This document shows, piece after piece, positions 1-64,000 of a stretch of 64,000 nucleotides of DNA. The first letter of the stretch is position 1. Every line of letters begins with the position of its first letter. The translations under genes and the position numbers were made by a program. The notes beneath the pieces are model-generated. The model did no database searches. It had not been told where the DNA came from and worked only from the letters and a program-made list of their open reading frames with translations. Source of the stretch: Tautonia marina (GTDB taxonomy: Bacteria > Planctomycetota > Planctomycetia > Isosphaerales > Isosphaeraceae); contig NZ_WEZF01000006.1 in the NCBI RefSeq assembly GCF_009177065.1, forward strand, positions 124,001 to 188,000, read 5' to 3'.

Positions 1-107
1 CCTGTACGGGTGACTTCACCGATGCCAGTCGTCCGACCACCCCGCCCGAGCGGCCCTCGATTACCCCAGCAAGTGCTGCGGCGGGCCGAATCACCTGCAG
101 CGCGAGC

Positions 108-473
108 TTAATCGCTTTCACCCAACCAGGCCCAGGCAGCTTCGACTTCGGACGCATCGAAGTATTTCACGTTCGCCCGGGTAAATGGCTTGCAGAAGCG
201 AGTCATCCATTCTTGCCATTTCTTGTCGCCGACGAGGGCGATGCGCTCGAAGTCCGAGTAATGCTTGACGCCTAGCGAGAGATCGTCCCAGGCGGCGTGC
301 AAGTCCCACCCATGGAAGTCCTCGAACTGCGCCAGCAGCGAGACCTTACCCCCGGCCGCCGCGAGAGCCGTTTCTATGGTGGGGACAAAGCTCCGATAGT
401 CTTCGTCATGGAGTTTCCCGCTGAGTCGGAATGCGAGAAGCTTTGGAGAATCGGTTTGGATTTGCTCGATCAT
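108..473 (-). CDS. SpoIIAA-like (STAS/SEC14-type) protein
   Basis: Predicted 121-aa soluble protein. The pattern resembles the SpoIIAA-like/DUF3478 family: a beta-rich N-terminus (MIEQIQTDSPKLLAFRLSGK), a hydrophobic strand near FERIALVGD, and a C-terminal helix ending in AWAWLGE. Family members are small STAS-like lipid- or partner-binding proteins whose role is not established. The ATG at 473 was chosen over an upstream in-frame start because a GGAGG ribosome-binding site lies 7 nt upstream (481-485), and the conserved fold starts there. It is a single gene on the minus strand. No operon partner is visible inside the window. Confidence 0.85.
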   Translation of the reverse strand: MIEQIQTDSPKLLAFRLSGKLHDEDYRSFVPTIETALAAAGGKVSLLAQFEDFHGWDLHAAWDDLSLGVKHYSDFERIALVGDKKWQEWMTRFCKPFTRANVKYFDASEVEAAWAWLGESD

Positions 474-737
474 CGCACCGCCTCCGATAGAGTCAGACGT
501 CCCTTGCGCCCACGCTCCGCGGAATGGCCCGCCAAGGGAAGCCTTGATGCTCTCGGAAACCATTGTAGCGGGCCGAGACCTCTGTCAGGCCAGGTGAGGT
601 AAACGTTGCGACATAACCGCTGGGTGGCCCGGGCAACGTGTTGCTTAGGTTTCCCACATCTTCAGCCTAATCTTCGTAGACGCAATCTCATGATGATTCA
701 AGAGTTTGCGAGGAAAGTTCGTTGGCCCTCCTCCCGA

Positions 738-1241
738 TCACCAGGCCAGGAGGTTCAACGTCACGCACACGAGCAACGGCAGGCCGATCGCCACCGCACA
801 CAAGACTGCCCCGGTGACCGAGAGCATGACGCCCCGTCGCCGAGGCTTTCGCTGCTCCAGGACGACCCCCGCCGCCCCGAGGCCGATCCCGACCAGGACC
901 ATCACCGCGCAGGTTTTCGAGGGGACCTCGATCGTCCTCCCCTCGACCTTCACCGGCGTAGCAACCATCCGGTTCGTCCACGGGCTCCGCGAATACTCAA
1001 CATCGTCGACCACCATGATCGAATACGGCTCGGTCCAACCTGGTACCGGCCTGTCGAGTAACCCCGACACCGCCACGAACAGGACGAACGAACCGATCGC
1101 AATCGACAGAACGCCGAACATCAGCGACCCCATCCCCTCCTGAACCCGGCCCTCCTTCTTCCTTTTCCGCTCGTCACGCTCCCGGATCGCCCGGATCAGG
1201 TCAACGGACGGCGCCGATCCCCCTCGACGGTCCTCGCTCAT
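738..1241 (-). CDS. Hypothetical membrane protein
   Basis: Predicted 167-aa protein that I do not recognise. It has a charged N-terminus rich in Arg/Lys/Glu, a hydrophobic segment at about residues 40-60, an exposed loop with a VDDVEYSRSPW-type stretch, and two more hydrophobic segments near the C-terminus. The loop would lie outside the membrane. The ATG at 1241 has an AAGGAG site 7 nt upstream. Its start lies within the end of the gene at 1201-1755, so the two are probably co-transcribed and translationally coupled. Function unknown. Confidence 0.65.
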   Translation of the reverse strand: MSEDRRGGSAPSVDLIRAIRERDERKRKKEGRVQEGMGSLMFGVLSIAIGSFVLFVAVSGLLDRPVPGWTEPYSIMVVDDVEYSRSPWTNRMVATPVKVEGRTIEVPSKTCAVMVLVGIGLGAAGVVLEQRKPRRRGVMLSVTGAVLCAVAIGLPLLVCVTLNLLAW

Positions 1242-1755
1242 GCGTTGCTCCTTGATCATTCCGCCCGTCCGACGACCGAGAGAGTTCGTTGAGTTTCGGA
1301 CCCCGTTTGACCTGCTCGACGGCGATGTACGCGATCCGGTCTGCGGCGATTATCCGAGGGTCGAGCGAGAAGACGGACGAGCGCACGTTGGTGTTCCTGT
1401 TGCTCAACCCGCCGGCTTCGTCCCTCTCGGGGAGATACCGCTTCCCTGCGGCGTCGAAGACCACGACGCGGAATTCCGGGGCGTTGGGATCCGGCAGCCC
1501 TTGCCCAGCAACAATGCAGTGGATACGCAGCACCTCACCGTTGGTGTCGACGACGGAGAATCCACTGATGACCTGATCCTCTCGGGCCACACCCCAGTCA
1601 TGGCCGACCCGGAACTTCTGAGGGAAAATCAACTCCCAGCCAGGTTCCTTGGCGAACTTCGGGCGCTCATGAGCGGGTATTTCCCTCAGCACCTCCTCGA
1701 CCTGAACTTGTTGCACGAGTGTGGACGCCAGGAACGCGAGCGCGATCGTTGTCAT
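1201..1755 (-). CDS. Hypothetical secreted protein
   Basis: Predicted 184-aa protein of unknown function. The ATG at 1755 follows an AGGAGGA site with about 6 nt spacing. It begins MTTIALAFLASTLVQQVQ, a short hydrophobic stretch that could be a signal peptide. The middle contains a beta-rich region (FSVVDTNGEVLRIHCIVAG, FRVVVFDAAGKRYLP). The C-terminal tail is basic and low in complexity and overlaps the downstream gene by 41 nt. It is the first gene of a two-gene minus-strand unit. I cannot assign a family. Confidence 0.65.
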   Translation of the reverse strand: MTTIALAFLASTLVQQVQVEEVLREIPAHERPKFAKEPGWELIFPQKFRVGHDWGVAREDQVISGFSVVDTNGEVLRIHCIVAGQGLPDPNAPEFRVVVFDAAGKRYLPERDEAGGLSNRNTNVRSSVFSLDPRIIAADRIAYIAVEQVKRGPKLNELSRSSDGRNDQGATHERGPSRGIGAVR

Positions 1756-2047
1756 CGATTCCTCCTGCATGTTCGAGGGAAGGGAAGCCCATCGCCGGCG
1801 TTGCGAATCACTGAATGGATGTCGCCAAAGCACGTCGATTGACCGGCCCTCCCTGTCCTTCAATCCTCAACCGTACGTCGCCAGAAAACCAGACGGCGTT
1901 GGACCCGAGACGCTTGTTGCCATCAAGGACAAACACTATCTGGCATGATCGGATGATTGGTGATCTTTACCCAGGCGCTACCCGACCGTCAAGCGATTTT
2001 CGAAGGGCCGTTGACGATCGGCCGGGGGCAAGTGCGACAATCAGAGG

Positions 2048-3478
2048 ATGCCCCACCGCGACGGCCCCCGCATCCTGTTCGTCACCGGCCGCCTGGCGGA
2101 GTTCGCGCTCCGGCAGGTGCTCGATGACCTTGCGCCAAAAGCAAAGATCAGGGCCGAGGTCGCCGTCTTGCCGATCACCGTCGCGGCCCTGATGCCGCCG
2201 AAGTGGATCGCCAGGCACCTGCAAGTTCCCGAGGGAGTCGATCGCGTCATCCTTCCCGGCATGTGCAAGGGGGACCTGGCCCCGGTGGTCGAGAAGGTGG
2301 CACCCGTGCCCGTCGAGCGCGGCCCGGACGACCTGCGCGACCTGCCGCGCGCCTTTGGTCTCGACAGCCCGAAGGCCGACGGCTACGGTGCCTTCGACAT
2401 CGAGATCCTCGCCGAGATCAACCACGCGCCGACCCTCCCGATCGACGCGTTACTTGCCCAGGCCGACCGCTTCCGCGCCGAGGGGGCCGACCGGATCGAC
2501 CTCGGTTGCGACCCCGGAGGCCCCTGGCTCGGCGTCGGCGAGGCGGTGGCCGCGCTCCGGGAGCAGGGGCACCGCGTCTCAGTCGATAGCTTCGACCCCG
2601 TCGAGGTCGAGCGCGCCGTCGCCGCCGGGGCTGACCTGGTGCTGAGCGTCAACGGCTCGAACCGCGATCGGGCCCGCGACTGGGGGGTCGAGGTCGTCGT
2701 TATCCCCGATCAGGTCGGCACGCTCGACGGCCTGGACGAATCGGTTGAGTTCTTGACGAAGCACGAGATCCCGCATCGCCTCGATCCGATCATCGAGCCG
2801 ATCGGCTTCGGCTTCGCTGCCTCGCTCGGCCGATACCTGGAAACGCGACGCCGCTACCCCGACGCCGCCATGATGATGGGCATCGGCAACCTCACCGAAC
2901 TGACGGACGTCGATTCGAGCGGTATGAACGTCGCCCTCATCGGCTTCTGCCAGGAGCTTCGGATCGGCTCCGTCCTGACCACCGCCGTCATCAACTGGGC
3001 GCGATCGTCCGTCCGGGAGATCGACCTGGCCCGCCGACTCGCCTATCATGCGGTGACGAACAAGACGTTGCCGAAACACCTGGAGCCCGGCCTGGTGATG
3101 CTCCGCGACCCGAAGGTCCCCGCCTTCGGCCCCGAGAATCTCCGGGAACTCCGGCGCCGCATCAAGGACCCGAACTGGCGCATCTTCGCCGAGGACGGCA
3201 TGATCTACGCCCTCAATCATCAGCACTTCCTCTCCGATTCCGACCCCTTCGCCCTCTTCGACCGCATGGGGGTGGATGAGCCCTCGCACGCCTTCTACCT
3301 CGGCTATGAGCTGGCCAAGGCGAAGACCGCCCTGACCCTCGGCAAGCACTACCGCCAGGACCAGGCTCTCGACTGGGGATTCCTCACCGAGCCCGAGGTC
3401 AGCGCCGTCGAGCGCCGCAAGTGGGAACGCGACCAGCACCTCCGCCACGAGGGCGGGGCAGGGGGGCTCGGCTCGTGA
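2048..3478 (+). CDS. DUF6513 / dihydropteroate synthase-like protein
   Basis: Predicted 476-aa protein. The N-terminal ~120 residues (ILFVTGRLAEFALRQVL and following) match the DUF6513-type domain. From about residue 130 a pterin-binding TIM-barrel of the dihydropteroate-synthase superfamily follows, with ADRIDLGCDPGG, RVSVDSFDP and NGSNRDRARDWG. Such proteins occur in archaeal-type C1 clusters of methylotrophs and planctomycetes, where a role in tetrahydromethanopterin synthesis is inferred rather than shown. It opens the plus-strand C1 block, and its stop overlaps the GTG start of the next gene, so coupling is likely. The upstream 290 bases contain no gene. Confidence 0.9.
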   Translation: MPHRDGPRILFVTGRLAEFALRQVLDDLAPKAKIRAEVAVLPITVAALMPPKWIARHLQVPEGVDRVILPGMCKGDLAPVVEKVAPVPVERGPDDLRDLPRAFGLDSPKADGYGAFDIEILAEINHAPTLPIDALLAQADRFRAEGADRIDLGCDPGGPWLGVGEAVAALREQGHRVSVDSFDPVEVERAVAAGADLVLSVNGSNRDRARDWGVEVVVIPDQVGTLDGLDESVEFLTKHEIPHRLDPIIEPIGFGFAASLGRYLETRRRYPDAAMMMGIGNLTELTDVDSSGMNVALIGFCQELRIGSVLTTAVINWARSSVREIDLARRLAYHAVTNKTLPKHLEPGLVMLRDPKVPAFGPENLRELRRRIKDPNWRIFAEDGMIYALNHQHFLSDSDPFALFDRMGVDEPSHAFYLGYELAKAKTALTLGKHYRQDQALDWGFLTEPEVSAVERRKWERDQHLRHEGGAGGLGS

Positions 3479-5094
3479 TCCTCGAAGGCATCGTCACCAC
3501 CCTCGGCCCCGACGGCTCCCTCAACATCGCCCCGATGGGGCCGGTCGTCGAGTCCCCCGCGCTCGACCGCTTCACCCTCCGCCCCTACACCTCCTCGACC
3601 ACCTACCGCAACCTCAAGGCCCTCGGCGAAGGGGTCCTCCACGTCACCGACGACGTCCTCATGATCGCCCGAGGCGCGATCGGCCGCCTCGACGACGCCC
3701 CCACCCGCCCGGCCGACGTGGTCAAGGGTCGGATTCTCACGAACAGTTGCCGATACGTCGAGTTCCGCGTCTCCGCACTCGACGACCGCGAGGAACGCAC
3801 CACCATCCATTGCGAAGCCGTCGCCTCCGGCACCCTCCGCGACTTCTTCGGCCTCAACCGCGCCAAGCATGCCGTCGTCGAGGCCGCCATCCTCGCCACC
3901 CGGACCGACTTCCTCCCCTTGCCTGAGATCCTGGAGCAGTACGACCGCCTTTCCGTCCTCATCGACAAGACCGCCGGGCCCGACGAGCAGGAAGCCTTCG
4001 CCCTCTTGCGAGCTCATGTCCACGAGATTGCCCGGCGTCGAGGCGTACCGATCCCCGGCTCCTCCGAAGTGGTCGTCCCCCGAGCCGTCCGCATTCGCAC
4101 CCCCGGCCGCCTGCATTTCGGCCCGCTGACCTGGGGTCCGGACGCGGGTCGGCGATTCGGCGGCATTGGCCTGATGATCGAGCAACCCGGTGTTGAGCTT
4201 CGTGCCCAGCGGAGCGACGAATGGGCGATCACCGGCATGATGGGCCAGCGCCCCCGCGTCTCCGACTTCTCCTCGCGCGTCCTCTTCCAGATCGCCCGCA
4301 AGTTCGACCGCGCCCGGGGCATGGCCACGCATCTCCACCTCGACCGGGCCATCCCCGAGCACATCGGCCTCGGCTCCGGCACCCAGCTTGGCCTGGCCGT
4401 CGCCCGGGCCATCACCCTGCTCAACGGCAAAGGGGTGCTGCCCGCCTCCCAGTTGGCCCGGCTCTCCGGCAGGGGGGCCCGATCGGGCATCGGCATCCTC
4501 GGGTTCGATCGCGGCGGCCTCCTCGTCGACGGCGGCCACCGCGCCCCCGGTGCGGTCCCGCCGCTGGTCACCCACGCCCAGCTCCCCGGCGACTGGGCCG
4601 TCCTCGTCCTCATCCCCAACGCCCCCGCCGGCCTGCACGGCGAGCCCGAACGCCTCGCCTTCCAGAACCTCCCCCCGATGCCCGATTCCCTCACCGATCG
4701 CCTCTGCCGCCTCGTCCTGCTCGGCCTGCTCCCGAGCCTCGCCGAGCGCGACCTCCCCACCTTCGGCGCGGCCCTGGTCGAGCTGCAATCCCTCGTCGGC
4801 GACTGGTTCTCCCCCGCCCAGGGAGGCCGCTTCGCCTCTCCCGAGGTCGAGCAGGCCGCCCGCCATCTCCTCGACCTCGGCCTCCACGGCGTCGGCCAGA
4901 GCTCCTGGGGCCCCACCCTCTACGCCTTCGACAACGGCCCCCCCGACCGCCGCGACGCCCTGCTGAGCGAACTGCGCCACCACTTTTCCCTCCGCCCCTC
5001 CCGATGCTTCTGGACCCGCGCTTCCGCCTCCGGCTCCTCCTGGGAAACCATCGAGCCGATGCCCCCCGACCTCCTCGCCGCCGATCATCCCTGA
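3475..5094 (+). CDS. DUF447 domain fused to beta-ribofuranosylaminobenzene 5'-phosphate synthase
   Basis: Predicted 539-aa fusion. Residues 1 to ~200 are a DUF447-type flavin-reductase-like domain (ILEGIVTTLGPDGSLNIAPM, then FRVSALDDREERTTIHC). From about residue 205 a GHMP-kinase-like domain begins (RIRTPGRLHFGPL), with the glycine-rich loop HIGLGSGTQLGLAVARA near residue 300, as in beta-RFAP synthase (MptG). MptG condenses p-hydroxybenzoate or p-aminobenzoate with PRPP and loses CO2, an early methanopterin step. The GTG at 3475 overlaps the upstream TGA (GTGA) and follows a G-rich Shine-Dalgarno-like run. No stop or frameshift separates the two parts. These domains are often encoded as separate neighbours, so the fusion is notable. 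Confidence 0.9.
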   Translation: MILEGIVTTLGPDGSLNIAPMGPVVESPALDRFTLRPYTSSTTYRNLKALGEGVLHVTDDVLMIARGAIGRLDDAPTRPADVVKGRILTNSCRYVEFRVSALDDREERTTIHCEAVASGTLRDFFGLNRAKHAVVEAAILATRTDFLPLPEILEQYDRLSVLIDKTAGPDEQEAFALLRAHVHEIARRRGVPIPGSSEVVVPRAVRIRTPGRLHFGPLTWGPDAGRRFGGIGLMIEQPGVELRAQRSDEWAITGMMGQRPRVSDFSSRVLFQIARKFDRARGMATHLHLDRAIPEHIGLGSGTQLGLAVARAITLLNGKGVLPASQLARLSGRGARSGIGILGFDRGGLLVDGGHRAPGAVPPLVTHAQLPGDWAVLVLIPNAPAGLHGEPERLAFQNLPPMPDSLTDRLCRLVLLGLLPSLAERDLPTFGAALVELQSLVGDWFSPAQGGRFASPEVEQAARHLLDLGLHGVGQSSWGPTLYAFDNGPPDRRDALLSELRHHFSLRPSRCFWTRASASGSSWETIEPMPPDLLAADHP

Positions 5095-5160
5095 TCCGAA
5101 GGGCATTGCTCACGCCGATCCCTGCAGCTAGAGTGGTCGAAAGCTTCGGAGGGCCTCCTG

Positions 5161-5496
5161 ATGGCAGAGCCAAACCACCTCGATCAGATTCCCGATGCTG
5201 AATGGGAGACGTTCCGCCGCTGCTGCTTCGTGCCCCGAACCTTCCGATCCTATCCTTGCCTCCTCATGATTGAACCCATGAACGAGGACGGCGATCGCTT
5301 CTGGGCCCCCTTTCGCGGCCAGCCGTTCGACCCCCAGATCTTCGAACTCGTCGAGGAGGCTTGGGATCACGAACACTGCGACGTCTGCAATCGCCGAATC
5401 GAGGACGGTGACGACTACTGGACCAACGACGGGCCGGAGCACGTGGACCTGTGCCCCCTGTGTCACCCCCGAGTCGTTCAGAGGCTGGAGTCATGA
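5161..5496 (+). CDS. Small protein with two CxxC pairs
   Basis: Predicted 111-aa acidic protein. I do not recognise a named family. The C-terminal part has CDVCNRRIEDGDDYW followed by DLCPLCHPRVV, two CxxC pairs about 26 residues apart that could bind one zinc ion. It starts at ATG 5161 with CTTCGGAGGGCCTCCTG upstream, so GGAGG lies about 9 nt away. It sits between the beta-RFAP-synthase fusion and fhcC in the same orientation. Its role in C1 metabolism is unproven and it may be an unrelated insertion. Confidence 0.75.
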   Translation: MAEPNHLDQIPDAEWETFRRCCFVPRTFRSYPCLLMIEPMNEDGDRFWAPFRGQPFDPQIFELVEEAWDHEHCDVCNRRIEDGDDYWTNDGPEHVDLCPLCHPRVVQRLES

Positions 5497-5621
5497 TCAG
5501 CCTCCGCAGACCCCCCTTGGCATGATGCTCACCCAACGATGAGGCCGCAGAGGACTGGCCCCCAGCCCGCGGTCCTCTCTTTCGTCTCCCGCCGCTCACG
5601 ACCCTGGAGCGTCTCGAACCC

Positions 5622-6446
5622 ATGCCGCTGACCCTCCGCTGGCTTGACGCCACCACCCTCCCCGTCGCCTCGGACGCCCTCCGTGCCGATGGCCTCGCCG
5701 GCATTTCTCCTGTTGAGGCCGCCTCACTTCCCGCACGCATCGGCAACCAACCCTCCACGCTCGGCGACCTGTTCCGCATTGAGGGAGACGCCAGTGACGG
5801 TCCCCACCGTCTCGAAGGGGATCTCCGCCACGTCCGCGGCATCGGCTCGGGGATGTCCTCGGGCTCGTTGATCATTGAAGGGGATGTCGGCCCCTCCCTC
5901 GGCGCGGCGATGACCGGCGGCTCGATCACCCTCATCGGCTCCGCTTCCACCTGGGCCGGGGCCGAGATGCGAGGCGGATACTTGCACATTCGTGGATCAA
6001 CCGGCGACTCTCTCGGAGCAGCTGAACCCGGCAGCCGTCGCGGCATGCGAGACGGCATGATCCTCGTTGAAGGCTCCGTCGGTTCCGAGGTCGGCCTGGC
6101 GATGCGCCGCGGCCTGATCGCCGTCACCGGCCAGAGCGGCCCCGGCCTCGGCCGTGGCATGATCGCCGGAACGATCCTCTCCCTCGGCCCCGTCGGCCGC
6201 CTCGCCGGTTCGGGGATGAAGCGGGGGACGCTCGCCCTGATCGATCCCGGCCCCGACTTCGAACCGCTCGCCACCTTTGCCGCCTCGGGCCAATACCGCT
6301 TCCCCTTCCTGGCCGTGTACCTGCGGACCTTGCGCGATCAGGGATTCCCGATCCCTCCCGGCCTGGAATCTCGCGCATTCGATCGCTACAACGGGGATCT
6401 GCTCGAAGGCGGCCAGGGGGAAATCCTCACCCTCGCCGCCGGCTGA
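5622..6446 (+). CDS. fhcC: Formyltransferase/hydrolase complex subunit C
   Basis: Predicted 274-aa protein homologous to subunit C of formylmethanofuran dehydrogenase and of the bacterial Fhc formyltransferase/hydrolase complex. The middle (about residues 60-230) is a right-handed beta-helix of G-x-x-G repeats (GDLRHVRGIGSGMSSGSLII, EGDVGPSLGAAMTGGSI, EGSVGSEVGLAMRRGLI), as in the C-terminal domain of glutamate synthase. The C-terminal tail, FPFLAVYLRTLRDQGFPIPP, is typical of FhcC. The Fhc complex releases formate from formyl-H4MPT through formylmethanofuran. The partners FhcA, FhcB and FhcD are not in this window. It is directly followed by mch. Confidence 0.93.
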   Translation: MPLTLRWLDATTLPVASDALRADGLAGISPVEAASLPARIGNQPSTLGDLFRIEGDASDGPHRLEGDLRHVRGIGSGMSSGSLIIEGDVGPSLGAAMTGGSITLIGSASTWAGAEMRGGYLHIRGSTGDSLGAAEPGSRRGMRDGMILVEGSVGSEVGLAMRRGLIAVTGQSGPGLGRGMIAGTILSLGPVGRLAGSGMKRGTLALIDPGPDFEPLATFAASGQYRFPFLAVYLRTLRDQGFPIPPGLESRAFDRYNGDLLEGGQGEILTLAAG

Positions 6447-6487
6447 TCCGCCCGATGAACCGAACTCGCCCAGCCCCCGGACGCCCG

Positions 6488-7441
6488 ATGAACCTCAACG
6501 CCCGAGCTGCCCGACGGACCGACTTCCTCATCGCGCACGCCCTGGAACGTCGGGTCCGCGTGGTCGACGTGCCGGGAGGCGGCCGGGTCGTCGATTGCGG
6601 CGTCGAGACTCCGGGCGGCCTCCTGGCCGGGCTCGACCTCGCCCGCATCTGCATGGCCGACCTCGCCGAGATCACCCTCGCCCCCGGCGAAGTCGGTGGC
6701 GTCGCCTGCCCGATCGTCCAGGTCGCCACCGATCACCCCGTCGCCTCCTGCCTCGCCAGCCAGTACGCCGGCTGGCAACTCGCCCTCGGCAAGTTCTTCG
6801 CCATGGGCTCCGGGCCGATGCGGGCCGCCTGGGCACATGAAGACGTCTTCAACGCCATCGGATTCCGTGAGGAGGCCGATGCCGTCGTCGGCGTCCTCGA
6901 AGGCCGGGCGCTGCCGACCGCCGACGTCATCGCCCACGTTGCCCAGTCGTGCCGCGTGGATCCCTCGGCCGTGACCTTGCTGATCGCCCCGACCGCCGGC
7001 CTCGCCGGCGGCGTCCAGGTCGTCGCGCGATCGGTCGAGACATGCTTGCATAAGCTCCACGAACTGGGATTCGACCTCTCCCGGATCGTCTCCGGCTTCG
7101 GAAGCGCCCCGCTGCCTCCCGTCGCCTCCGACGACCTGAAGGCGATCGGGCGGACCAACGACGCCATCCTCTACGGCGCCCGCGTCGTGCTCGATGTCAC
7201 GGGCGACGACGACTCGCTCCGCGCCCTCGGCCCGAAGGTCCCGTCCTCCTCCTCCCGCGACCACGGCGAGCCTTTTGCCGACATCTTCGCCCGCTACAAC
7301 CACGACTTCTACGCCGTCGATCCCCACCTGTTCAGCCCCGCCGAGGTCGCCTTCCGCAACCTCCAGACGGGTCATTCCTTCGCCTTCGGCCGCCTCGAAC
7401 CCGCCGTGCTCGCCCGATCCTTCGGCACCGAGGGCGCATGA
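6488..7441 (+). CDS. mch: Methenyltetrahydromethanopterin cyclohydrolase
   Basis: Predicted 317-aa enzyme that interconverts methenyl-H4MPT and formyl-H4MPT in the cytoplasm. Family features along the chain include MNLNARAARRTD at the start, GVETPGGLLAGLDLARICMADLAEI, QYAGWQLALGKFFAMGSGPMRA, SVTLLIAPTAGLAGGVQVVARSVETCLHKLHELGF-type segments, and the terminal FRNLQTGHSFAFGRLEP. ATG 6488 was preferred to ATG 6455 because the family usually begins at MNLN; neither has a strong ribosome-binding site. It lies 41 nt after fhcC and 7 nt before the ATP-grasp gene. Confidence 0.94.
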   Translation: MNLNARAARRTDFLIAHALERRVRVVDVPGGGRVVDCGVETPGGLLAGLDLARICMADLAEITLAPGEVGGVACPIVQVATDHPVASCLASQYAGWQLALGKFFAMGSGPMRAAWAHEDVFNAIGFREEADAVVGVLEGRALPTADVIAHVAQSCRVDPSAVTLLIAPTAGLAGGVQVVARSVETCLHKLHELGFDLSRIVSGFGSAPLPPVASDDLKAIGRTNDAILYGARVVLDVTGDDDSLRALGPKVPSSSSRDHGEPFADIFARYNHDFYAVDPHLFSPAEVAFRNLQTGHSFAFGRLEPAVLARSFGTEGA

Positions 7442-7448
7442 CCGGCCC

Positions 7449-8339
7449 ATGCCCCCGCACCTCGTCGCCCTCGTCTCCGGGACCGGCTGGCATGTCCAGG
7501 ATCTCATCCGAGCATCCCAGGTCGTCGGCTGCCGCCTCGACCCGCTCCCGTTCCCCTCGCTCGCGGCCCGAATCGGCGGAGGGCCTGCCCGCATCGAGGC
7601 CCGCCAGGTCAACCTGCTCGGCGTCGATGGCGTGCTCGTCCGCATGATGCCCCCCGGCTCTTTGGAGCAGGTCGTCTACCGGATGGACGCCCTGCATCGC
7701 CTGGAAGCCCGCGGCATCCCGGTGTTGAACCCCCCCCGGGCCGTCGAGGCCGCCGTGGACAAGTATCTCTCGCTCGCCAGGCTCGACGCCGCCGGCCTCC
7801 CCGTCCCGCCCACCTGGGTCGGCGAGTCGGCCCGAGACGCGATGGACGCCTTCCACGCCCTCGGCGGCGATGTCGTCCTCAAGCCCCTGTTCGGCGCCGA
7901 GGGCCGCGGCCTTGTCCGGCTCTCCGACCCCGATCTCGCTCAGCGAGCCTTCCGCGCAATGGAACGGATCGATGCCGTTCTGTATGTGCAACAACATATT
8001 CCGAACGATGGACGCGACCTCCGCGCGTTCGTCCTGAATGGCCGGGTCCTTGGCGCAATCCGCCGCACCGCCCTCAAAGGCCAGTGGCGCACCAATGTCT
8101 CCCTCGGCGGCCGTGCCGAGGCCCTTCTCCTCGACCCCGAGGCCGAGCATCTCGCCCTCCGTGCTGCCCAATCCGTCGGCGCCCGCATGGCCGGGGTCGA
8201 CCTGCTTCCCGACTCCCGCACCGGCCGTCTTGTCGTCCTCGAAGTCAACGCGGTCCCCGGCTGGCGGGCCCTCTCCGCGGCAACCGGCATCGACGTGGCC
8301 GCCGCCCTCCTCGACGATCTCATTCGGTGGCATCGATGA
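7449..8339 (+). CDS. RimK-like ATP-grasp ligase
   Basis: Predicted 296-aa ATP-grasp protein of the RimK type. It shows an N-terminal pre-ATP-grasp domain, the ATP-binding stretch GGDVVLKPLFGAEGRGLVRL, YVQQHIPNDGRDLRAFVLNG, and the metal-binding end LVVLEVNAVPGWRAL. In H4MPT clusters such ligases resemble MptN, which adds L-glutamate to tetrahydrosarcinapterin-type cofactors. A comparable side-chain ligation is the likely role here, by inference from position. The ATG lies 7 nt after the mch stop, and the TGA overlaps the next gene start as ATGA. Confidence 0.88.
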   Translation: MPPHLVALVSGTGWHVQDLIRASQVVGCRLDPLPFPSLAARIGGGPARIEARQVNLLGVDGVLVRMMPPGSLEQVVYRMDALHRLEARGIPVLNPPRAVEAAVDKYLSLARLDAAGLPVPPTWVGESARDAMDAFHALGGDVVLKPLFGAEGRGLVRLSDPDLAQRAFRAMERIDAVLYVQQHIPNDGRDLRAFVLNGRVLGAIRRTALKGQWRTNVSLGGRAEALLLDPEAEHLALRAAQSVGARMAGVDLLPDSRTGRLVVLEVNAVPGWRALSAATGIDVAAALLDDLIRWHR

Positions 8340-9238
8340 TTAAGGATCTCTCCCGTTTTGAATTTGATCCCGCTTTTCTCGCCTGCCTGCTCGAAGCCAC
8401 GGCTCGCAAGCCTGGCAACGTCCATCCGGCTCGAGCGTTCGATGACTCCCACTACCTCGATTTCGTCCTCTCTGCCGCGACCCTCTCCGGGTGGCTCGAT
8501 CCGGATCGCATTCAGGAGTTCGGCGTCGGCGCTGTCGTCCGGGTCGCCGTGCAAGAGTCTCGTGCCCTCGTTGGCCATAACACCAACCTCGGCATGATTC
8601 TCCTTCTCACCCCGATGGCCGGCGTGCGTCACCAGGCCGAGGGGCTGCGCAAGGGGGTCGAGCGCATCCTCGACACCTTGACCATCGACGATGCCCGAGC
8701 CGTTTATGAGGCCATTCGCATCGCCCGTCCCGGAGGTCTCGGCTCGGTCCCCGATCACGACGTCGCCAACGAGCCCACCATCACCCTCCGCGAGGCGATG
8801 ACCCTTGCGGCCTCTCACGACGCCATCGCTCGGCAGTATGCGACCGGATATGCAGACATCTTCGATCTCGCACTTCCCACGCTGCGAGACGCCCTCCGAG
8901 CCGGTCGTCCCCTCGAAACCGCCATTGTCCTCACCCACCTCACCCTCATGGCCGAGCGCCCCGACACCCTCATCGCCCGCAAGTGCGGCCCCGACGTCGC
9001 GCTCGAATCGTCCCGCCAAGCGATTGCCGTCCTTGCCACCGACTGGCCCGATTCGGCGGATTCGATCACGCAGATCCGAGCGTTCGATGCCTGGCTCCGT
9101 GCCGAAGGTCACTCCCGCAACCCTGGCGCGACCGCCGACCTGATCGCGGCCACCTTGTACGCTGCCCTCTGCGACGGGACAATCAAATTTCCCCGCCACC
9201 TTTCCCGCCCCGGATGGGACGCGGGCGACGTGCTCTGA
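8336..9238 (+). CDS. CitG/MdcB-like triphosphoribosyl-dephospho-CoA synthase family protein
   Basis: Predicted 300-aa protein with family motifs KPGNVHPARAF near residue 25, VGHNTNLGMILLLTPMA near residue 80, and repeated acidic helices. CitG transfers ATP-derived ribose triphosphate to dephospho-CoA. Members inside archaeal-like C1 clusters of methylotrophs and planctomycetes are thought to serve H4MPT or methanofuran synthesis, but their reaction is not settled. It starts at ATG 8336, overlapping the previous stop by 4 nt. It is followed after 32 nt by the PTPS-like gene. Confidence 0.88.
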   Translation: MIKDLSRFEFDPAFLACLLEATARKPGNVHPARAFDDSHYLDFVLSAATLSGWLDPDRIQEFGVGAVVRVAVQESRALVGHNTNLGMILLLTPMAGVRHQAEGLRKGVERILDTLTIDDARAVYEAIRIARPGGLGSVPDHDVANEPTITLREAMTLAASHDAIARQYATGYADIFDLALPTLRDALRAGRPLETAIVLTHLTLMAERPDTLIARKCGPDVALESSRQAIAVLATDWPDSADSITQIRAFDAWLRAEGHSRNPGATADLIAATLYAALCDGTIKFPRHLSRPGWDAGDVL

Positions 9239-9270
9239 ATCCTCAGACTCCCACGGTCGAAATCATCCCC

Positions 9271-9783
9271 ATGTCAGCGAATTTCTACACGGTCCGCGTC
9301 ACCAAGGACGACCTTGTCTTCAGCGCCGGGCACTTCATCACCTTCAACGGCGATGTCTGCGAACGCATCCACGGCCACAACTGGCGCGTGGCGGTCGAGG
9401 TTGATGGACCGCTCGACGACAACCATTACGTCTTCGACTTCATCGCGCTCCGCGATCTGACGAAGGCCCTCGTCCTCGAACTCGATCACCGCATGCTCCT
9501 GCCCGACCGCAGCCCCTTCATTACCGTCTCCGACGACGGGCCGAACCTTGTCTGCCGTTACCGAGATCGGTACTGGAGCTTCCCCCGCGACGAGTGCGTC
9601 TTGCTGCCCGTCCCCAACACCACCACCGAACTGATTGCCGATTATCTCGGCCGACGCCTCCGCGACGCCCTGACCAACCGAGGTCTCACCCTTCCGCTTG
9701 CCATGCGCGTCTCGGTCGAGGAAAACTTCGGCCAGTGGGCCACCGCTCGATGGAGTCGTCCTGACGCATCAGCGATCTTCTGA
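9271..9783 (+). CDS. 6-pyruvoyltetrahydropterin synthase-like protein
   Basis: Predicted 170-aa protein of the PTPS/QueD family. It retains the putative zinc ligands H in SAGHF and the two His of HGHNW. A Cys sits four residues before that motif (DVCERIHGHNW), in the place of the catalytic Cys. The C-terminus has SVEENFGQWATARW, with the conserved E of the E-x-x-x-x-x-A/W tail. It closes the C1 block, so a pterin precursor step for methanopterin is the natural inference; queuosine precursor synthesis is the alternative. The gene is convergent with the minus-strand permease that ends at 9828. Confidence 0.88.
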   Translation: MSANFYTVRVTKDDLVFSAGHFITFNGDVCERIHGHNWRVAVEVDGPLDDNHYVFDFIALRDLTKALVLELDHRMLLPDRSPFITVSDDGPNLVCRYRDRYWSFPRDECVLLPVPNTTTELIADYLGRRLRDALTNRGLTLPLAMRVSVEENFGQWATARWSRPDASAIF

Positions 9784-9827
9784 GGAAATTTGACTCGATG
9801 CATTCAGCGAATCAGGTTTTTTGACGT

Positions 9828-11726
9828 TCACGTTCCAGAGGTCAAAGAGTCCTTGTTTGAAGAAACGCTCGCCGGAGAACCCGAAACGACATTCAACCGC
9901 GGATTCCCCGAGGCGTTGCGTTCCTCCTCCTCCCAGTGATCACCGAGTCCTTCGGTGGCGTCGTCCATGCGACCCAGGCAACGGTTGAACGACTGCATGG
10001 TGGCCAGCAGCAAGACCACGGTCAGGCCAAGGTACGCAACGGTCCAGAACAGAACCCAGAAGGTTTGACTGGCGAACGCTCGTGGGGGACCTTCGTCCGC
10101 GATCAGGGCATTGTACACACCGACGCCAAAGAAAGGACTTGCCGCCGCGATCCCGAGCGTCACATTTTGTGCCCAGTCTGCAAACAGCAACATGGCGAAA
10201 AATGGCCAACCAATCGAAACGGAAACATAAATTCCGGTGGTCAGGCCCACCGCCTTCCCCATTCGAGACGTCCAGGTGGCCAGCGCCAGGCCCAGGCTGG
10301 TGATGGCCGCCCCGTAGGCCAGAATCAACGCGGCCAGCAATGCTACCGCCCCGAACCGCCCGGAGGAGGTCGATTGGGCCAGGGCGACACCGATTGGCAA
10401 AATCAATAGCGGTGGGACCGATCGGAATGCTCCTCGCCACTTTCCCCAGACAATCGAACGGGTTGACATGGGGGTCGCCATCAAGACATCTAGGCTCCCT
10501 CGCTGCCGCTCCTCCGAAAGGCTCGTTGCCGCCGAGACGCTCAGCAATAACAATCCCAGCGGCACCTGCACCACATTCACGAAGACCCCCAGCCCCATGC
10601 CCCAGGTCTGTCCCGATAAGGCCAGTTGAATCGCATAAATGCTGAACCCACCACAAAAGAGAATGTAAATTCCCCACGAGATGAGGTCCATTCGAGTCGG
10701 TTGTTTTCGCTGACACTCGCGCCAGTACACCGGATTCTGATCGAGCGATGGGGAGGGCCAAAGACTCCGAAGCTTCCTCGAAACTCCCGCCGTTCCCGGC
10801 GCCACCCGCGCAAACCGATCCGACTCGATTGCCCCGGCCAGGCGTGCTCGAAGCGACCGTCGCCGTTCGCGCCCTCGTTCCACCTTGCCGAGCTGCCCGA
10901 CCACCACCGATCGAATTCGCCAGATCGACACGCCGATCAAGCTTGCAGACACCGTCAGCCCCAGGCACAGGAACGCCAGGTTCGTTTGAAATGTCACTGG
11001 ACGCATCATCGGCATCGGTTCAACTGCGGAGAGCACCAGAAACACCGGGTTGAATCGGAGCAATTCGTGAAACAGGGTGAGTTGCGACCCTCTCCAGTTC
11101 CTCGGGAGCAGTTCAAACAGGCCCAGGCTGATCGGCGCGGCCAGGAGATACAGAATTCCGAACACATACGCCATCATCAAAACTTCATGCGTTTTTTTTC
11201 CCCAGATCGACAGCGTCAGCGCGAGCGAGCAGCCGAAGATCGCCACCGCCAAGATCACCAGCAACGAACCAATCAGGCCCACCGGGTCGATCCCGCCGAA
11301 CAGGGTTCCGATCGCCAGCACCGGAGCCGCGCAAAGGATCAATCCCAGCACCGGGACGAGTCGCGCCCCGAGCTTCCCCAGCACAATCTCCGTGTTCGAC
11401 AGATCGGTCGCAAACAAGAGCGTCAGGTTGCCTCGCGCCTTGTCCAGACAGATCGACCCGGCGGTCGCGGCCGGTGCCGACAGTCCCACCAGGCCCAGCA
11501 ACAGCATCGAGGTCGTTCCGAAAAACGCCTGCCCCACCTGGGCCTGATGCCGGATCGACATCTGCCCCGACGCCCTCCAGCTCGGGTTCGACTCGAACCA
11601 GACCAGCGTCATCGCCGCCAGTAAGAACAGGACCGTCAGGGACCGCATCGCATACGCCTGCCAGCGCCGCGAGGTCATCAACCACTCAAACGCGAAGACC
11701 GGCCCCAATCCGACACGACCCGCCAT
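9828..11726 (-). CDS. Large ABC-2-type membrane permease
   Basis: Predicted 632-aa polytopic protein with about 12 hydrophobic segments. Features of ABC-2 family permeases include VFAFEWLMTSRRWQAYAMRS at the N-terminus and SICLDKARGNLTLLFATDLS plus EERQRGSLDVLMATPMS, the paired elements that follow the first helices of each half. This suggests two fused permease halves. A cognate ATPase is not adjacent. ATG 11726 was chosen because GGGAGG lies about 10 nt upstream; an earlier ATG at 11762 is possible. A hydrophilic C-terminal tail contains YNALIADEGPPRA-type loops. The substrate is unknown. Confidence 0.88.
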   Translation of the reverse strand: MAGRVGLGPVFAFEWLMTSRRWQAYAMRSLTVLFLLAAMTLVWFESNPSWRASGQMSIRHQAQVGQAFFGTTSMLLLGLVGLSAPAATAGSICLDKARGNLTLLFATDLSNTEIVLGKLGARLVPVLGLILCAAPVLAIGTLFGGIDPVGLIGSLLVILAVAIFGCSLALTLSIWGKKTHEVLMMAYVFGILYLLAAPISLGLFELLPRNWRGSQLTLFHELLRFNPVFLVLSAVEPMPMMRPVTFQTNLAFLCLGLTVSASLIGVSIWRIRSVVVGQLGKVERGRERRRSLRARLAGAIESDRFARVAPGTAGVSRKLRSLWPSPSLDQNPVYWRECQRKQPTRMDLISWGIYILFCGGFSIYAIQLALSGQTWGMGLGVFVNVVQVPLGLLLLSVSAATSLSEERQRGSLDVLMATPMSTRSIVWGKWRGAFRSVPPLLILPIGVALAQSTSSGRFGAVALLAALILAYGAAITSLGLALATWTSRMGKAVGLTTGIYVSVSIGWPFFAMLLFADWAQNVTLGIAAASPFFGVGVYNALIADEGPPRAFASQTFWVLFWTVAYLGLTVVLLLATMQSFNRCLGRMDDATEGLGDHWEEEERNASGNPRLNVVSGSPASVSSNKDSLTSGT

Positions 11727-11976
11727 GATCCGGCCTCCCTCCCGATCCCAGGTGCCGAGCATCCCCTCGTCAACTCATTCGAACGCGCTGCCTGAATCTT
11801 AACTGGGTTCCGACGAGTGTCCTAGATTGCTTCCCGCGGAATCATCGCGCCACGAACCGCCGGCCTGCTCCTGCAACACCTTCTCCGCTTCAAGGGTGGG
11901 TTTCGATTGGGGTCTTGTCCGATTCTCGTTAAGTCCGGCGGATCGACCCGCTTCCGCAGTTTATCAGAACGATTAC

Positions 11977-13608
11977 TCACATGGATTTCCATGATTGCCG
12001 AAGTGTGGCCACGGCCAGTCCTCCAATTCCTGCATAAAGCCCCAGCAAAACCAGGCCGACACTGCTGATTCGGCTGTCGACGCCAAAGTGCATCTGGCCC
12101 CAGAGGAAGACGGTCAGCGATTCCATGCCCGCGGGTGTCACCAGGTTGGTAATCGGCAGCTCTCCCATGCCCAGCACGAAGGCCACAAGCCAGGCTCCCG
12201 CGATGCCCCGTCGCGTCATCGGAACGGCCACCCGCCAGACCCGGCCCCACGGTCGCAACCCATCCACCTCGGCCGATTCCAGGAAGGCCGCTGGCACCCC
12301 TCGAACGGCCGGCCAGAGCACCAGAACCGCGAACGGGACCGTCCGCATCAAGGAGCCAAGAATCACAATCAAGGGTGTATCATAGATGATCGGAACTTCC
12401 AGGTAAGCAAGCTTCAACGCCATTCCTGCGACCGGCCCCGGGAGCGCGAGCAGCAGGGCCAGAAGGGTCACGATCGCCACGCGCCAGGCCCCTCGGCTCC
12501 GCAATTGCCACGCCAGGGCCCAGGCCAGCATCACACTCAGCGTTGCCCCCAATGCGGCGACGACTCCGGTCTGGACGACCGGTTCATGCACCTCGGCCAT
12601 GGCGTAGGCAAGCGATTCGGTGAGTCCGTCCACCGACCATCCGGGAGCGATCCCTCGGGCGGCGTCTCCCCCAATCCGTCCCGCTCGCCAGACCATCGCC
12701 GTCAGTGGGGGGCCGAATAATGCGACCGTGACTCCCCAGACAAGGCCCCCCAACGGCCACCGCCAACGCCCCAGTGACCAGACCGTTCCGGTCCGCTTCC
12801 TTGTCGGCAGGCGCAAGGATTCAAACCGTTCCGTCAATCTTGATGCCACAAGCAGGGCAGCCATCAAGACGAGCGTCGGTGGAACCGCCACCAGCGCAAC
12901 CGCCCAGGGGGGACGACCGAGCCCGTACTGCACGTAGGCTTCCTCGGCATAGGTCCGCACCAGCATCAGGTCGGTGACCGTCATGTCGCCGCTCGTCACG
13001 ACCGCGACCAGAAGCCCGGCCCCGGCAATCGCCGCGGCAGAGCGCCTGAGCGTTACTCCCAGCGCCACTCGAACGAGCGACATGTCGAGCCGGGCCGATT
13101 CTTCAAGTTCCGGCTCAACCTCCTTCACCCCGATCCCGGTCAGCAAGACCACCCACGGCACCCCCGCGGCCGCATGAACAAAGGCGGCGCCAGTCCAACC
13201 TTCCAGCAAGGGATCCGTTCCAAACGCCTGTTGATATCCCGCATTTCCAAATCCGCCGATCCATCCTGCCGCGTACAAAGGCATCGGCACGAAAACGGCC
13301 AGGGCCATCATCCCAAGCACCGCAGCGCGGCCCGGAAGGTCCGTTCGGCACAGGAGCAGGGCCATCGGGACACCCAACACGAGCGATCCCAGCACCGCCC
13401 CCCCCACCACCCGCGCCGTCTCAACCGCGGGGCCGGCCACCAGCCCCGCCTCTCGACCAAATGCCGAGGCATCAATCAACCCTGATGAGGTGGAGGTTCC
13501 CGCGTTTCCTTCGAGGGTGTACAGGATCGTGGCCACCATCGGCCAGACCACCACCAACCCCAGGGCCGCCCCGGCTGCGATTCGACCTGTCCCGGCGGCA
13601 CCGATCAC
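11977..13608 (-). CDS. FbpB-like ABC transporter double permease
   Basis: Predicted 543-aa protein with about 12 membrane spans and two copies of the EAA-type cytoplasmic loop: LEESARLDMSLVRVAL near the middle and LESAEVDGLRPWGRVWRVAV near the C-terminus. This is the layout of fused inner-membrane components for iron(III), thiamine or phosphonate-type uptake. The GTG start at 13608 overlaps the stop of the upstream epimerase-like gene as GTGA. The ORF could extend upstream, but that would overlap the neighbour by over 60 nt. The matching ATPase and binding protein are not visible nearby, so the substrate stays open. Confidence 0.88.
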   Translation of the reverse strand: MIGAAGTGRIAAGAALGLVVVWPMVATILYTLEGNAGTSTSSGLIDASAFGREAGLVAGPAVETARVVGGAVLGSLVLGVPMALLLCRTDLPGRAAVLGMMALAVFVPMPLYAAGWIGGFGNAGYQQAFGTDPLLEGWTGAAFVHAAAGVPWVVLLTGIGVKEVEPELEESARLDMSLVRVALGVTLRRSAAAIAGAGLLVAVVTSGDMTVTDLMLVRTYAEEAYVQYGLGRPPWAVALVAVPPTLVLMAALLVASRLTERFESLRLPTRKRTGTVWSLGRWRWPLGGLVWGVTVALFGPPLTAMVWRAGRIGGDAARGIAPGWSVDGLTESLAYAMAEVHEPVVQTGVVAALGATLSVMLAWALAWQLRSRGAWRVAIVTLLALLLALPGPVAGMALKLAYLEVPIIYDTPLIVILGSLMRTVPFAVLVLWPAVRGVPAAFLESAEVDGLRPWGRVWRVAVPMTRRGIAGAWLVAFVLGMGELPITNLVTPAGMESLTVFLWGQMHFGVDSRISSVGLVLLGLYAGIGGLAVATLRQSWKSM

Positions 13609-14429
13609 GCCCGGAGCCCCGCCTCGCGCATCAACAGACTCGTCGAGTCGTACGCCTCCCGAACCCATTCAAGAATCTTATCGGGCTCGGGCGAGTACTC
13701 CAGCTCGATCGAGATGGTCGCATCAGGAATGTTCAACTGCTTGATGGCATTCAGGTAGCCCGCGAACTCGACCACCCCCCGACCGGGCGGCAGGTCTCCG
13801 TGGACCTTGCCGTCACAATCCGAGATGTGGACGTGGGCAACCCGTCCGGCCAGTTCGACGATCTTCTCCGGGGGCTCTCCCGAGAGGACCAGGTGGGAGA
13901 TATCCAGATTTGCCTTCACGGCCGGGTGATCCACCTCATCCAGGAAACGGACCATGCCGGTGATGTCTCGCACCAGTGAAAGCTCGAACGGTTCCAGCTC
14001 CAGCGCGATCTCCAGGTCGAGGTCCTCGGCATACTCTCCCAGGGCCCTCACATTCTGCACCCCGGTGGCCCACTGTTCCTCGGGGGGAATAACCTGTTTC
14101 TGCCAGATGTACTCCCCAAGCACGAGCAACAGATTTCGTGCCTCAAACTCATAAGCCATATCCAGATATTTTCGACATCGATCGATGTGAAAGCGTTGCA
14201 CGCTTGGGTTGAAGTCGATCAGGCCGACCGCCACGCACGGCACGCTGACAATCGGCAGGTTGAGCTTGTCGCAGGCGTCCTTGATCAGTTTGCGTTCTCG
14301 CACGTCGATATCGAGGGGATCGGCGAAGATGTCGATGCAATCGAACCCGATCTCCTTGGTCTTCTGGATGCCGAAGGCCGTTTCCCGACCGGCCTGGGCC
14401 CAGGCGGAGTTGATCAACCCAAGGTTCAT
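13605..14429 (-). CDS. Sugar phosphate isomerase/epimerase-like TIM barrel protein
   Basis: Predicted 274-aa protein of the AP-endonuclease-2 / xylose-isomerase-like TIM-barrel superfamily. Metal-ligand-type motifs occur in order: FDCIDIFADPLD, LEIALELEPFE, VKANLDISHLVLSG, VAHVHISDCDGKVHGDLPPGRG, and ISIELEYSP. These usually bind Zn or Mn and support sugar isomerisation or epimerisation. ATG 14429 has GGGGAGGA about 6 nt upstream. Its stop overlaps the start of the downstream ABC permease, so the pair is probably co-expressed, perhaps for uptake and conversion of a sugar-like compound. Confidence 0.88.
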   Translation of the reverse strand: MNLGLINSAWAQAGRETAFGIQKTKEIGFDCIDIFADPLDIDVRERKLIKDACDKLNLPIVSVPCVAVGLIDFNPSVQRFHIDRCRKYLDMAYEFEARNLLLVLGEYIWQKQVIPPEEQWATGVQNVRALGEYAEDLDLEIALELEPFELSLVRDITGMVRFLDEVDHPAVKANLDISHLVLSGEPPEKIVELAGRVAHVHISDCDGKVHGDLPPGRGVVEFAGYLNAIKQLNIPDATISIELEYSPEPDKILEWVREAYDSTSLLMREAGLRA

Positions 14430-14716
14430 GACCGTCCTCCCCGTCTCTAACGCTGCGGTTCCAACCAGTGCAAACGGATCACGAACACGAATCGGCGAGC
14501 GACGATCCCTCGTGACGGCCTGCGACACCATTCCATCGTGCCTGGCTTCGAGCGTCTGGTCTAGCCCTCGCTCCGGCCGAGATCGTACCCAACCTGACGA
14601 GACCGTTGCGTTCCGTCCGGCCGTGCGGAATACTCACTCCGAGAGACACCAACGAGCCGCCTCGAGTCGGTCGTTCTTCGTCGTTCTCCCACGCGATTGC
14701 CGGAGGTTCCCTCACG

Positions 14717-15466
14717 ATGAGACGAGGTCCGCGACTTCGACGACTGACACTGCTGGCGCTCGTTCTCTTCCTCACGCTTTCGTGTCGAAAGCCAGCACCA
14801 GTGCCTGCGATACCACCGAATCCTCCGGATGTTCCTCAGGACGAGATCGAGCCTCAACCCCCTGACGACGCAGAGGATCTCGGCCCACCCGACGATCCGG
14901 ATGAGCCTGAACCTGATCAAGAGAACCCCGAGCCGCTCACGCTTGATCAGATCGATCTGGAAAATCGCTCAGTCGACGAACTGTTCGAGCTGGTGCCCCG
15001 CCTCGACGCTCTCGAAGACCAGCGGGTCGTTCTCGAAACCGTGGTCCGCCGTCAGCCCGATCATCGCCCGGCGCTGGTCAGGCTCATGGAGGTTCTGCAA
15101 ACAATGGGGGTCGACCTCGCGATTCAGGAGGGACGACGCGAGGAGAGTTTTTCGTTTCTGAACCGATCCGCCGCGGTTGCTCGCATGCTGCTGGAACATG
15201 ATACGCCGCCAAATGAAAAAGAGAAAAATTACATCGGCATTACATTGTACAATGAGGCGTGCAATCTTTCGCTTGTAGGGAGCGAGGATCAGGCAATCGA
15301 TTCGCTTCGCCAGGCGCTCGAACTGGGATTCAGTGATCCGATCATCTGGGATGATCCGGAACTGGATGCTCTCCGTGATCGAGAAGATTTCGCGCAACTT
15401 CTCGAACAGTACCGAGATCAGCTCACCCCTTCAGACACCGATGGCAGTGACGAGTCGTCCCCTTGA
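14717..15466 (+). CDS. Lipoprotein with TPR-like C-terminal region
   Basis: Predicted 249-aa lipoprotein. A basic n-region (MRRGPRLRRL) and hydrophobic core end at the lipobox LTLSC near residue 22. A long Pro/Asp/Glu-rich linker (about residues 25-75) follows, then a helical region with ALVRLMEVLQTMG and TLYNEACNLSLVGSEDQAID, which looks like tetratricopeptide repeats. ATG 14717 lies about 11 nt after GGAGG. The protein would be anchored to a membrane by its lipid. Function unknown. Confidence 0.78.
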   Translation: MRRGPRLRRLTLLALVLFLTLSCRKPAPVPAIPPNPPDVPQDEIEPQPPDDAEDLGPPDDPDEPEPDQENPEPLTLDQIDLENRSVDELFELVPRLDALEDQRVVLETVVRRQPDHRPALVRLMEVLQTMGVDLAIQEGRREESFSFLNRSAAVARMLLEHDTPPNEKEKNYIGITLYNEACNLSLVGSEDQAIDSLRQALELGFSDPIIWDDPELDALRDREDFAQLLEQYRDQLTPSDTDGSDESSP

Positions 15467-15514
15467 GCTTCCGCCCGCGGGAGGAAGACAGCTCGAAGCG
15501 GAGTGCCCTGAGCC

Positions 15515-16336
15515 TTAGCGAACCTCAACGGTCGAATGAAATCCGGCCGGCATCGGCAGGCGTTCCAGTCCTCGACGCAGGGCCAGACGTTGCCAGGGAC
15601 GAGCCGCCTCGGCTCGGATGTGGACCCGAGGACCGACAATCAGCAATTCGACCGAATTGAGTCGATCGGCTTCGCGTTCAATGATCATGTGTTCGAGCTT
15701 TTGTTTCAAAAATTCCGGTGCGGTCGGGTCGCTCGGGTCGAGATTCAACGGCGGGGCGGCCGGTTCCGGGGGGCTTGGGGATGGTGAGGCCGAGCGACCG
15801 ACCAGGCGGTCCAACAACCCCGTGAGCAGTCCCGGACGTTCCTGATCGATTGAGGGCGATCGTTGAGCCCCCCGATCCCGACCGAATCGCTCATTCCCCC
15901 GGAATCGTTCCCGACCGGTGGAGCCTTGGTCCGGTCCCGGCGGCAGGAACGGATTGCGGCTCGTGAATTCCTTTGGCTCGGTGTCGATCGGCGGCGCGAT
16001 TGTGGTCGCAAGCGGTGCCAGGGCTTCCGTGTTAAGACGGTCCGTAGCGGAGACACTCAGGGGGGGCTGGACCCGGATTTCCTCAGGAGAAACCACGGAC
16101 GTCCTCATCTCCGGTCGATCGAGGTTCCCCTGGAAACCCGATCCGGGCCCTGCTGGGTCAGGGGAAGCCGGGTGAGGCATCGGTGGAAACGGGATCGGCG
16201 GAGCCGGATGATACTCGCCGGCGATCACCTCGGACGGAGGTTGCACGACCAGTCCCGCGACCTCCTGGGCGGTCGCGGTGGTCCGAAACCCAAGCAGGAG
16301 CATCGAGATGCTTGTGACCATTGACCATCGGCGCAT
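15515..16336 (-). CDS. Hypothetical secreted protein with Pro-rich linker
   Basis: Predicted 273-aa protein. ATG 16336 follows AAGGTGA by about 7 nt, and MRRWSMVTSISMLLLGFRT forms a signal peptide. A Pro-rich low-complexity stretch then spans about residues 40-180. The C-terminal ~60 residues are more structured: FLKQKLEHMIIEREADRLNS, LLIVGPRVHIRAEA and LPMPAGFHSTVEVR. The alternating strand pattern resembles a small BON-like or secretin-associated fold, but this is a guess. It is divergent from the SDR gene at 16547. Confidence 0.68.
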   Translation of the reverse strand: MRRWSMVTSISMLLLGFRTTATAQEVAGLVVQPPSEVIAGEYHPAPPIPFPPMPHPASPDPAGPGSGFQGNLDRPEMRTSVVSPEEIRVQPPLSVSATDRLNTEALAPLATTIAPPIDTEPKEFTSRNPFLPPGPDQGSTGRERFRGNERFGRDRGAQRSPSIDQERPGLLTGLLDRLVGRSASPSPSPPEPAAPPLNLDPSDPTAPEFLKQKLEHMIIEREADRLNSVELLIVGPRVHIRAEAARPWQRLALRRGLERLPMPAGFHSTVEVR

Positions 16337-16546
16337 GACCGTCACCTTGCGACAATTCGATCCGATCAACGGGGCCTTCCGATCACCCTCTGTTCTCTGG
16401 TCGGCTGGCGGGATGGGTTCCGGAGAGGGTGGTTGAAGGGGGCTGTCCTCTTGAGAATCGGTTGCATGGGTTGTGAGGGTCGCATTCGTTGATCCGAGAG
16501 ATCGGTCAAGCATCTTGGGAAACGCAATCGTCGGAGTCGACCCCTC

Positions 16547-17314
16547 GTGAAACGGAATCGTGCCCGATCGGCCATTGTTACCGGAGCGTCCAGCGGGATC
16601 GGTGCCGCGATGGCGCGGCAACTGGCGAACCAGGGGGTCCGCGTGGGACTGACCGCCCGGCGGGTGGACCTCCTGGAGGAACTCGCGGCGTCGATCCGAA
16701 GCGCCGGGGGAGTGGCGGCCGTTGCTCCGGCCGACGCGGCCGATCGGCAGGCCACGTCCGAGGCCATCGCCCAGCTTGAGCAGGAACTCGGCCCGATTGA
16801 TCTGTTGATCGCCAACGCGGGAATCGGTCGCAGCTCGCCGAGCGTCGGCTTCTCGGCCGAGGTGGTCGAGGAGATCTTCCGCGTCAATCTGCTCGGGGCA
16901 GCAGTGGCCATTGAAGCCGTCTTGCCGGGGATGCTCGATCGAAGGCGAGGTCAGATTGTCGGCATCAGCAGCCTGGCGGGATTCCGGGGGTTGCCCGGAT
17001 CGAGTGCCTATTGCGCCAGCAAGGCGGCCCTTTCGACCCTCCTCGAAGGGCTTCGACCCGATCTCACGCGGCAAGGGGTCCTGGTGACGATCGTGCATCC
17101 CGGCTTTGTGCGGACACCCATGACCGAGCAATCGCGTCATGTGCAACCGTGGATGATGGACGCCGATCGCGCCGCCGCGATCATCCTCAACGGCATTGCC
17201 AGGGGCCGGCGCCGGGTTGATTTTCCCGCGCCGACCCTGGCCTTGATGCGGTTGGTCCGACTCTTGCCCGCGCCGATCTTCGATCGGCTTGCCGCTCACA
17301 TTCTCTCGCCATAA
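16547..17314 (+). CDS. Short-chain dehydrogenase/reductase
   Basis: Predicted 255-aa NAD(P)-dependent SDR enzyme. The nucleotide-binding glycine motif TGASSGIG is at residues 12-19, NAG follows in LIANAGIG, and the catalytic pair appears as Y155-x-x-x-K159 (AYCASKAAL) preceded by the ISSLAG Ser. It starts with GTG at 16547; no ATG lies near it and the Rossmann fold begins at once. The substrate cannot be inferred. It is transcribed divergently from the preceding secreted protein and converges on the small lipoprotein gene ending at 17412. Confidence 0.93.
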   Translation: MKRNRARSAIVTGASSGIGAAMARQLANQGVRVGLTARRVDLLEELAASIRSAGGVAAVAPADAADRQATSEAIAQLEQELGPIDLLIANAGIGRSSPSVGFSAEVVEEIFRVNLLGAAVAIEAVLPGMLDRRRGQIVGISSLAGFRGLPGSSAYCASKAALSTLLEGLRPDLTRQGVLVTIVHPGFVRTPMTEQSRHVQPWMMDADRAAAIILNGIARGRRRVDFPAPTLALMRLVRLLPAPIFDRLAAHILSP

Positions 17315-17411
17315 GGTCGCGGTGGTCGGTTCAGGAACCGAGTCGACGAGTTCCATCTCGCCACGATCGGATCGAGCCGACGACCCCCGACAAGGCGAGT
17401 CGACCCCGGGC

Positions 17412-17744
17412 TCAGAACCCGGGTGGACAGCCGACGATGATCTGACGGATCTCGCCGAAGATTCCGACCGGAACCCCGATGAACGCGGCAGACGCCAAGC
17501 GGTGAGCCGGATTCGGCTTGGCCGTTTGGTAGTATTCGACGGGTTTGCGTAGCAAGGGGTGTCGATCGACAAAGGTCGCTCGACTGGGTTGGCCTAGCAT
17601 GGGGTCGCTCAATGCCGGGTCGATTGACACGAGGGAAGGGTCCATCGCTACCGATTGGTTGCGGATGAATTCCTTGCGATGACATCCCGTGGTCAAGGTC
17701 GCCAGCAGGGCAAAGAGCACGACCCATCTCGCTCGTGTCGACAT
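17412..17744 (-). CDS. Small lipoprotein
   Basis: Predicted 110-aa lipoprotein with MSTRARWVVLFALLATLTTGC at the N-terminus and the lipobox LTTGC at about residue 21. The ATG at 17744 follows GGAGG by 9 nt. The mature part has SLVSIDPALSDPMLGQPSR and a hydrophobic stretch near the C-terminus (LASAAFIGVPVGIFGE). The function is not recognisable. Convergent with the SDR gene across a 97-nt gap. Confidence 0.72.
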   Translation of the reverse strand: MSTRARWVVLFALLATLTTGCHRKEFIRNQSVAMDPSLVSIDPALSDPMLGQPSRATFVDRHPLLRKPVEYYQTAKPNPAHRLASAAFIGVPVGIFGEIRQIIVGCPPGF

Positions 17745-17927
17745 GGGATCCTTCCTCCTTCGGGCGCAAGCTTGTGGGGCAATCGCTCGATTGCCAGACA
17801 CGCCGCCCGACGAAGTCTGACACCCGAAGGAGGAGAAATCCAATCGGCGAGGCCCCCTGAGACGGGCGGACCTGCGGCTCACCATGATCGTAAGGGTTGG
17901 TCGGGCGGAACCCGAAGACACGTTGGT

Positions 17928-18878
17928 TTATAACGATCCACCGTTCCCTTCGACCAGAAGGATCGTCCAGAACGGGCGGCCGTCCTCGGCGTTTGCATAG
18001 CCGATCCCCACGCGATCGAAGGGGCCGAGCAGGTTCCGCCGCTGCTGAGCTGACTCGGTCATCGCGTCGAGGACCTCCTTCGGGCCGGGATTGCCCGAGG
18101 CAACACTCTGGGCGAGGCGGCGATACGAGACCCCTGCCTCCCGGACCCGATCGGCAATCGAGGGGCCGGGAGGCTTCAGGGAACCGGCCTTCGCCATCGC
18201 CTGGGAATACGCCCGGGCGATCCGTTGAAGCTTCGGGTTCGGAGCAAGCGGAGGGAGCTGTTCGTTCAATCGGAGGGTGTTGATTTGCTTCAGGAGTGCG
18301 TCGGCGGCCTCGTCGGGATTGCGCTGAGGGATGGGGGTGGCGAAGACGACGCACCAGTAGGGTCGGCCGTTGGGGTCTTCCTCGCGGGCGGCGCCCAGTT
18401 CCTCGAACTCGCCGAGGATGTTCCGCCGATGTCCGGAACTGTCCATCCAGCCGGTCATCACCTCCTCGGCCGTTTCCTGACCGGCGGCGACATTCTCACC
18501 GACCGACTGATACGGGTATCCGACCTGCTTGACGCGATCGGCCGGGGTCGAGCCATCGACGCCTCGATGGCGGACCTTGCCCAGTTCGATCATGCCGGCG
18601 ACCTGATCCCGAGCGGCCTGGCTCAGCGTTGGAGAGAAGGAGAGGGGAGGCAGGTCGCGCTCGCTTCGGATCGCGTTGTGACGTGACAGGAGGTCGCGGA
18701 TCACGCGGTCGGGCGGGTCCGGATCATCGAGGGCGATCGGAACCACCGGGGGATGATCCGGGATCGGTCGGAGCGGTTTCGATCCCTGGCAACCGGGCAG
18801 CGCAAGGACCCACGGCAGGGCCAGCAGGGCCAGTTGGGCCTTGAATCGCGGAATCACCGACTGACGCGAAGGGGGCAT
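17928..18878 (-). CDS. Lipoprotein with two CAP (SCP/PR-1) domains
   Basis: Predicted 316-aa lipoprotein. A signal ending in ALPGC near residue 29 is followed by two CAP-like domains. The first, about residues 55-180, has LLSRHNAIRSERDLPPLSFS, VGENVAAGQ and SGHRRNILGEFEELGAA. The second, about residues 190-310, has LLKQINTLRLNEQLPPLAPN, LAQSVASGN and QQRRNLLGPFDRVGIGY. CAP proteins are extracellular and bind lipids or act in unclear ways. The second copy has weaker motifs and lacks the central His/Glu pattern. ATG 18878 sits about 10 nt after GGAGG. Confidence 0.88.
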   Translation of the reverse strand: MPPSRQSVIPRFKAQLALLALPWVLALPGCQGSKPLRPIPDHPPVVPIALDDPDPPDRVIRDLLSRHNAIRSERDLPPLSFSPTLSQAARDQVAGMIELGKVRHRGVDGSTPADRVKQVGYPYQSVGENVAAGQETAEEVMTGWMDSSGHRRNILGEFEELGAAREEDPNGRPYWCVVFATPIPQRNPDEAADALLKQINTLRLNEQLPPLAPNPKLQRIARAYSQAMAKAGSLKPPGPSIADRVREAGVSYRRLAQSVASGNPGPKEVLDAMTESAQQRRNLLGPFDRVGIGYANAEDGRPFWTILLVEGNGGSL

Positions 18879-19115
18879 TGGGATCGGTCCTCCGGATCGA
18901 TTCGGCCGGGAGAGGGGTCGGACCGGGCATGAAGGATCATGATGAGGGGCCAGGGGGATCGATCTTCTGAAGGGGTTGAAATCGGTCAAGCCCGATCGGT
19001 CTCCCTCGGTGGGGTGATCGGACCAAACTGGTCGGCCGATCGGCCCGTGACGTACGATGAATCGGCGTGTTCCGGGTCGGGTGGCCCGCCATCGGAGTCT
19101 TGAAGCGAGGCAGCC

Positions 19116-19931
19116 ATGCCGGGCAGTCGGATCGGACCGTTTGTGGCGATCGACCTGGAAACGACCGGCCTCATTCCGGGCGTTGACCGGATCGTCGAGG
19201 TCGGCGCGGTGCGGTTCGACGCCGAGGGCCAGGTGCAGGATCGGTTCGCCCGGCTCGTTCATCCGGGGCGGCCGATGAGCCCGGCGGCCGAGCGCATCCA
19301 CGGCATCTCCGATGCGATGCTGGCCGACGCCGAGCCGAGGGAGGTGATCTTGCCCGCCTTCTTCGACTGGCTGCTGGGGGATCGGCCGCATCGGGTGCTG
19401 GCTCACCATGCACGGTTCGATGCCGGATTCCTCGGCAATGAGCTGGCGGCGATCGGTCGCTCGATGCCGGGAGTCGAGATCACCGATACGCTGGCCCTGG
19501 CTCGCCATCGCTTGCCGAAGGCCGGAAGCCACCGGCTCGACGCGGTCGCCGAGCTGCTGGGAGTCTCTGCCGGCCCCGCGCACCGGGCATTGGCCGATTG
19601 CGAGCGGGTCAGGGGGCTCTGGGTGGCTCTCGACGGCGAGAAAGGGCCTCACGTTCGCTACCCGATTGCCGACCCGGTTCAGGAGCAACTGATCCCCTGC
19701 GGCTGGGAAGGGCTCTCGGCGGCGATCGCGGCCGGGGATCGGCTGTTGATCCGCTACGAAGGGGGATCGCGAGGCAGCGGGCCGAGAGAAATCACCCCCC
19801 GACGCGTGATCCACAAAGGGGGGGCGGCCTATCTGGTGGCCTTCTGCCATCTGGAACGGTTTGAGAAAGCGTTCCGCCTGGATCGGGTGGTGTCGTTCGA
19901 TCGGATGGATTCGGCAAGGCCGGTCGCCTGA
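19116..19931 (+). CDS. DEDDh exonuclease with C-terminal WYL-like domain
   Basis: Predicted 271-aa protein. Residues ~8-175 form a DnaQ/epsilon-type 3'-5' exonuclease: FVAIDLETTG (Asp, Glu), HARFDAGFL (Asp), and AHRALADCERV with the catalytic His...Asp of the DEDDh class. The C-terminal ~70 residues (LLIRYEGGSRGSGPREITPRRV, YLVAFCHLERFEKAFRLDRV) resemble the WYL ligand-binding domain. The joining of a nuclease to a WYL sensor suggests a DNA-repair or nucleic-acid-sensing role, which is inference. It stands alone on the plus strand. Confidence 0.9.
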   Translation: MPGSRIGPFVAIDLETTGLIPGVDRIVEVGAVRFDAEGQVQDRFARLVHPGRPMSPAAERIHGISDAMLADAEPREVILPAFFDWLLGDRPHRVLAHHARFDAGFLGNELAAIGRSMPGVEITDTLALARHRLPKAGSHRLDAVAELLGVSAGPAHRALADCERVRGLWVALDGEKGPHVRYPIADPVQEQLIPCGWEGLSAAIAAGDRLLIRYEGGSRGSGPREITPRRVIHKGGAAYLVAFCHLERFEKAFRLDRVVSFDRMDSARPVA

Positions 19932-20133
19932 CGCCCGGACAGGCTCGATGGAGGAGCCGCCGAGGGAGGGCGGTCTCAAGCCCGCTTGATGATCCGACTT
20001 CCGGCGGCTAAGGTAGTGAGCTTGGGGCTGCTCCGGCCGATTCCATCGGGAAGGGTCGAGGGGACGGCCCAATCCGGATCGACGGTCGGTCGGCCGACGA
20101 TCGGTGACGTACCGAACTGCTGTCGAGGCTCGC

Positions 20134-20682
20134 ATGACCACCGCCTTTCTCTTGATCTTGCTGGGTGTGTTTGCCCGGCTCAATCCCGAGCATCTCCACA
20201 ACCTGGTGCCGCTGGGGGCCATTGCGCTGTATGCCGGGGCCAGGCTTTCGAAACGCTATGCGTTGGCCGTTCCGCTGGTGATCATGGTGGCGACCGACCT
20301 GGTGATCGACCTGGTCTATTACCCGCAGTTTCGCCGGGGGCCGTTCGATCCGACTCGGCTGGCCGTCTACGGCTCGTACCTGGCAATCGTCTTGCTCGGG
20401 CGGTGGACCAGCCGGGATGCGAAGTTCGCCATGCCGGTCGGGATGGCGGTGGTTGGATCGCTCCTTTTCTTCGTGGTGACGAACTTCGCCGTCTGGGCCT
20501 CGGGCGTTTCGCTTCAGCCGGGCTCGATTGCCGGCCTGATCGCCTGCTACGGCGACGCGGTGCCGTTCTACCGGGCGACCCTCGTGGCCGACCTGTTCGG
20601 CGCGGTCGTGCTGTTCGGGCTCGATGCCGTTCTGCGGCCCGTGATCGAGGCCCGACAGCTTGCCGCCGCCGAGGCCAGGTGA
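20134..20682 (+). CDS. DUF6580-type membrane protein
   Basis: Predicted 182-aa polytopic protein with about five membrane spans. It begins MTTAFLLILLGVFARL, followed by PEHLHNLVPLGAIALYAGA, which matches the DUF6580 family of putative small-molecule transporters. ATG 20134 is favoured because the first span starts at once; an ATG ten codons earlier is possible. No transport substrate is known. Its stop codon overlaps the GTG start of the methanofuran gene by 4 nt, so the two are probably translated together. Confidence 0.82.
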   Translation: MTTAFLLILLGVFARLNPEHLHNLVPLGAIALYAGARLSKRYALAVPLVIMVATDLVIDLVYYPQFRRGPFDPTRLAVYGSYLAIVLLGRWTSRDAKFAMPVGMAVVGSLLFFVVTNFAVWASGVSLQPGSIAGLIACYGDAVPFYRATLVADLFGAVVLFGLDAVLRPVIEARQLAAAEAR

Positions 20683-21425
20683 GCCGAGCCTTGACGACCG
20701 GATCGAGGCCGGGGCCGGGGTTACTCGTCAGCGTGAGGTCGGCGGCCGAGGCGATCGAGGCGGTGCAGGGTGGTGCTTCGGTCGTGGATGTCAAAGAGCC
20801 GGGCCGAGGTCCGCTCGGCTGCGCCGAGGTGAGCGTCTGGCGAGCCGTCCGCGAGGCGGTGTCGCCGGATGTTCCGGTCAGCGTGGCGCTGGGAGAGCTG
20901 CGCGAGTGGGCCGATCGCCCCGTTCCTTCCGTTGGGGCCTTCGAGGGGATTGCCTTTCGAAAGCTTGGGCTCTCGGGGATGGTCGGGCGCGACTGGGAAC
21001 GGATCTGGAACCAGTTTCGGGAGGCGATCGGACCGGGGCCTCCCTGGATCGCCGTGGCCTATCTGGACGCCGATCGGGCGGGAGCGCCGGAGCGGTTTGC
21101 GATTCGAGACGCTGCGGTGACGATACCGGAGTGCGCCGGGATCTTGCTCGACACCTGGGACAAATCTCGACCGGCCGATCTGGCGTCGATCGACCCCCAC
21201 TGGTTCGAACCGATCCGGCAATCCGGGCGGCTGATTGCACTGGCGGGGGGACTCGACGCGGTGGCGATCCGCCGGTTGGGGGCACTTCGTCCCGATTTGT
21301 TCGGGGTCCGGGGGGCGGCCTGTTCCGGAGGGGATCGCGGCGGTTGCATCGAACGGGACCGGGTGCGCAGGCTCGTTGAGGCGAGCAGGAGCTCGGCTGC
21401 CGCTCGTCGGAACACCGTGTCCTGA
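20679..21425 (+). CDS. mfnB: (5-formylfuran-3-yl)methyl phosphate synthase
   Basis: Predicted 248-aa enzyme of the MfnB/DUF556 family, which makes 4-(hydroxymethyl)-2-furancarboxaldehyde phosphate from two glyceraldehyde-3-phosphate molecules for methanofuran. Evidence includes GLLVSVRSAAEAIEAVQGGA, VVDVKEPGRGPLG with the conserved Lys39, WIAVAYLDAD, ILLDTWDKS with the likely Schiff-base Lys, and LIALAGGLD. GTG 20679 overlaps the previous TGA. It lies about 11 kb from the other C1 genes in the window. Its presence implies that this organism makes methanofuran or an analogue. Confidence 0.88.
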   Translation: MSRALTTGSRPGPGLLVSVRSAAEAIEAVQGGASVVDVKEPGRGPLGCAEVSVWRAVREAVSPDVPVSVALGELREWADRPVPSVGAFEGIAFRKLGLSGMVGRDWERIWNQFREAIGPGPPWIAVAYLDADRAGAPERFAIRDAAVTIPECAGILLDTWDKSRPADLASIDPHWFEPIRQSGRLIALAGGLDAVAIRRLGALRPDLFGVRGAACSGGDRGGCIERDRVRRLVEASRSSAAARRNTVS

Positions 21426-21485
21426 CGTCGATGGAACGGGGCGTTGTGCGAAGGGGGGAGGGCGGTTTCTCGGGTAGGAAGTCGG

Positions 21486-21528
21486 CCCCCTCACCCGGCC
21501 TGACGGCCACCGGCGCCCTACGAGGGGG
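21486..21528. terminator. Hairpin between convergent genes
   Basis: A 7-bp perfect inverted repeat, CCCCCTC (21486-21492) and GAGGGGG (21522-21528), with a GGCC/GGCC inner stem between. It lies in the 92-nt gap between mfnB and the minus-strand gene ending at 21518, overlapping the end of that gene. A transcription-termination role is plausible, but a T-tract is absent. Confidence 0.4.
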
Positions 21529-22318
21529 GAGGGGGGTGGATTTCGCCGGACGGATTGTCGGGAAGATCGTCGAGGACGGGCAAGCCGGGCGGATAGGGGC
21601 CGTCGGCAAGGTCGAAGGGGCCGCAGAGGCCTTCGGCGTCGCAGGCGCGGCAGGCGGCGAGGTCGGCGCGGGTGAGGCCGGGATACCAGGTCATCAGTTC
21701 CTCCTCGGTCTTACCGTCGGCGAGCCAGGCAGCGACGTCTTCGACCTCGCGGCGGAGGCGGAGGATCACGGGCCATTGCTCGCTCATGCTGCGAACCAGG
21801 GCGATGTGATTCCGCCAGTTGGCGAAGGCGTCGGCAATTTCCTCGGGAGTTGATTCAGGAGGTGGAGGGAGAGGCGCGGGGGCCGGATCGGCGGGCGGGG
21901 TCGAGGATCGGCGCTGGGAAGCCTTCGTCGATCCTGGCGAGGCGGCGGCCTGCTGCTCCAGGTGGCGTCGAAGATCCTTGCAGGCGTTGCGGTAGTTCCG
22001 TTCGGCGAGGCTCTGGAACCGGCACCAGTCGAGGCCGGGCAGGGTGTCGCTGGGTTCCAATCGGGCTGCTCGGCGGAGCCGCTCGACGGCGATGACGACC
22101 ATCTCGGCTTGAAGCCGGGCGGGGACGTCGCTCGGGTCGAACTGGGCAAGCCACGATTGGATCAGGGCGTTGAACTGCTGCTCGTCGACCCCCCGAAGCA
22201 GCACGAGCCCCATCGGGACCGGAGCCGGGGGAGCGTCGGCGGAAGTCGGGGGCGAGGTCGGGGTCGGCGAAGGCTCGGGAGACGGGTCGGAGGGAGGCAC
22301 GAAGTGAGGCGTATTCAT
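21518..22318 (-). CDS. Hypothetical protein with DUF433-like C-terminal motif
   Basis: Predicted 266-aa protein. ATG 22318 starts MNTPHFVPPSDPSPEPS, then a Pro-rich stretch. Residues ~45-140 are helical (QQFNALIQSWLAQF, RNYRNACKDLRRHLEQ). The C-terminus has VEDVAAWLADGKTEEELMTW and YPGLTRADLAACRACD, which fits the DUF433/antitoxin-like helix-turn-helix. No toxin gene is next to it, so it is not called as a toxin-antitoxin system. No clear ribosome-binding site was seen. Function unknown. Confidence 0.7.
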   Translation of the reverse strand: MNTPHFVPPSDPSPEPSPTPTSPPTSADAPPAPVPMGLVLLRGVDEQQFNALIQSWLAQFDPSDVPARLQAEMVVIAVERLRRAARLEPSDTLPGLDWCRFQSLAERNYRNACKDLRRHLEQQAAASPGSTKASQRRSSTPPADPAPAPLPPPPESTPEEIADAFANWRNHIALVRSMSEQWPVILRLRREVEDVAAWLADGKTEEELMTWYPGLTRADLAACRACDAEGLCGPFDLADGPYPPGLPVLDDLPDNPSGEIHPPPPS

Positions 22319-22788
22319 CGGGGAGCACTCAGGCCGCCTGGGCCGGTCGGACGTCGCGAGGTCGGGCGAGGAATCAAAGAGTGCTCGTCGAGCCCGAGGC
22401 GTGCCGCTTCCGGTCGGCCGGTGGTCCTTCTCTCTCTCGATCCGGTCCACAACGCCGGATCGAGGGAGCGCTCCGCGAGGAAGTGGGCGGGAGATTCGCC
22501 CCACAACCTTCTCTATTACTCTCGTGAGATTGACGCGGTGTAGTCACTTTTTTCGGAAGAATTTCCAAGATCGGCTTTGATGGGTGTGCGAGCAGGAGGC
22601 CTGGCGCGTCGCTCGTGTCGGCGGGGCGTCGTCTTGTCGAGGACACACTCGGCCCAGGGGGTTCCTTCGGAACGTTGCCATCGTGGGGGGGCAAGGGCCG
22701 ACTTGTCCGGGGGGACACCCGGGGCGTAGGCTGGGAAGGGCCGCGGGCCGGTGATTGCCGATCTCGGCTCTAACACACGCAGGGGAGA
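22319..22788. other. Intergenic region, no gene seen
   Basis: 470 bases between divergent genes. Short ORFs here have no family resemblance. An AT-richer stretch near 22505-22570 (containing TTTTTTCGGAAGAA) could hold promoters for either neighbour, but no clear -35/-10 pair was found. Confidence 0.5.
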
Positions 22789-23586
22789 ATGTCCGCGATG
22801 CTGATGGGCCGTCCCGATTCGACGCCGTATGACCTGAGATTCCGATTGCTCGGCGTCCCGATCCGGATTCACCCGGCGTTCTGGATCGTCGGCTTGATGC
22901 TTGGGTTCGATCAGGCCGACCCGAAGCGGACCCTGGTCTGGGTGGCGGTCCTGTTCGTGTCGATCCTCTGGCACGAGATGGGGCACGCGATGGCGGCCGT
23001 CTGGAACGGCTTGCGGCCGAGTGTGGTGCTTTACTGGATGGGGGGGCTCTGCTTCAGCGAACGCGACCGGCTGGGAATCGGGGGGAACATCGCGGTGATC
23101 CTCGGCGGGCCAGGGGCGGGGTTCGTGCTGGGAATCCTGACGGTCTTGGTCGGCGCGGGGGTCGGAGGGCTGACCCTGGAAGACAACCTGGCGCTGTTCG
23201 GCCTGGGGTCGGGCAGTATCAGGGAAGCGATCTCCAAGTTCAATGATCCCTACGTGTTCAGTTTTTATTACAGTATGTTGTTTTTCAACTTCGGCTGGAC
23301 GTTGGTGAACCTGTTGCCGGTCTGGAGTCTGGACGGGGGGCAGTTTCTGGCGCAGGTGTTGACGAGTCGGCACCCGTATCGAGGAATGCAGCAAACCTAC
23401 ACGGTGGGCATGATCACGGCCGGAGCGGTGGCGCTTTGGGCGTTTTCGGCCGAGCAGACGTTTCTGGCGATCTTCTTCGCCCTGTTCGCGTTCTCGAATT
23501 ACCAGGGGCGGCGCGCCTTGCAGCACCAGGGGGGATATGGTTCGTTTGACATGGATCGAGGCGACTGGTGGACCCGGGGGCGGTGA
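22789..23586 (+). CDS. M50-family (site-2-protease-like) intramembrane peptidase
   Basis: Predicted 265-aa membrane metalloprotease. The zinc motif HEMGH is at residues 62-66 in a hydrophobic helix (VSILWHEMGHAMAAVW). The third ligand region is NLLPVWSLDGGQFLAQ near residue 180. There are about six hydrophobic spans and no PDZ or CBS domain, as in the smaller rhomboid-independent S2P group. ATG 22789, 22798 and 22804 are in frame; the middle one has better spacing from GGGGAGA. The substrate is unknown. It overlaps the next gene start as GTGA. Confidence 0.92.
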   Translation: MSAMLMGRPDSTPYDLRFRLLGVPIRIHPAFWIVGLMLGFDQADPKRTLVWVAVLFVSILWHEMGHAMAAVWNGLRPSVVLYWMGGLCFSERDRLGIGGNIAVILGGPGAGFVLGILTVLVGAGVGGLTLEDNLALFGLGSGSIREAISKFNDPYVFSFYYSMLFFNFGWTLVNLLPVWSLDGGQFLAQVLTSRHPYRGMQQTYTVGMITAGAVALWAFSAEQTFLAIFFALFAFSNYQGRRALQHQGGYGSFDMDRGDWWTRGR

Positions 23587-23918
23587 CGGTTGTCATGGGA
23601 TGGTGGTTGATCGGAGGCTTGGGTGCCGTCGGAATGCTGGCGGCCGTCGTCTGGCTGGCGAGGACCGGGAGGCTCGGCGGGGGGGATTTTGTCATCCGGT
23701 TGGGGCCGGGGAGCCGGGTTCAGGTGACGGGAAAAATTCCTCGGTCGAAGGTGCCGGGGATTGCCGGGTTTTTCCAAGACCAGCCGGGAGAGATGCCACG
23801 GGGGAGGATTGTGGGGACGTTTGGGCCAGGCGGGACGCCTCGGCTCTGGTTCTCGGCGACGATCGCCCCGGCGCTGCGGCAACGAGCCCGGAATTTCCTG
23901 ATTGAACACCTGCGCTGA
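23583..23918 (+). CDS. DUF3634-like single-span membrane protein
   Basis: Predicted 111-aa protein. It has one N-terminal transmembrane helix (WWLIGGLGAVGMLAAVVWLA), then a soluble part with DFVIRLGPGSRVQVTGKIPR and RQRARNFLIEHLR. The strand-rich core with a G-K-I/V-P pattern resembles DUF3634, whose role is unknown. GTG 23583 overlaps the stop of the M50 peptidase gene, so co-translation is likely; ATG 23595 is an alternative start. Confidence 0.7.
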   Translation: MTVVMGWWLIGGLGAVGMLAAVVWLARTGRLGGGDFVIRLGPGSRVQVTGKIPRSKVPGIAGFFQDQPGEMPRGRIVGTFGPGGTPRLWFSATIAPALRQRARNFLIEHLR

Positions 23919-24019
23919 ACCGTCGCGCCCTTCCAATCGCGGGCCGATTATTCGAGAATCGACCGTCTTGAGCCTGCGCCTTTGATCTCGGCGCGCCGAA
24001 TGTTGAAAGTATTGCGACG

Positions 24020-26533
24020 ATGAGCAAACGCAAGTCGAAGTCGACCGCCAAAGCCGAAGCGAGCCCAACTCCCGAGGAATCTCCGACTCAGGGGCGCGAT
24101 CTGGTCCTGTCGGAACTGGAGGAGCAGGGGCCGCCGTTGCCGAACCGGCTACCGATCTTGCCGCTGCGCGCGGATGTGGTGTTTCCGCAAACCGTGGTGC
24201 CTCTGGTCGTCAACCGTCCGGCCGGGATGAAACTGATTGACGAGGTGCATGGTTCGACCGGCGATCGCCTGATCGGGCTGGCGACCCAGCGCTCTCCGGA
24301 CGTTGAGGAACCGACGCTCGACGACCTGTACGACACGATTTGCGTCGGGTCGATCCTGAAGATGCTGAAGTTCCCGGACGGTTCGACCCGGATCGTCTGC
24401 CAGGGACTCGGCCGCGCCCGATTGACCCAGATCGACCGCTCCGAGCCGTTTCTGGTGGGGCAGGTCGAGCCGCTGGAGGAGGCGGTTGAGGAAGGGGAAG
24501 AACTGGATGCCCTGGTTCATCTGGTCAACGGCCTGTTCAACCGCCTGAGCGACAACGTTCCCGAGGAACTTCAGGTCGCGGCCATGAACACCCGAGACCC
24601 GGCGCGGCTGGCCGACCTGCTGGGGTCGAGCCTGCCGTTCTCGGTCGAGGAAAAGCTGGAGATGCTGGCCGAGCTGGACGTGAAGTCCCGCCTGATGCTG
24701 CTGGGCCAGTACCTGACGCGGCACCTGAACGTGATGGAACTGTCGACCAAGATCCAGGCTCAGGTCGGCTCGGAAATCACCAGGGCGCAGCGCGAGCATT
24801 TCCTCCGTCAGCAACTGAAGGCGATTCAGGAAGAACTGGGGGAGATGGAACCCGAGGCCGCCGAGGCCCGCGAGCTGGAACGGAAGATCCGCCGCGCGAA
24901 GCTGCCGCCCGAGGCCCGCGCCGAGGCCCGACGCGAGATCGACCGCCTGGCCGGAATGCACCCCAGCTCGGCCGAATACTCGATCGTGCGCACCTATGTT
25001 GATTGGCTCGCAAGCCTTCCCTGGGCGAAGGCGAGCAAGGACCACCTCGACCTGAAGCACGCCCGAACCGTGCTCGACGAGGATCACTTCGACCTGGAAA
25101 AGATCAAGGAACGGATTCTCGAATACCTCGCCGTGCGGAAGCTGAAGAAGGACATGAAGGGGCCGATCCTCTGCTTCGTCGGTCCTCCGGGGACGGGGAA
25201 GACGAGCCTCGGCCGTTCGATCGCTCGGGCGATGGGGCGGGAGTTCGTGCGGATCAGCCTCGGCGGCGTGCACGACGAGGCGGAGATCCGGGGGCACCGG
25301 CGCACCTACGTTGCCGCCATGCCGGGGCGGATCATCCAGGGGTTGCGCAAGGCGGGTACGAATAATCCGGTGTTCATGCTGGATGAGGTTGATAAGCTCG
25401 GCGCCGATTTCCGAGGGGACCCGTCGGCCGCCTTGCTCGAAGTGCTCGACCCGGAACAGAACGCGACCTTCCGAGACAACTACCTCGACATCGACTTCGA
25501 TCTGTCGCGGATCATGTTCATCGCCACGGCGAACATGCTGGAGACGATTCCCGGCCCGTTGCTTGATCGCATGGAAGTGCTGGAACTGCCCGGCTACGCC
25601 GAGGAGGAGAAGATCCTCATCGCCCAGCGCTTTCTGATCCCGAAGCAACTGGAAAGCCACGGGCTGACGGCGAAGCAACTGGTGATCGGTGACGACGCCG
25701 TCCGCCGCGTGATTGCCGATTACACCCGAGAGGCGGGCCTGCGGAACCTGGAACGGGAGCTGGCCGCGATCTGCCGGAAGGTGGCCCGAAAACGCGCTGA
25801 AGGGTTGAAGACGAGTACGAGCGTCGGGGCCGACGATGTGCCGACCTACCTCGGCCCGCCGAAGCACTTCCGCGAGGTGGCCGCGCGCACCGGAGTGCCC
25901 GGTGTTGCCACCGGCCTGGCCTGGACCCCGACCGGCGGTGAGATTCTGTTCATCGAGGCCAGCGGCATGCCCGGCAAAGGGTCGTTTACCCTGACCGGCT
26001 TGCTGGGTGAGTCGATGAAAGAAAGTGCTCATGCGGCGATGAGCTACTTGAAGTCGCACACGAAGGCGCTCGGGATTGATCCGGCTCGTTTCGCAAAGAC
26101 GGATATTCATATCCACGTGCCTGCTGGGGCCGTGCCCAAGGATGGCCCCTCGGCCGGCGTGGCGATTGCCGCGGCGTTGATCAGCCTCTTCCGCGACGAG
26201 CCGATTCGGCGCGATCTGGCAATGACCGGCGAGCTGACTCTGACTGGCCGGGTCTTGCCGGTGGGTGGTGTGAAGGAAAAGGTGCTCGGCGCTCGGCGAG
26301 CAGGAATTAAAACGGTCTTGATTCCTCGATACAACGAGAAGGACCTGATTGATCTGTCCGAGGAGGTTCGCAGCGACCTGACCTTCCGGAGCGTTGAATC
26401 GCTGGATGACGTGGTGACCGCCTTGTTTGCCGAGGCAGAGCCGAACGCGACCGGGAAGAAGTCCGGTCCCTCCAAATCGTCGGCCAAGCCCCGATCGAAA
26501 GGCTCTGGCCCGTCGCGCCGAGCGAGTCGCTGA
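24020..26533 (+). CDS. lon: ATP-dependent Lon protease
   Basis: Predicted 837-aa cytoplasmic AAA+ serine protease for quality control and regulated proteolysis. The N-terminal substrate domain (LPILPLRADVVFPQTVVPL) spans about residues 40-240. Walker A GPPGTGKT is near residue 388 and Walker B VFMLDEVDK follows. The proteolytic domain has catalytic Ser711 in KDGPSAGVA and a Lys in GGVKEKVLGA. Length is normal for Lon. A Lys/Ser/Gly-rich tail and a short Lys/Ser-rich head flank the domains. No CIRCE-type operator was found in the 100 nt upstream. Confidence 0.98.
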   Translation: MSKRKSKSTAKAEASPTPEESPTQGRDLVLSELEEQGPPLPNRLPILPLRADVVFPQTVVPLVVNRPAGMKLIDEVHGSTGDRLIGLATQRSPDVEEPTLDDLYDTICVGSILKMLKFPDGSTRIVCQGLGRARLTQIDRSEPFLVGQVEPLEEAVEEGEELDALVHLVNGLFNRLSDNVPEELQVAAMNTRDPARLADLLGSSLPFSVEEKLEMLAELDVKSRLMLLGQYLTRHLNVMELSTKIQAQVGSEITRAQREHFLRQQLKAIQEELGEMEPEAAEARELERKIRRAKLPPEARAEARREIDRLAGMHPSSAEYSIVRTYVDWLASLPWAKASKDHLDLKHARTVLDEDHFDLEKIKERILEYLAVRKLKKDMKGPILCFVGPPGTGKTSLGRSIARAMGREFVRISLGGVHDEAEIRGHRRTYVAAMPGRIIQGLRKAGTNNPVFMLDEVDKLGADFRGDPSAALLEVLDPEQNATFRDNYLDIDFDLSRIMFIATANMLETIPGPLLDRMEVLELPGYAEEEKILIAQRFLIPKQLESHGLTAKQLVIGDDAVRRVIADYTREAGLRNLERELAAICRKVARKRAEGLKTSTSVGADDVPTYLGPPKHFREVAARTGVPGVATGLAWTPTGGEILFIEASGMPGKGSFTLTGLLGESMKESAHAAMSYLKSHTKALGIDPARFAKTDIHIHVPAGAVPKDGPSAGVAIAAALISLFRDEPIRRDLAMTGELTLTGRVLPVGGVKEKVLGARRAGIKTVLIPRYNEKDLIDLSEEVRSDLTFRSVESLDDVVTALFAEAEPNATGKKSGPSKSSAKPRSKGSGPSRRASR

Positions 26534-26570
26534 GGAGAGGAGTCTCACCACCAGGCGAGGACGGCGGGCG

Positions 26571-27041
26571 ATGGAGAACGAGCCTTCGATCGGTGTGGCC
26601 AGCACGGTCCTGGCGGTTGTGGTGATCGGCATCGCCTTTTTGCTCACCTGGCGTCAGCGGTTGGAATCGCGTCGGCCTCGGAATCTCAGTGACGAGGCCG
26701 ACGCCCGCTACTTTGCGCGGCAAGACCGCCGACGATACCGAGGGGCCGTGTTGCTGGCGCTCCTCGGTTTGGGGATCGGGGTGGGAGGCAACATCGACAT
26801 TCGGGCGGGGCAGTCGGAGCGGATCGCCTTCGTCGTGGTGTGGATCGTCGTGTTGCTGCTCGTCTTGCAGACGCTCTTGCTGGCGTTTCTCGACTTATGG
26901 TCCACGCGACGCTATGCCGATCGGCAGCGTCGCAAACTCGCCGAGGAACGCCGGCAGACCCTCGAACGAGAGATCGAGGTGGTCAAACAAACGTTTCGCC
27001 GTTCCCGGACGCAAGAGAACGGGAAGCACGAACGACCGTGA
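26571..27041 (+). CDS. Hypothetical membrane protein
   Basis: Predicted 156-aa protein with three hydrophobic segments (about residues 9-26, 57-75 and 86-108) and a charged C-terminal helix, RRYADRQRRKLAEERRQTLE, likely a cytoplasmic coiled coil. ATG 26571 begins MENEPSIGV. It follows lon by 37 nt in the same direction and could be transcribed with it. I recognise no family. Confidence 0.72.
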   Translation: MENEPSIGVASTVLAVVVIGIAFLLTWRQRLESRRPRNLSDEADARYFARQDRRRYRGAVLLALLGLGIGVGGNIDIRAGQSERIAFVVVWIVVLLLVLQTLLLAFLDLWSTRRYADRQRRKLAEERRQTLEREIEVVKQTFRRSRTQENGKHERP

Positions 27042-27162
27042 GGAGAGGGAGGTGGGCGTGTGGGGGGAGCTTTGGTTCCCTCGCGCCGGGACCGGCATCG
27101 GTTGCGTGCTTCGACCACCGGTCCGACGGAGGCAGGTTTCTCGATGCGAGCTGACGGCGTGG

Positions 27163-27498
27163 TCAGTACGTCAGGGCGATGAGGGCCAGAATCAGGGCGA
27201 TGAAGTTCAGCACGGCTCCCACCGGCACCGCAACCGGGCAGATCAGGCTTCGAAGATAGGCCGCGAGCCAGCCCACCAACGCGATGCCAAGGCCGATCAA
27301 GGCCGGGCTCATGGGGGGAACCCAGCCCGCGGCGGCCTGGCCAATCTCGCCGAGATTCTGGGCATAAATTCGACTGGCCTGGAGCAGGACCAGATCGAAC
27401 CCGTAGATCACCACCAGGATGATCCCCAGAATCGAGGACGTCTGGCCCAGAATCCAGGAAATGTAACTGATTCGCGTTGCAGGATCGGGTTCATTCAT
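27163..27498 (-). CDS. Small hypothetical membrane protein
   Basis: Predicted 111-aa protein with about three membrane spans, the last formed by PVGAVLNFIALILALIALTY at the C-terminus. ATG 27498 has GGAG about 8 nt upstream, better than an ATG four codons earlier. It converges on the preceding membrane-protein gene. Function unknown. Confidence 0.68.
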   Translation of the reverse strand: MNEPDPATRISYISWILGQTSSILGIILVVIYGFDLVLLQASRIYAQNLGEIGQAAAGWVPPMSPALIGLGIALVGWLAAYLRSLICPVAVPVGAVLNFIALILALIALTY

Positions 27499-28210
27499 GA
27501 TTGGCTCCATCCCCGGCGTCGTTTCGGGTGTTGTGTTCCAGTGATCGTTTCGTGGTGTGGTTCGGAGCGGTCTACCGAGCGGCCGGCCGGTCGAGCGAGA
27601 ACGATTCTCTCCGCGATGCTGTTCGTCTGTCGGGCTCGATTGTGGTGGAAAATCGCGTTGAAAACGCAGGAGCCATCAATGGAGCTGCGCGTGGGTCTTA
27701 GAACTCGTCCGTGGTTGCGATCGAGCCAAGGCGCTGGCTGGTCGAAGCAGACGCGGCTGGTCGGCCGGATCATTCGAAAGCCTGCGTCACCGATGTCAGA
27801 AGGCAAGTGCGTTCAGGAGCCGTCGCGTCCCTGGCCTGTCAGGTCAGGATGACCGCATTTCGATTGTCGCATTGGAAGCCCAACCGGTGCCAGTGGGCCT
27901 TGAGGCAATCCGGTGATCGGTCGGCCTCATCGGAGACCCGGCGTTCGCCGGAACCGATTGAGGAGCGATCTGCGGACATCACCTCCCGTCGGACGACGTC
28001 CTTATCTGAAACTGAGATTTGCAGGGATGAGAATAAAGTTCGACACTCGGAAGAGCGAATCATCCTTCTTTATTGGATTGGAAAAAAGGTGCTTGCGATC
28101 GCATCGATCACAGGGTAAAACCCTTAATGCTGAACTCCTCTGCAATTCTCAAGTGATTCACTTCTCGCCTTGACGCTTCTGTTCGGGGCGATTTGAGCGA
28201 CGTAATCGGC
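27499..28210. other. Intergenic region, no supported gene
   Basis: About 700 bases with no gene I can support. ORFs up to 135 codons exist but show no domain and no ribosome-binding site. The right part (about 27960-28190) is lower in GC than its surroundings and includes a small hairpin, AGGGT-AAA-ACCCT. It may carry the promoter of the downstream secreted protein. Confidence 0.5.
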
Positions 28211-28672
28211 ATGATGATTCGGGGACTCCGTACACTCCGTGACGGATCGATCGGGACCCTGGCAGGGCCAGTGGTCGTGTTGATCGTCTTGTTCGCGGTC
28301 AGCCCCGTCACGGTTCGGGCCGAGCAATCGCACTGCGGATTCTATGTGATCCGCCCGGGAGATGTCGTTCTCCAGGAAGCCCTCGGGCTGTCCGATCTGT
28401 CTGAAAAGGTCTCAGGCATCGAGGCGGACGAGCGAACGGGATGGCCCGGTTCGGAAGATCGGCCCTGCAGCGGGCCGAGCTGTTCCCGTGGGTCGGACCC
28501 GCGCCCGGACGCGTCGACGGCCATCAGCCCCCCTCCACTCGAACACTGGGCTTGCCTCGGACCGGATTCTTCCGGCAGCGAGCCGCCTCTCGACGTTCTG
28601 CCCGTTCCCAACCGGCCCGCCCGTCTGGATCGCATCCCATCCCCGATCTTCCACCCGCCCCGGGTTGTCTGA
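28211..28672 (+). CDS. Putative small secreted protein
   Basis: Possible 153-aa protein. It opens MMIRGLRTLRDGS, then a hydrophobic segment LAGPVVVLIVLFAVSPVTVRA that would be a signal peptide cut after VRA. The mature part has HCGFYVIRPGDVV followed by a Pro/Ser-rich, Cys-containing tail with no clear fold. No homologue is recognised. The downstream 530 bases lack genes. The signal peptide argues for a real gene, but codon bias and the disordered tail leave doubt. Confidence 0.5.
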   Translation: MMIRGLRTLRDGSIGTLAGPVVVLIVLFAVSPVTVRAEQSHCGFYVIRPGDVVLQEALGLSDLSEKVSGIEADERTGWPGSEDRPCSGPSCSRGSDPRPDASTAISPPPLEHWACLGPDSSGSEPPLDVLPVPNRPARLDRIPSPIFHPPRVV

Positions 28673-29204
28673 GCCCGTCGACCACACCTCCATGCCTTGG
28701 GCTCCACGGTGCCTCGTGAGGCCGGACTCGTCCGTGATGCGGCTCTGATCGCTTATCCCACTGGACGGGCCTCCGCGTCCTGACGGAGACACGACGGCCC
28801 TGATCGGCCTGCGAGTCACCTTCGGTCGTTCTGCCGGCGTCGCGCAGATCCCAGAGCGTTCTGCTTCTGCCTCCGAACGCCTTGCGTGCGGTCTTCCGCG
28901 CGAGATGCCTGGCAGCCGATCGCCTGGAGACTCGACGGCCCTGTTCGAGGCCGGGGCACGCCGAGGCAGGGGTGGTTTGCGCCACAGAACAACCAGGTTC
29001 GGCCCCGAAAACCCGCCGATGGCGGGCTCCGCGGCGGCGCGGACATTTCCCCACAACCCGAGAGGCCGGAGTCCCGGGCGGTCGACCGACCGCACCGGCC
29101 CGAATGCGTACCGAGTGCCTCGCCGGCGATCGGAGCGATTGCCCGCGAACGTGGCGACCGGCCCTTATCTTACCTCATCACCTGAATGAATTGGAGAGAG
29201 ACAC
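28673..29204. other. Intergenic region, nothing recognised
   Basis: About 530 bases upstream of the pilin-like gene. Overlapping ORFs on both strands are GC-driven and carry no recognisable domain. The last 60 bases probably contain the promoter and leader of the DUF1559 gene. Confidence 0.5.
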
Positions 29205-30200
29205 ATGATGAATCGACGCACCCAAGGGTTCACGTTGATTGAGCTGCTCGTCGTCATCGCCATCATCGGCGTGCTGATTGCCTTGCTCCTGCCCGCTGTC
29301 CAGTCGGCCCGCGAGGCGGCTCGGCGGGCGCAGTGTACCAATTACCTGAAGCAGATCGGCCTGGCCGTTCACAACTATGTTGACGTCCACGGGGTCCTGC
29401 CGGTCGGGCGCGGGACCCGGCCGCCGCGGCCTTACGACATCACCTCGCGGTACAACTACTCCGGATTCGCGAGCCTACTGCCGTTTCTGGAGCAGGCTCC
29501 CGTGTCCTCGGCGATCAACTTCGACCTGACGATGACTGTCCAGGAGGGGAACTCGACGGTGATGGCCACGGTCATCGCCAGCCTGCTTTGCCCGTCCGAC
29601 GGCCAGCAGACCCCTACGGACTGGGCGGGCAACAACTACCGCTTCAGTGAAGGATCGAACATCCTTTACTCTCATGGCGCGACGGATACCGGCGGAGTCA
29701 ACACCACCATGCCCGAGCCCAACGGCCCGTTCTTCCCGGAGCGGTCGTTCCCCCTGGCGAAGATCCGAGACGGCACGAGCAACACGATTCTGGCCTCCGA
29801 GAAGCTCCTCGGCGACTACAACCAGGGCATTCCGACGATCCGGCGCGACATCTACGTCTCGGCGACCTGGCCGACGACGCTCGATGAGGCCTTCCGGAAC
29901 TGCGAATCCGTCGAGAATTCGAGCACCCCTTCCAACGGCGAGTCGAACGTCGGCGCCCCCTGGCTCGACGGGTTTTTGCACACCTCGATTTTCAAGGTCG
30001 TCTCCACGCCCAACAAAAAGTCCTGCTACATGTTCCCCGCTCGGCTGGTGATGTCGGCCAGCAGTGAACATCCCGGTGGTGTGAACATCGCCTTGTGCGA
30101 CGGTTCGGTGCGCTTCGTCAAGGACACCGTCGACCGCTCCGCCTGGTGGGCGATCGGCTCGATGAACGGTGGCGAGGTCGTCTCGTCGGATTCCTACTGA
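29205..30200 (+). CDS. DUF1559 domain protein with type II pilin-like N-terminus
   Basis: Predicted 331-aa protein of the large planctomycete DUF1559 family. The N-terminus has a prepilin-type cleavage/methylation motif, GFTLIELLVVIAIIGVLIAL, at residues ~8-27. It is followed by the conserved REAARRAQCTNYLKQIGLA, a central receptor-like region, and the C-terminal H-x9-DG motif in EHPGGVNIALCDGSVRFV. GGAGAG lies upstream of ATG 29205; ATG 29208 is also possible. The protein is probably inner-membrane anchored and surface or pseudopilus related. Precise function unknown. A lipoprotein follows after 40 nt. Confidence 0.95.
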   Translation: MMNRRTQGFTLIELLVVIAIIGVLIALLLPAVQSAREAARRAQCTNYLKQIGLAVHNYVDVHGVLPVGRGTRPPRPYDITSRYNYSGFASLLPFLEQAPVSSAINFDLTMTVQEGNSTVMATVIASLLCPSDGQQTPTDWAGNNYRFSEGSNILYSHGATDTGGVNTTMPEPNGPFFPERSFPLAKIRDGTSNTILASEKLLGDYNQGIPTIRRDIYVSATWPTTLDEAFRNCESVENSSTPSNGESNVGAPWLDGFLHTSIFKVVSTPNKKSCYMFPARLVMSASSEHPGGVNIALCDGSVRFVKDTVDRSAWWAIGSMNGGEVVSSDSY

Positions 30201-30240
30201 TCACCACGGGGATCGGAACTGATCCGCTGGAGGACCAAGC

Positions 30241-30648
30241 ATGCGCGTCAAATCCTGGCGATTGGCCCCCGACCGCGCGGCGATAGCCGTCGGAATCGGG
30301 CTGCTGCTGACCTGCTGGTCGGGATGCGGGAGCGGGCCGCCCGTTGCCGCGAGCGAGGACCAAGCGAGAGAAGTCCTGAACGCGGCCCTCGAAGGCTGGC
30401 AGGGGGGGGCCTCGATCGAGGACCTCAAGGAGTCGTCCCCTTCGATCGTCGTCTCCGACCCGAAGTGGTCGGGCGGTACCCGTCTGTCGCGATTCGAGGT
30501 CGAGGGGGAGGGGAAGCCGGCGGGTGCCGAACGGCTTTTCACGGTCACCCTCTGGCTGGAGGGGAACGGGGGCGAGGAGGTTGCCGAGACGGTCGAGTAC
30601 AAGGTCGGGACCGATCCGATCCGCACCGTCTTCCGAGCGATCTTCTAG
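30241..30648 (+). CDS. Lipoprotein downstream of DUF1559 gene
   Basis: Predicted 135-aa lipoprotein with a signal ending in LTCWSGC (lipobox) near residue 29. The mature part has SEDQAREVLNAALEGWQGG, SIVVSDPKW and RLFTVTLWLEGNG. Planctomycete genomes often place a small lipoprotein of this type next to a DUF1559 gene. Probably co-transcribed with it. No enzymatic role can be assigned. Confidence 0.85.
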   Translation: MRVKSWRLAPDRAAIAVGIGLLLTCWSGCGSGPPVAASEDQAREVLNAALEGWQGGASIEDLKESSPSIVVSDPKWSGGTRLSRFEVEGEGKPAGAERLFTVTLWLEGNGGEEVAETVEYKVGTDPIRTVFRAIF

Positions 30649-30731
30649 CGAGAACGTCGGGGCCGATGGGCTCCACATCGGGGCGGATGTCCGCCTCTGA
30701 TCACATCCATTTCCATCGGGAGAACGAAGAC

Positions 30732-31799
30732 ATGGGACTCCTTCGGAAGGTGCCCTCGATCGGGGCCGTCGCCACGCTGTTCGCGGCGACGGTGATCGCG
30801 TCCTCGGGCTGGGCCGCAGCGCCCGAGCCCCCGGGGCCTGCGAGTCACGGGGATGGTGACCGGCTCGCCCGCGTACCTGTGCTCGATAACGCCGAAGCAT
30901 GGGCGTGCCTGCCCGTCGAGCACGGCGAAGGGCAGGCCCCGGCGTTGCCAACCTGGGCTCGCGTGCTGGCTCGCGCCCTGCCGGCGACCACGGCTCGGAT
31001 GCTCGTGCTGGACCACGTCCAGCGCACGGGAAGCTCGCTCGATCCCGCCCTTCGTGCCGCCATGCGATGGGCCGCCGCCGATGCGCTCGAGAGTTCGTAT
31101 GGTCGAGACACCGCCGAGGCCGACCTGCGCCGCCTCGGGTTCGAGGACGACGCGATTCGCCGGTGGACTGAGGCCCCGCACGAAGGGCTCTCCGGGCCGG
31201 AGCACGATGCCCTCGCCTTTGCTCGCGCGCTGACGCTGGAGGCGGACAAGGTCACCGATGCCGAGGTTGCCAGGCTGATCGAGGCCTTTGGCGAGTCCTC
31301 GTTCGTCGCAATGGTCCACTTGCTGGCCTATGCCAACTTTCAGGACCGTCTTCTGCTTGCGCTCGATGTCCAGGTCGAGCCGGGCGGCCCGCTGCCGCCC
31401 CTGGAGGTGCAGATCGACCTCGACGCCATGCCGGAGGTCCCGGAGCGGAGGCCCCCCGACGGCCCCGCCCCAACGGTACCGACCCACGTCGGCGACCCGA
31501 CCTGGGCGGCGACCGATTTCGACGAACTGCAGGACCGGCTTGAGGCCCAGCGTGGCCGCGCCAGCCGGATCCGGGTTCCGAGCTGGGAGGAGATGCTCGC
31601 TGCGCTCCCAGAGAGCGTCCCGCAACCGGAGCGCCGCCACAGTGTGAAGTGGACCCTCGTCGGCATGGGTTACCAGCCCACACTGACCTCTGCGTGGCTG
31701 ACCACAATGCGCACGTTCAGTCCCGAGTCGGGGACCGATCGGGTCTTTCGGGAGAGCATCTTCTGGGTCGTCACGCGGACAATCCACTGCTTCTACTGA
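30732..31799 (+). CDS. CMD/AhpD-like protein, part upstream of in-frame TGA
   Basis: Predicted 355-aa reading frame up to a TGA. ATG 30732 follows GGGAGA by about 9 nt. A signal peptide (VATLFAATVIASSGWAAA) leads a secreted protein. Residues ~80-215 form a first carboxymuconolactone-decarboxylase-like repeat without its Cys pair (HDALAFARALTLEADKVTD, LIEAFGESSFVAMVHLLAYA). A second repeat begins near residue 320 and reaches the redox motif T-I-H-C-F-Y before the TGA at 31797. The frame goes on without shift at 31800 into the rest of that domain. This part alone would lack the end of the second repeat. See the separate 30732-32138 entry. Confidence 0.8.
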   Translation: MGLLRKVPSIGAVATLFAATVIASSGWAAAPEPPGPASHGDGDRLARVPVLDNAEAWACLPVEHGEGQAPALPTWARVLARALPATTARMLVLDHVQRTGSSLDPALRAAMRWAAADALESSYGRDTAEADLRRLGFEDDAIRRWTEAPHEGLSGPEHDALAFARALTLEADKVTDAEVARLIEAFGESSFVAMVHLLAYANFQDRLLLALDVQVEPGGPLPPLEVQIDLDAMPEVPERRPPDGPAPTVPTHVGDPTWAATDFDELQDRLEAQRGRASRIRVPSWEEMLAALPESVPQPERRHSVKWTLVGMGYQPTLTSAWLTTMRTFSPESGTDRVFRESIFWVVTRTIHCFY

Positions 31800-32138
31800 A
31801 TGGGTCACACAGAGATGCTGCTCGCGGTCGCGGGCCTGGACGCAGATGCACTGACCGATCGGACGCGCCGCCTCGCCAGCGGTGACTGGTCCTCCTTTTC
31901 ACCCTCAGAGCGGGCGGCCTTCTTCTTCGCTCGCGAGCTGTCGCTCGACCCGGCGTTGATTGACGATGCGGACGTCGAGGAACTGATTGCCCACTTCGGC
32001 ACCGAGCGGGCTCTGGACGTGGTCTGGTGGTCGGCCCGTTGCCACTACATGACCCGTGTGGCCGACGCCTTCCAGATCCCCCTGGAGCGTGAGAACGTCT
32101 TTCAACCTCCGCCGGATGAGCCGGAGGATCCGAAGTGA
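31800..32138 (+). CDS. CMD/AhpD-like protein, part downstream of in-frame TGA
   Basis: 112-codon frame beginning at ATG directly after the TGA, in the same frame as the upstream part. It carries the rest of a carboxymuconolactone-decarboxylase-like domain (GHTEMLLAVAGLDADALTDR, DVEELIAHFGTERALDVVWW, CHYMTRVADAFQIPLEREN). It is unlikely to be an independent gene: the initiating ATG is the Met expected after the second Cys of the CxxC motif, no ribosome-binding site lies before it, and it starts mid-domain. Treat it as the C-terminal part of the 30732 gene. Confidence 0.6.
   Translation: MGHTEMLLAVAGLDADALTDRTRRLASGDWSSFSPSERAAFFFARELSLDPALIDDADVEELIAHFGTERALDVVWWSARCHYMTRVADAFQIPLERENVFQPPPDEPEDPK
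31820..31835 (+). promoter_or_regulatory. SECIS-like stem-loop candidate
   Basis: A 6-bp stem, GCUCGC (31820-31825) with GCGGGC (31830-31835) including one U-G pair, is capped by a GGUC tetraloop (31826-31829). The loop begins 26 nt after the TGA, inside the spacing reported for bacterial SECIS elements (about 16-37 nt). The same GGUC loop occurs in the E. coli fdhF SECIS. A U at 31822 lies near, but not exactly at, the bulged-U position of fdhF. SelB binding is inference. Confidence 0.5.
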
Positions 32139-32690
32139 CCCGGACGTCGGGCCCGGACGCTCTGGGCCCGACGCGAAGGGACTGGGAACCTGGGCACTCT
32201 CGGCCCTGATTCCTCGCTGATCGGCTCGCCCGACCTCGACCCGAGGGATGCGGGCGAGCCGGTTGCGTGCCAGGACCGACTCTGTGATTCAGGGGTGGGT
32301 TTCCTCCTCCTGCTGAGCCTGCGCACCGCCGCTCTGCCCTCGTGTTCTTCTCTGTGGGGTACTGCTGAGGCGATTTCTCCCGCGCGGACCCTATGGAAAG
32401 TCATTGGTCTGCGGGATCATCCATCTCGAATCGAGGCGCTGACGCCTTTTGTGGTCTTGTGATCAGACAGAGAAATTTGTTTTGGCTCCACGTGGTTGAT
32501 CATTGTATAACCAACGGTGAACCATCGTCCGGTCAGGCAACTCTGGCCAAGCTTCGAACGCGATGGTCACCACGCGCGCCCCCCCCCAACGAATCTCCTG
32601 GGATTGGTTTGCGAGGTCCCAGGACGCGCCTCTGGTTCTGATCCCTCCGGGCTTCGACTGCCGAATCGAGCGATGCAGGAGACCGCCGTG
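32139..32690. other. Intergenic region upstream of the cytochrome/WD40 gene
   Basis: About 550 bases with no supported gene; short ORFs on both strands lack domains. It holds the promoter-like element at 32482-32511 and an AT-richer patch around 32465-32515. Confidence 0.5.
32482..32511 (+). promoter_or_regulatory. Possible sigma-70-type promoter with palindrome
   Basis: TTGGCT (32482-32487) and TATAAC (32506-32511) are separated by 18 nt, matching -35 and -10 hexamers at 4/6 and 5/6. A perfect 8-bp palindrome, CCACGTGG (32488-32495), abuts the -35 box and could be an operator. It lies about 180 nt before the ATG at 32691. No experimental support. Confidence 0.3.
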
Positions 32691-35600
32691 ATGAGACCTT
32701 GGTACGGGTACCCGACGACGACCGCGGTCCTGATGGCCCTGCTCTGGGCTGGTCCCGCACAGGCCGACGACGCCGAGGCCCCGGCCGATTCGGCCGATGC
32801 GAAGGTCAGCTATTACGAGCAGATCCGGCCGATCTTCGAGGCGAACTGCCAGGGATGCCACCAGCCGGCAAAGGCCGGCGGCAAGTTCGTGATGACCGAG
32901 TTCGAGCGGTTGCTCGGCGGAGGCGAATCGACCCTGCCGGCCATCGTGCCCGGCGATCCGGTCGAAAGCTACCTGATGGATCAGATCACGCCGACCAACG
33001 GCGAGGCGCTGATGCCCCAGGATGCGCCGCCGTTGCTCGACGCCGAAATCGCCCTCATTCGCCAGTGGATCGCCGAAGGGGCCGTCGACGACACGCCCGC
33101 CAACGTCCGAACGACCTTCAGCGCCGAGAACCCGCCGGTTTACGTCCGTCCGCCCGTTATTGCGTCGATGGACGTTTCGCCCGACGGCAGCCTGATCGCC
33201 GTCGCCGGGTTTCACGAGGTCTTGCTCCTGTCAGCCGAAACCCTGGAACGCACGGGCCGGCTGATCGGCCTTTCCGAGCGGATCGAGTCAGTCGCCTTCT
33301 CACCTGACGGCTCGAAACTGGCCGTCACCGGCGGGAATCCGGGGCGGTTGGGCGAGGTCCAGATCTGGGATGTGGCCTCGGCTCGCCTGATTCGCTCGGT
33401 CCCGGTCACGTACGACACGGTTTACGGCGCGAGCTGGTCGCCCGATGGATCGAAGATCGCCTTTGGTTGCGCGGATAACTCGGTTCGGGCGATTGACGTG
33501 AAAACGGGCGAGCAGGTTCTCTTTCTGCTGGCTCATGAGGACTGGGCGCTCGACACCGTGTTCTCGGCCCAGGGGTCGCATCTGATCTCGGTCGGTCGGG
33601 ACATGGCGGTGAAGCTGACCGAGATCGAGACGCAGCGATTCGTGGACAACATCACCTCGATCACTCCCGGAGCCTTGAAAGGGGGCGTCAATGCCGTGGC
33701 CCGGCACCCGAATCGGGATGAGATCGTGGTCGGCGGCTCGGACGGCGTGCCCAAGCTCTACCGCGTTGAGCGCCTGACGAAGCGGGTGATCGGCGACGAC
33801 GGCAACCTGATCCGCGAGTTCCCGGCGATGAAGGGCCGGATTTTCTCCGTGGCGGTCAGCCCCGACGGCTCGATGATCGCCGCGGCCAGCGCGCTCGACG
33901 GTCAAGGCGAGGTCGCCGTTTTCTCTTACGACTTCGACACGAGCCTGCCGGACGAGATCAAGGCGATCAATGAGAAGGTCGTCACCACCCGGTCGGCCGA
34001 GGAAGCCCAGAAGCTCGACGCCTACCACAAGGAAGGGGTCCGCGAGATCGCTCGCCTGAGCGTGCCCGAAACCGGCCTCTACTCGATCGCCTTCGGGGCC
34101 GATGGCCAGTTGCTGGCGGCCGGGGGGGACGGGATCATCCGGGTGATCGACGCGACGACGGGAACGGTCGTCGATCAGGTGTCTCCCGCTCCGCTCGAAG
34201 AAGGTTCGGCCGAAATGGCCGAGGCCGGCAAGCCGGTTCGGCCGAAGCGAGTGGCCGTGGATGACTCGACCGAGGTGGCCGAGGCTGACCGCCTGCCCGA
34301 AGGGGCCGAGCTGGTGGAGCTGACCGTCACTCCGAGCGAGATTCGACTGGTCAACCTCTTTGATTCCGTTCAGATCGTCGTCAGCGGCACCCTGAACAGT
34401 GGCGCGGTGGTCGACCTGACCCGGACGGCCGATCTGAGCCTGTCGAGCCCGGTGGCCGAGGTCGCTCGATCCGGCTTCGTCACGCCGATCGTTGACGGCA
34501 ACGGCACGCTGGAGGTTTCGCTTGCGGGGAAATCGGCGAAGGTTCCGGTGATCGTTGAGGGCTTGTCGCAGCCGTTTGAGGTTGATTTCGTGAGGGACGT
34601 GAACCCGGTTCTCTCTCGGCTCGGCTGCAACCAGGGGACCTGTCACGGGGCTCAGGACGGGAAGAACGGCTTCAAGCTCTCACTTCGAGGCTACGACCCG
34701 ATCTTCGACATCCGATCGTTGACCGACGACCACGCGGCCAGACGGGTCAACCTCGCCTCGCCCGACGATAGCCTGATGCTGCTCAAGCCGACCGGCGGCG
34801 TGGCTCATGTCGGTGGCGTCTTAATGGACACCGAGGAATCGAACTACCGGATTCTCCGCGACTGGATCGCCTCGGGAGCGTCGCTGAACCTGGAAACGCC
34901 CCGGGTTGCGAGCATCGAGGTTCAGCCGTCGAACCCGATCATCGATCGGATCGGCGCCCGGCAGCAGTTGCGCGTGGTGGCGACCTATGACGATGGTACC
35001 CGACGCGACGTGACGCAACACACCTTCCTCGAAAGTGGCAACACCGAGGTGGCCACTGCCGGGGATCGGGGCCTGATTTCCGCCATCCGGCGCGGCGAGG
35101 CTCCCATCCTTGCCCGCTTCGAAGGGGCCTATGCCGCCACGACCCTGACCGTCATGGGAGATCGGAGCGGCTTCGTCTGGACCGAGCCGGAATCGTACAA
35201 CGCGATTGACGAACTGGTCGCCCGCAAGTGGGAACGGATGAAGATTCTCCCCTCGGACCTTTGCACCGATACGGAGTTCCTCCGCCGGGCCCACCTCGAC
35301 CTGACCGGCCTGCCGCCCTCGCCCGAGCAGGTTACCGCCTTCCTCGACGATTCCAGACCGAGCCGGGAGAAGCGTGAGGCCCTGGTGGATGACCTCATCG
35401 GCTCCGAGGCGTTCGTCGAGTACTGGACGAACAAGTGGGCCGACCTGTTGCAGGTGAACGCGAAGTTCCTCGCCCCCGAGGGAGCGCGGGCCTTCCGGAA
35501 CTGGATTCGGGAGGAGGTCGCGGCCAACACGCCCTACGACGAGTTCGTCCGCAAAATCGTCACCGCCAGCGGCTCGAACCGGGAGAATCCGGCGGCGTCG

Positions 35601-37829
35601 TACTACAAGATCCTCCGTACTCCGGAGGAGACGATGGAGAACACGACCCACCTGTTCCTCGGCATCCGCTTCAACTGCAACAAGTGCCACGACCATCCCT
35701 TCGAACGCTGGACGCAGGACCAGTATTACGAGACCTCCGCGTTCTTCGCCCAGGTCGCGCTGGCGACCGATCCGGAGAGCGGCGATCGCCGCATTGGGGG
35801 CTCGGCCGTCGAGGGGGCCAAGCCGCTGTACGAGATCGTCAGTGACACCTCGCAGTCCGAGGTGATTCACGAACGCACCGGAGCCCCAACGCCGCCGGCG
35901 TTCCCCTACGAAAGTGACTACGAGGCGCCGGAGGATGCCCCCCGTCGCGTCGCCCTGGCCTCCTGGATGACCTCGCCCGACAACCAGTACTTCGCCAGGA
36001 GCTACGCCAACCGGATCTGGGGGTACTTGATGGGGGTCGGCCTGATCGAGCCGCTCGACGACATCCGCGCCGGCAACCCGCCGACGAACCCCGAGTTGCT
36101 CGATTACCTGACCGACGAGTTCGTTTCCAGCGGGTTCGACGTGCAGCACCTGATGCGGCTGATCGCCACCTCGCGGACCTATCAACTGTCGGTCGAGACG
36201 AACGAGTGGAACGCCGACGACGCCATCAACTACGCCAGCGCCCAGCCGAAGCGGTTGCCGGCCGAGGTGCTTTACGACGCGATCTACAAGGTCGCCGGCG
36301 CGACGCCGAAGATTCCCGGCGTGCCGGAAGGAACCCGAGCCGCTGCCTTGCCCGACTCTGGCATCGACCTGCCAAGCGGGTTCCTGACGACCTTCGGCCG
36401 ACCGGTTCGCGAGTCGGCCTGCGAGTGCGAACGCTCGGATGATCTGCAACTCGGGCCGATCATGGCCCTGGTCAGCGGCCCAACGGTGGCCGAGGCGATC
36501 GGCGACGCGAACAACGCCATTGCCTCGTTGACCAAGGAAGAAGACGGGAATGCCTCGCTGATTAACGAGTTGTTCCTCCGCATCCTCAACCGGCCGGCGA
36601 CGGTCAGCGAGATCGACGCCTGCCTCGCCGTCTTCGACGAGATCGGCGCAGACCATCAGGAACTCGCCGCCGCCCTCGTGGCCCGAGAGGCGGAAGTGGC
36701 CGCCCTGATGCCCCAGTGGGAACGGGAGCGTGAGGAGGCGATCGCCGCCGCCCGCGAGGCACTCTCGGCCTACGAGGAAGAGATCGCCCCCCGGGTTGCC
36801 GAGCAAGAGCAAGCGCGGCAGGAGAAGATCGCTGCCGCCAGGGCCGATCTGGAGGGGTACGCCTCCAACGACCTGCCCGCCAAGATTTCCCAGTGGGCCG
36901 CCGAGCAGTCGAAGAACCTCGTGGCCTGGGAGTCGCTGGAGGCCCGCCGCATGACGGCCTCGAACGGCTCGACGCTGGAACAGCGCGAGGACCGCTCGAT
37001 CGTGGCATCGGGCGACAAGAACGGTCAGGGAGTCTACACGATCGTCGCTGAGACGGAACTGACGGGCCTGACCGCGCTGCGGCTCGAAGTTTTGACCGAT
37101 GAGTCGTTGCCCCGCAACGGGCCGGGCCGGGCAAAGGACGGCAACTTCGTGCTCAACGAGATCGAGGTCCATGCCGCTCCGCTGACCGATCCGACCCAGA
37201 TCCGCAAGCTCTCGCTGGTCAACCCGCTGGCCGATTTCAGCCAGGACAACCTTCCGATCACTGCTGCGGTTGATGGCAACGACAAGGACCCGGCACAGGG
37301 CTGGGCCGTCTCGCCGGCCTCGGGGGTGACCCACTGGGCCACCTTCCAGCTGGCCGAGCCGCTCAATCACCCCGGAGGCACCCTGTTGACCATCAAGATG
37401 GTGCAGAACTTCCAGAGTCGAGAGCATTCGATCGGCCGGTTCCGCCTCGCGCTCAGCGCTCAAACGGAGTCGGTGGGCGTGAGCCTTCCGGACGACTTTG
37501 CGTCCCTGGTCGCCGCGGGTGAGACCGACTGGACCGACGAACAACGGGCCTCGGTCCTGGCCTACTTCAAGGCGATCGACCAGCCGTACCGACAGAAACA
37601 GCAGGCCCTGGCCCAGGCCGAGCAGCCCCTGCCCGAAGATCCGAAGCTCGTGCAGCTTCGCCAGCGCTTGGCCGAGGCCGAACAACCTTTGCCCGAAGAC
37701 CCGACCCTGGCCCGGCTTCGGACCGACCTGGCCATGAGTGCCAACCAGCTCGAAACCCGCCGGCTCACGGCGGCCCAGGATATCGCCTGGGCCCTGATCA
37801 ACAGCCCGGCGTTCCTGTTCAATCACTGA
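32691..37829 (+). CDS. Cytochrome c / WD40 / DUF1549-DUF1553 multidomain protein
   Basis: Predicted 1712-aa exported protein. ATG 32691 follows AGGAGA by about 8 nt. In order: a signal peptide; a PSCyt1-type haem region with CQGCH near residue 53; WD40 repeats (about 155-500); a bacterial Ig-like segment; a second haem-like motif CNQGTCH near 646; DUF1549/PSCyt2 (about 830-1025) with CNKCHDHP near residue 996; DUF1553/PSD1 (about 1080-1300); a charged coiled region; an F5/8-type-C-like region (about 1420-1600). Two copies of AEQPLPEDP mark a short C-terminal repeat. These proteins pair with DUF1501 proteins in planctomycetes, as here. The role is unknown; an extracytoplasmic redox or polymer-related function is suspected. 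Confidence 0.95.
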   Translation: MRPWYGYPTTTAVLMALLWAGPAQADDAEAPADSADAKVSYYEQIRPIFEANCQGCHQPAKAGGKFVMTEFERLLGGGESTLPAIVPGDPVESYLMDQITPTNGEALMPQDAPPLLDAEIALIRQWIAEGAVDDTPANVRTTFSAENPPVYVRPPVIASMDVSPDGSLIAVAGFHEVLLLSAETLERTGRLIGLSERIESVAFSPDGSKLAVTGGNPGRLGEVQIWDVASARLIRSVPVTYDTVYGASWSPDGSKIAFGCADNSVRAIDVKTGEQVLFLLAHEDWALDTVFSAQGSHLISVGRDMAVKLTEIETQRFVDNITSITPGALKGGVNAVARHPNRDEIVVGGSDGVPKLYRVERLTKRVIGDDGNLIREFPAMKGRIFSVAVSPDGSMIAAASALDGQGEVAVFSYDFDTSLPDEIKAINEKVVTTRSAEEAQKLDAYHKEGVREIARLSVPETGLYSIAFGADGQLLAAGGDGIIRVIDATTGTVVDQVSPAPLEEGSAEMAEAGKPVRPKRVAVDDSTEVAEADRLPEGAELVELTVTPSEIRLVNLFDSVQIVVSGTLNSGAVVDLTRTADLSLSSPVAEVARSGFVTPIVDGNGTLEVSLAGKSAKVPVIVEGLSQPFEVDFVRDVNPVLSRLGCNQGTCHGAQDGKNGFKLSLRGYDPIFDIRSLTDDHAARRVNLASPDDSLMLLKPTGGVAHVGGVLMDTEESNYRILRDWIASGASLNLETPRVASIEVQPSNPIIDRIGARQQLRVVATYDDGTRRDVTQHTFLESGNTEVATAGDRGLISAIRRGEAPILARFEGAYAATTLTVMGDRSGFVWTEPESYNAIDELVARKWERMKILPSDLCTDTEFLRRAHLDLTGLPPSPEQVTAFLDDSRPSREKREALVDDLIGSEAFVEYWTNKWADLLQVNAKFLAPEGARAFRNWIREEVAANTPYDEFVRKIVTASGSNRENPAASYYKILRTPEETMENTTHLFLGIRFNCNKCHDHPFERWTQDQYYETSAFFAQVALATDPESGDRRIGGSAVEGAKPLYEIVSDTSQSEVIHERTGAPTPPAFPYESDYEAPEDAPRRVALASWMTSPDNQYFARSYANRIWGYLMGVGLIEPLDDIRAGNPPTNPELLDYLTDEFVSSGFDVQHLMRLIATSRTYQLSVETNEWNADDAINYASAQPKRLPAEVLYDAIYKVAGATPKIPGVPEGTRAAALPDSGIDLPSGFLTTFGRPVRESACECERSDDLQLGPIMALVSGPTVAEAIGDANNAIASLTKEEDGNASLINELFLRILNRPATVSEIDACLAVFDEIGADHQELAAALVAREAEVAALMPQWEREREEAIAAAREALSAYEEEIAPRVAEQEQARQEKIAAARADLEGYASNDLPAKISQWAAEQSKNLVAWESLEARRMTASNGSTLEQREDRSIVASGDKNGQGVYTIVAETELTGLTALRLEVLTDESLPRNGPGRAKDGNFVLNEIEVHAAPLTDPTQIRKLSLVNPLADFSQDNLPITAAVDGNDKDPAQGWAVSPASGVTHWATFQLAEPLNHPGGTLLTIKMVQNFQSREHSIGRFRLALSAQTESVGVSLPDDFASLVAAGETDWTDEQRASVLAYFKAIDQPYRQKQQALAQAEQPLPEDPKLVQLRQRLAEAEQPLPEDPTLARLRTDLAMSANQLETRRLTAAQDIAWALINSPAFLFNH

Positions 37830-37963
37830 TTTGGAATGCGATCGAGGGCGGAAGACAGGTTATACCGGATTGAGACGTGCTCGAATCCGAACCTGCCTTC
37901 GCACCCCTCCTGACGGCTCGTAGGACCGATCCCCCGAACCGCCCATCGAAAGGCAGGACCGCG

Positions 37964-39439
<1,476 letters not shown>

Positions 39440-39464
39440 TTGGGCCGGATTCGGAAGAAGGATT

Positions 39465-39550
39465 GCGCGCAGAGACGCGGAGTCGCGGAGAAGAAGGGAG
39501 AGAAGAGAGTTCTCCTGTTCGCTTCGCTGCGGCTCCGCGTCTTTGCGCGC
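39465..39550. repeat. Inverted repeat with long near-palindromic arms
   Basis: Left arm 39465-39490 and right arm 39527-39550 are reverse complements over about 20 of 24 positions. Both carry GCGCGC and a GACGCGGAG core. The middle (39491-39526) is A/G-rich then T/C-rich. From memory, this CAGAGACGCGGAG-type unit resembles a dispersed intergenic repeat in several bacteria. It lies between the DUF1501 and truD genes, and an ORF of 62 codons inside it is an artefact of the repeat. Confidence 0.65.
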
Positions 39551-39624
39551 GAATTGATCCGGGACGTTACAATGGGAATTGACCCCAACGACCCACCCGC
39601 TACGCCCGTTGAGACGCGATTGCC

Positions 39625-40815
39625 GTGAAGATCAAGTGCCGACCCGAGGATTTTCGGGTCGAGGAATTGCCGACCGTTGAACCTGGTGACCGGGGCCGAT
39701 TCGTCCTCTACCGGTTGACCAAGCGAGGGATCGGCACTCCGGAGGCGATCGAGTCGATTCGCCGCCGCTGGAACCTGCCGCCCGATGTGGTGCGTCACGG
39801 GGGATTGAAGGATCGGCACGCGCTGACCATTCAATATCTTTCGATCTTCAAGGGGCCGGAGCGGTCGCTTCATCAGGAACAGATTGATTTGGAGCCGATC
39901 GGGCGGATCGACGAGCCTTATGGGCCGTCGTCGTTTCGCGGGAACCACTTCGGGATCGTCCTGCGCGATCTGTCGGACGACGAGGCGGCCCGGGCACTTC
40001 GGGCGGCGACGGAGATTCCGCGCGACGGCATTCCCAACTACTTCGACGATCAGCGGTTTGGCTCGGTCGGTCCGAGCGGAGACTTCATCGGCCGGGCCTG
40101 GATTGCGGGAGATCACGAGCGGGCGTTGTGGCTCGCCCTGGCCGAGGAGAACGATTCGGACCGTCCCGGAGACGCCCGGCAGAAAGCGATCCTCCGCGAG
40201 TTCTGGGGCCGATGGCCGGAGGCGAAAGAGGCGCTCGACCGTTCGCACATTCGGAGTATCGTCACGTACCTGGTTGATCATCCGACCGACTTTCGAGGCG
40301 CCTTCGCTCGGGTCAGGCGCGACCTGAGGTCGATCTACTTTTCGGCCTATCAGAGTCACCTTTGGAACCTGATTCTGGCCCGGTTCATCGAACGGATCAC
40401 CCGGCCGGAGCAGCGGGTGGTGCATCCCTTTCGGACGGCGGAGCTGCCGGTTCCGGTCGGCCTGGAGCCCGATCAGGTCGATCGGCTCGCCAGAACCCGA
40501 TTGCCCTTGCCTGCGTCTCGAACGGTGATCGGTTCGGATGAGGTGGCGGAGATCGCCCGGTCGGTGGTCGCGGAGCAGGGGATGGCCTGGGAGGATCTCC
40601 GCGTCCGGCACTTGAAGGATGTCTTCCTCTCCAAAGGGGACCGCGCGGCGATGTTTCGGGCCGGGAATTGGTCGCAGTCGCACCTGAACGACGATGATCT
40701 GTACCGAGGTCGCAAGACCCTGGAGCTGGAATTCGAGCTGCCGCGAGGTGCCTATGCGACCCTGATCGTCAAGCGGCTCACCGATGCCGCGGGCGGGCAA
40801 TCGGCTGAATCGTGA
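39625..40815 (+). CDS. truD: tRNA pseudouridine synthase D
   Basis: Predicted 396-aa TruD-family enzyme, which makes pseudouridine at position 13 of tRNA-Glu. The catalytic Asp63 sits in GGLKDRHALTIQYLS. Other family motifs are FRGNHFGIVLRDL, GIPNYFDDQRFGSVG and SAYQSHLWNLILARF. It starts with GTG at 39625. It is followed after 54 nt by an RluA-type pseudouridine synthase. Confidence 0.95.
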   Translation: MKIKCRPEDFRVEELPTVEPGDRGRFVLYRLTKRGIGTPEAIESIRRRWNLPPDVVRHGGLKDRHALTIQYLSIFKGPERSLHQEQIDLEPIGRIDEPYGPSSFRGNHFGIVLRDLSDDEAARALRAATEIPRDGIPNYFDDQRFGSVGPSGDFIGRAWIAGDHERALWLALAEENDSDRPGDARQKAILREFWGRWPEAKEALDRSHIRSIVTYLVDHPTDFRGAFARVRRDLRSIYFSAYQSHLWNLILARFIERITRPEQRVVHPFRTAELPVPVGLEPDQVDRLARTRLPLPASRTVIGSDEVAEIARSVVAEQGMAWEDLRVRHLKDVFLSKGDRAAMFRAGNWSQSHLNDDDLYRGRKTLELEFELPRGAYATLIVKRLTDAAGGQSAES

Positions 40816-40869
40816 GTGATCGCAATCTCGATTCGGAAAGCCCTGGACGCAACAAAACAGGATGTCTCG

Positions 40870-41538
40870 ATGAGCCCTGTTGTGCTTTATGAAGACAATC
40901 ACTGCCTCGCGCTGAACAAGCCGGCGGGGATGCCCACGCAGGGGGACGAGTCGGGATCGGAGTCGCTGGTGGACTGGGCGAGGGAGGATTTGCGCGTCCG
41001 GTATCAGAAGCCGGGGAACGTGTTCGTCGGCCTGGTGCATCGGCTCGATCGGCCGGTGTCGGGGGTGGTCCTGCTCGGCAAGACGAGCAAGGGGGCGAGT
41101 CGGCTGTCGGCCCAGTTCCGCGAGGGGACGGTCGAGAAGGTCTACTGGGCGATCGTCGAAGGGGGGCCGAAGGAGGAGGCCGGGACGTGGACCGATCGGC
41201 TCGTCAAGGACGAGTCGAGGAATGTGGTGCGGGTGGGAGCGGCCGGTAAGGACGCCGTGTTAGCCTATAGAGTCCTGGAGCGCTGGCGGGGTCGATCGTG
41301 GTTGGAAGTCAGGCCGGTCAGTGGCAGGAGCCATCAGATCCGGGTGCAACTGGCATCTCGAAGGTTGCCGATCGTGGGGGACTTGAAATACGGGGCTTCG
41401 GGGCGTCTTCCGGCGAACGACGGCGGGCACCGGATTGCCCTGCATGCGCGGTCACTGCGATTCAGGCATCCGACGTCTGCGGCAGAGACGCAGGTTGTCG
41501 CGCCGGTCCCGTCAGACTGGCCCGGACCCTTGTCCTGA
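40870..41538 (+). CDS. RluA-family pseudouridine synthase
   Basis: Predicted 222-aa RNA pseudouridine synthase. The catalytic Asp60 lies in HRLDRPVSGVVLLGKTS, and other family segments are LNKPAGMPTQG, SGRSHQIRVQLAS and IALHARSLRF. There is no N-terminal S4 domain, so it belongs to the shorter RluA/RluC-like group. The RNA target is not predictable. ATG 40870 has AGGA 8 nt upstream. Its last 77 nt overlap the convergent minus-strand lipoprotein gene. Confidence 0.93.
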   Translation: MSPVVLYEDNHCLALNKPAGMPTQGDESGSESLVDWAREDLRVRYQKPGNVFVGLVHRLDRPVSGVVLLGKTSKGASRLSAQFREGTVEKVYWAIVEGGPKEEAGTWTDRLVKDESRNVVRVGAAGKDAVLAYRVLERWRGRSWLEVRPVSGRSHQIRVQLASRRLPIVGDLKYGASGRLPANDGGHRIALHARSLRFRHPTSAAETQVVAPVPSDWPGPLS

Positions 41539-43486
41539 AGCCGGTCGGAAGGTTGGAGGAGCCCCAGTAGGCAAGCGGGATGGCAAGGATTGTCAGAAAG
41601 AATGCGGCGTACGGTCCCCAGCTTTTGGGATCGACCGGGGCTGACTTGGCGAATGGATCGTCGAAGACCTCGGCGATGGACGCCTCGGCAACAGGAGACG
41701 TGGTGGCCGGTTCGGGCTCGATCGGCGGCTGGGAATCGGTGTCGGCGGGCGCAGCAGACCCCTCCACGACCACCGTGGTGGGATCGTGGACGGCAGACGG
41801 TTCGGCACTCTCGGGAGAGGGTTCGGTTGGGGAGAGTTCGGTTTCGACCACGTATTCGGTTTCGAGGACCAGGGCGGGAATCTCGGGCTCGGGCTGGGCG
41901 GCGAGGGGCTGGCCGTTCAGGAAGGCCTGTGCGGCCAGCATCAAGGAAGGGGAAATCGGCGCGATGCGTTCGGCATCGCGTCGGGCCCGTTCGGGGGCAG
42001 AGCGATCGACCTTGATCCGGTGGATGTACCAGAGGACCGCGGCAGCCGAGCCGTCGGTGTCACAGAAATAGAGTGGACGGGCCGATTCGAGGGCGATTTC
42101 TTCCTCGAAGCGGTTGACGAGGGTGGCGTCGATCGTGCCGGGCGTCATGGGCAAGAGCACATGACGCAGGCCGAGTCGGTTGCTGGAGGCGAAGTCGGTC
42201 GGTCGGATCTGATCGACCGGCCGCAGGTCAAGCACGGTTCGATAGCCGTGATCGGCCAGCCAGGTCCATCCCGATTCTTCCGGAATGGCCCCGCCGGCGA
42301 GCAGCGGGGCAACACTATAAAATGCTCCGATCCCCGAGGTCCCGCCGATGTCCGGCGGCGACTCGGGGATCACCTGGGTCGTCGGTTCGGAAACCGCCGG
42401 AGGATCGGGAGGCGGCTCGATGGGCTCCGTCGGAGTCGGTAGCTCAGGCTCCGCAACCGCAGGAGGAGCGGGGTCGGGTAAGGGCTGAAGCCCAGCCCCG
42501 TCTACCGGGGCGGGAGTCGGCTCGGCAAACGGGGGAGGCATGGGTTCGACGACCGCCGGAGGAGACAGATCGTGGTCGGCCGCAGGCACCGGTTCCGGCT
42601 CGATCGCCTGACCGACCGCAGGGGGAGTCTCGGGCTCAGGAGTCGGCTCAACAACGGGCGCGGCTGGAGCCGGCTCGGGAGTCGGCTCAACCACAGGCGC
42701 GGCCGGAGCCGGTTGCGGGGTCGGCTCGGCAGAAGGGGTTTCGGGCTTCGGCTCGACCGGAGGAGGAGGGGCGAGATCATCGGACTCATCGGGGCCGATG
42801 CTCTCGGGAGCCGGAAGGCGATCGATCACCCGAAGGCTCTCGCGGGAGTCGGTGCGAGCTACGGAACTGGGAGCGGGAAGGGGGACGCCCCGACCCGGCT
42901 CAGGAGCCGGGTCGAAGCCGAAGCGAGGCCGAGCCTCATCACTACTTCGTCTTGCCATGCGATCGGCGAAGGAATCGCCGGTCGAGGTCGGAGTGGTGGA
43001 GGCCCGATCGATCGGTCGACTCCCCAGCGTACGATCTGCACTGGCCCGCGGAGTCCCGGAGCCCTGCGGCGCCCGACCCGAAGGTTCAGGTAAGGGTTCC
43101 AGCTCCAGCGTGTTGTCGTCCGGGGGACGAATCGAAGTGGGGGGAGTCGTCAGGGCCGGATCGGCCGGCACGAGGGTCGAACCCACGGGTGGGGTCGATT
43201 GGATGATGGCGGGTTCGCCAGGCAAGACCTCGACACCAGGAGCCGAATCAAGAATGATCGGCGGCTCCTCGTAGACGATCCGCCCGCGGTTGCGGTTGAA
43301 CAGGCCACCGCCGCTGCCGATCCTACTGAGAGGACCGCAGCCGACACAGTTTCGGAAGGGGTTGATCGACTGAAGAGACTGGCATCCCTCCAGGCTGATC
43401 GCCGCCAGGGCCATGAGAATCAGGGCGAGGCGAGGCGACGCCCGGCGGGCGGGCGGGCCCGTCGATGCGCTTCGCTCGGTCTTCAT
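41462..43486 (-). CDS. Proline-rich lipoprotein with degenerate phosphatase-like domain
   Basis: Predicted 674-aa lipoprotein. A lipobox ending in ISLEGC sits near residue 35. Residues ~190-385 are Pro/Glu-rich with tandem repeats such as PAPAAPVVEPTPEP. A dual-specificity-phosphatase-like domain follows (SVAPLLAGGAIPEESGWTWL, GYRTVLDLRPVDQ), but the expected C-x5-R loop reads FCDTDGSAAA, so Cys is present and Arg is not. A C-terminal membrane span (AAFFLTILAIPLAYWG) precedes a basic tail. Probably a membrane-tethered pseudo-phosphatase. Its 3' end overlaps the RluA-like gene antisense. Confidence 0.8.
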   Translation of the reverse strand: MKTERSASTGPPARRASPRLALILMALAAISLEGCQSLQSINPFRNCVGCGPLSRIGSGGGLFNRNRGRIVYEEPPIILDSAPGVEVLPGEPAIIQSTPPVGSTLVPADPALTTPPTSIRPPDDNTLELEPLPEPSGRAPQGSGTPRASADRTLGSRPIDRASTTPTSTGDSFADRMARRSSDEARPRFGFDPAPEPGRGVPLPAPSSVARTDSRESLRVIDRLPAPESIGPDESDDLAPPPPVEPKPETPSAEPTPQPAPAAPVVEPTPEPAPAAPVVEPTPEPETPPAVGQAIEPEPVPAADHDLSPPAVVEPMPPPFAEPTPAPVDGAGLQPLPDPAPPAVAEPELPTPTEPIEPPPDPPAVSEPTTQVIPESPPDIGGTSGIGAFYSVAPLLAGGAIPEESGWTWLADHGYRTVLDLRPVDQIRPTDFASSNRLGLRHVLLPMTPGTIDATLVNRFEEEIALESARPLYFCDTDGSAAAVLWYIHRIKVDRSAPERARRDAERIAPISPSLMLAAQAFLNGQPLAAQPEPEIPALVLETEYVVETELSPTEPSPESAEPSAVHDPTTVVVEGSAAPADTDSQPPIEPEPATTSPVAEASIAEVFDDPFAKSAPVDPKSWGPYAAFFLTILAIPLAYWGSSNLPTGFRTRVRASLTGPARQPASLPQTSDA
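42642..42719. repeat. Tandem 39-bp repeat, two copies
   Basis: Copies at 42642-42680 and 42681-42719 differ at a few positions. Both lie inside the lipoprotein gene and encode the repeated Pro/Ala/Glu segment. Likely replication slippage; there is no CRISPR-like spacing. Confidence 0.7.
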
Positions 43487-43971
43487 CGGGGATTCCTCCA
43501 GGGAGTTCGAGACCCGGCCCGTCGCGTGCCCGAACGAACCCCCCAGGCCGGGATGGCCGGGCGGATCGGGGAACGTTGCGGATGCCGGACGACCGAAGTC
43601 GTCGGGGTCGAGACGCCAACAACGAGAGGGGGGACCACCAGGCCCGAGGGCCTTGGAATGCCGTTGAGCCGCGAATCGAACGCTCGGGTGGAGGAATGCT
43701 CAAGGGAAGGCATGAATTCGCTCGCGGCAGTCGGAGCACGACGGTCACGGCAATCGTTCCGCCGATCGTCGAGGCGCGACGCCCCTGTCATCACACACCG
43801 ATGTTCGGCGATTCGGTCGCCGGGCACGGTGGCAAATCGAGCGTCAGGGAACCATATCCGATGGCCGCATGGTTGCCAGTCATCTGTACCGATTTCTAAA
43901 ATAACCCCATCACTACCCCGGGCGCGATCGCTCCGACCGGCGCAACCCCACTTTTCCGATCCCCCGACATC
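43487..43971. other. Intergenic region between divergent genes
   Basis: 485 bases with no gene recognised. Short ORFs have no domain. Promoters for the minus-strand lipoprotein and the plus-strand glycosyltransferase-like gene are expected here but not defined. Confidence 0.45.
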
Positions 43972-45348
43972 ATGCCTGCCGACGGAACCGATTCCGAGAC
44001 ACTCCCCCGTCGATCCTTCTGGACCCGGCTCGGATTCGTGGCCGTTGGGCTGTTTGCCCTGGCGAGCTTCGGCTTCCGCCTGGCTGACGAACCGAGTTTC
44101 ATCGACGAGTGGGCCTACCTTTCCCAGGCGTATTTCGGCCCGCTCTGGTGGGAAGGAGACTGGAACGACCCTGCCTGGCTCGAATATCCGGCGATCGACC
44201 TCCCTCCGTTGCCGAAGTACTTGATCGGCGCGATGATCCAACTGGGAGGCCGGCCGATGCCCGATCGGGCCGATGCCTTTGCCTGGTACAACAACACGGC
44301 GACGACCTTCGGCGGCATGGATCGGCTCGTCTGGACCCGATGGCCGACCGTGGTCCTTGGGGCGCTGGGCTGCCTGGCCCTGGCGGCGATCGGCGCGATG
44401 AGCTTCGGGACTCGGGCCGGATTGCTGGCGGGGGTGTTGCTGGCGATCAACCCGCTTTACCGGATGCATGCCCGGCGGGCGATGTCGGACGTGCCGACCG
44501 AGGCATTCATACTGCTGGCGCTGGCGGTGGCGCTCTGGGCCTGGCGAGAACTGATGGTCGGTGATCGTCGGGGACGTGCTGTGCTGGCCATGACGCTCGG
44601 AGCCGGATCGCTGGCGGGCCTGGCGGCGCTGGCGAAGCTGAGCGGCGGCCTGGCGACAATGACCCTGGTGGCCTGGGCCGCTCTGGCGGTCGTGGTGCCG
44701 GGGGTGAGCGTGGGTCGGAAGGGCCTGGTGGTGGGAGCGGTGATTCTGGCGGGGCTGGTGGCCTATGCAACCTTCATCGTCGGGAACCCGGTGTTGACGG
44801 CCGACCCGAAGCTGCCCCAGGGAGCGCCGGAGGGGGTCGTGAGCCTGGCCGAGCAAGGGGTGATTGGCCGGACCCTGGCGGTCATGGAGCATCGCTCGGA
44901 CGTGTCCCGAGGGGCTCAGGAGCATCCGGTCTTCAAGGCCCAGGGGTATCCGGTGGACGGGCTGGGAGCGAAGCTTGCCGTGGTCGGCGTGCAGGGGTTC
45001 GGCCGGTTCGGGCCGCTCGGGCCAAGGACGACGGACTCGATCGTTCGGTACGACTGGAACCAGGACTGGGGAGCCTTGGTCTGGGGGCCGATCGTCCTGG
45101 CGGGAGGAATCTGGTCGATCCGCATGGGGGGTCGGCAGCTGCGAGCGGGGCAAGCCCCGACGACCTGGGCCGTTCTGGTCCAGTTTCTCGTGGCGATGGC
45201 GACGGTGACGGCGTTCATCCCGATGGCCTGGGATCGCTACATGCTGCCGATTCAGTCGGGAGCGGCCGTGCTCGGCGCGGCGGCGGTGTCGGGAGTGATC
45301 GGGTTGATCTGGCGAAGCAACGGCCCGGGGGATGGAACGCGTGGCTGA
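43972..45348 (+). CDS. GT39/ArnT-like polytopic glycosyltransferase
   Basis: Predicted 458-aa membrane protein with about 9-10 spans. A first-loop acidic pair in LADEPSFIDEWAYLSQAYF fits the GT-C/PMT (GT39) fold, which moves sugars from lipid-linked donors. Other features are WPTVVLGALGCLALAAIGAM and GVLLAINPLYRMHARRAMSD. Donor and acceptor are unknown. It overlaps the next membrane protein gene by 17 nt, so both are probably one operon. Confidence 0.8.
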   Translation: MPADGTDSETLPRRSFWTRLGFVAVGLFALASFGFRLADEPSFIDEWAYLSQAYFGPLWWEGDWNDPAWLEYPAIDLPPLPKYLIGAMIQLGGRPMPDRADAFAWYNNTATTFGGMDRLVWTRWPTVVLGALGCLALAAIGAMSFGTRAGLLAGVLLAINPLYRMHARRAMSDVPTEAFILLALAVALWAWRELMVGDRRGRAVLAMTLGAGSLAGLAALAKLSGGLATMTLVAWAALAVVVPGVSVGRKGLVVGAVILAGLVAYATFIVGNPVLTADPKLPQGAPEGVVSLAEQGVIGRTLAVMEHRSDVSRGAQEHPVFKAQGYPVDGLGAKLAVVGVQGFGRFGPLGPRTTDSIVRYDWNQDWGALVWGPIVLAGGIWSIRMGGRQLRAGQAPTTWAVLVQFLVAMATVTAFIPMAWDRYMLPIQSGAAVLGAAAVSGVIGLIWRSNGPGDGTRG

Positions 45349-46834
45349 TCGCGAGGAATTTCCCGGCTGGTCGGCTCGGGATCGGGTGCTGGCGCCGGTC
45401 GGAGTGGCCCTGATTCTGCTGGCGAGCTTCGCCTTTTTCTGGCACGCCCGAGACTGGAACAGCGCGAGCCGATTGATGCTGGCCTATGCGCTGGTCGATC
45501 AGGGGACGATTCGGCTCGACGACTACCGGGTGCAGACGAACGACATCGCCCGGATCGACGATCGCTACTATACCGATAAGCAGCCGGGTTACTCGCTGGT
45601 GGCGACGATTCCGTATGCGATTGCCAAGGTCGCGGTGGGTTTGCCCGATCACCCGATCGGTGAGCCGGCCTTGCGGCACTGGCCGGGAGACTACTGGACG
45701 ACCCTCGGCACGGCCGGTCTGGCCACGGCGATCGGCGCGGCGGTCCTGGTGGTGCTGGCTGGTCGGGTCGGCTGTGGTCCGAGAGGGGCGGTGCTGGTGG
45801 GCCTTGCCTACGGCCTGGCGACTCCGGCTTATGCGTATGCGACGATGAGTTACGGTCACCAACTGGCGGCGGCCTGCTTGCTGGGATCGTTGGCGTTGAT
45901 CGATCGTCCGGGAGCCCGACGTCCGTTGTGGGGAATGGCCCTGGCGGGTTGGCTGGCGAGTTACGCGTCGGTGGTCGAGCTGTCGGTCGGGCCGATCTCG
46001 GCGATTCTCGCGGGCGTCGTGCTGGCGAAGGTGCTGGGCAAGGCCATGCCGATCAAGGGGCTCGGGATGTTTGCGGTCGGGGCGCTGGGACCGACGTTGA
46101 TCTTGATGGGATACAACCTGCTGGCGTTCGGCTCCCCCCTCGATATTGGTTACGCACACCACGCAACCGAACAGTTCGCTCAGGTGCATTCGGAGGACAA
46201 CCCGTTGGGCCTGCGATCGCCGGACTGGAGCCTTACGGCCCCCTTGCTGTGGGGGAGGTATCGGGGCCTGTTCTTCTATGCCCCGATTCTGATGCTAGCG
46301 GTGCCGGGGTGGATCGCCTTGATGGCTCGCAGGCGGTGGGGCCTGGGACTGGTGGCGATGCTGGCAAGTGTCGCGGTGTTCCTGATCAATGTGAGCTATC
46401 CGGAATGGACGGGCGGGTGGTCGACCGGGCCTCGGTTGCTGGTGCCGTTGCTGCCCTTTGGGATGATCGGCGTGGCGGGGGTGCTGGCAGTCGGGGGGCG
46501 TTGGGCGCTCATTCCCGCCATCTTGCTGGCTCTGGGGGGAGGGGTTTTGATCCTCTTGTTTCAAGGGGTTGGGGCGCAGTTGCCGCAGGACCTGACCGAT
46601 CCGACCACGCAGATCGTCTTGCCGCACTGGCTTGGCGAGCCAGTTGCACCGTGGTGGATTGGTGGGCGATTCACCCGTACGATCGTTTCGGAAGGATGGC
46701 CGGCATGGGTCAGCCGTCTCGACGCGGAGCGCCAGTGGCTCCAGTTCGTGCCGCTGGTCGCTGGTCAGGTGGTCGCAATCCTTGGTTTGATGGCGGTTCT
46801 GAGCCGAGGCGATCGTCTCGGGTCAACGCCCTGA
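45332..46834 (+). CDS. Polytopic membrane protein of GT-C type
   Basis: Predicted 500-aa protein with about 10-11 membrane spans. The N-terminal region has DWNSASRLMLAYALVDQG and YYTDKQPGYSLVATIPYAI, a loop pattern seen in GT-C-like membrane glycosyltransferases. FAFGSPLDIGYAHH-type extracytoplasmic loops are present. ATG 45332 overlaps the previous gene; GTG 45341 is an alternative. Which sugar, if any, it transfers is unclear. Confidence 0.8.
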   Translation: MERVADREEFPGWSARDRVLAPVGVALILLASFAFFWHARDWNSASRLMLAYALVDQGTIRLDDYRVQTNDIARIDDRYYTDKQPGYSLVATIPYAIAKVAVGLPDHPIGEPALRHWPGDYWTTLGTAGLATAIGAAVLVVLAGRVGCGPRGAVLVGLAYGLATPAYAYATMSYGHQLAAACLLGSLALIDRPGARRPLWGMALAGWLASYASVVELSVGPISAILAGVVLAKVLGKAMPIKGLGMFAVGALGPTLILMGYNLLAFGSPLDIGYAHHATEQFAQVHSEDNPLGLRSPDWSLTAPLLWGRYRGLFFYAPILMLAVPGWIALMARRRWGLGLVAMLASVAVFLINVSYPEWTGGWSTGPRLLVPLLPFGMIGVAGVLAVGGRWALIPAILLALGGGVLILLFQGVGAQLPQDLTDPTTQIVLPHWLGEPVAPWWIGGRFTRTIVSEGWPAWVSRLDAERQWLQFVPLVAGQVVAILGLMAVLSRGDRLGSTP

Positions 46835-46898
46835 CACCTGCCCCGATCTTGCCGCTTGAGCGGTCGGGGCGATCGCATCCGGCGCTCCGGTGAACTTC

Positions 46899-48617
46899 AT
46901 GCGCTACATTGCACTTGCCGCCGATTATGACGGAACTCTGGCCGCTCACGGCGCGATCGACGAGCAGACGGAGTTGGCCCTGCTGCGGCTGAAGTCCTCG
47001 GGCCGGCAATTGATCATGGTTACGGGCCGGGAACTGGATGAACTGCTTCAGGTCTGTCCTCAGATTGAGCTGTTCGACTGTGTCGTGGCCGAGAACGGGG
47101 GCTTGATCTACGATCCGAAGCTCCGAGAGATTTCGCTGCTCGATGAGCCGCCACCCAGGGAATTCATTGACCGGCTCAAGGAGCGAGGGGTATTGCCGCT
47201 GGGCGTGGGTCGGGTGATCGTGGCAACCTGGGAGCCGCATCAGCAGGCGGTAATCGAGACGATTCACGAGATGGGTCTGGAGTTGCAGGTTATCTTCAAC
47301 AAGCAGGCCGTGATGATCCTGCCGAGCGGCGTGAACAAGGCCAGCGGCTTGCGAGAGGCGCTCCGGAGGCTCGGCCTCTCGCCGCGCAACGTGGTTTCGG
47401 TCGGGGATGCGGAGAATGACCACGCGATGCTCCGCCTGACCGAGTGCGGGGTCGCGGTTGAGAATGCGATCGCCTCGCTCATGGACCATGCCGACTGGAC
47501 CGCCGATTACCCCCGAGGCCAGGGAGTTTGCCAGCTCGTCGATCGGCTGCTCGATGATGACCTAGCCAGTTTGGAGCCAAGGCTGACGCGGCATCACATC
47601 CCGCTTGGGTACGATCGTGACGACGAGGAGGTGATGGTTCAGTTCCCGCCCTTCGGATTGAACGTCCTGATCGCGGGGACCTCGGGCAGCGGCAAATCAA
47701 CCCTGGTGACCGGGGTGCTGGAACGACTTGCGGAGCGGGGGTATCAGGCCTGCATTGTCGATCCGGAAGGGGATTACACCACCTTTCCGCAGGCCATCGT
47801 GCTGGGAAGCGCGGAGTCGCCGCCACCGCTGGAGGAAGTGGGCGATGTGCTCGAACACCCCGACGAAACGGTGGTGGTCAACCTGATCGGTCTCTCGATG
47901 CCCCATCGGCCGGAATTTTTTGATGCGTTGATGCCAAGGCTTCAGGAGCTTCGGGCACGAACATGCCGACCGCAATGGATTGTGATTGACGAGGCGCATC
48001 ATCTGTTGCCCCGAGGCCGGCATCCCACGACCTTGCCGCTCGATCTGCGCGGGGCGTTGTTCATCACCGTGCATCCGGAGAGCATGGCGCCGGAGGTCCT
48101 TGCGACGGTCGAGGAGGTCTGGGCGGTTGGCGAGGCGCCGGGAAAAACCCTCGCTCGATTCGCGGAGGCAATTGGTCAGCAACCCCCGGCCGTGGAGGAC
48201 GATCGGACCCTCGCCCCGGGAGAATGCGTGGTCTGGTCGCGACGCCCCGGCGCGGGGCCTCCCCGAGTGGTCCGGAGCCTGCCGGCTCGAACCGAGCGTC
48301 GTCGTCATTCACGAAAGTATGCGATCGGGGAACTCGAACCCCACCTGAGCTTTTACTACAGAGGGTCTGATGATCGGCTCAACCTTCGAGCGCAGAACCT
48401 CTGGATGTTTCTTCAGATCGGCGAAGGGGTCGACGAAGAGACGTGGCTCCACCATCTCCACAACGGAGATTACTCCTCCTGGTTTACCACAGCGTTAAAG
48501 GATCACGAACTGGCCGAGGAGGCGCGGACGATCGCCGATCGCTATGGCTCGGACGCGGCCGGGGGCCGATCGGCCATGCGAGAGGCTATCGCCCGTCGTT
48601 ACCTGCTCCCGACCTGA
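46899..48617 (+). CDS. HAD-IIB phosphatase fused to HerA/DUF87-like ATPase
   Basis: Predicted 572-aa fusion. Residues 1 to ~225 form a Cof/HAD-IIB hydrolase (ALAADYDGTLA, MVTGRELDELLQ, NVVSVGDAENDHAMLRL). From about 250 a P-loop ATPase begins, with Walker A GTSGSGKST near residue 260 and Walker B WIVIDEAHHLLPRG near 360, resembling HerA/VirB4-type DUF87 ATPases. A C-terminal domain (~450-570) is unassigned. ATG 46899 follows GGTGA by 5 nt and was preferred over GTG 46890. A sugar-phosphatase-like unit linked to an ATPase is unusual; the joint role is unknown. Confidence 0.88.
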   Translation: MRYIALAADYDGTLAAHGAIDEQTELALLRLKSSGRQLIMVTGRELDELLQVCPQIELFDCVVAENGGLIYDPKLREISLLDEPPPREFIDRLKERGVLPLGVGRVIVATWEPHQQAVIETIHEMGLELQVIFNKQAVMILPSGVNKASGLREALRRLGLSPRNVVSVGDAENDHAMLRLTECGVAVENAIASLMDHADWTADYPRGQGVCQLVDRLLDDDLASLEPRLTRHHIPLGYDRDDEEVMVQFPPFGLNVLIAGTSGSGKSTLVTGVLERLAERGYQACIVDPEGDYTTFPQAIVLGSAESPPPLEEVGDVLEHPDETVVVNLIGLSMPHRPEFFDALMPRLQELRARTCRPQWIVIDEAHHLLPRGRHPTTLPLDLRGALFITVHPESMAPEVLATVEEVWAVGEAPGKTLARFAEAIGQQPPAVEDDRTLAPGECVVWSRRPGAGPPRVVRSLPARTERRRHSRKYAIGELEPHLSFYYRGSDDRLNLRAQNLWMFLQIGEGVDEETWLHHLHNGDYSSWFTTALKDHELAEEARTIADRYGSDAAGGRSAMREAIARRYLLPT

Positions 48618-49045
48618 CTCAGGGCCTCAGCGTGCGAGGCTTCGCTCCAATCGTTCGACAGCAAGCCGAGCGCGACGAGATAGAGATCTTCGGGGCACGT
48701 CGGTTGGAATTCAAGGCGGAGCCGGATCTGGTCGGGCTTGTCCGGAATCGGCTCTCGGGCGACGACCCGAGCCCGAGCACCTCCGGAGAGACTCGGGCCG
48801 ACGATGCAGAACCAGGCATCCATCGCCTCGGTCGGCCCATCCGGGCAGATGACGGCCGCTCCGGTGCGGCTGATGTCGAGCAGCAGCGCGCCGAGCGTCT
48901 GGAAGACCTCGCCATCCCACCACCCCAGCCAGATGCGATCTTCCACGGCCTCGAACCGAGTGGCCCTGCGTCGGTCCATTCCGTTGTAAGGAATCTCGGG
49001 AGTCGATCGGCGGGTGTTTTCACTCGTCAGCAGGCGAATCCCCAT
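48599..49045 (-). CDS. PilZ-domain-like protein
   Basis: Predicted 148-aa protein. The N-terminal part has NGMDRRRATRFEAVEDRIWL, close to the RxxxR start of PilZ domains that bind c-di-GMP, followed by LLLDISRTGAAVIC (the D/NxSxxG-type motif). ATG 49045 has AAGGGTGGGA upstream. Its 3' end overlaps the convergent HAD-ATPase gene by 19 nt. A c-di-GMP response is likely but unproven. Confidence 0.78.
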   Translation of the reverse strand: MGIRLLTSENTRRSTPEIPYNGMDRRRATRFEAVEDRIWLGWWDGEVFQTLGALLLDISRTGAAVICPDGPTEAMDAWFCIVGPSLSGGARARVVAREPIPDKPDQIRLRLEFQPTCPEDLYLVALGLLSNDWSEASHAEALSQVGSR

Positions 49046-49263
49046 CGTTCCCACCCTTTTCTCTGAGGTTGTTCCTGGGGCACAGCATGGTGCCGTGCCA
49101 ATGGGGACGCGTGTGGTGGTGTCAACCACCTGTCCCTCGTGCACTCATCCCAACACTAGGTCGAAGGGAGGAGGACTGCCAGGAAACAACACGGGTTGCG
49201 CTCGACCGGGGCAACAGCGCGACACGAACGCATGGGTGGGAGCGTAGGGAGCCTTCGCTCTGG

Positions 49264-50238
49264 TCAGGGCATGGTCAGGAGATAGACCAGGCCATCCGAG
49301 GCGGCCACGGCCAGTCGGCGGCCATCGGGGCTGAAGGCCACGCTGGAGGCTCGGGTGTCGGGAGCGACACGCTGCTGGGACAGCGGTTCCTCGGACTGGG
49401 GGTCCCAGATGAGAATCTGGCCACTGTAGCCGACCGACACCAACCGTGAGCCATCGGGCGACCAGGCCAGGGCGTAGACGTCGTCGGTATGGCCTCGAAG
49501 CACGCGTTGCTGCGAGCCGTCCTCGACGTTCCAGAGGCGGAGGGTTTTGTCCACCGAGCCGCTGGCCAGGGTCGAGCCGTCGGGACTGAAGGCGATGCAG
49601 TAGACGGCCGCCTCGTGTCCTTCGGCCTTCACAGGTTCGGCCGCTTCGTCGGACGTCCAGAACTTGATCAGGTTGTCGTCGCCGGCCGAGGCGATCAGAT
49701 CGGCCGAAGGATGGAAGGCGACGGCGTAGACAATCGCCGCGTGCGCTTCGGCGATGGTTCGGCCCGCTTCTCCGGTTTCGACATTCCAGAGGCGGAGCGA
49801 TTTGTCGGCTCCGGCGGTGGCGATCCGCTGGCCGTCGGGAGCGAATGCGACGGCATAGACCTGCCCCTCGTGCCCGGTCAGAGTGACCAACGGCTCGGTG
49901 GGAGCTTCGGTCTCCGGGGCGGGCATCGGCCAGATCTTGGCAAGCTTGTCCTGGCCTCCGGTGGCGATCTTGGTGCCGTCCGGGCTCACGGCGACGCACA
50001 GCGCAAGATCGTCGTGCGCCTTGATCACCGCGCGCTGTTCGAGCGTTTCGGCGTTCCAGATGCGCAGAGTCTTGTCGAAGCCGACGGAGAGAATGGCCGT
50101 TCCGTCCGGACTCCAACAAACGGCGTAGGGTTGCTCCTCGTGCCCTTCGAGCGTTCCGGCCGGTTCAGCCTGACTGAAGGCTGGAGTGGCCAGCACCATC
50201 AGGGCGAGAGGGGAGAGGAGGCAAGGAAGGTGTCTCAT
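49264..50238 (-). CDS. Secreted WD40 beta-propeller protein
   Basis: Predicted 324-aa protein with a signal peptide ([16 protein letters not shown]) and about seven WD40 repeats of the form W-S/A-PDG...LRIWN ([48 protein letters not shown]). Such propellers mediate protein contacts, here outside the cytoplasm. No enzymatic domain is attached. Divergent from the metalloprotease gene at 50619. Confidence 0.93.
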
Positions 50239-50618
50239 GGCGAGGTTCCGGGATCGGGTCAGGGAGGGCCGATCGGGGAGCCTCCGGGCTCCCGGGTCGG
50301 ATCAAAAGGAGGGCTGTACGGGCCGCTCGAACTGCTCGGGGCAGAGTCCCGAGCATATTCTCCCGTCCGTTCCGGCCGAACATAGACGGGCCAGAGCATC
50401 GGTGCAACGGAGCGCTCCGTGAGGAGCAAGGATTCCTGGCGCGCTACGATTCCCGGCACCTCTGCCGCAAATCGAGGACGTGGCAAGGCAACTCGCCGTC
50501 GTGAACCCGGCTGACGAGGGAGCCATCCGATGCTAAACTCAGAATGACAAAAGGGTCAGCCTGACAGTTCCCCACTCCGGGGTTGCCTCCTGGAATCCAT
50601 CGAACGGGTTCGCCGCTC
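50239..50618. other. Intergenic region between divergent genes
   Basis: 380 bases without a supported gene. Short overlapping ORFs on both strands lack motifs. Promoters for the WD40 and metalloprotease-like genes should lie here. Confidence 0.45.
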
Positions 50619-51191
50619 ATGCTCGAACGCGACTGGCTCGACGTGCCGCACGGAACCCGCAACGTGCTCGATTCGATTCGAGAAGACCTGGATCGACAGG
50701 CCGATCGAACCTGCTCGGCCGAAGGACGGGACCGGGTGGGAGATCGGGCCGATACGGCGCGTCCTCCCGAGGGGACGAAGGTGGCCCGAGCCCCCGGAGT
50801 CACTGCCTCGCGCTATGAACCCCCGTTGTCGGCGATTGGCCCATTGTTCCTGCGTCGTCTGGAGCGAATTCATCCGCCTCGGGTTGATTTCGTCCTGGAT
50901 ATTAACCCCCGAGCCACGGCCAGGGTTCTTGGTGGCTATTATCGTCGCCGACGGTTGATCCGGATCTACACGCACGATCGAGAGTCGGGACGGCGATCGC
51001 TGGAGGAACTTTTCGATACGTTCCTGCACGAGGTTGCCCACCATCTCGAATACACCGAGCCCCAGCGCTTTCATGCCCGAGCCTGCGAACGGGTACCCGG
51101 CACCATGCACAGCGACCTGTTCTGGCGGATCCTGGGCGAGCTGAAGTCGCGCTGGGCCGAGCTTCAGGAGCGTTCGGGCGGAGCGATCTGA
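50619..51191 (+). CDS. SprT-like zinc metallopeptidase-like protein
   Basis: Predicted 190-aa protein with the zinc motif HEVAHHLEY (H-E-x-x-H) and a downstream His in MHSDLFWRILGEL that could be the third ligand. The preceding GGYYRRRRLIRIYTHD fits the SprT/minigluzincin fold. ATG 50619. Function probably proteolytic; targets unknown. It converges on the clpS gene. Confidence 0.8.
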   Translation: MLERDWLDVPHGTRNVLDSIREDLDRQADRTCSAEGRDRVGDRADTARPPEGTKVARAPGVTASRYEPPLSAIGPLFLRRLERIHPPRVDFVLDINPRATARVLGGYYRRRRLIRIYTHDRESGRRSLEELFDTFLHEVAHHLEYTEPQRFHARACERVPGTMHSDLFWRILGELKSRWAELQERSGGAI

Positions 51192-51241
51192 GGACGACCC
51201 GGAACGCGAGTGGCAACGCTCCGCTCGACGGACACCTGGGA

Positions 51242-51631
51242 TCATCCTCCCGGCGCGGGCTCGATGAAGCAGTCGAGCGGCCCCTTGGAGACACTCATCC
51301 GAGGGTCGGGACCGTAGGCGAGGACCTGATCGCGCTTGAGCTCGGCCAGTTCCTTGTGCGTGGTCAAGACGACGGCCCGCCCGGTCAGGTGAATCCGCCA
51401 GGTCAGTTCCTGAGCCGTGGCGAGCGAATGGCGGAAGACCTTGCAGAGCAGTTCGATCACGTAGTCGAACGTATGCTCCTCGTCGTTCAGGATGATGACG
51501 TTGTAGGGCGGTTGGCGCCGGGTCTCGGTTTCGTTTTCGGCGTGCTTTTGCGGCTTGGGAGCGGTCTTGGTCGTGACGATGGGATCGGCCACGGACGTAT
51601 CGCCCGAGTGTTCGTGGTCGAATTCACTCAT
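51242..51631 (-). CDS. clpS: ClpS adaptor protein
   Basis: Predicted 129-aa adaptor that delivers N-degron substrates to the ClpAP protease. The core motif PPYNVIILNDEEHTFDYVIE and the pocket-lining residues of the family are present. The N-terminal extension before residue 40 is long and disordered; ClpS proteins usually have shorter ones. ATG 51631 was chosen; no strong ribosome-binding site is seen. The gene is alone on its strand. Confidence 0.94.
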   Translation of the reverse strand: MSEFDHEHSGDTSVADPIVTTKTAPKPQKHAENETETRRQPPYNVIILNDEEHTFDYVIELLCKVFRHSLATAQELTWRIHLTGRAVVLTTHKELAELKRDQVLAYGPDPRMSVSKGPLDCFIEPAPGG

Positions 51632-51776
51632 CCCTGACGGCTCCAGGAGCAGTTGGACAAGAAGGGCGTTTGGACGGATCAGACGTGACCTGATTAGAAT
51701 AGTCTTCGGCGACCATCTCTGTGTAGCGCAAATTCGCCAACCCCATCCAATCCAACCCGATCCGACCGAGCAACTG

Positions 51777-52109
51777 ATGGCCCAGAAGATGACCTCCGGC
51801 CTTGCCCTCCGACAGCTCCAGCAGGCGCAACAGGCCATGAAGAAGGTCCGCAAAGGACTGGTTCAGGTCCGCGAGGCCGACCCGGCCGACCGCCCGGAAC
51901 TGGCCCAGACCCTGCTGAACGCCGGCTGGGAGAGTCTCAACCGCACCTATCGTGACCTGGCCGCGATTCCGCTCGACGCCGCGACCGAGGAGGTCATGCT
52001 TCGTCAGATCGCCGTGCAACGCTACGCCACGGCCTTGCTCGTGCGGCTGCGTCGCCTGGTCCGTAACGATCTGGAAGGCCTGGAAGGGCCGGACGACGAC
52101 GAGGAGTAA
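51777..52109 (+). CDS. Hypothetical helical protein
   Basis: Predicted 110-aa, mostly helical, charged protein. It begins MAQKMTSGLALRQLQQAQQA and ends in an acidic tail, EGLEGPDDDEE. No family is recognised. The second Met at 51789 is an alternative start. It lies divergent from clpS and upstream of the rRNA methyltransferase gene. Confidence 0.62.
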   Translation: MAQKMTSGLALRQLQQAQQAMKKVRKGLVQVREADPADRPELAQTLLNAGWESLNRTYRDLAAIPLDAATEEVMLRQIAVQRYATALLVRLRRLVRNDLEGLEGPDDDEE

Positions 52110-52199
52110 GGCCCTCGGCCTCGAAGATTTCCGAACGACGATCGGTGGGCAAGCGGGCCAAGGTTCGAGACGAGTTGACACGCAGGGGTACGCGCAACG

Positions 52200-53477
52200 A
52201 TGGCGGACGATCGGGTGGGCGAGGTGGACAATCGAAAACGGATTCCGGCACCGTCCCGAGCGCTGGAACCGGAAGGAACCGTGCCGACGGTTCGGGTTCG
52301 TTCTCCGGGGCTTCATACGTTCATCTTCAAGAAGATGGTCATCGGCCCCGAACCCGGCCCGAGGCCCAATGACGGCGACCTGGTTCGGGTGATCGACCGC
52401 GACGGTGTTCCCCTGGGCTTCGGGCTCTGGAACGCCAAGTCGCAGATCCCGGTTCGGTTGATCGCCCGGGGGACGACTCCCCCCGACGCCGCCTTCTGGG
52501 AGGCCAGAATCCAGGACGCCGTCGCGCTTCGTCGCGACATTCTTGGGATCGAGGCAATCAGCGATGCCTACCGGGTGGTCCATGCCGAGGGAGACGGCCT
52601 CTCCGGCTTGATCGTCGATCGGTTCGCCGAGGTCCTCTCGGCCGAGGTGTTCAGTCTGGGCATTTATCAGCGGATCGGCCCCTTGATGGACCGGCTTCTG
52701 TCGGCGACGGGAACAGCGCATTACCGGGTCCACGTCGATCAGCGAATTGCTCAGGCCGAGGCGTTCGGCGGGCGCCCGGTCGTCAGCGAGGACGCTCCGG
52801 AGAAGGTTGAGATCCGAGAAAACGGCATCCGCTATCGGGTCAAGTTCGAAGGGGGGCACAAGACCGGCTTCTTCTGCGACCAGCGCGACAACCGCCGCGA
52901 GCTGACCCGTTACTGCCGGGATCGCGAGGTGCTGGACGTCTGCTGTTACTCGGGCGGGTTTGGCCTTTCGGCCTTGATCCAAGGGGGGGCGAAGGAGGTC
53001 ACGGGGGTCGATCTCGACGAGAAGGCCGTGGCGATGGCTCGCGAGAATGCGAACCTCAATCAGGTGCGCATGGGACTGGTCCATGCCGACGCCTTCGGAT
53101 ACATGCGGCAGATGGGACTCAACGGCAGGAGCTTCGGCGTCGTCGTACTCGATCCGCCGAAGTTGATCGGCTCTCGACTGGAGATGGACGAGGGGCGGAA
53201 GAAGTACCTCGACCTGAACACCCTGGCCCTCGGCCTGGTCGAGCCGGGCGGCTTGCTGTTGACCTGTTCCTGCTCGGGCTTGCTTCCGGCTGAGGAATTT
53301 CTGGGCATCCTGCGATCAGCCGGTCGTCGGGCGGGTCGATCGGCTCGGATTCTCAGCGTCACCGGAGCCTCGGCCGATCATCCGGTCGGACTCGAAGCTC
53401 CGGAAGGGGCGTACCTGAAGGCCGCCTGGCTGCTCGTCGGTGATCGGCCCGAGGCTCCACCCGCGACCGAGGGATGA
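52200..53477 (+). CDS. RlmI-like SAM-dependent rRNA methyltransferase
   Basis: Predicted 425-aa enzyme. The N-terminus is a PUA-like domain (VRSPGLHTFIFKKMVIG), and the C-terminal Rossmann domain has KTGFFCDQRDNRREL, DVCCYSGGFGLSAL (SAM motif I), VTGVDLDEKAVAMA, and DPPK in VVLDPPKLIGSR. It most resembles RlmI/RlmKL-type 5-methylcytosine methyltransferases of 23S rRNA. The exact site is not predictable. ATG 52200 was taken; the first residues are a poorly conserved tail. Confidence 0.92.
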   Translation: MADDRVGEVDNRKRIPAPSRALEPEGTVPTVRVRSPGLHTFIFKKMVIGPEPGPRPNDGDLVRVIDRDGVPLGFGLWNAKSQIPVRLIARGTTPPDAAFWEARIQDAVALRRDILGIEAISDAYRVVHAEGDGLSGLIVDRFAEVLSAEVFSLGIYQRIGPLMDRLLSATGTAHYRVHVDQRIAQAEAFGGRPVVSEDAPEKVEIRENGIRYRVKFEGGHKTGFFCDQRDNRRELTRYCRDREVLDVCCYSGGFGLSALIQGGAKEVTGVDLDEKAVAMARENANLNQVRMGLVHADAFGYMRQMGLNGRSFGVVVLDPPKLIGSRLEMDEGRKKYLDLNTLALGLVEPGGLLLTCSCSGLLPAEEFLGILRSAGRRAGRSARILSVTGASADHPVGLEAPEGAYLKAAWLLVGDRPEAPPATEG

Positions 53478-53634
53478 CCCTTCTGGAACCGAGGCGGGCT
53501 TCTCCTGGATTCCGGAACTCATGACCCCTCGGATCTCGGGGGGGACAGGGTCGAGTTCGGCCCTCGACTTGTGTACGCTGGGGGGGCGTTCATCCAATCG
53601 AGGCAACAAAGGCCGTCGGAAAGGGACCGGTCGC

Positions 53635-54300
53635 GTGGCGAGTCTGACTGTTGAGAACTACGTCAAGACGATCTATCTGATTGCCTCTCGGGAGGTTCCC
53701 GATCGGATCGTGGCCACGGGAGAGCTGGCGCAGGCGCTCAACGTCTCGCCGGGCACCGTGACCGGAATGCTCAAGACCCTCTCCGAAGCGGGCCTGGCTT
53801 CTTATACACCGTATGAAGGGGTCCGACTCTCTCCGCAAGGCGAGCGGCTGGCCCTGAAGGTCTTGCGACGTCATCGGTTGCTCGAACTGTTCCTCGTCCA
53901 GACGCTGCAAATGCACTGGGACGAGGTGCACGAAGAAGCCGAGCACATGGAACACGCCGTTTCCGAGTCGTTGATCGACCGCATCGACGCCTTCCTCAAC
54001 CATCCCTCCGTGGACCCGCACGGCGACCCGATTCCGAAGGCCGACGGCTCGCTCGACCTGCCCTCGGGCCGACCGTTGAACGACCTCGACGCCTCGGAGC
54101 GGTTTCGGATCGCCCGGGTGGTGGATCAGGACCCGAGCTTCCTGCGATACCTGACCGATTGCGGTCTCGACCTCGGAGCCGAAGGGATCGTGGCCGAGAA
54201 CCGGAGCGAGTCGGGAGCAATGGTCGTCCAGGTGGGTGATCATCCCATCGCCTTGGGACGCGAAGCCGCGGGAAAGGTGATCGTGACGAGCATTTCGTGA
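53635..54300 (+). CDS. DtxR/MntR-family metal-dependent repressor
   Basis: Predicted 221-aa regulator. A winged helix-turn-helix (IVATGELAQALNVSPGTVTG, YTPYEGVRLSPQGERLAL) occupies residues ~20-85, the metal-binding/dimer helices follow (LVQTLQMHWDEVHEEAEHME), and a C-terminal FeoA/SH3-like domain ends near GKVIVTSIS. It should repress metal-uptake genes with Fe or Mn as co-repressor. GTG 53635 follows GGAAAGGGA. No metal-transport gene is adjacent in the window. Confidence 0.94.
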   Translation: MASLTVENYVKTIYLIASREVPDRIVATGELAQALNVSPGTVTGMLKTLSEAGLASYTPYEGVRLSPQGERLALKVLRRHRLLELFLVQTLQMHWDEVHEEAEHMEHAVSESLIDRIDAFLNHPSVDPHGDPIPKADGSLDLPSGRPLNDLDASERFRIARVVDQDPSFLRYLTDCGLDLGAEGIVAENRSESGAMVVQVGDHPIALGREAAGKVIVTSIS

Positions 54301-54379
54301 ACCTGAACAATCCCGTCGATGGATGTTCTGAGTGATCGCCGACCAGGCCTTCCCCGCTAAGAAACGGAGTGCGCGTGCA

Positions 54380-54862
54380 ATGACGATGACCGATTGGAGC
54401 GGAGCCGAGTCTCGTCAATTCCGTCGAGCGCGAGACGAGGAGGCGGTCAGGTCGTCCGCGACCCCGGCAGGAATTTTGCCAAGGGCCATTGCGCTGGGAA
54501 TCGATTACCTGATCTTGCTCGCCGCCTGCGCCGGTCTGAATGGGCTGCTCGACGTGACCAGCCTTGCCCCCGAGACGGCCAGGCCGCTGGGTGCCTTGCT
54601 CTCGTTCGCGCTGATCGTCCTGTACTTTGCGACCCTGGAAAGCGGCAGCCGTCAGGCCACGCTCGGCAAGCTCGCGCTGGGCATGAAGGTCACGACCGAT
54701 CAGGACCAACGCCTCTCGTTCTCCCGAGCCCTGGGACGATTCTTCGCGAAATTGCTCTCGTTGATTCCCTTCGGCCTGGGGTTCGTCATGGCCGCATTCA
54801 CCGAGCAGCACCGCGCCCTCCACGACCTGATCGCCGGGACGCTCGTGGTGCGCTCGCGCTGA
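54380..54862 (+). CDS. RDD-family membrane protein
   Basis: Predicted 160-aa protein with the RDD-type pattern: a first span (AIALGIDYLILLAACAGL) with the family Arg/Asp, then GALLSFALIVLYFATLES and QATLGKLALGMKVTTDQ, and a last segment near RALHDLIAGTLVV. ATG 54380 starts MTMTDWSGAE; ATG 54386 is also possible. Function not known; no transport substrate is inferred. Confidence 0.86.
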   Translation: MTMTDWSGAESRQFRRARDEEAVRSSATPAGILPRAIALGIDYLILLAACAGLNGLLDVTSLAPETARPLGALLSFALIVLYFATLESGSRQATLGKLALGMKVTTDQDQRLSFSRALGRFFAKLLSLIPFGLGFVMAAFTEQHRALHDLIAGTLVVRSR

Positions 54863-54886
54863 TCTCCGTGCCCCTCGACCTTGGAC

Positions 54887-55111
54887 TCAGAAGCAGGCGG
54901 CCAGCCGACGTTCCGAGCGAAAGCTCATGCCGTACTGACCCCGTCGAGCGGCTCCCACGATTTCCTGAGCCCCGACCCAGGACGCGGTATCCTGCGGCCG
55001 AGGGCCGGGAACGACCAGCATGGGCAACCCGATCGCGGTGCGGTGAATCTGAGAGCCTCGGGGAACGTTGACCTCGTACAGAGTCTTGCCGTGACGGAGC
55101 TGGAGGATCAT
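54887..55111 (-). CDS. Small hypothetical protein
   Basis: Predicted 74-aa protein starting MILQLRHGKTLYEVNVPRGS, with GGAG 8 nt before the ATG at 55111. It is short, basic and without membrane spans. A longer upstream reading frame on this strand has no ribosome-binding site and overlaps pdxH. Family unknown; kept because the start signals look real. Confidence 0.5.
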   Translation of the reverse strand: MILQLRHGKTLYEVNVPRGSQIHRTAIGLPMLVVPGPRPQDTASWVGAQEIVGAARRGQYGMSFRSERRLAACF

Positions 55112-55295
55112 CGTCGACTCCACGCCGAAAAGGGTTGAGCGCCGTCCTAGGAGCAGACTGACGGCAGGGCTACAATGGATCCTGTCGGGCCGAGCGAACG
55201 AACGGAGTTCCTTTCGACCCGAGACAACCCATCGCGGGCTGGCGGCTTCCGCACCGTTTGGCCCTGATTCATTGCATCCATGACAGCTACGTCGG

Positions 55296-55949
55296 ATGCC
55301 GCTGGAGCGTGACACCGTGGAGTCGATCACTGCTCGTCGGGAGTACCGGCTCGGGTCCTTGACCGAGGCCGAGGTCGATCCCGACCCGATTCGTCAGTTC
55401 GCCCTGTGGTTTGCCGATGCCGAGCGAGCGGGGCTGGATGAGCCCTACGCGATGGCCCTGGCCACGGTTTCGGCGGAGGGAAGACCCTCGGCCCGGATCG
55501 TGCTGTTACGAGGGGTTGATGCCAGGGGGTTCCGCTTCTTCACCAATTACCAGAGCCGCAAAGGCCGCGACCTGGAGGTCAATCCGTTCGCCTCGTTGCT
55601 CTTTGATTGGCACGAGATCGAGCGGCAGGTCCGCATCGAAGGACGCGTGGAACGGCTTTCGCCGGAGGAGTCTGACGCCTACTTCCAGCAGCGGCCGACC
55701 GAGACGAAGCTCGGAGCCTGGGCCTCGGATCAGAGTACGGTGGTCAGCGACCGCCGCAGTTTGGAAGCGAGGTTCCAGGAGGCGACCGAACGCTTTGGTG
55801 ACACCATTCCCCGGCCTCCTCACTGGGGAGGTTACCTGCTCGTCCCCGACGGCTTCGAGTTCTGGCAAGGGCGACCCGGCCGCCTGCACGACCGCATCCG
55901 CTATGTTCCCGGATCGAGCGGTTGGAGGACCGAGCGTCTCGCTCCCTGA
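55296..55949 (+). CDS. pdxH: Pyridoxamine 5'-phosphate oxidase
   Basis: Predicted 217-aa FMN enzyme that makes pyridoxal 5'-phosphate. Family motifs include [74 protein letters not shown], and the terminal [11 protein letters not shown] 55296. The gene is alone, with a small coiled-coil protein gene following. Confidence 0.97.
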
Positions 55950-56063
55950 GCGGTGATCTCCTGGAAACGAATCGGGATAACCCTGTCTGTTCGGGGTGTC
56001 ATGAGCGGTGGTGTTCGATCCACTCAAGGCCTCCCGAACCGAACATTCGAGGGAGACTGAATC

Positions 56064-56255
56064 ATGAGCCGCCAAGATTCTCCCATGTCTGATGGTGGCG
56101 GTCCGGCTCAGGCGGACGACCTGAAGGTCGAACTGGCCGAGCTGGGTGTGAAAGTCAAGGAAATCCACGAGGAGCTGCGCGAGCTGGTCCTGTCCTTCGA
56201 GAAGTTCCGGCATCGGGTGGAAGCCGTCGAGCATCAGATCGCCAATCCTGAATAA
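56064..56255 (+). CDS. Small coiled-coil protein
   Basis: Predicted 63-aa protein, helical with heptads in DLKVELAELGVKVKEIHEEL and SFEKFRHRVEAVEHQ. It has GGGAGA upstream of ATG 56064. No family is known. A strong hairpin follows at 56282-56319. Confidence 0.7.
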   Translation: MSRQDSPMSDGGGPAQADDLKVELAELGVKVKEIHEELRELVLSFEKFRHRVEAVEHQIANPE

Positions 56256-56281
56256 ACCGACGGCGCTCCTGATACACAATA

Positions 56282-56319
56282 GCCCTTCACGCCCATCCTT
56301 TGGGATCGGCGTGAAGGGC
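56282..56319. terminator. Bidirectional hairpin terminator
   Basis: A 12-bp perfect inverted repeat (56282-56293 with 56308-56319) extended by ATCC/GGAT in the 14-nt loop. It lies between the plus-strand coiled-coil gene and the minus-strand gene ending at 56357, so it could stop transcription from both. A T-tract is not evident. Confidence 0.65.
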
Positions 56320-56356
56320 CATGCTGATTCCTGACCAGCCGTTGCGAGAAGGCCGC

Positions 56357-58051
56357 TTAGCGGACGCGAGCCTTGAAGGAGACCGACCCCTCGGCACCGG
56401 GCAGGACGGGCTCGGGAAGGTCCCAGCGAAGCTCGACCGAGCCGGTCTGATTTTCCGCGGCCGTGAAGATCGCACCGACGGGCCCTCGGGCGCTGTCCGG
56501 TTCGTACTCGAATCGAGGCAGCAAGCTATCGACAATCGAGACTGAGTGGATGGGCACGTTGCCCATGTTGCGCCATCGGATCGTGAAGGTCACCACTTGG
56601 CCGGGCTCGGCCACGTCGGTGTTGGTTTCCTTGTTGACCGCCAGGCCAGGCAGATCGGGCGGGGTCTCGACTCCGGCCAGCTCACCAGCGCTTCGGGAGA
56701 CGATGGTCTGGCTGGCCCCCTGGATGATCCCGGTGATGACCGGCCCTTCGGCCGTCTTGATGCCGAGGGGAGGGGTCGCGCGGCGGTTGATCTTCGGGCC
56801 GACCTCGTTGACCGAGACCTGCGGCCCCTGGACCAGTTCTTGATGGTCGATGGTCACCACGTCGGTCAGGCCGTTGAGGACCCGGACCTCAATGTGCGTG
56901 ATCGGTGGGGTTCGACCCTCCATGGCCGAGGCGCGTCGACGATCTCGTACGGCGTTGGCTGCGAGATTCTGGGTCATTCGCAGCGGAGGCCGGACGGTCG
57001 CTTCCTGCATTTGACGGGTCAGAGCTTCGGCGCCTCGGGGCACGGTAATCAGTCGATTCTCGTTCACGCCAAGACTGGTTCTGACCGCGGCAAAACGAGG
57101 GGCGTAGATGCAGACCGTGTTCGTTGGCAGGACTCGGGGTTTCGAGCCGGCGTTGAATCGGATCATCGCGTCTCTCGGCTCAACGCCGACGACCTGGCCA
57201 TCGGGTCCGATGCCGGCCTTGTTCTGGTGATCGCCACCGTCGCAGAGATATTCGTCGCCCGGAAACAGCGGTTTGGGCGCGAGGCCGAACGACACGGGAG
57301 GGCAAATCGGAACGCCGCAGCGAACCCCCTCGGTCGTCTCGAACGGGCAAGGACCAACGCCCAGGCTCGTCGCTCCGAAGCCGCCGAGCGGTTCGCCCGG
57401 CACCGGGGTCCGACCTCCGAGGCGAACAATGGCCATGACCCGACCGAGAGCGCCGGCCACCCGAAGCGGTTCCTCGCCGGGGCTGAGGGTCGTGACGGGA
57501 ATCTGGTTTTTGGGGATCGACAGGGGCAAGGCCTGGTCGGGAGCTTCGAGGTAGACGACCTGCGTGACCAGTCGGCCCGATTCGGCGACGTCGATCAGGT
57601 CTTCCTGGCTGAAGATCACCTGGATCGGGAAGCGGGTCGGGTCGATGTCAGCAGGTCGGTGCAGGTGCCCGACAACCTCGACGACCGGGAAGACCTCGGC
57701 CTCGGGCTGATTGGGCAGGTTCGACAGCCGAAGCCGATAGCCGACCCCGACCTGGAGGCCGACGGTCAGGCCGTGGATGGCCGGATCATCGTTCGGGTCG
57801 GAGAGGATCATGGGGGCCGGTTCGAGCACCTCAATCCCCATACCCAGCGGACCCGAGAGGCGGACGACCTGGATCTGAGGGGGCAACATCGGCCCAGCGG
57901 GGGCCGGAGCCTCTCCCACGACAGCAACACCGGCGGTCGGGTCGTCAAATGCGACCTGCCGGGCCTGGGCCGCTCCGCCGGCCATTCCTACCGAGATGGA
58001 CAGCAGCAGGGCCGCCGTCAACGCCCAGCCGGTCCGTCGTACTCGCGTCAT
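56357..58051 (-). CDS. Secreted protein with DUF11-like C-terminal domain
   Basis: Predicted 564-aa exported protein. A signal peptide (WALTAALLLSISVGMAGG) is followed by a beta-rich domain at about residues 90-220 (YRLRLSNLPNQPEAEVFPVV, FSQEDLIDVAESGRLVTQVV), which is shared with the gene at 58326. The C-terminal ~100 residues (DVAEPGQVVTFTIRWRNMGN, VPIHSVSIVDSLLPRFEYEP) are a DUF11-type repeat found in surface proteins. ATG 58051 has GGGAGG upstream. Function unknown, probably cell surface. Confidence 0.88.
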   Translation of the reverse strand: MTRVRRTGWALTAALLLSISVGMAGGAAQARQVAFDDPTAGVAVVGEAPAPAGPMLPPQIQVVRLSGPLGMGIEVLEPAPMILSDPNDDPAIHGLTVGLQVGVGYRLRLSNLPNQPEAEVFPVVEVVGHLHRPADIDPTRFPIQVIFSQEDLIDVAESGRLVTQVVYLEAPDQALPLSIPKNQIPVTTLSPGEEPLRVAGALGRVMAIVRLGGRTPVPGEPLGGFGATSLGVGPCPFETTEGVRCGVPICPPVSFGLAPKPLFPGDEYLCDGGDHQNKAGIGPDGQVVGVEPRDAMIRFNAGSKPRVLPTNTVCIYAPRFAAVRTSLGVNENRLITVPRGAEALTRQMQEATVRPPLRMTQNLAANAVRDRRRASAMEGRTPPITHIEVRVLNGLTDVVTIDHQELVQGPQVSVNEVGPKINRRATPPLGIKTAEGPVITGIIQGASQTIVSRSAGELAGVETPPDLPGLAVNKETNTDVAEPGQVVTFTIRWRNMGNVPIHSVSIVDSLLPRFEYEPDSARGPVGAIFTAAENQTGSVELRWDLPEPVLPGAEGSVSFKARVR

Positions 58052-58325
58052 GGGTCGGTCCCTCCCTCTTCCTGGGTTCTTGAAGCGGCGGTCGCGCACC
58101 GGAAACGGAACGGAGCCTGGAAATTCAACTGGACAGGCTCGACGCTCCCGGACGTCTCCGGCGGGTTGGATTGTGAGCGGGCCGGGGCCGGGTGAAGTCC
58201 CGATCGGTGAGAGGCCCCCGGAACGCGCCATCACCCCGGCGGGGCCGAAACTCGGCACCCGCGGGGCATGGCCTCTGCGAAAGACCCGGAAGGAGACTGA
58301 CCGGGTCAATCGGAACCATCACCGA

Positions 58326-59303
58326 TCACGGAAGCTCAGGCAGGCTTCCGGTGAACGGAGACGGAGATCCCGTCTGCGGCAAGGGAGGAACCGGCATCGA
58401 GACCGGAGCCACCGAGGGCTCGGCCACCGGCGGGATGAATGTCGACGGCGAGGAGCCTTCGACCGGAACCTCCTCCACCGGCGGGGCGATTGTGTTCAAT
58501 TCCGGAGACGGGGGAGGAGTCATCGTGCCGGGCTCTCCGTAGATGACCTCTCCCGGGGCGTAACCGTCAGCGGCCGGGGCCGCAACACTGCCGGAACCAC
58601 CAGGAGGCATTTCGAGGTCGATCGCTCCGACGCGGATGACCATGAGGATGGTCCCACGCTTGTCGGCTTCAAGAATTGGATCAACCCCAGGCTCCAGGCG
58701 AGTCGAGACCAGGGTCTCGGCACCGTAAAGGCCGGCAACGGCCAGCTCCTGGAATTTCGGATCAGGCAGGTAAACCACCTTGGTCACGAAGTTCCCGGCC
58801 CGGACCTGGTCGAAGTCCTCCTGGGTGAACTGGACCGGAATCGGGTTGTGGGTCAGATAGGCGTCGGTCTGCGGCGACGAGGGGGCGACCTCGATCGTCG
58901 GATAGAGCGACAGGCCAGGGTTGTTGGCGATGTTGGTGAGCTTCAACCGATAAATGAAGCCCTGCCGGAAATTGTAACGCGCCGGCACGGTCAGTTGCGG
59001 CGGCAGATAGACCGGCGAGCCATCCGGCCCGGCGGTTTGCCAGCTGATCTCCATGTTCGCCGGATCGACGAAGAAGACCTGGCTGGTCGTGTTGGCAAAC
59101 ATGCGATTGGCCCCGAACCCAGCACCCGACAGGGCCGGATCGGTCGGTGGAGCCATGATCGGTCCAGAAGCCGGCGGCGGACCATAACGGACCACGTGGG
59201 GCCGGAACAGGCTTGTCAAGGCATGCGGTTTCCCGGGCCCGTCGAACATCCCGCCGGTCCCGGTCGCTGCCGCCGCCAACATCAGCACTCCGAGCGTCTT
59301 CAT
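58326..59303 (-). CDS. Secreted protein sharing a domain with the 56357 gene
   Basis: Predicted 325-aa exported protein with a short signal ([18 protein letters not shown]). The region [20 protein letters not shown] with [20 protein letters not shown] parallels the neighbouring gene, suggesting gene duplication. The C-terminal ~90 residues are Pro/Val-rich. The gap to the next gene is about 270 nt. Function unknown. Confidence 0.82.
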
Positions 59304-59726
59304 CCTGAATTGACCTCCCGCCCCCTCGACGCGATGATACCCTCGACAGACCGTCGCCCTACCCGAACCAATGGGTAGGACGAGTGATCCGGGTCATCGG
59401 ACGATGGGAGTGAATGCCTTCCTCCTCGGGCTGACCGCAGACCGACTCGGCCTTAAAGGCCAGGTCGCTCGCCGGTCGCGGCGCGGCCGATGGCCAGGGG
59501 ACCGCAAGCCAACCGGCCTCGGGCATCCCTGCCTTCGACCGATCGGCCGATACCCGAGCGTCGAGCGATTTGATCGCCCGACCCTCAAAGTCCCGCGCAC
59601 GGCCGTCTCCTTCCCTGGAAACGAACCGAGTCGGGGCGATCCCGCCGGACTTGCCGCGTCCGGCGCCTGGCGATAAGATCGGACAGTCCTTTCCTGCCCT
59701 TGAGTAAAGAACGGCACGACCCGGCC
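59304..59726. other. Intergenic region, no gene seen
   Basis: About 420 bases between divergent genes. ORFs of about 100 codons have no domain or ribosome-binding site. Promoters for both neighbours are expected but not defined. Confidence 0.45.
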
Positions 59727-60815
59727 ATGTCCAACATTCGTCTGCTTCTCCCTCTGCTCGTGGCTGGCCTTTTGCCGCTGCTGAGCCTCGCGCAGGACCC
59801 GACGTTTGCCCCGCCTCCGGTGCCGCCGGAACCGCCGACCGAGGCGGAACTGACGCTCGATGAGGCCCTGGTCAAGATCCACGCGCTTGAGCAGGTGCGA
59901 GCCTCCGTTCGTCAGGAGGTCGACATGCTCGGACAGGTGTTCACGATCGAAGGGGAATACGCCCGATCGGGCCCCTATACCTTCAGCCTCGACCTGCAAG
60001 TCCAAGGGCTTCCTCAGGCCCAGGGACGCATGCGGCAGGTCAGCGACGGCAACGTCCTCTGGGATGTCTCCCAGATCCTCGACCAGACCTATTACTACCG
60101 GCTCGCGCTGCCCACGATCCTGGAACGAATCAACCAGGAGCCTTACGAGGAGCTTCACCGGAACCACTTTATTCAGCAGCGGTTAGGGCTCTCTGGGCCT
60201 CACTGGCTGCTGGACGGGTTGCGGCAGTCGGTGCGGTTCGACCGCCGTCTGGAAGGCGAATGGAAGGGGCGGCCGGTCTGGATTCTTCGCGGAAACTGGA
60301 AAGACCTGAACGCGATGGGACTGGCGCCGATGGCGTCCGTGCCGGCCTATATCCCAAGTGTCGTGGAACTCCAGATCGACAAGGAAACCGGCTGGCCGTA
60401 TCAGGTCTTGATGCTGGGCAAGAAGCGGGCGATCGTTCGAGGAGCGAACACGCCGAAGGTCGATCCCGCAACCGGTCGGCCACTCGGCAACGTCGCGACG
60501 GAGGAGGAACCGCCGAGCCGTTTCTTGCTCACCTATACCGAGGTCGATTTCGAACCCGAGTTCAGCGATCGGGAGTTTAGCTTCAGCGTGCCCGATATCG
60601 ACCGGGAGCGCGTGAGTGACCGCACGGAATCCTTGATCGCCGAGGCTGAGCAATTTGCCCGCTTGATCGAGGCCGCGAATTTGCAGGCCGGTGGCGAGGG
60701 GGCGAGCGATCCCGGAGCGGTTCTGAAGGATGTCCTGCAAATCCCGCCGATCGGTAGCGAATTGCCGCCCAGTCCTCCGGGGCAGCTCAACCGATCCACC
60801 CCTCCAGGCAACTAA
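59727..60815 (+). CDS. LolA-like secreted protein
   Basis: Predicted 362-aa exported protein. A signal (LLLPLLVAGLLPLLSLA) is followed by a Pro-rich linker and then, from about residue 50, a LolA/LppX-type beta-barrel-like region (GEYARSGPYTFSLDLQVQGL, GRMRQVSDGNVLWDVSQIL, WKGRPVWILRGNWKDLN). LolA-like proteins carry lipoproteins across the periplasm, but this family in planctomycetes is not proven to. ATG 59727 was preferred over a TTG at 59700. It is convergent with the minus-strand glycosylase-like gene. Confidence 0.75.
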   Translation: MSNIRLLLPLLVAGLLPLLSLAQDPTFAPPPVPPEPPTEAELTLDEALVKIHALEQVRASVRQEVDMLGQVFTIEGEYARSGPYTFSLDLQVQGLPQAQGRMRQVSDGNVLWDVSQILDQTYYYRLALPTILERINQEPYEELHRNHFIQQRLGLSGPHWLLDGLRQSVRFDRRLEGEWKGRPVWILRGNWKDLNAMGLAPMASVPAYIPSVVELQIDKETGWPYQVLMLGKKRAIVRGANTPKVDPATGRPLGNVATEEEPPSRFLLTYTEVDFEPEFSDREFSFSVPDIDRERVSDRTESLIAEAEQFARLIEAANLQAGGEGASDPGAVLKDVLQIPPIGSELPPSPPGQLNRSTPPGN

Positions 60816-60869
60816 GGTGAGACGCTTCGGGTTCCACTCGAACGGTTCGGAGTGTGCTCGGCCCGGAAG

Positions 60870-61550
60870 TTATTCCGGGTCGAGTGGCCCGCCTTCCGGC
60901 AAGAACGGCTGAAGCGGGCAGCGATCGCACCGAGGGGCCGTTGCCTTGCAGAAGCGGGCAAGCGACTCGAACCAGAACGCAAGGCGGAGCATCGCGTCCG
61001 GATCGTCGGCAACGGTTCCCTCGACGACCTCCCTGGCCTCGGTTTCCTCGGCTCCGGGGTCGATCCAGCCGTGTCGAATGAGGATGCGGTAATCGGATCG
61101 GCTGATCGGAAACGTTGGTCGCCGAAGCACTTCGAGCAAGATTCTGTTCGCTGTGGTGGAGCCGATTCCCCGGATCGATCGCAGCTCGTCTCGAAGGGTT
61201 TCCGTGTCGATCGCGCCGAGGGCGTCCATCCCTCCGTGATCCCTCACCCACGAGGCGATTCGAAGCAAGAGGGGGACAACGCCGGCCGGCACCTTCCCCC
61301 GAGGATCACGCAGCAGGTCGGACAGCTCCTGAGGATCGACCGCACTCAGCGCCTCGGGATCATCGGACCATCCCGCACGGTCGAGGGCCTCAATCGCCTG
61401 ATCGACGCGTAGACCTCGTTGCGCATCCAGGACAAGCCGCAGCAGATTGCGGAAGGGATCGATCGCAACGGGGGAACTTGGTGGCTCGTTGCCGAAGGCG
61501 CGGGCCAGGGCTTCGGAAATGGCGTCGAACTCCGAGCCGAGCGAGCCCAT
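60870..61550 (-). CDS. Endonuclease III-like (HhH-GPD) protein
   Basis: Predicted 226-aa DNA glycosylase-like protein. The helix-hairpin-helix is LRSIRGIGSTTANRILLEVL, where Nth carries the catalytic Lys; here Ser/Thr occur instead. An Asp is present in ISRSDYRILIRHGW. The C-terminal iron-sulfur region FCKATAPRCDRCPLQPF has three Cys of the C-x6-C-x2-C-x5-C set, with the fourth replaced. This suggests monofunctional glycosylase activity or loss of the cluster. ATG 61550 has AGAGG upstream. Confidence 0.85.
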   Translation of the reverse strand: MGSLGSEFDAISEALARAFGNEPPSSPVAIDPFRNLLRLVLDAQRGLRVDQAIEALDRAGWSDDPEALSAVDPQELSDLLRDPRGKVPAGVVPLLLRIASWVRDHGGMDALGAIDTETLRDELRSIRGIGSTTANRILLEVLRRPTFPISRSDYRILIRHGWIDPGAEETEAREVVEGTVADDPDAMLRLAFWFESLARFCKATAPRCDRCPLQPFLPEGGPLDPE

Positions 61551-61586
61551 TGCACGAGCCTCTTGGTTGGGAATCGACCGAGGCAA

Positions 61587-61622
61587 CGCAAAACGACCCG
61601 ATCCGGGGCCGGATCAGGTCGT
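61587..61622 (-). terminator. Rho-independent-type terminator after rpsT
   Basis: On the minus strand, arms at 61609-61622 and 61593-61606 pair over 13 of 14 positions and are followed by TTT. It lies between the rpsT stop and the glycosylase-like gene start, so it probably ends rpsT transcription. Confidence 0.7.
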
Positions 61623-61660
61623 TCACCGTTGGAGAAACACCGACGGAAATCCTGTGAGAT

Positions 61661-61939
61661 TCAGGATTTCGGGGCGTTTTTCAGCGCATTGAATTCCCGG
61701 GTCAATCGGCTCTTGCGGCGGGCCGCGGTGTTCGGGTGCAGGACCCGGCGCACACCCGCTCGGTCGAGCTTGGCGATGGTGAAGCGGAAATCAGCCTCGG
61801 CAGCCTCAAGATTCCCTTCGGAGGCGGCCGTGAGGGTCCGCTTCGTGTAGGTCTTGATGATCTTCTTGGCGATCCGGTTGCGCATCCGGCGTTTTTCGTT
61901 CTGGCGAAGACGCTTCTTGGCGGATTCGGTATTGGGCAT
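61661..61939 (-). CDS. rpsT: 30S ribosomal protein S20
   Basis: Predicted 92-aa basic ribosomal protein. It has the S20 pattern of Lys/Arg-rich helices: MPNTESAKKRLRQNEKRRMR at the start and HPNTAARRKSRLTREFNALK at the end. S20 binds 16S rRNA early in 30S assembly. Length is normal. The last codons lie inside an inverted repeat (61646-61670), and a terminator follows at 61587-61622. Confidence 0.98.
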   Translation of the reverse strand: MPNTESAKKRLRQNEKRRMRNRIAKKIIKTYTKRTLTAASEGNLEAAEADFRFTIAKLDRAGVRRVLHPNTAARRKSRLTREFNALKNAPKS

Positions 61940-62046
61940 TGCTCGATCGGGTCCCGTCAGGCGGGGGGAGGAAATCGTTCGAACGTCCGGGAGCGGTGGT
62001 CGCGAGACCGCGAACCATCACGCCGACCGGCAAAGCGTCGATTGTA

Positions 62047-63453
62047 TCACGAAGACATCCGCTGGTTCAAGCTCCGGAGCCGCTGCGCCACGTCGAGATA
62101 ACCAAAGTTGTTGGCGGCGACCTCGTTGTAGTGAGTTTCGGCGTCGTCGAGGTTCCCCATTTGCTCGGCCACCCGGCCGAGGCGGTAATGAAGATCGTTC
62201 AGGACCTCGTGGTCTTCCGGGTCCGCGGCCTTCAAGGCTTCGGCGTAGCTGCGTTCGGCGAGTTTGGGGACGCCGCTGGCCTCGAACGAGGCTCCTGCGC
62301 CGATGAGGGCCTTGACCTTCAGGGCGGGAGAGGACCGAGCGGCCTGGAACTCGGCGATGGCCGCGTCGTGCTGCCCGGCCGCAGCGAGTCGGCGGCCGAG
62401 CTCGAAGCGAAGTTGCAGATCGTCGGGGCGGGATTCGGCGCGACGACGGTACTCGGCGAGTTCGTAATCGGAGAGCTTGGCGTGAAATTTCTCAAGCTTG
62501 CTCTGCGCTTCGGTGTCGTCGGGATGGTCACGCAGGCGAGCCTTGATGACTTCGATGGCTTTGCGGAGCCGGGCGATCTGAATTTCGGCGTAGGTGTCTC
62601 GGAGCAAGGCGTCGTCGGGAAGGGCTTTCAGGCCGCGAGCCAGCACGTCCCTCGCTTCGTCCAGTCGTTGCTGGAGTCGGTACTGTGAGGCCAGTTCGAG
62701 GTAAGGGCCGGGACGGGAGGGGGTCTCCTTGATGTCCCGCTCCATGCGTTCCTCGGGACTCATGGCTTGCTTGCCGCGCAGGGCCTCGGCGTCCTCGTCT
62801 GCCTCGGGCAAAGTCGTGGAGGCGGGCGACTCCTGGCGTTTGACCTGGTTGTTCAGGCCGCTGCCGTGAATTGTCTGACTGGCCGACAGGGCGTTGATCT
62901 GCCGGGCGGCTTCTTCGTCTCCCGGAGAGAGTTTCTTGATTCGCTCCCAGCAGAGAATGGCTCGGGGGAAGTCTTCGGCAAAGGCATAAACGTGGGCCAT
63001 GTGTTTCCAGAAGCTCACATCCTCGGCCGCCTGGTTCTGGACCGACTCCAGGGCCCAGCGAGCCAGGGCAGGAGCTCCGAGCTGCTCGGCTGCCTCGGCC
63101 AGATCTCGGCTGACGCCGACATCCCAGGGGTTGTGCGCGAACGCTTCTTCGCAATGCTCGATCGCTTCGAGCCAGTGGCTGCGTCCCTTGGAAGCCTTGA
63201 TCCGGAGCCGGATCGGCTGCATCTTGGCCCCCGCAAACATCCCGACCTTCGAGGGATCGTTGTTGAACTTCTTCCGCATGGCGTTCCGAAGGCCCTGACG
63301 GAATTTGAGGTCCAGCGGGGCAATCTTCAGCGCATTTTTGTACATGTCCATCGCGTACGGGAGGTTGCCACGCGCGGTGGCTTCATTCCCGTAGTTGAAG
63401 AACGCCTCGGCTCGTTGGAGGTCCTTCGGATCGGGTTGCGGTGCGGAGTCCAT
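62047..63453 (-). CDS. Tetratricopeptide-repeat protein
   Basis: Predicted 468-aa soluble protein without a signal peptide. TPR-like units occur throughout: FFNYGNEATARGNLPYAMDM near residue 20, PYLELASQYRLQQRLDEARD in the centre, and LHYRLGRVAEQMGNLDDAET near the C-terminus. TPRs mediate protein contacts; partners are unknown. ATG 63453 begins MDSAPQPDPK. It runs toward rpsT. Confidence 0.92.
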   Translation of the reverse strand: MDSAPQPDPKDLQRAEAFFNYGNEATARGNLPYAMDMYKNALKIAPLDLKFRQGLRNAMRKKFNNDPSKVGMFAGAKMQPIRLRIKASKGRSHWLEAIEHCEEAFAHNPWDVGVSRDLAEAAEQLGAPALARWALESVQNQAAEDVSFWKHMAHVYAFAEDFPRAILCWERIKKLSPGDEEAARQINALSASQTIHGSGLNNQVKRQESPASTTLPEADEDAEALRGKQAMSPEERMERDIKETPSRPGPYLELASQYRLQQRLDEARDVLARGLKALPDDALLRDTYAEIQIARLRKAIEVIKARLRDHPDDTEAQSKLEKFHAKLSDYELAEYRRRAESRPDDLQLRFELGRRLAAAGQHDAAIAEFQAARSSPALKVKALIGAGASFEASGVPKLAERSYAEALKAADPEDHEVLNDLHYRLGRVAEQMGNLDDAETHYNEVAANNFGYLDVAQRLRSLNQRMSS

Positions 63454-63718
63454 GAAACGCGACCCCCTGACAGAATGGGGCAGTCACTGCAGACACCGGA
63501 CGCCACTCCGCGCCCGGATCGGTCTCGCCGATCATAACACGCTATCACAACGCCTTCGATGGTCAACCTTCGGCCTTCGGCATCAGAGGTGCGTCCGAGA
63601 GTGACGAGCCCTTGTCAGGGACTCGACGCCTGGCAACCATGCCGAGCACCGGCTTCACTCGATCCCGAGGGTACGCCCGGATTCGCTTCCCGACGATTGA
63701 CGATGGAGATCCTCGACC

Positions 63719-64000
63719 ATGACCACCGCCTCGATCCTGCGAGACGAGGGGTTGATCGACCTGATCGCCGGTCCCCTTGAGACGCTCGCCCAGGGCTTTG
63801 AGTTTACCGAAGGGCCCCTCTGGCTTCCCGATGATTCCTTGATCTGGCAGGACATCAAGGCGGAACGAACCTATCGGCTTCCTCCAGGAGGCGGACCCGC
63901 CGCAGTGCTTCGCGAGCGAACCGGAGCCGCCAACGGTCAGACCTTCGGACCTGACGGCCGCATTGTCTTCTGCGAGCAGAACGGCCGGCGCGTCTCTCGG
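63719..64000 (+). CDS. SMP-30/gluconolactonase-like protein (3' end outside window)
   Basis: Partial gene, 94 codons inside the window. The N-terminal part shows LAQGFEFTEGPLWLPDDSLI, WQDIKAERTYRL and NGQTFGPDGRIVFCEQNGRR, typical of the SMP-30/gluconolactonase/LRE beta-propeller family. Metal-binding Glu is in FTEGP. ATG 63719 has GGAGAT upstream. The rest lies beyond the window edge, so the substrate is open. Confidence 0.88.
   Translation, partial: MTTASILRDEGLIDLIAGPLETLAQGFEFTEGPLWLPDDSLIWQDIKAERTYRLPPGGGPAAVLRERTGAANGQTFGPDGRIVFCEQNGRRVSR

Follow-up and report, generated by a model that had tools for sequence, protein, structure and literature searches.

Does the TGA codon that falls within an AhpD/CMD-like reading frame of the planctomycete Tautonia marina encode selenocysteine (Sec), or does it end a protein? 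The codon lies in a stretch of 64,000 nucleotides (contig NZ_WEZF01000006.1, positions 124,001 to 188,000, forward strand), here called the window. An earlier note, made from the letters of this stretch, had proposed a selenoprotein of the AhpD/CMD type. Its selenoprotein finding holds and is stronger than first claimed: judging from sequence comparisons, gene 30732-32138 almost certainly encodes a selenoprotein with Sec at UGA 31797-31799.

An open reading frame through a TGA codon

The frame probably begins at ATG 30732, with GGGAGAA 5' of the start and a signal-peptide-like stretch after it (Table 1). Around the site the window reads ACA ATC CAC TGC TTC TAC TGA ATG GGT CAC ACA GAG ATG CTG CTC GCG GTC GCG GGC CTG, and with TGA taken as a residue the translation is TRTIHCFYUMGHTEMLLAVAGLD. 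Sequence and translation agree with the earlier note in placing the in-frame TGA at the second Cys position of C-F-Y-U, and the frame does run on past it as claimed, the next stop being the TGA at 32136-32138 that ends the gene.

Table 1. Features of the predicted selenoprotein gene and its upstream neighbours (window positions)
Feature	Position	Strand	Details and basis
DUF1559 prepilin-like gene (N_methyl + SBP_bac_10 + HX9DG)	29205..30200	+	Opens a DUF1559 - lipoprotein - CMD cluster that recurs in relatives
Small lipoprotein-like gene, directly upstream of the selenoprotein gene	30241..30648	+	In several relatives a homologue lies ahead of the CMD gene
Predicted selenoprotein gene	30732..32138	+	468 residues, Sec at 356; translation with TGA=U, homologue alignment over most of the length
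Putative signal peptide (MGLLRKVPSIGAVATLFAATVIASSGWAAA)	30732..30821	+	Sequence inspection; model residues 1-42 of low confidence
N-terminal AhpD/CMD-like repeat without CxxC	30888..31364	+	Residues 53-211; AlphaFold helices, alignment columns 119-124
C-terminal AhpD/CMD repeat with CFYU-MGH	31647..32072	+	Residues 306-447; AlphaFold/Foldseek, invariant residues
Redox motif codons TGC TTC TAC TGA, C353-F-Y-U356 (CxxU)	31788..31799	+	Sequence
UGA, predicted selenocysteine codon (Sec356)	31797..31799	+	61 homologous genes with TGA and 43 with TGC at the codon
Predicted bacterial SECIS hairpin GCUCGC-GGUC-GCGGGC	31820..31835	+	Arms 31820-31825 and 31830-31835, loop 31826-31829, 26 nt after the UGA; conservation, covariation, bSECIS model

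Homologues carry TGA or a cysteine codon at the same site

Whole genomes were searched with stops read through. Within the window's family, 39 of 45 genomes contain a match; the closest matches all carry TGA at the same codon, followed in closeness by CFYC, CPYC or CNYC proteins, and an order-level search gave the same result. A class-wide search of 398 genomes yielded many more TGA genes, 43 of which were checked. The final set comprises 61 homologues, from 50 genomes, in which precisely this codon is TGA, and 43 others with TGC, with no third residue at the site among the checked genes. One contig-end fragment (L065) and one locus taken to come from the same genome as L089 (L171) were left out of the class-wide counts, against double counting. 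The earlier note had proposed checking homologues for Cys at this site, and every one of the non-TGA genes (43/43) has it. There are individual departures: L064 has Cys at the site and a TGA elsewhere, and L131 and L159 contain further stops.

A single base change would turn TGC or TGT into TGA, as expected of a nonsense mutation, a pseudogene or a sequencing error. However, the recurrence of the same TGA in 61 genes of 50 genomes rules out sequencing error as a general explanation, the frame is otherwise open in nearly all of these genes, and conservation at the protein level extends downstream of the TGA. We consider the probability of this reading negligible. The locus might instead comprise two separate genes, with the upstream frame ending at TGA 31797 and translation restarting at the adjacent ATG 31800, and there is indeed an ATG directly after the TGA and an ORF (31800-32138) downstream. 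However, Met357 is conserved in the Cys homologues, where TGC-ATG lies within one open frame, and some TGA genes have CTG rather than ATG after the TGA (L133, L139, L156 and L158). A split would also halve the CxxC motif, and it leaves unexplained both the covarying hairpin described below and its absence from Cys genes. A two-gene arrangement is thus very improbable.

A single CFYC gene shares one branch of the family tree with the Sec genes (100/98). Two state changes suffice in the class tree, where 36 genes of the CPYC/CNYC and similar types and 3 of the CFYC type make up two separate groups surrounded by Sec genes. This pattern suggests that Sec may be ancestral in the AhpD-like family and that it was replaced by Cys twice; the class tree is a quick tree with a midpoint root, so the direction from Sec to Cys is tentative. 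In the genomes searched, the two-repeat family occurs almost only in one planctomycete class, and a phylum-level sample added one matching genome outside the class (G483, with one in-frame TGA). The searches also recovered distant two-repeat CMD paralogues with about 30-40% identity (for example G000:C5:250888-251931, L086), and several matches in the N-terminal half of such paralogues were flagged with one TGA inside.

A conserved hairpin downstream of the TGA

The hairpin with a GGUC loop that the earlier note placed 26 nt downstream of the TGA is there. Its 6-bp stem and GGUC loop are intact in all 61 TGA genes and in none of the 43 Cys genes. Across the TGA genes the outer pair takes five forms (G-C in 49, C-G in 7, U-G in 2, U-A in 2 and A-U in 1); shuffling the partners, with relatedness ignored, left 42 paired on average and never reached 61 in 2000 trials. 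In one gene (L129) the fourth pair is G-C instead of C-G, and the two exchanged bases both occupy third codon positions. Eleven of the 16 hairpin nucleotides are identical in the 61 genes.

The coding sequence is otherwise far from fixed. In the first set of 19 TGA loci (one a contig-end fragment), pairs of genes use the same synonymous codon at 51% of conserved residues on average, and 10 of 252 sites show no variation at all. Five of those ten form an unbroken run, codons 363-367, which is the longest invariant stretch in the gene and takes in the 5' arm of the hairpin, its loop and one half of the 3' arm. At residue 365, whose codon occupies window positions 31824-31826, all 61 Sec forms have Ala, whereas each of the 43 Cys forms has Glu, Asp or Gly. 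The apparent reason is that the stem requires a GCG codon there. The exchange thus appears to be imposed on the protein by the RNA hairpin.

The bSECIS model allows a loop of 3-9 nt, a stem of 4-16 bp, G in the first two loop positions, a spacing of 16-37 nt and a minimum free energy of ≤ -7.5 kcal/mol, and with its 4-nt GGUC loop, 6-bp stem, 26-nt spacing and -9.5 kcal/mol (for the isolated hairpin) the window's element lies within these limits (PMC13188914). Its stability is unremarkable, with z = +0.81 against shuffles for a 71-nt fold, and we therefore rejected thermodynamic stability as SECIS evidence. In the 66-nt folds of relatives computed in silico, competing structures often beat the hairpin. 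As read from the alignments, its signal beyond chance is conservation rather than stability. The likeness to the E. coli fdhF SECIS proposed in the earlier note extends to an apical GGUC loop carried by an upper stem of 3 bp with a U below it, but not to spacing, as the loop lies 18 nt after the UGA in fdhF and 26 nt after it in the window. The U is bulged in fdhF, whereas in the window it opposes a G.

The host has the machinery for selenocysteine insertion

The search for Sec machinery, set beforehand as a test of the proposal, found all of it in the host genome (7.07 Mb in 80 contigs, 97.8% complete). A single tRNA-Sec is present, with UCA as its anticodon (66.5 bits); SelB (367 bits) and SelA (522 bits) are both over cut-off and adjacent on contig C3. 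SelD is over cut-off at 350 bits, and its gene contains one TGA in frame, flanked as CAG-TGA-AGK. This host selD gene (G000:C26:63918-64850, L087) is an independent candidate for a second selenoprotein in the same genome.

Every one of the 15 family genomes that carry the Sec form has SelA or SelB over cut-off; two of them (G016 and G022) were counted by SelB, with SelA missing or split in both. Among Cys-only family genomes, 4/12 have SelA or SelB and 8/12 lack both (Fisher p = 2e-4 for co-occurrence with the Sec form, kinship ignored). One of the eight, G044, is 74% complete, and the family tree places its CFYC protein within the Sec clade.

Could the TGA be read as some other residue, through genome-wide code reassignment or Trp/Arg suppression? 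Nothing specific favours this reading, which would sit poorly with the Cys found at the site in every non-TGA homologue, with the TGA (32136) that ends the selenoprotein gene itself, as in many relatives, and with the presence of tRNA-Sec, SelA, SelB and SelD, and its probability is vanishingly small. The two-gene restart, pseudogene or sequencing error, and code reassignment were all rejected, on the frames of homologues, the conserved Met357 and the TGA/TGC pattern.

Selenocysteine is thus by far the most probable reading of the codon. In the proposed mechanism, SelB and tRNA-Sec(UCA) would decode UGA 31797-31799 as selenocysteine, guided by the SECIS at 31820-31835 within the coding region.

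A predicted two-repeat protein of the AhpD/CMD superfamily

The earlier note had described a recognisable CMD domain. Pfam gives no match to the window protein itself, but 37 of the 49 aligned family members match PF02627 (CMD) at E ≤ 0.01 and the predicted fold agrees. The AlphaFold model (pLDDT 87) has two helical repeats, and Foldseek matches to AhpD-type structures (6k40, 2oyo, 2prr and 3c1l) have TM scores on target of about 0.65-0.77 (0.77 for 6k40). In the model, the gene product is composed of two AhpD/CMD repeats, with the CxxU redox pair kept only in the C-terminal one, where it lies at a helix-turn-helix with a His nearby; this predicted AhpD-type helical fold is that of the AhpD/CMD superfamily. 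The invariant residues of this repeat are C353, Y355, C/U356, M357, G358, H359 and E361; for C353, Y355, position 356, H359 and E361 this holds across 49 aligned sequences. Glu341, a candidate proton-relay position, is partly conserved (32/49). The corresponding motif of the N-terminal repeat is CxY[A/S/G/T] in most homologues and SSYG in the window protein. Inspection of the N-terminus suggests that the protein is exported. The AhpD/CMD assignment therefore stands by predicted fold and by the profiles of relatives, but the protein is not a plain AhpD, being two-repeat and apparently exported instead.

Possible deiodinase-like partners in relatives

No family is over cut-off for the lipoprotein-like gene upstream (30241-30648). 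The order DUF1559 - lipoprotein - CMD recurs directly in five genomes (G014, G023, G035, G199 and G297), and in four (G004, G024, G025 and G067) a deiodinase-like domain lies between the lipoprotein and CMD. DUF1559 and lipoprotein-like genes occur upstream of Sec or Cys CMD genes alike, often in several tandem copies.

Among 47 deiodinase-like (PF00837) matches in the family, 17 fall within 15 kb of a CMD-family member. Some deiodinase-like genes carry TGA in GSFT-TGA-GPF/PPY (L089:4351, L095:2110, L097:3243, L102:2628 and L107); in several, GSFT-TGA-GPFRSQF is followed by a conserved inverted repeat of the GGTCCCAGTTTGGGACC type. These TGA-bearing deiodinase-like genes are likely selenoprotein genes, and at several loci they adjoin the CMD gene.

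At two loci, L089 and L175, a single frame runs through both the deiodinase-like and the CMD part; it contains two TGA codons and, in between, no further stop. These frames apparently encode two-Sec fusion proteins, with one TGA per part. The first spans L089:4801-7413; in the second, on the minus strand, the TGA codons are 442 codons apart and the CMD one is at 10520. Five further loci join a Cys-type deiodinase-like part and a CMD part in one open frame (L188 in G067, L093 in G004, L096 in G024, L101 in G025 and L099 in G044), the CMD part having Sec in all except L099, where it has Cys. We found no mention of a deiodinase-CMD fusion in the 2026 review (open-licence literature), and an earlier description may exist elsewhere. 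The deiodinase-like gene of the host is on another contig and lacks an in-frame TGA; the evidence for a partnership comes from relatives.

Possible functions of the CxxU repeat

By analogy with AhpD, the C353 thiol and U356 selenolate would cycle through a selenenylsulfide, and this CxxU cycle, located outside the cytoplasm, would serve to reduce either a peroxide or some oxidised partner. The partner in relatives could be the adjacent or fused deiodinase-like protein, an AhpC/TSA-related protein of thioredoxin fold. We draw this link because AhpD reduces AhpC and the genes are close or fused in relatives; it is the least certain step, and we hold it tentatively, at somewhat below even chances. 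The AhpD-reduces-AhpC role itself still awaits firm experimental support in some settings (PMC8945050). A direct peroxidase activity, as reported for sestrin (PMC4674687), would be equally compatible.

Might the selenoprotein have some other role, as a reductive dehalogenase like the CMD-fold debrominase Bmp8, or as a structural or regulatory sestrin-like protein? Bmp8 is among the sequence and fold matches, the association with deiodinase-like proteins could point the same way, and the full-length fold resembles Sestrin2. However, Bmp8 is no closer than other AhpD-type proteins, the neighbourhood gave no hint of a halogenated substrate, and deiodinase-like proteins of bacteria are expected to act in redox reactions, not on thyroid hormones (PMC1088965). 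We judge such a role unlikely, though much less so than the alternatives to selenocysteine itself.

Returning to the redox reading, the deiodinase-like neighbour and the two-repeat CxxU protein might constitute an extracytoplasmic planctomycete selenium relay, in some species joined into a single two-Sec chain, with Sec perhaps ancestral and Cys arising at least twice. In such a relay the selenol or thiol of the deiodinase/AhpC-like protein would attack a peroxide or organohalide, and the AhpD-like CxxU protein would re-reduce it. This larger scheme is speculative, and we give it the lesser chance.

Significance and comparison with known systems

Neither Pfam nor NCBIfam resolves this selenoprotein family, which is present in at least 50 genomes of planctomycetes, and automated annotation will therefore tend to cut the gene at the UGA, giving a truncated protein plus an orphan. 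The strongly conserved SECIS with its Glu/Ala exchange offers a clean natural test of coding-region RNA constraining a protein. The deiodinase-like link, including two-TGA frames, hints at a partner and opens the function of deiodinase homologues in bacteria to direct tests.

How does the window protein relate to described families? No NCBIfam model is over cut-off for it. The best profile match, TIGR01926 (peroxid_rel, peroxidase-related enzyme), matches both repeats, but at 47.2 bits it misses the cut-off of 81.8, and the model of 178 positions covers about one repeat. NF041238 (AhpD_rel_CFYUT, alkylhydroperoxidase-related (seleno)protein) has CFYU in its name and weakly matches the C-terminal repeat, but the score of 19.7 bits is far under the cut-off of 175 and most family members are unmatched (14/49 match at E ≤ 0.01). 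Members of the deiodinase family (NF038285/PF00837) are neighbours or fusion partners of the CMD family in relatives, sometimes with an in-frame TGA, but differ in fold and gene and are absent from the window.

Sestrin2 likewise has two AhpD-fold repeats in one chain, one of them with a degraded redox motif, and the whole chains align with a TM on target of 0.53-0.59 (rmsd about 13 Å over about 400 columns, at about 10% identity). However, in sestrin the redox-active repeat is N-terminal with a single catalytic Cys and the C-terminal repeat is without a redox motif (PMC4674687), whereas the predicted active repeat of the window protein is C-terminal with CxxU and its N-terminal repeat has SSYG, which sets it apart from the sestrins.

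The closest parallels are the AhpD-like/CMD-like CxxU selenoproteins, known since 2005. The earlier note had pointed to such proteins from metagenomic surveys, and they are indeed described from the Sargasso Sea and GOS marine metagenomes (PMC1088965, PMC2398784). They share the AhpD/CMD domain, CxxU and a downstream bacterial SECIS with the window's family, but are filed under COG2128/pfam02627, whereas the window's family is two-repeat and apparently exported. What appears to be new is this planctomycete family with its two repeats and apparent export, together with a SECIS that hardly varies and an association with deiodinase-like selenoproteins, two-TGA frames among them.
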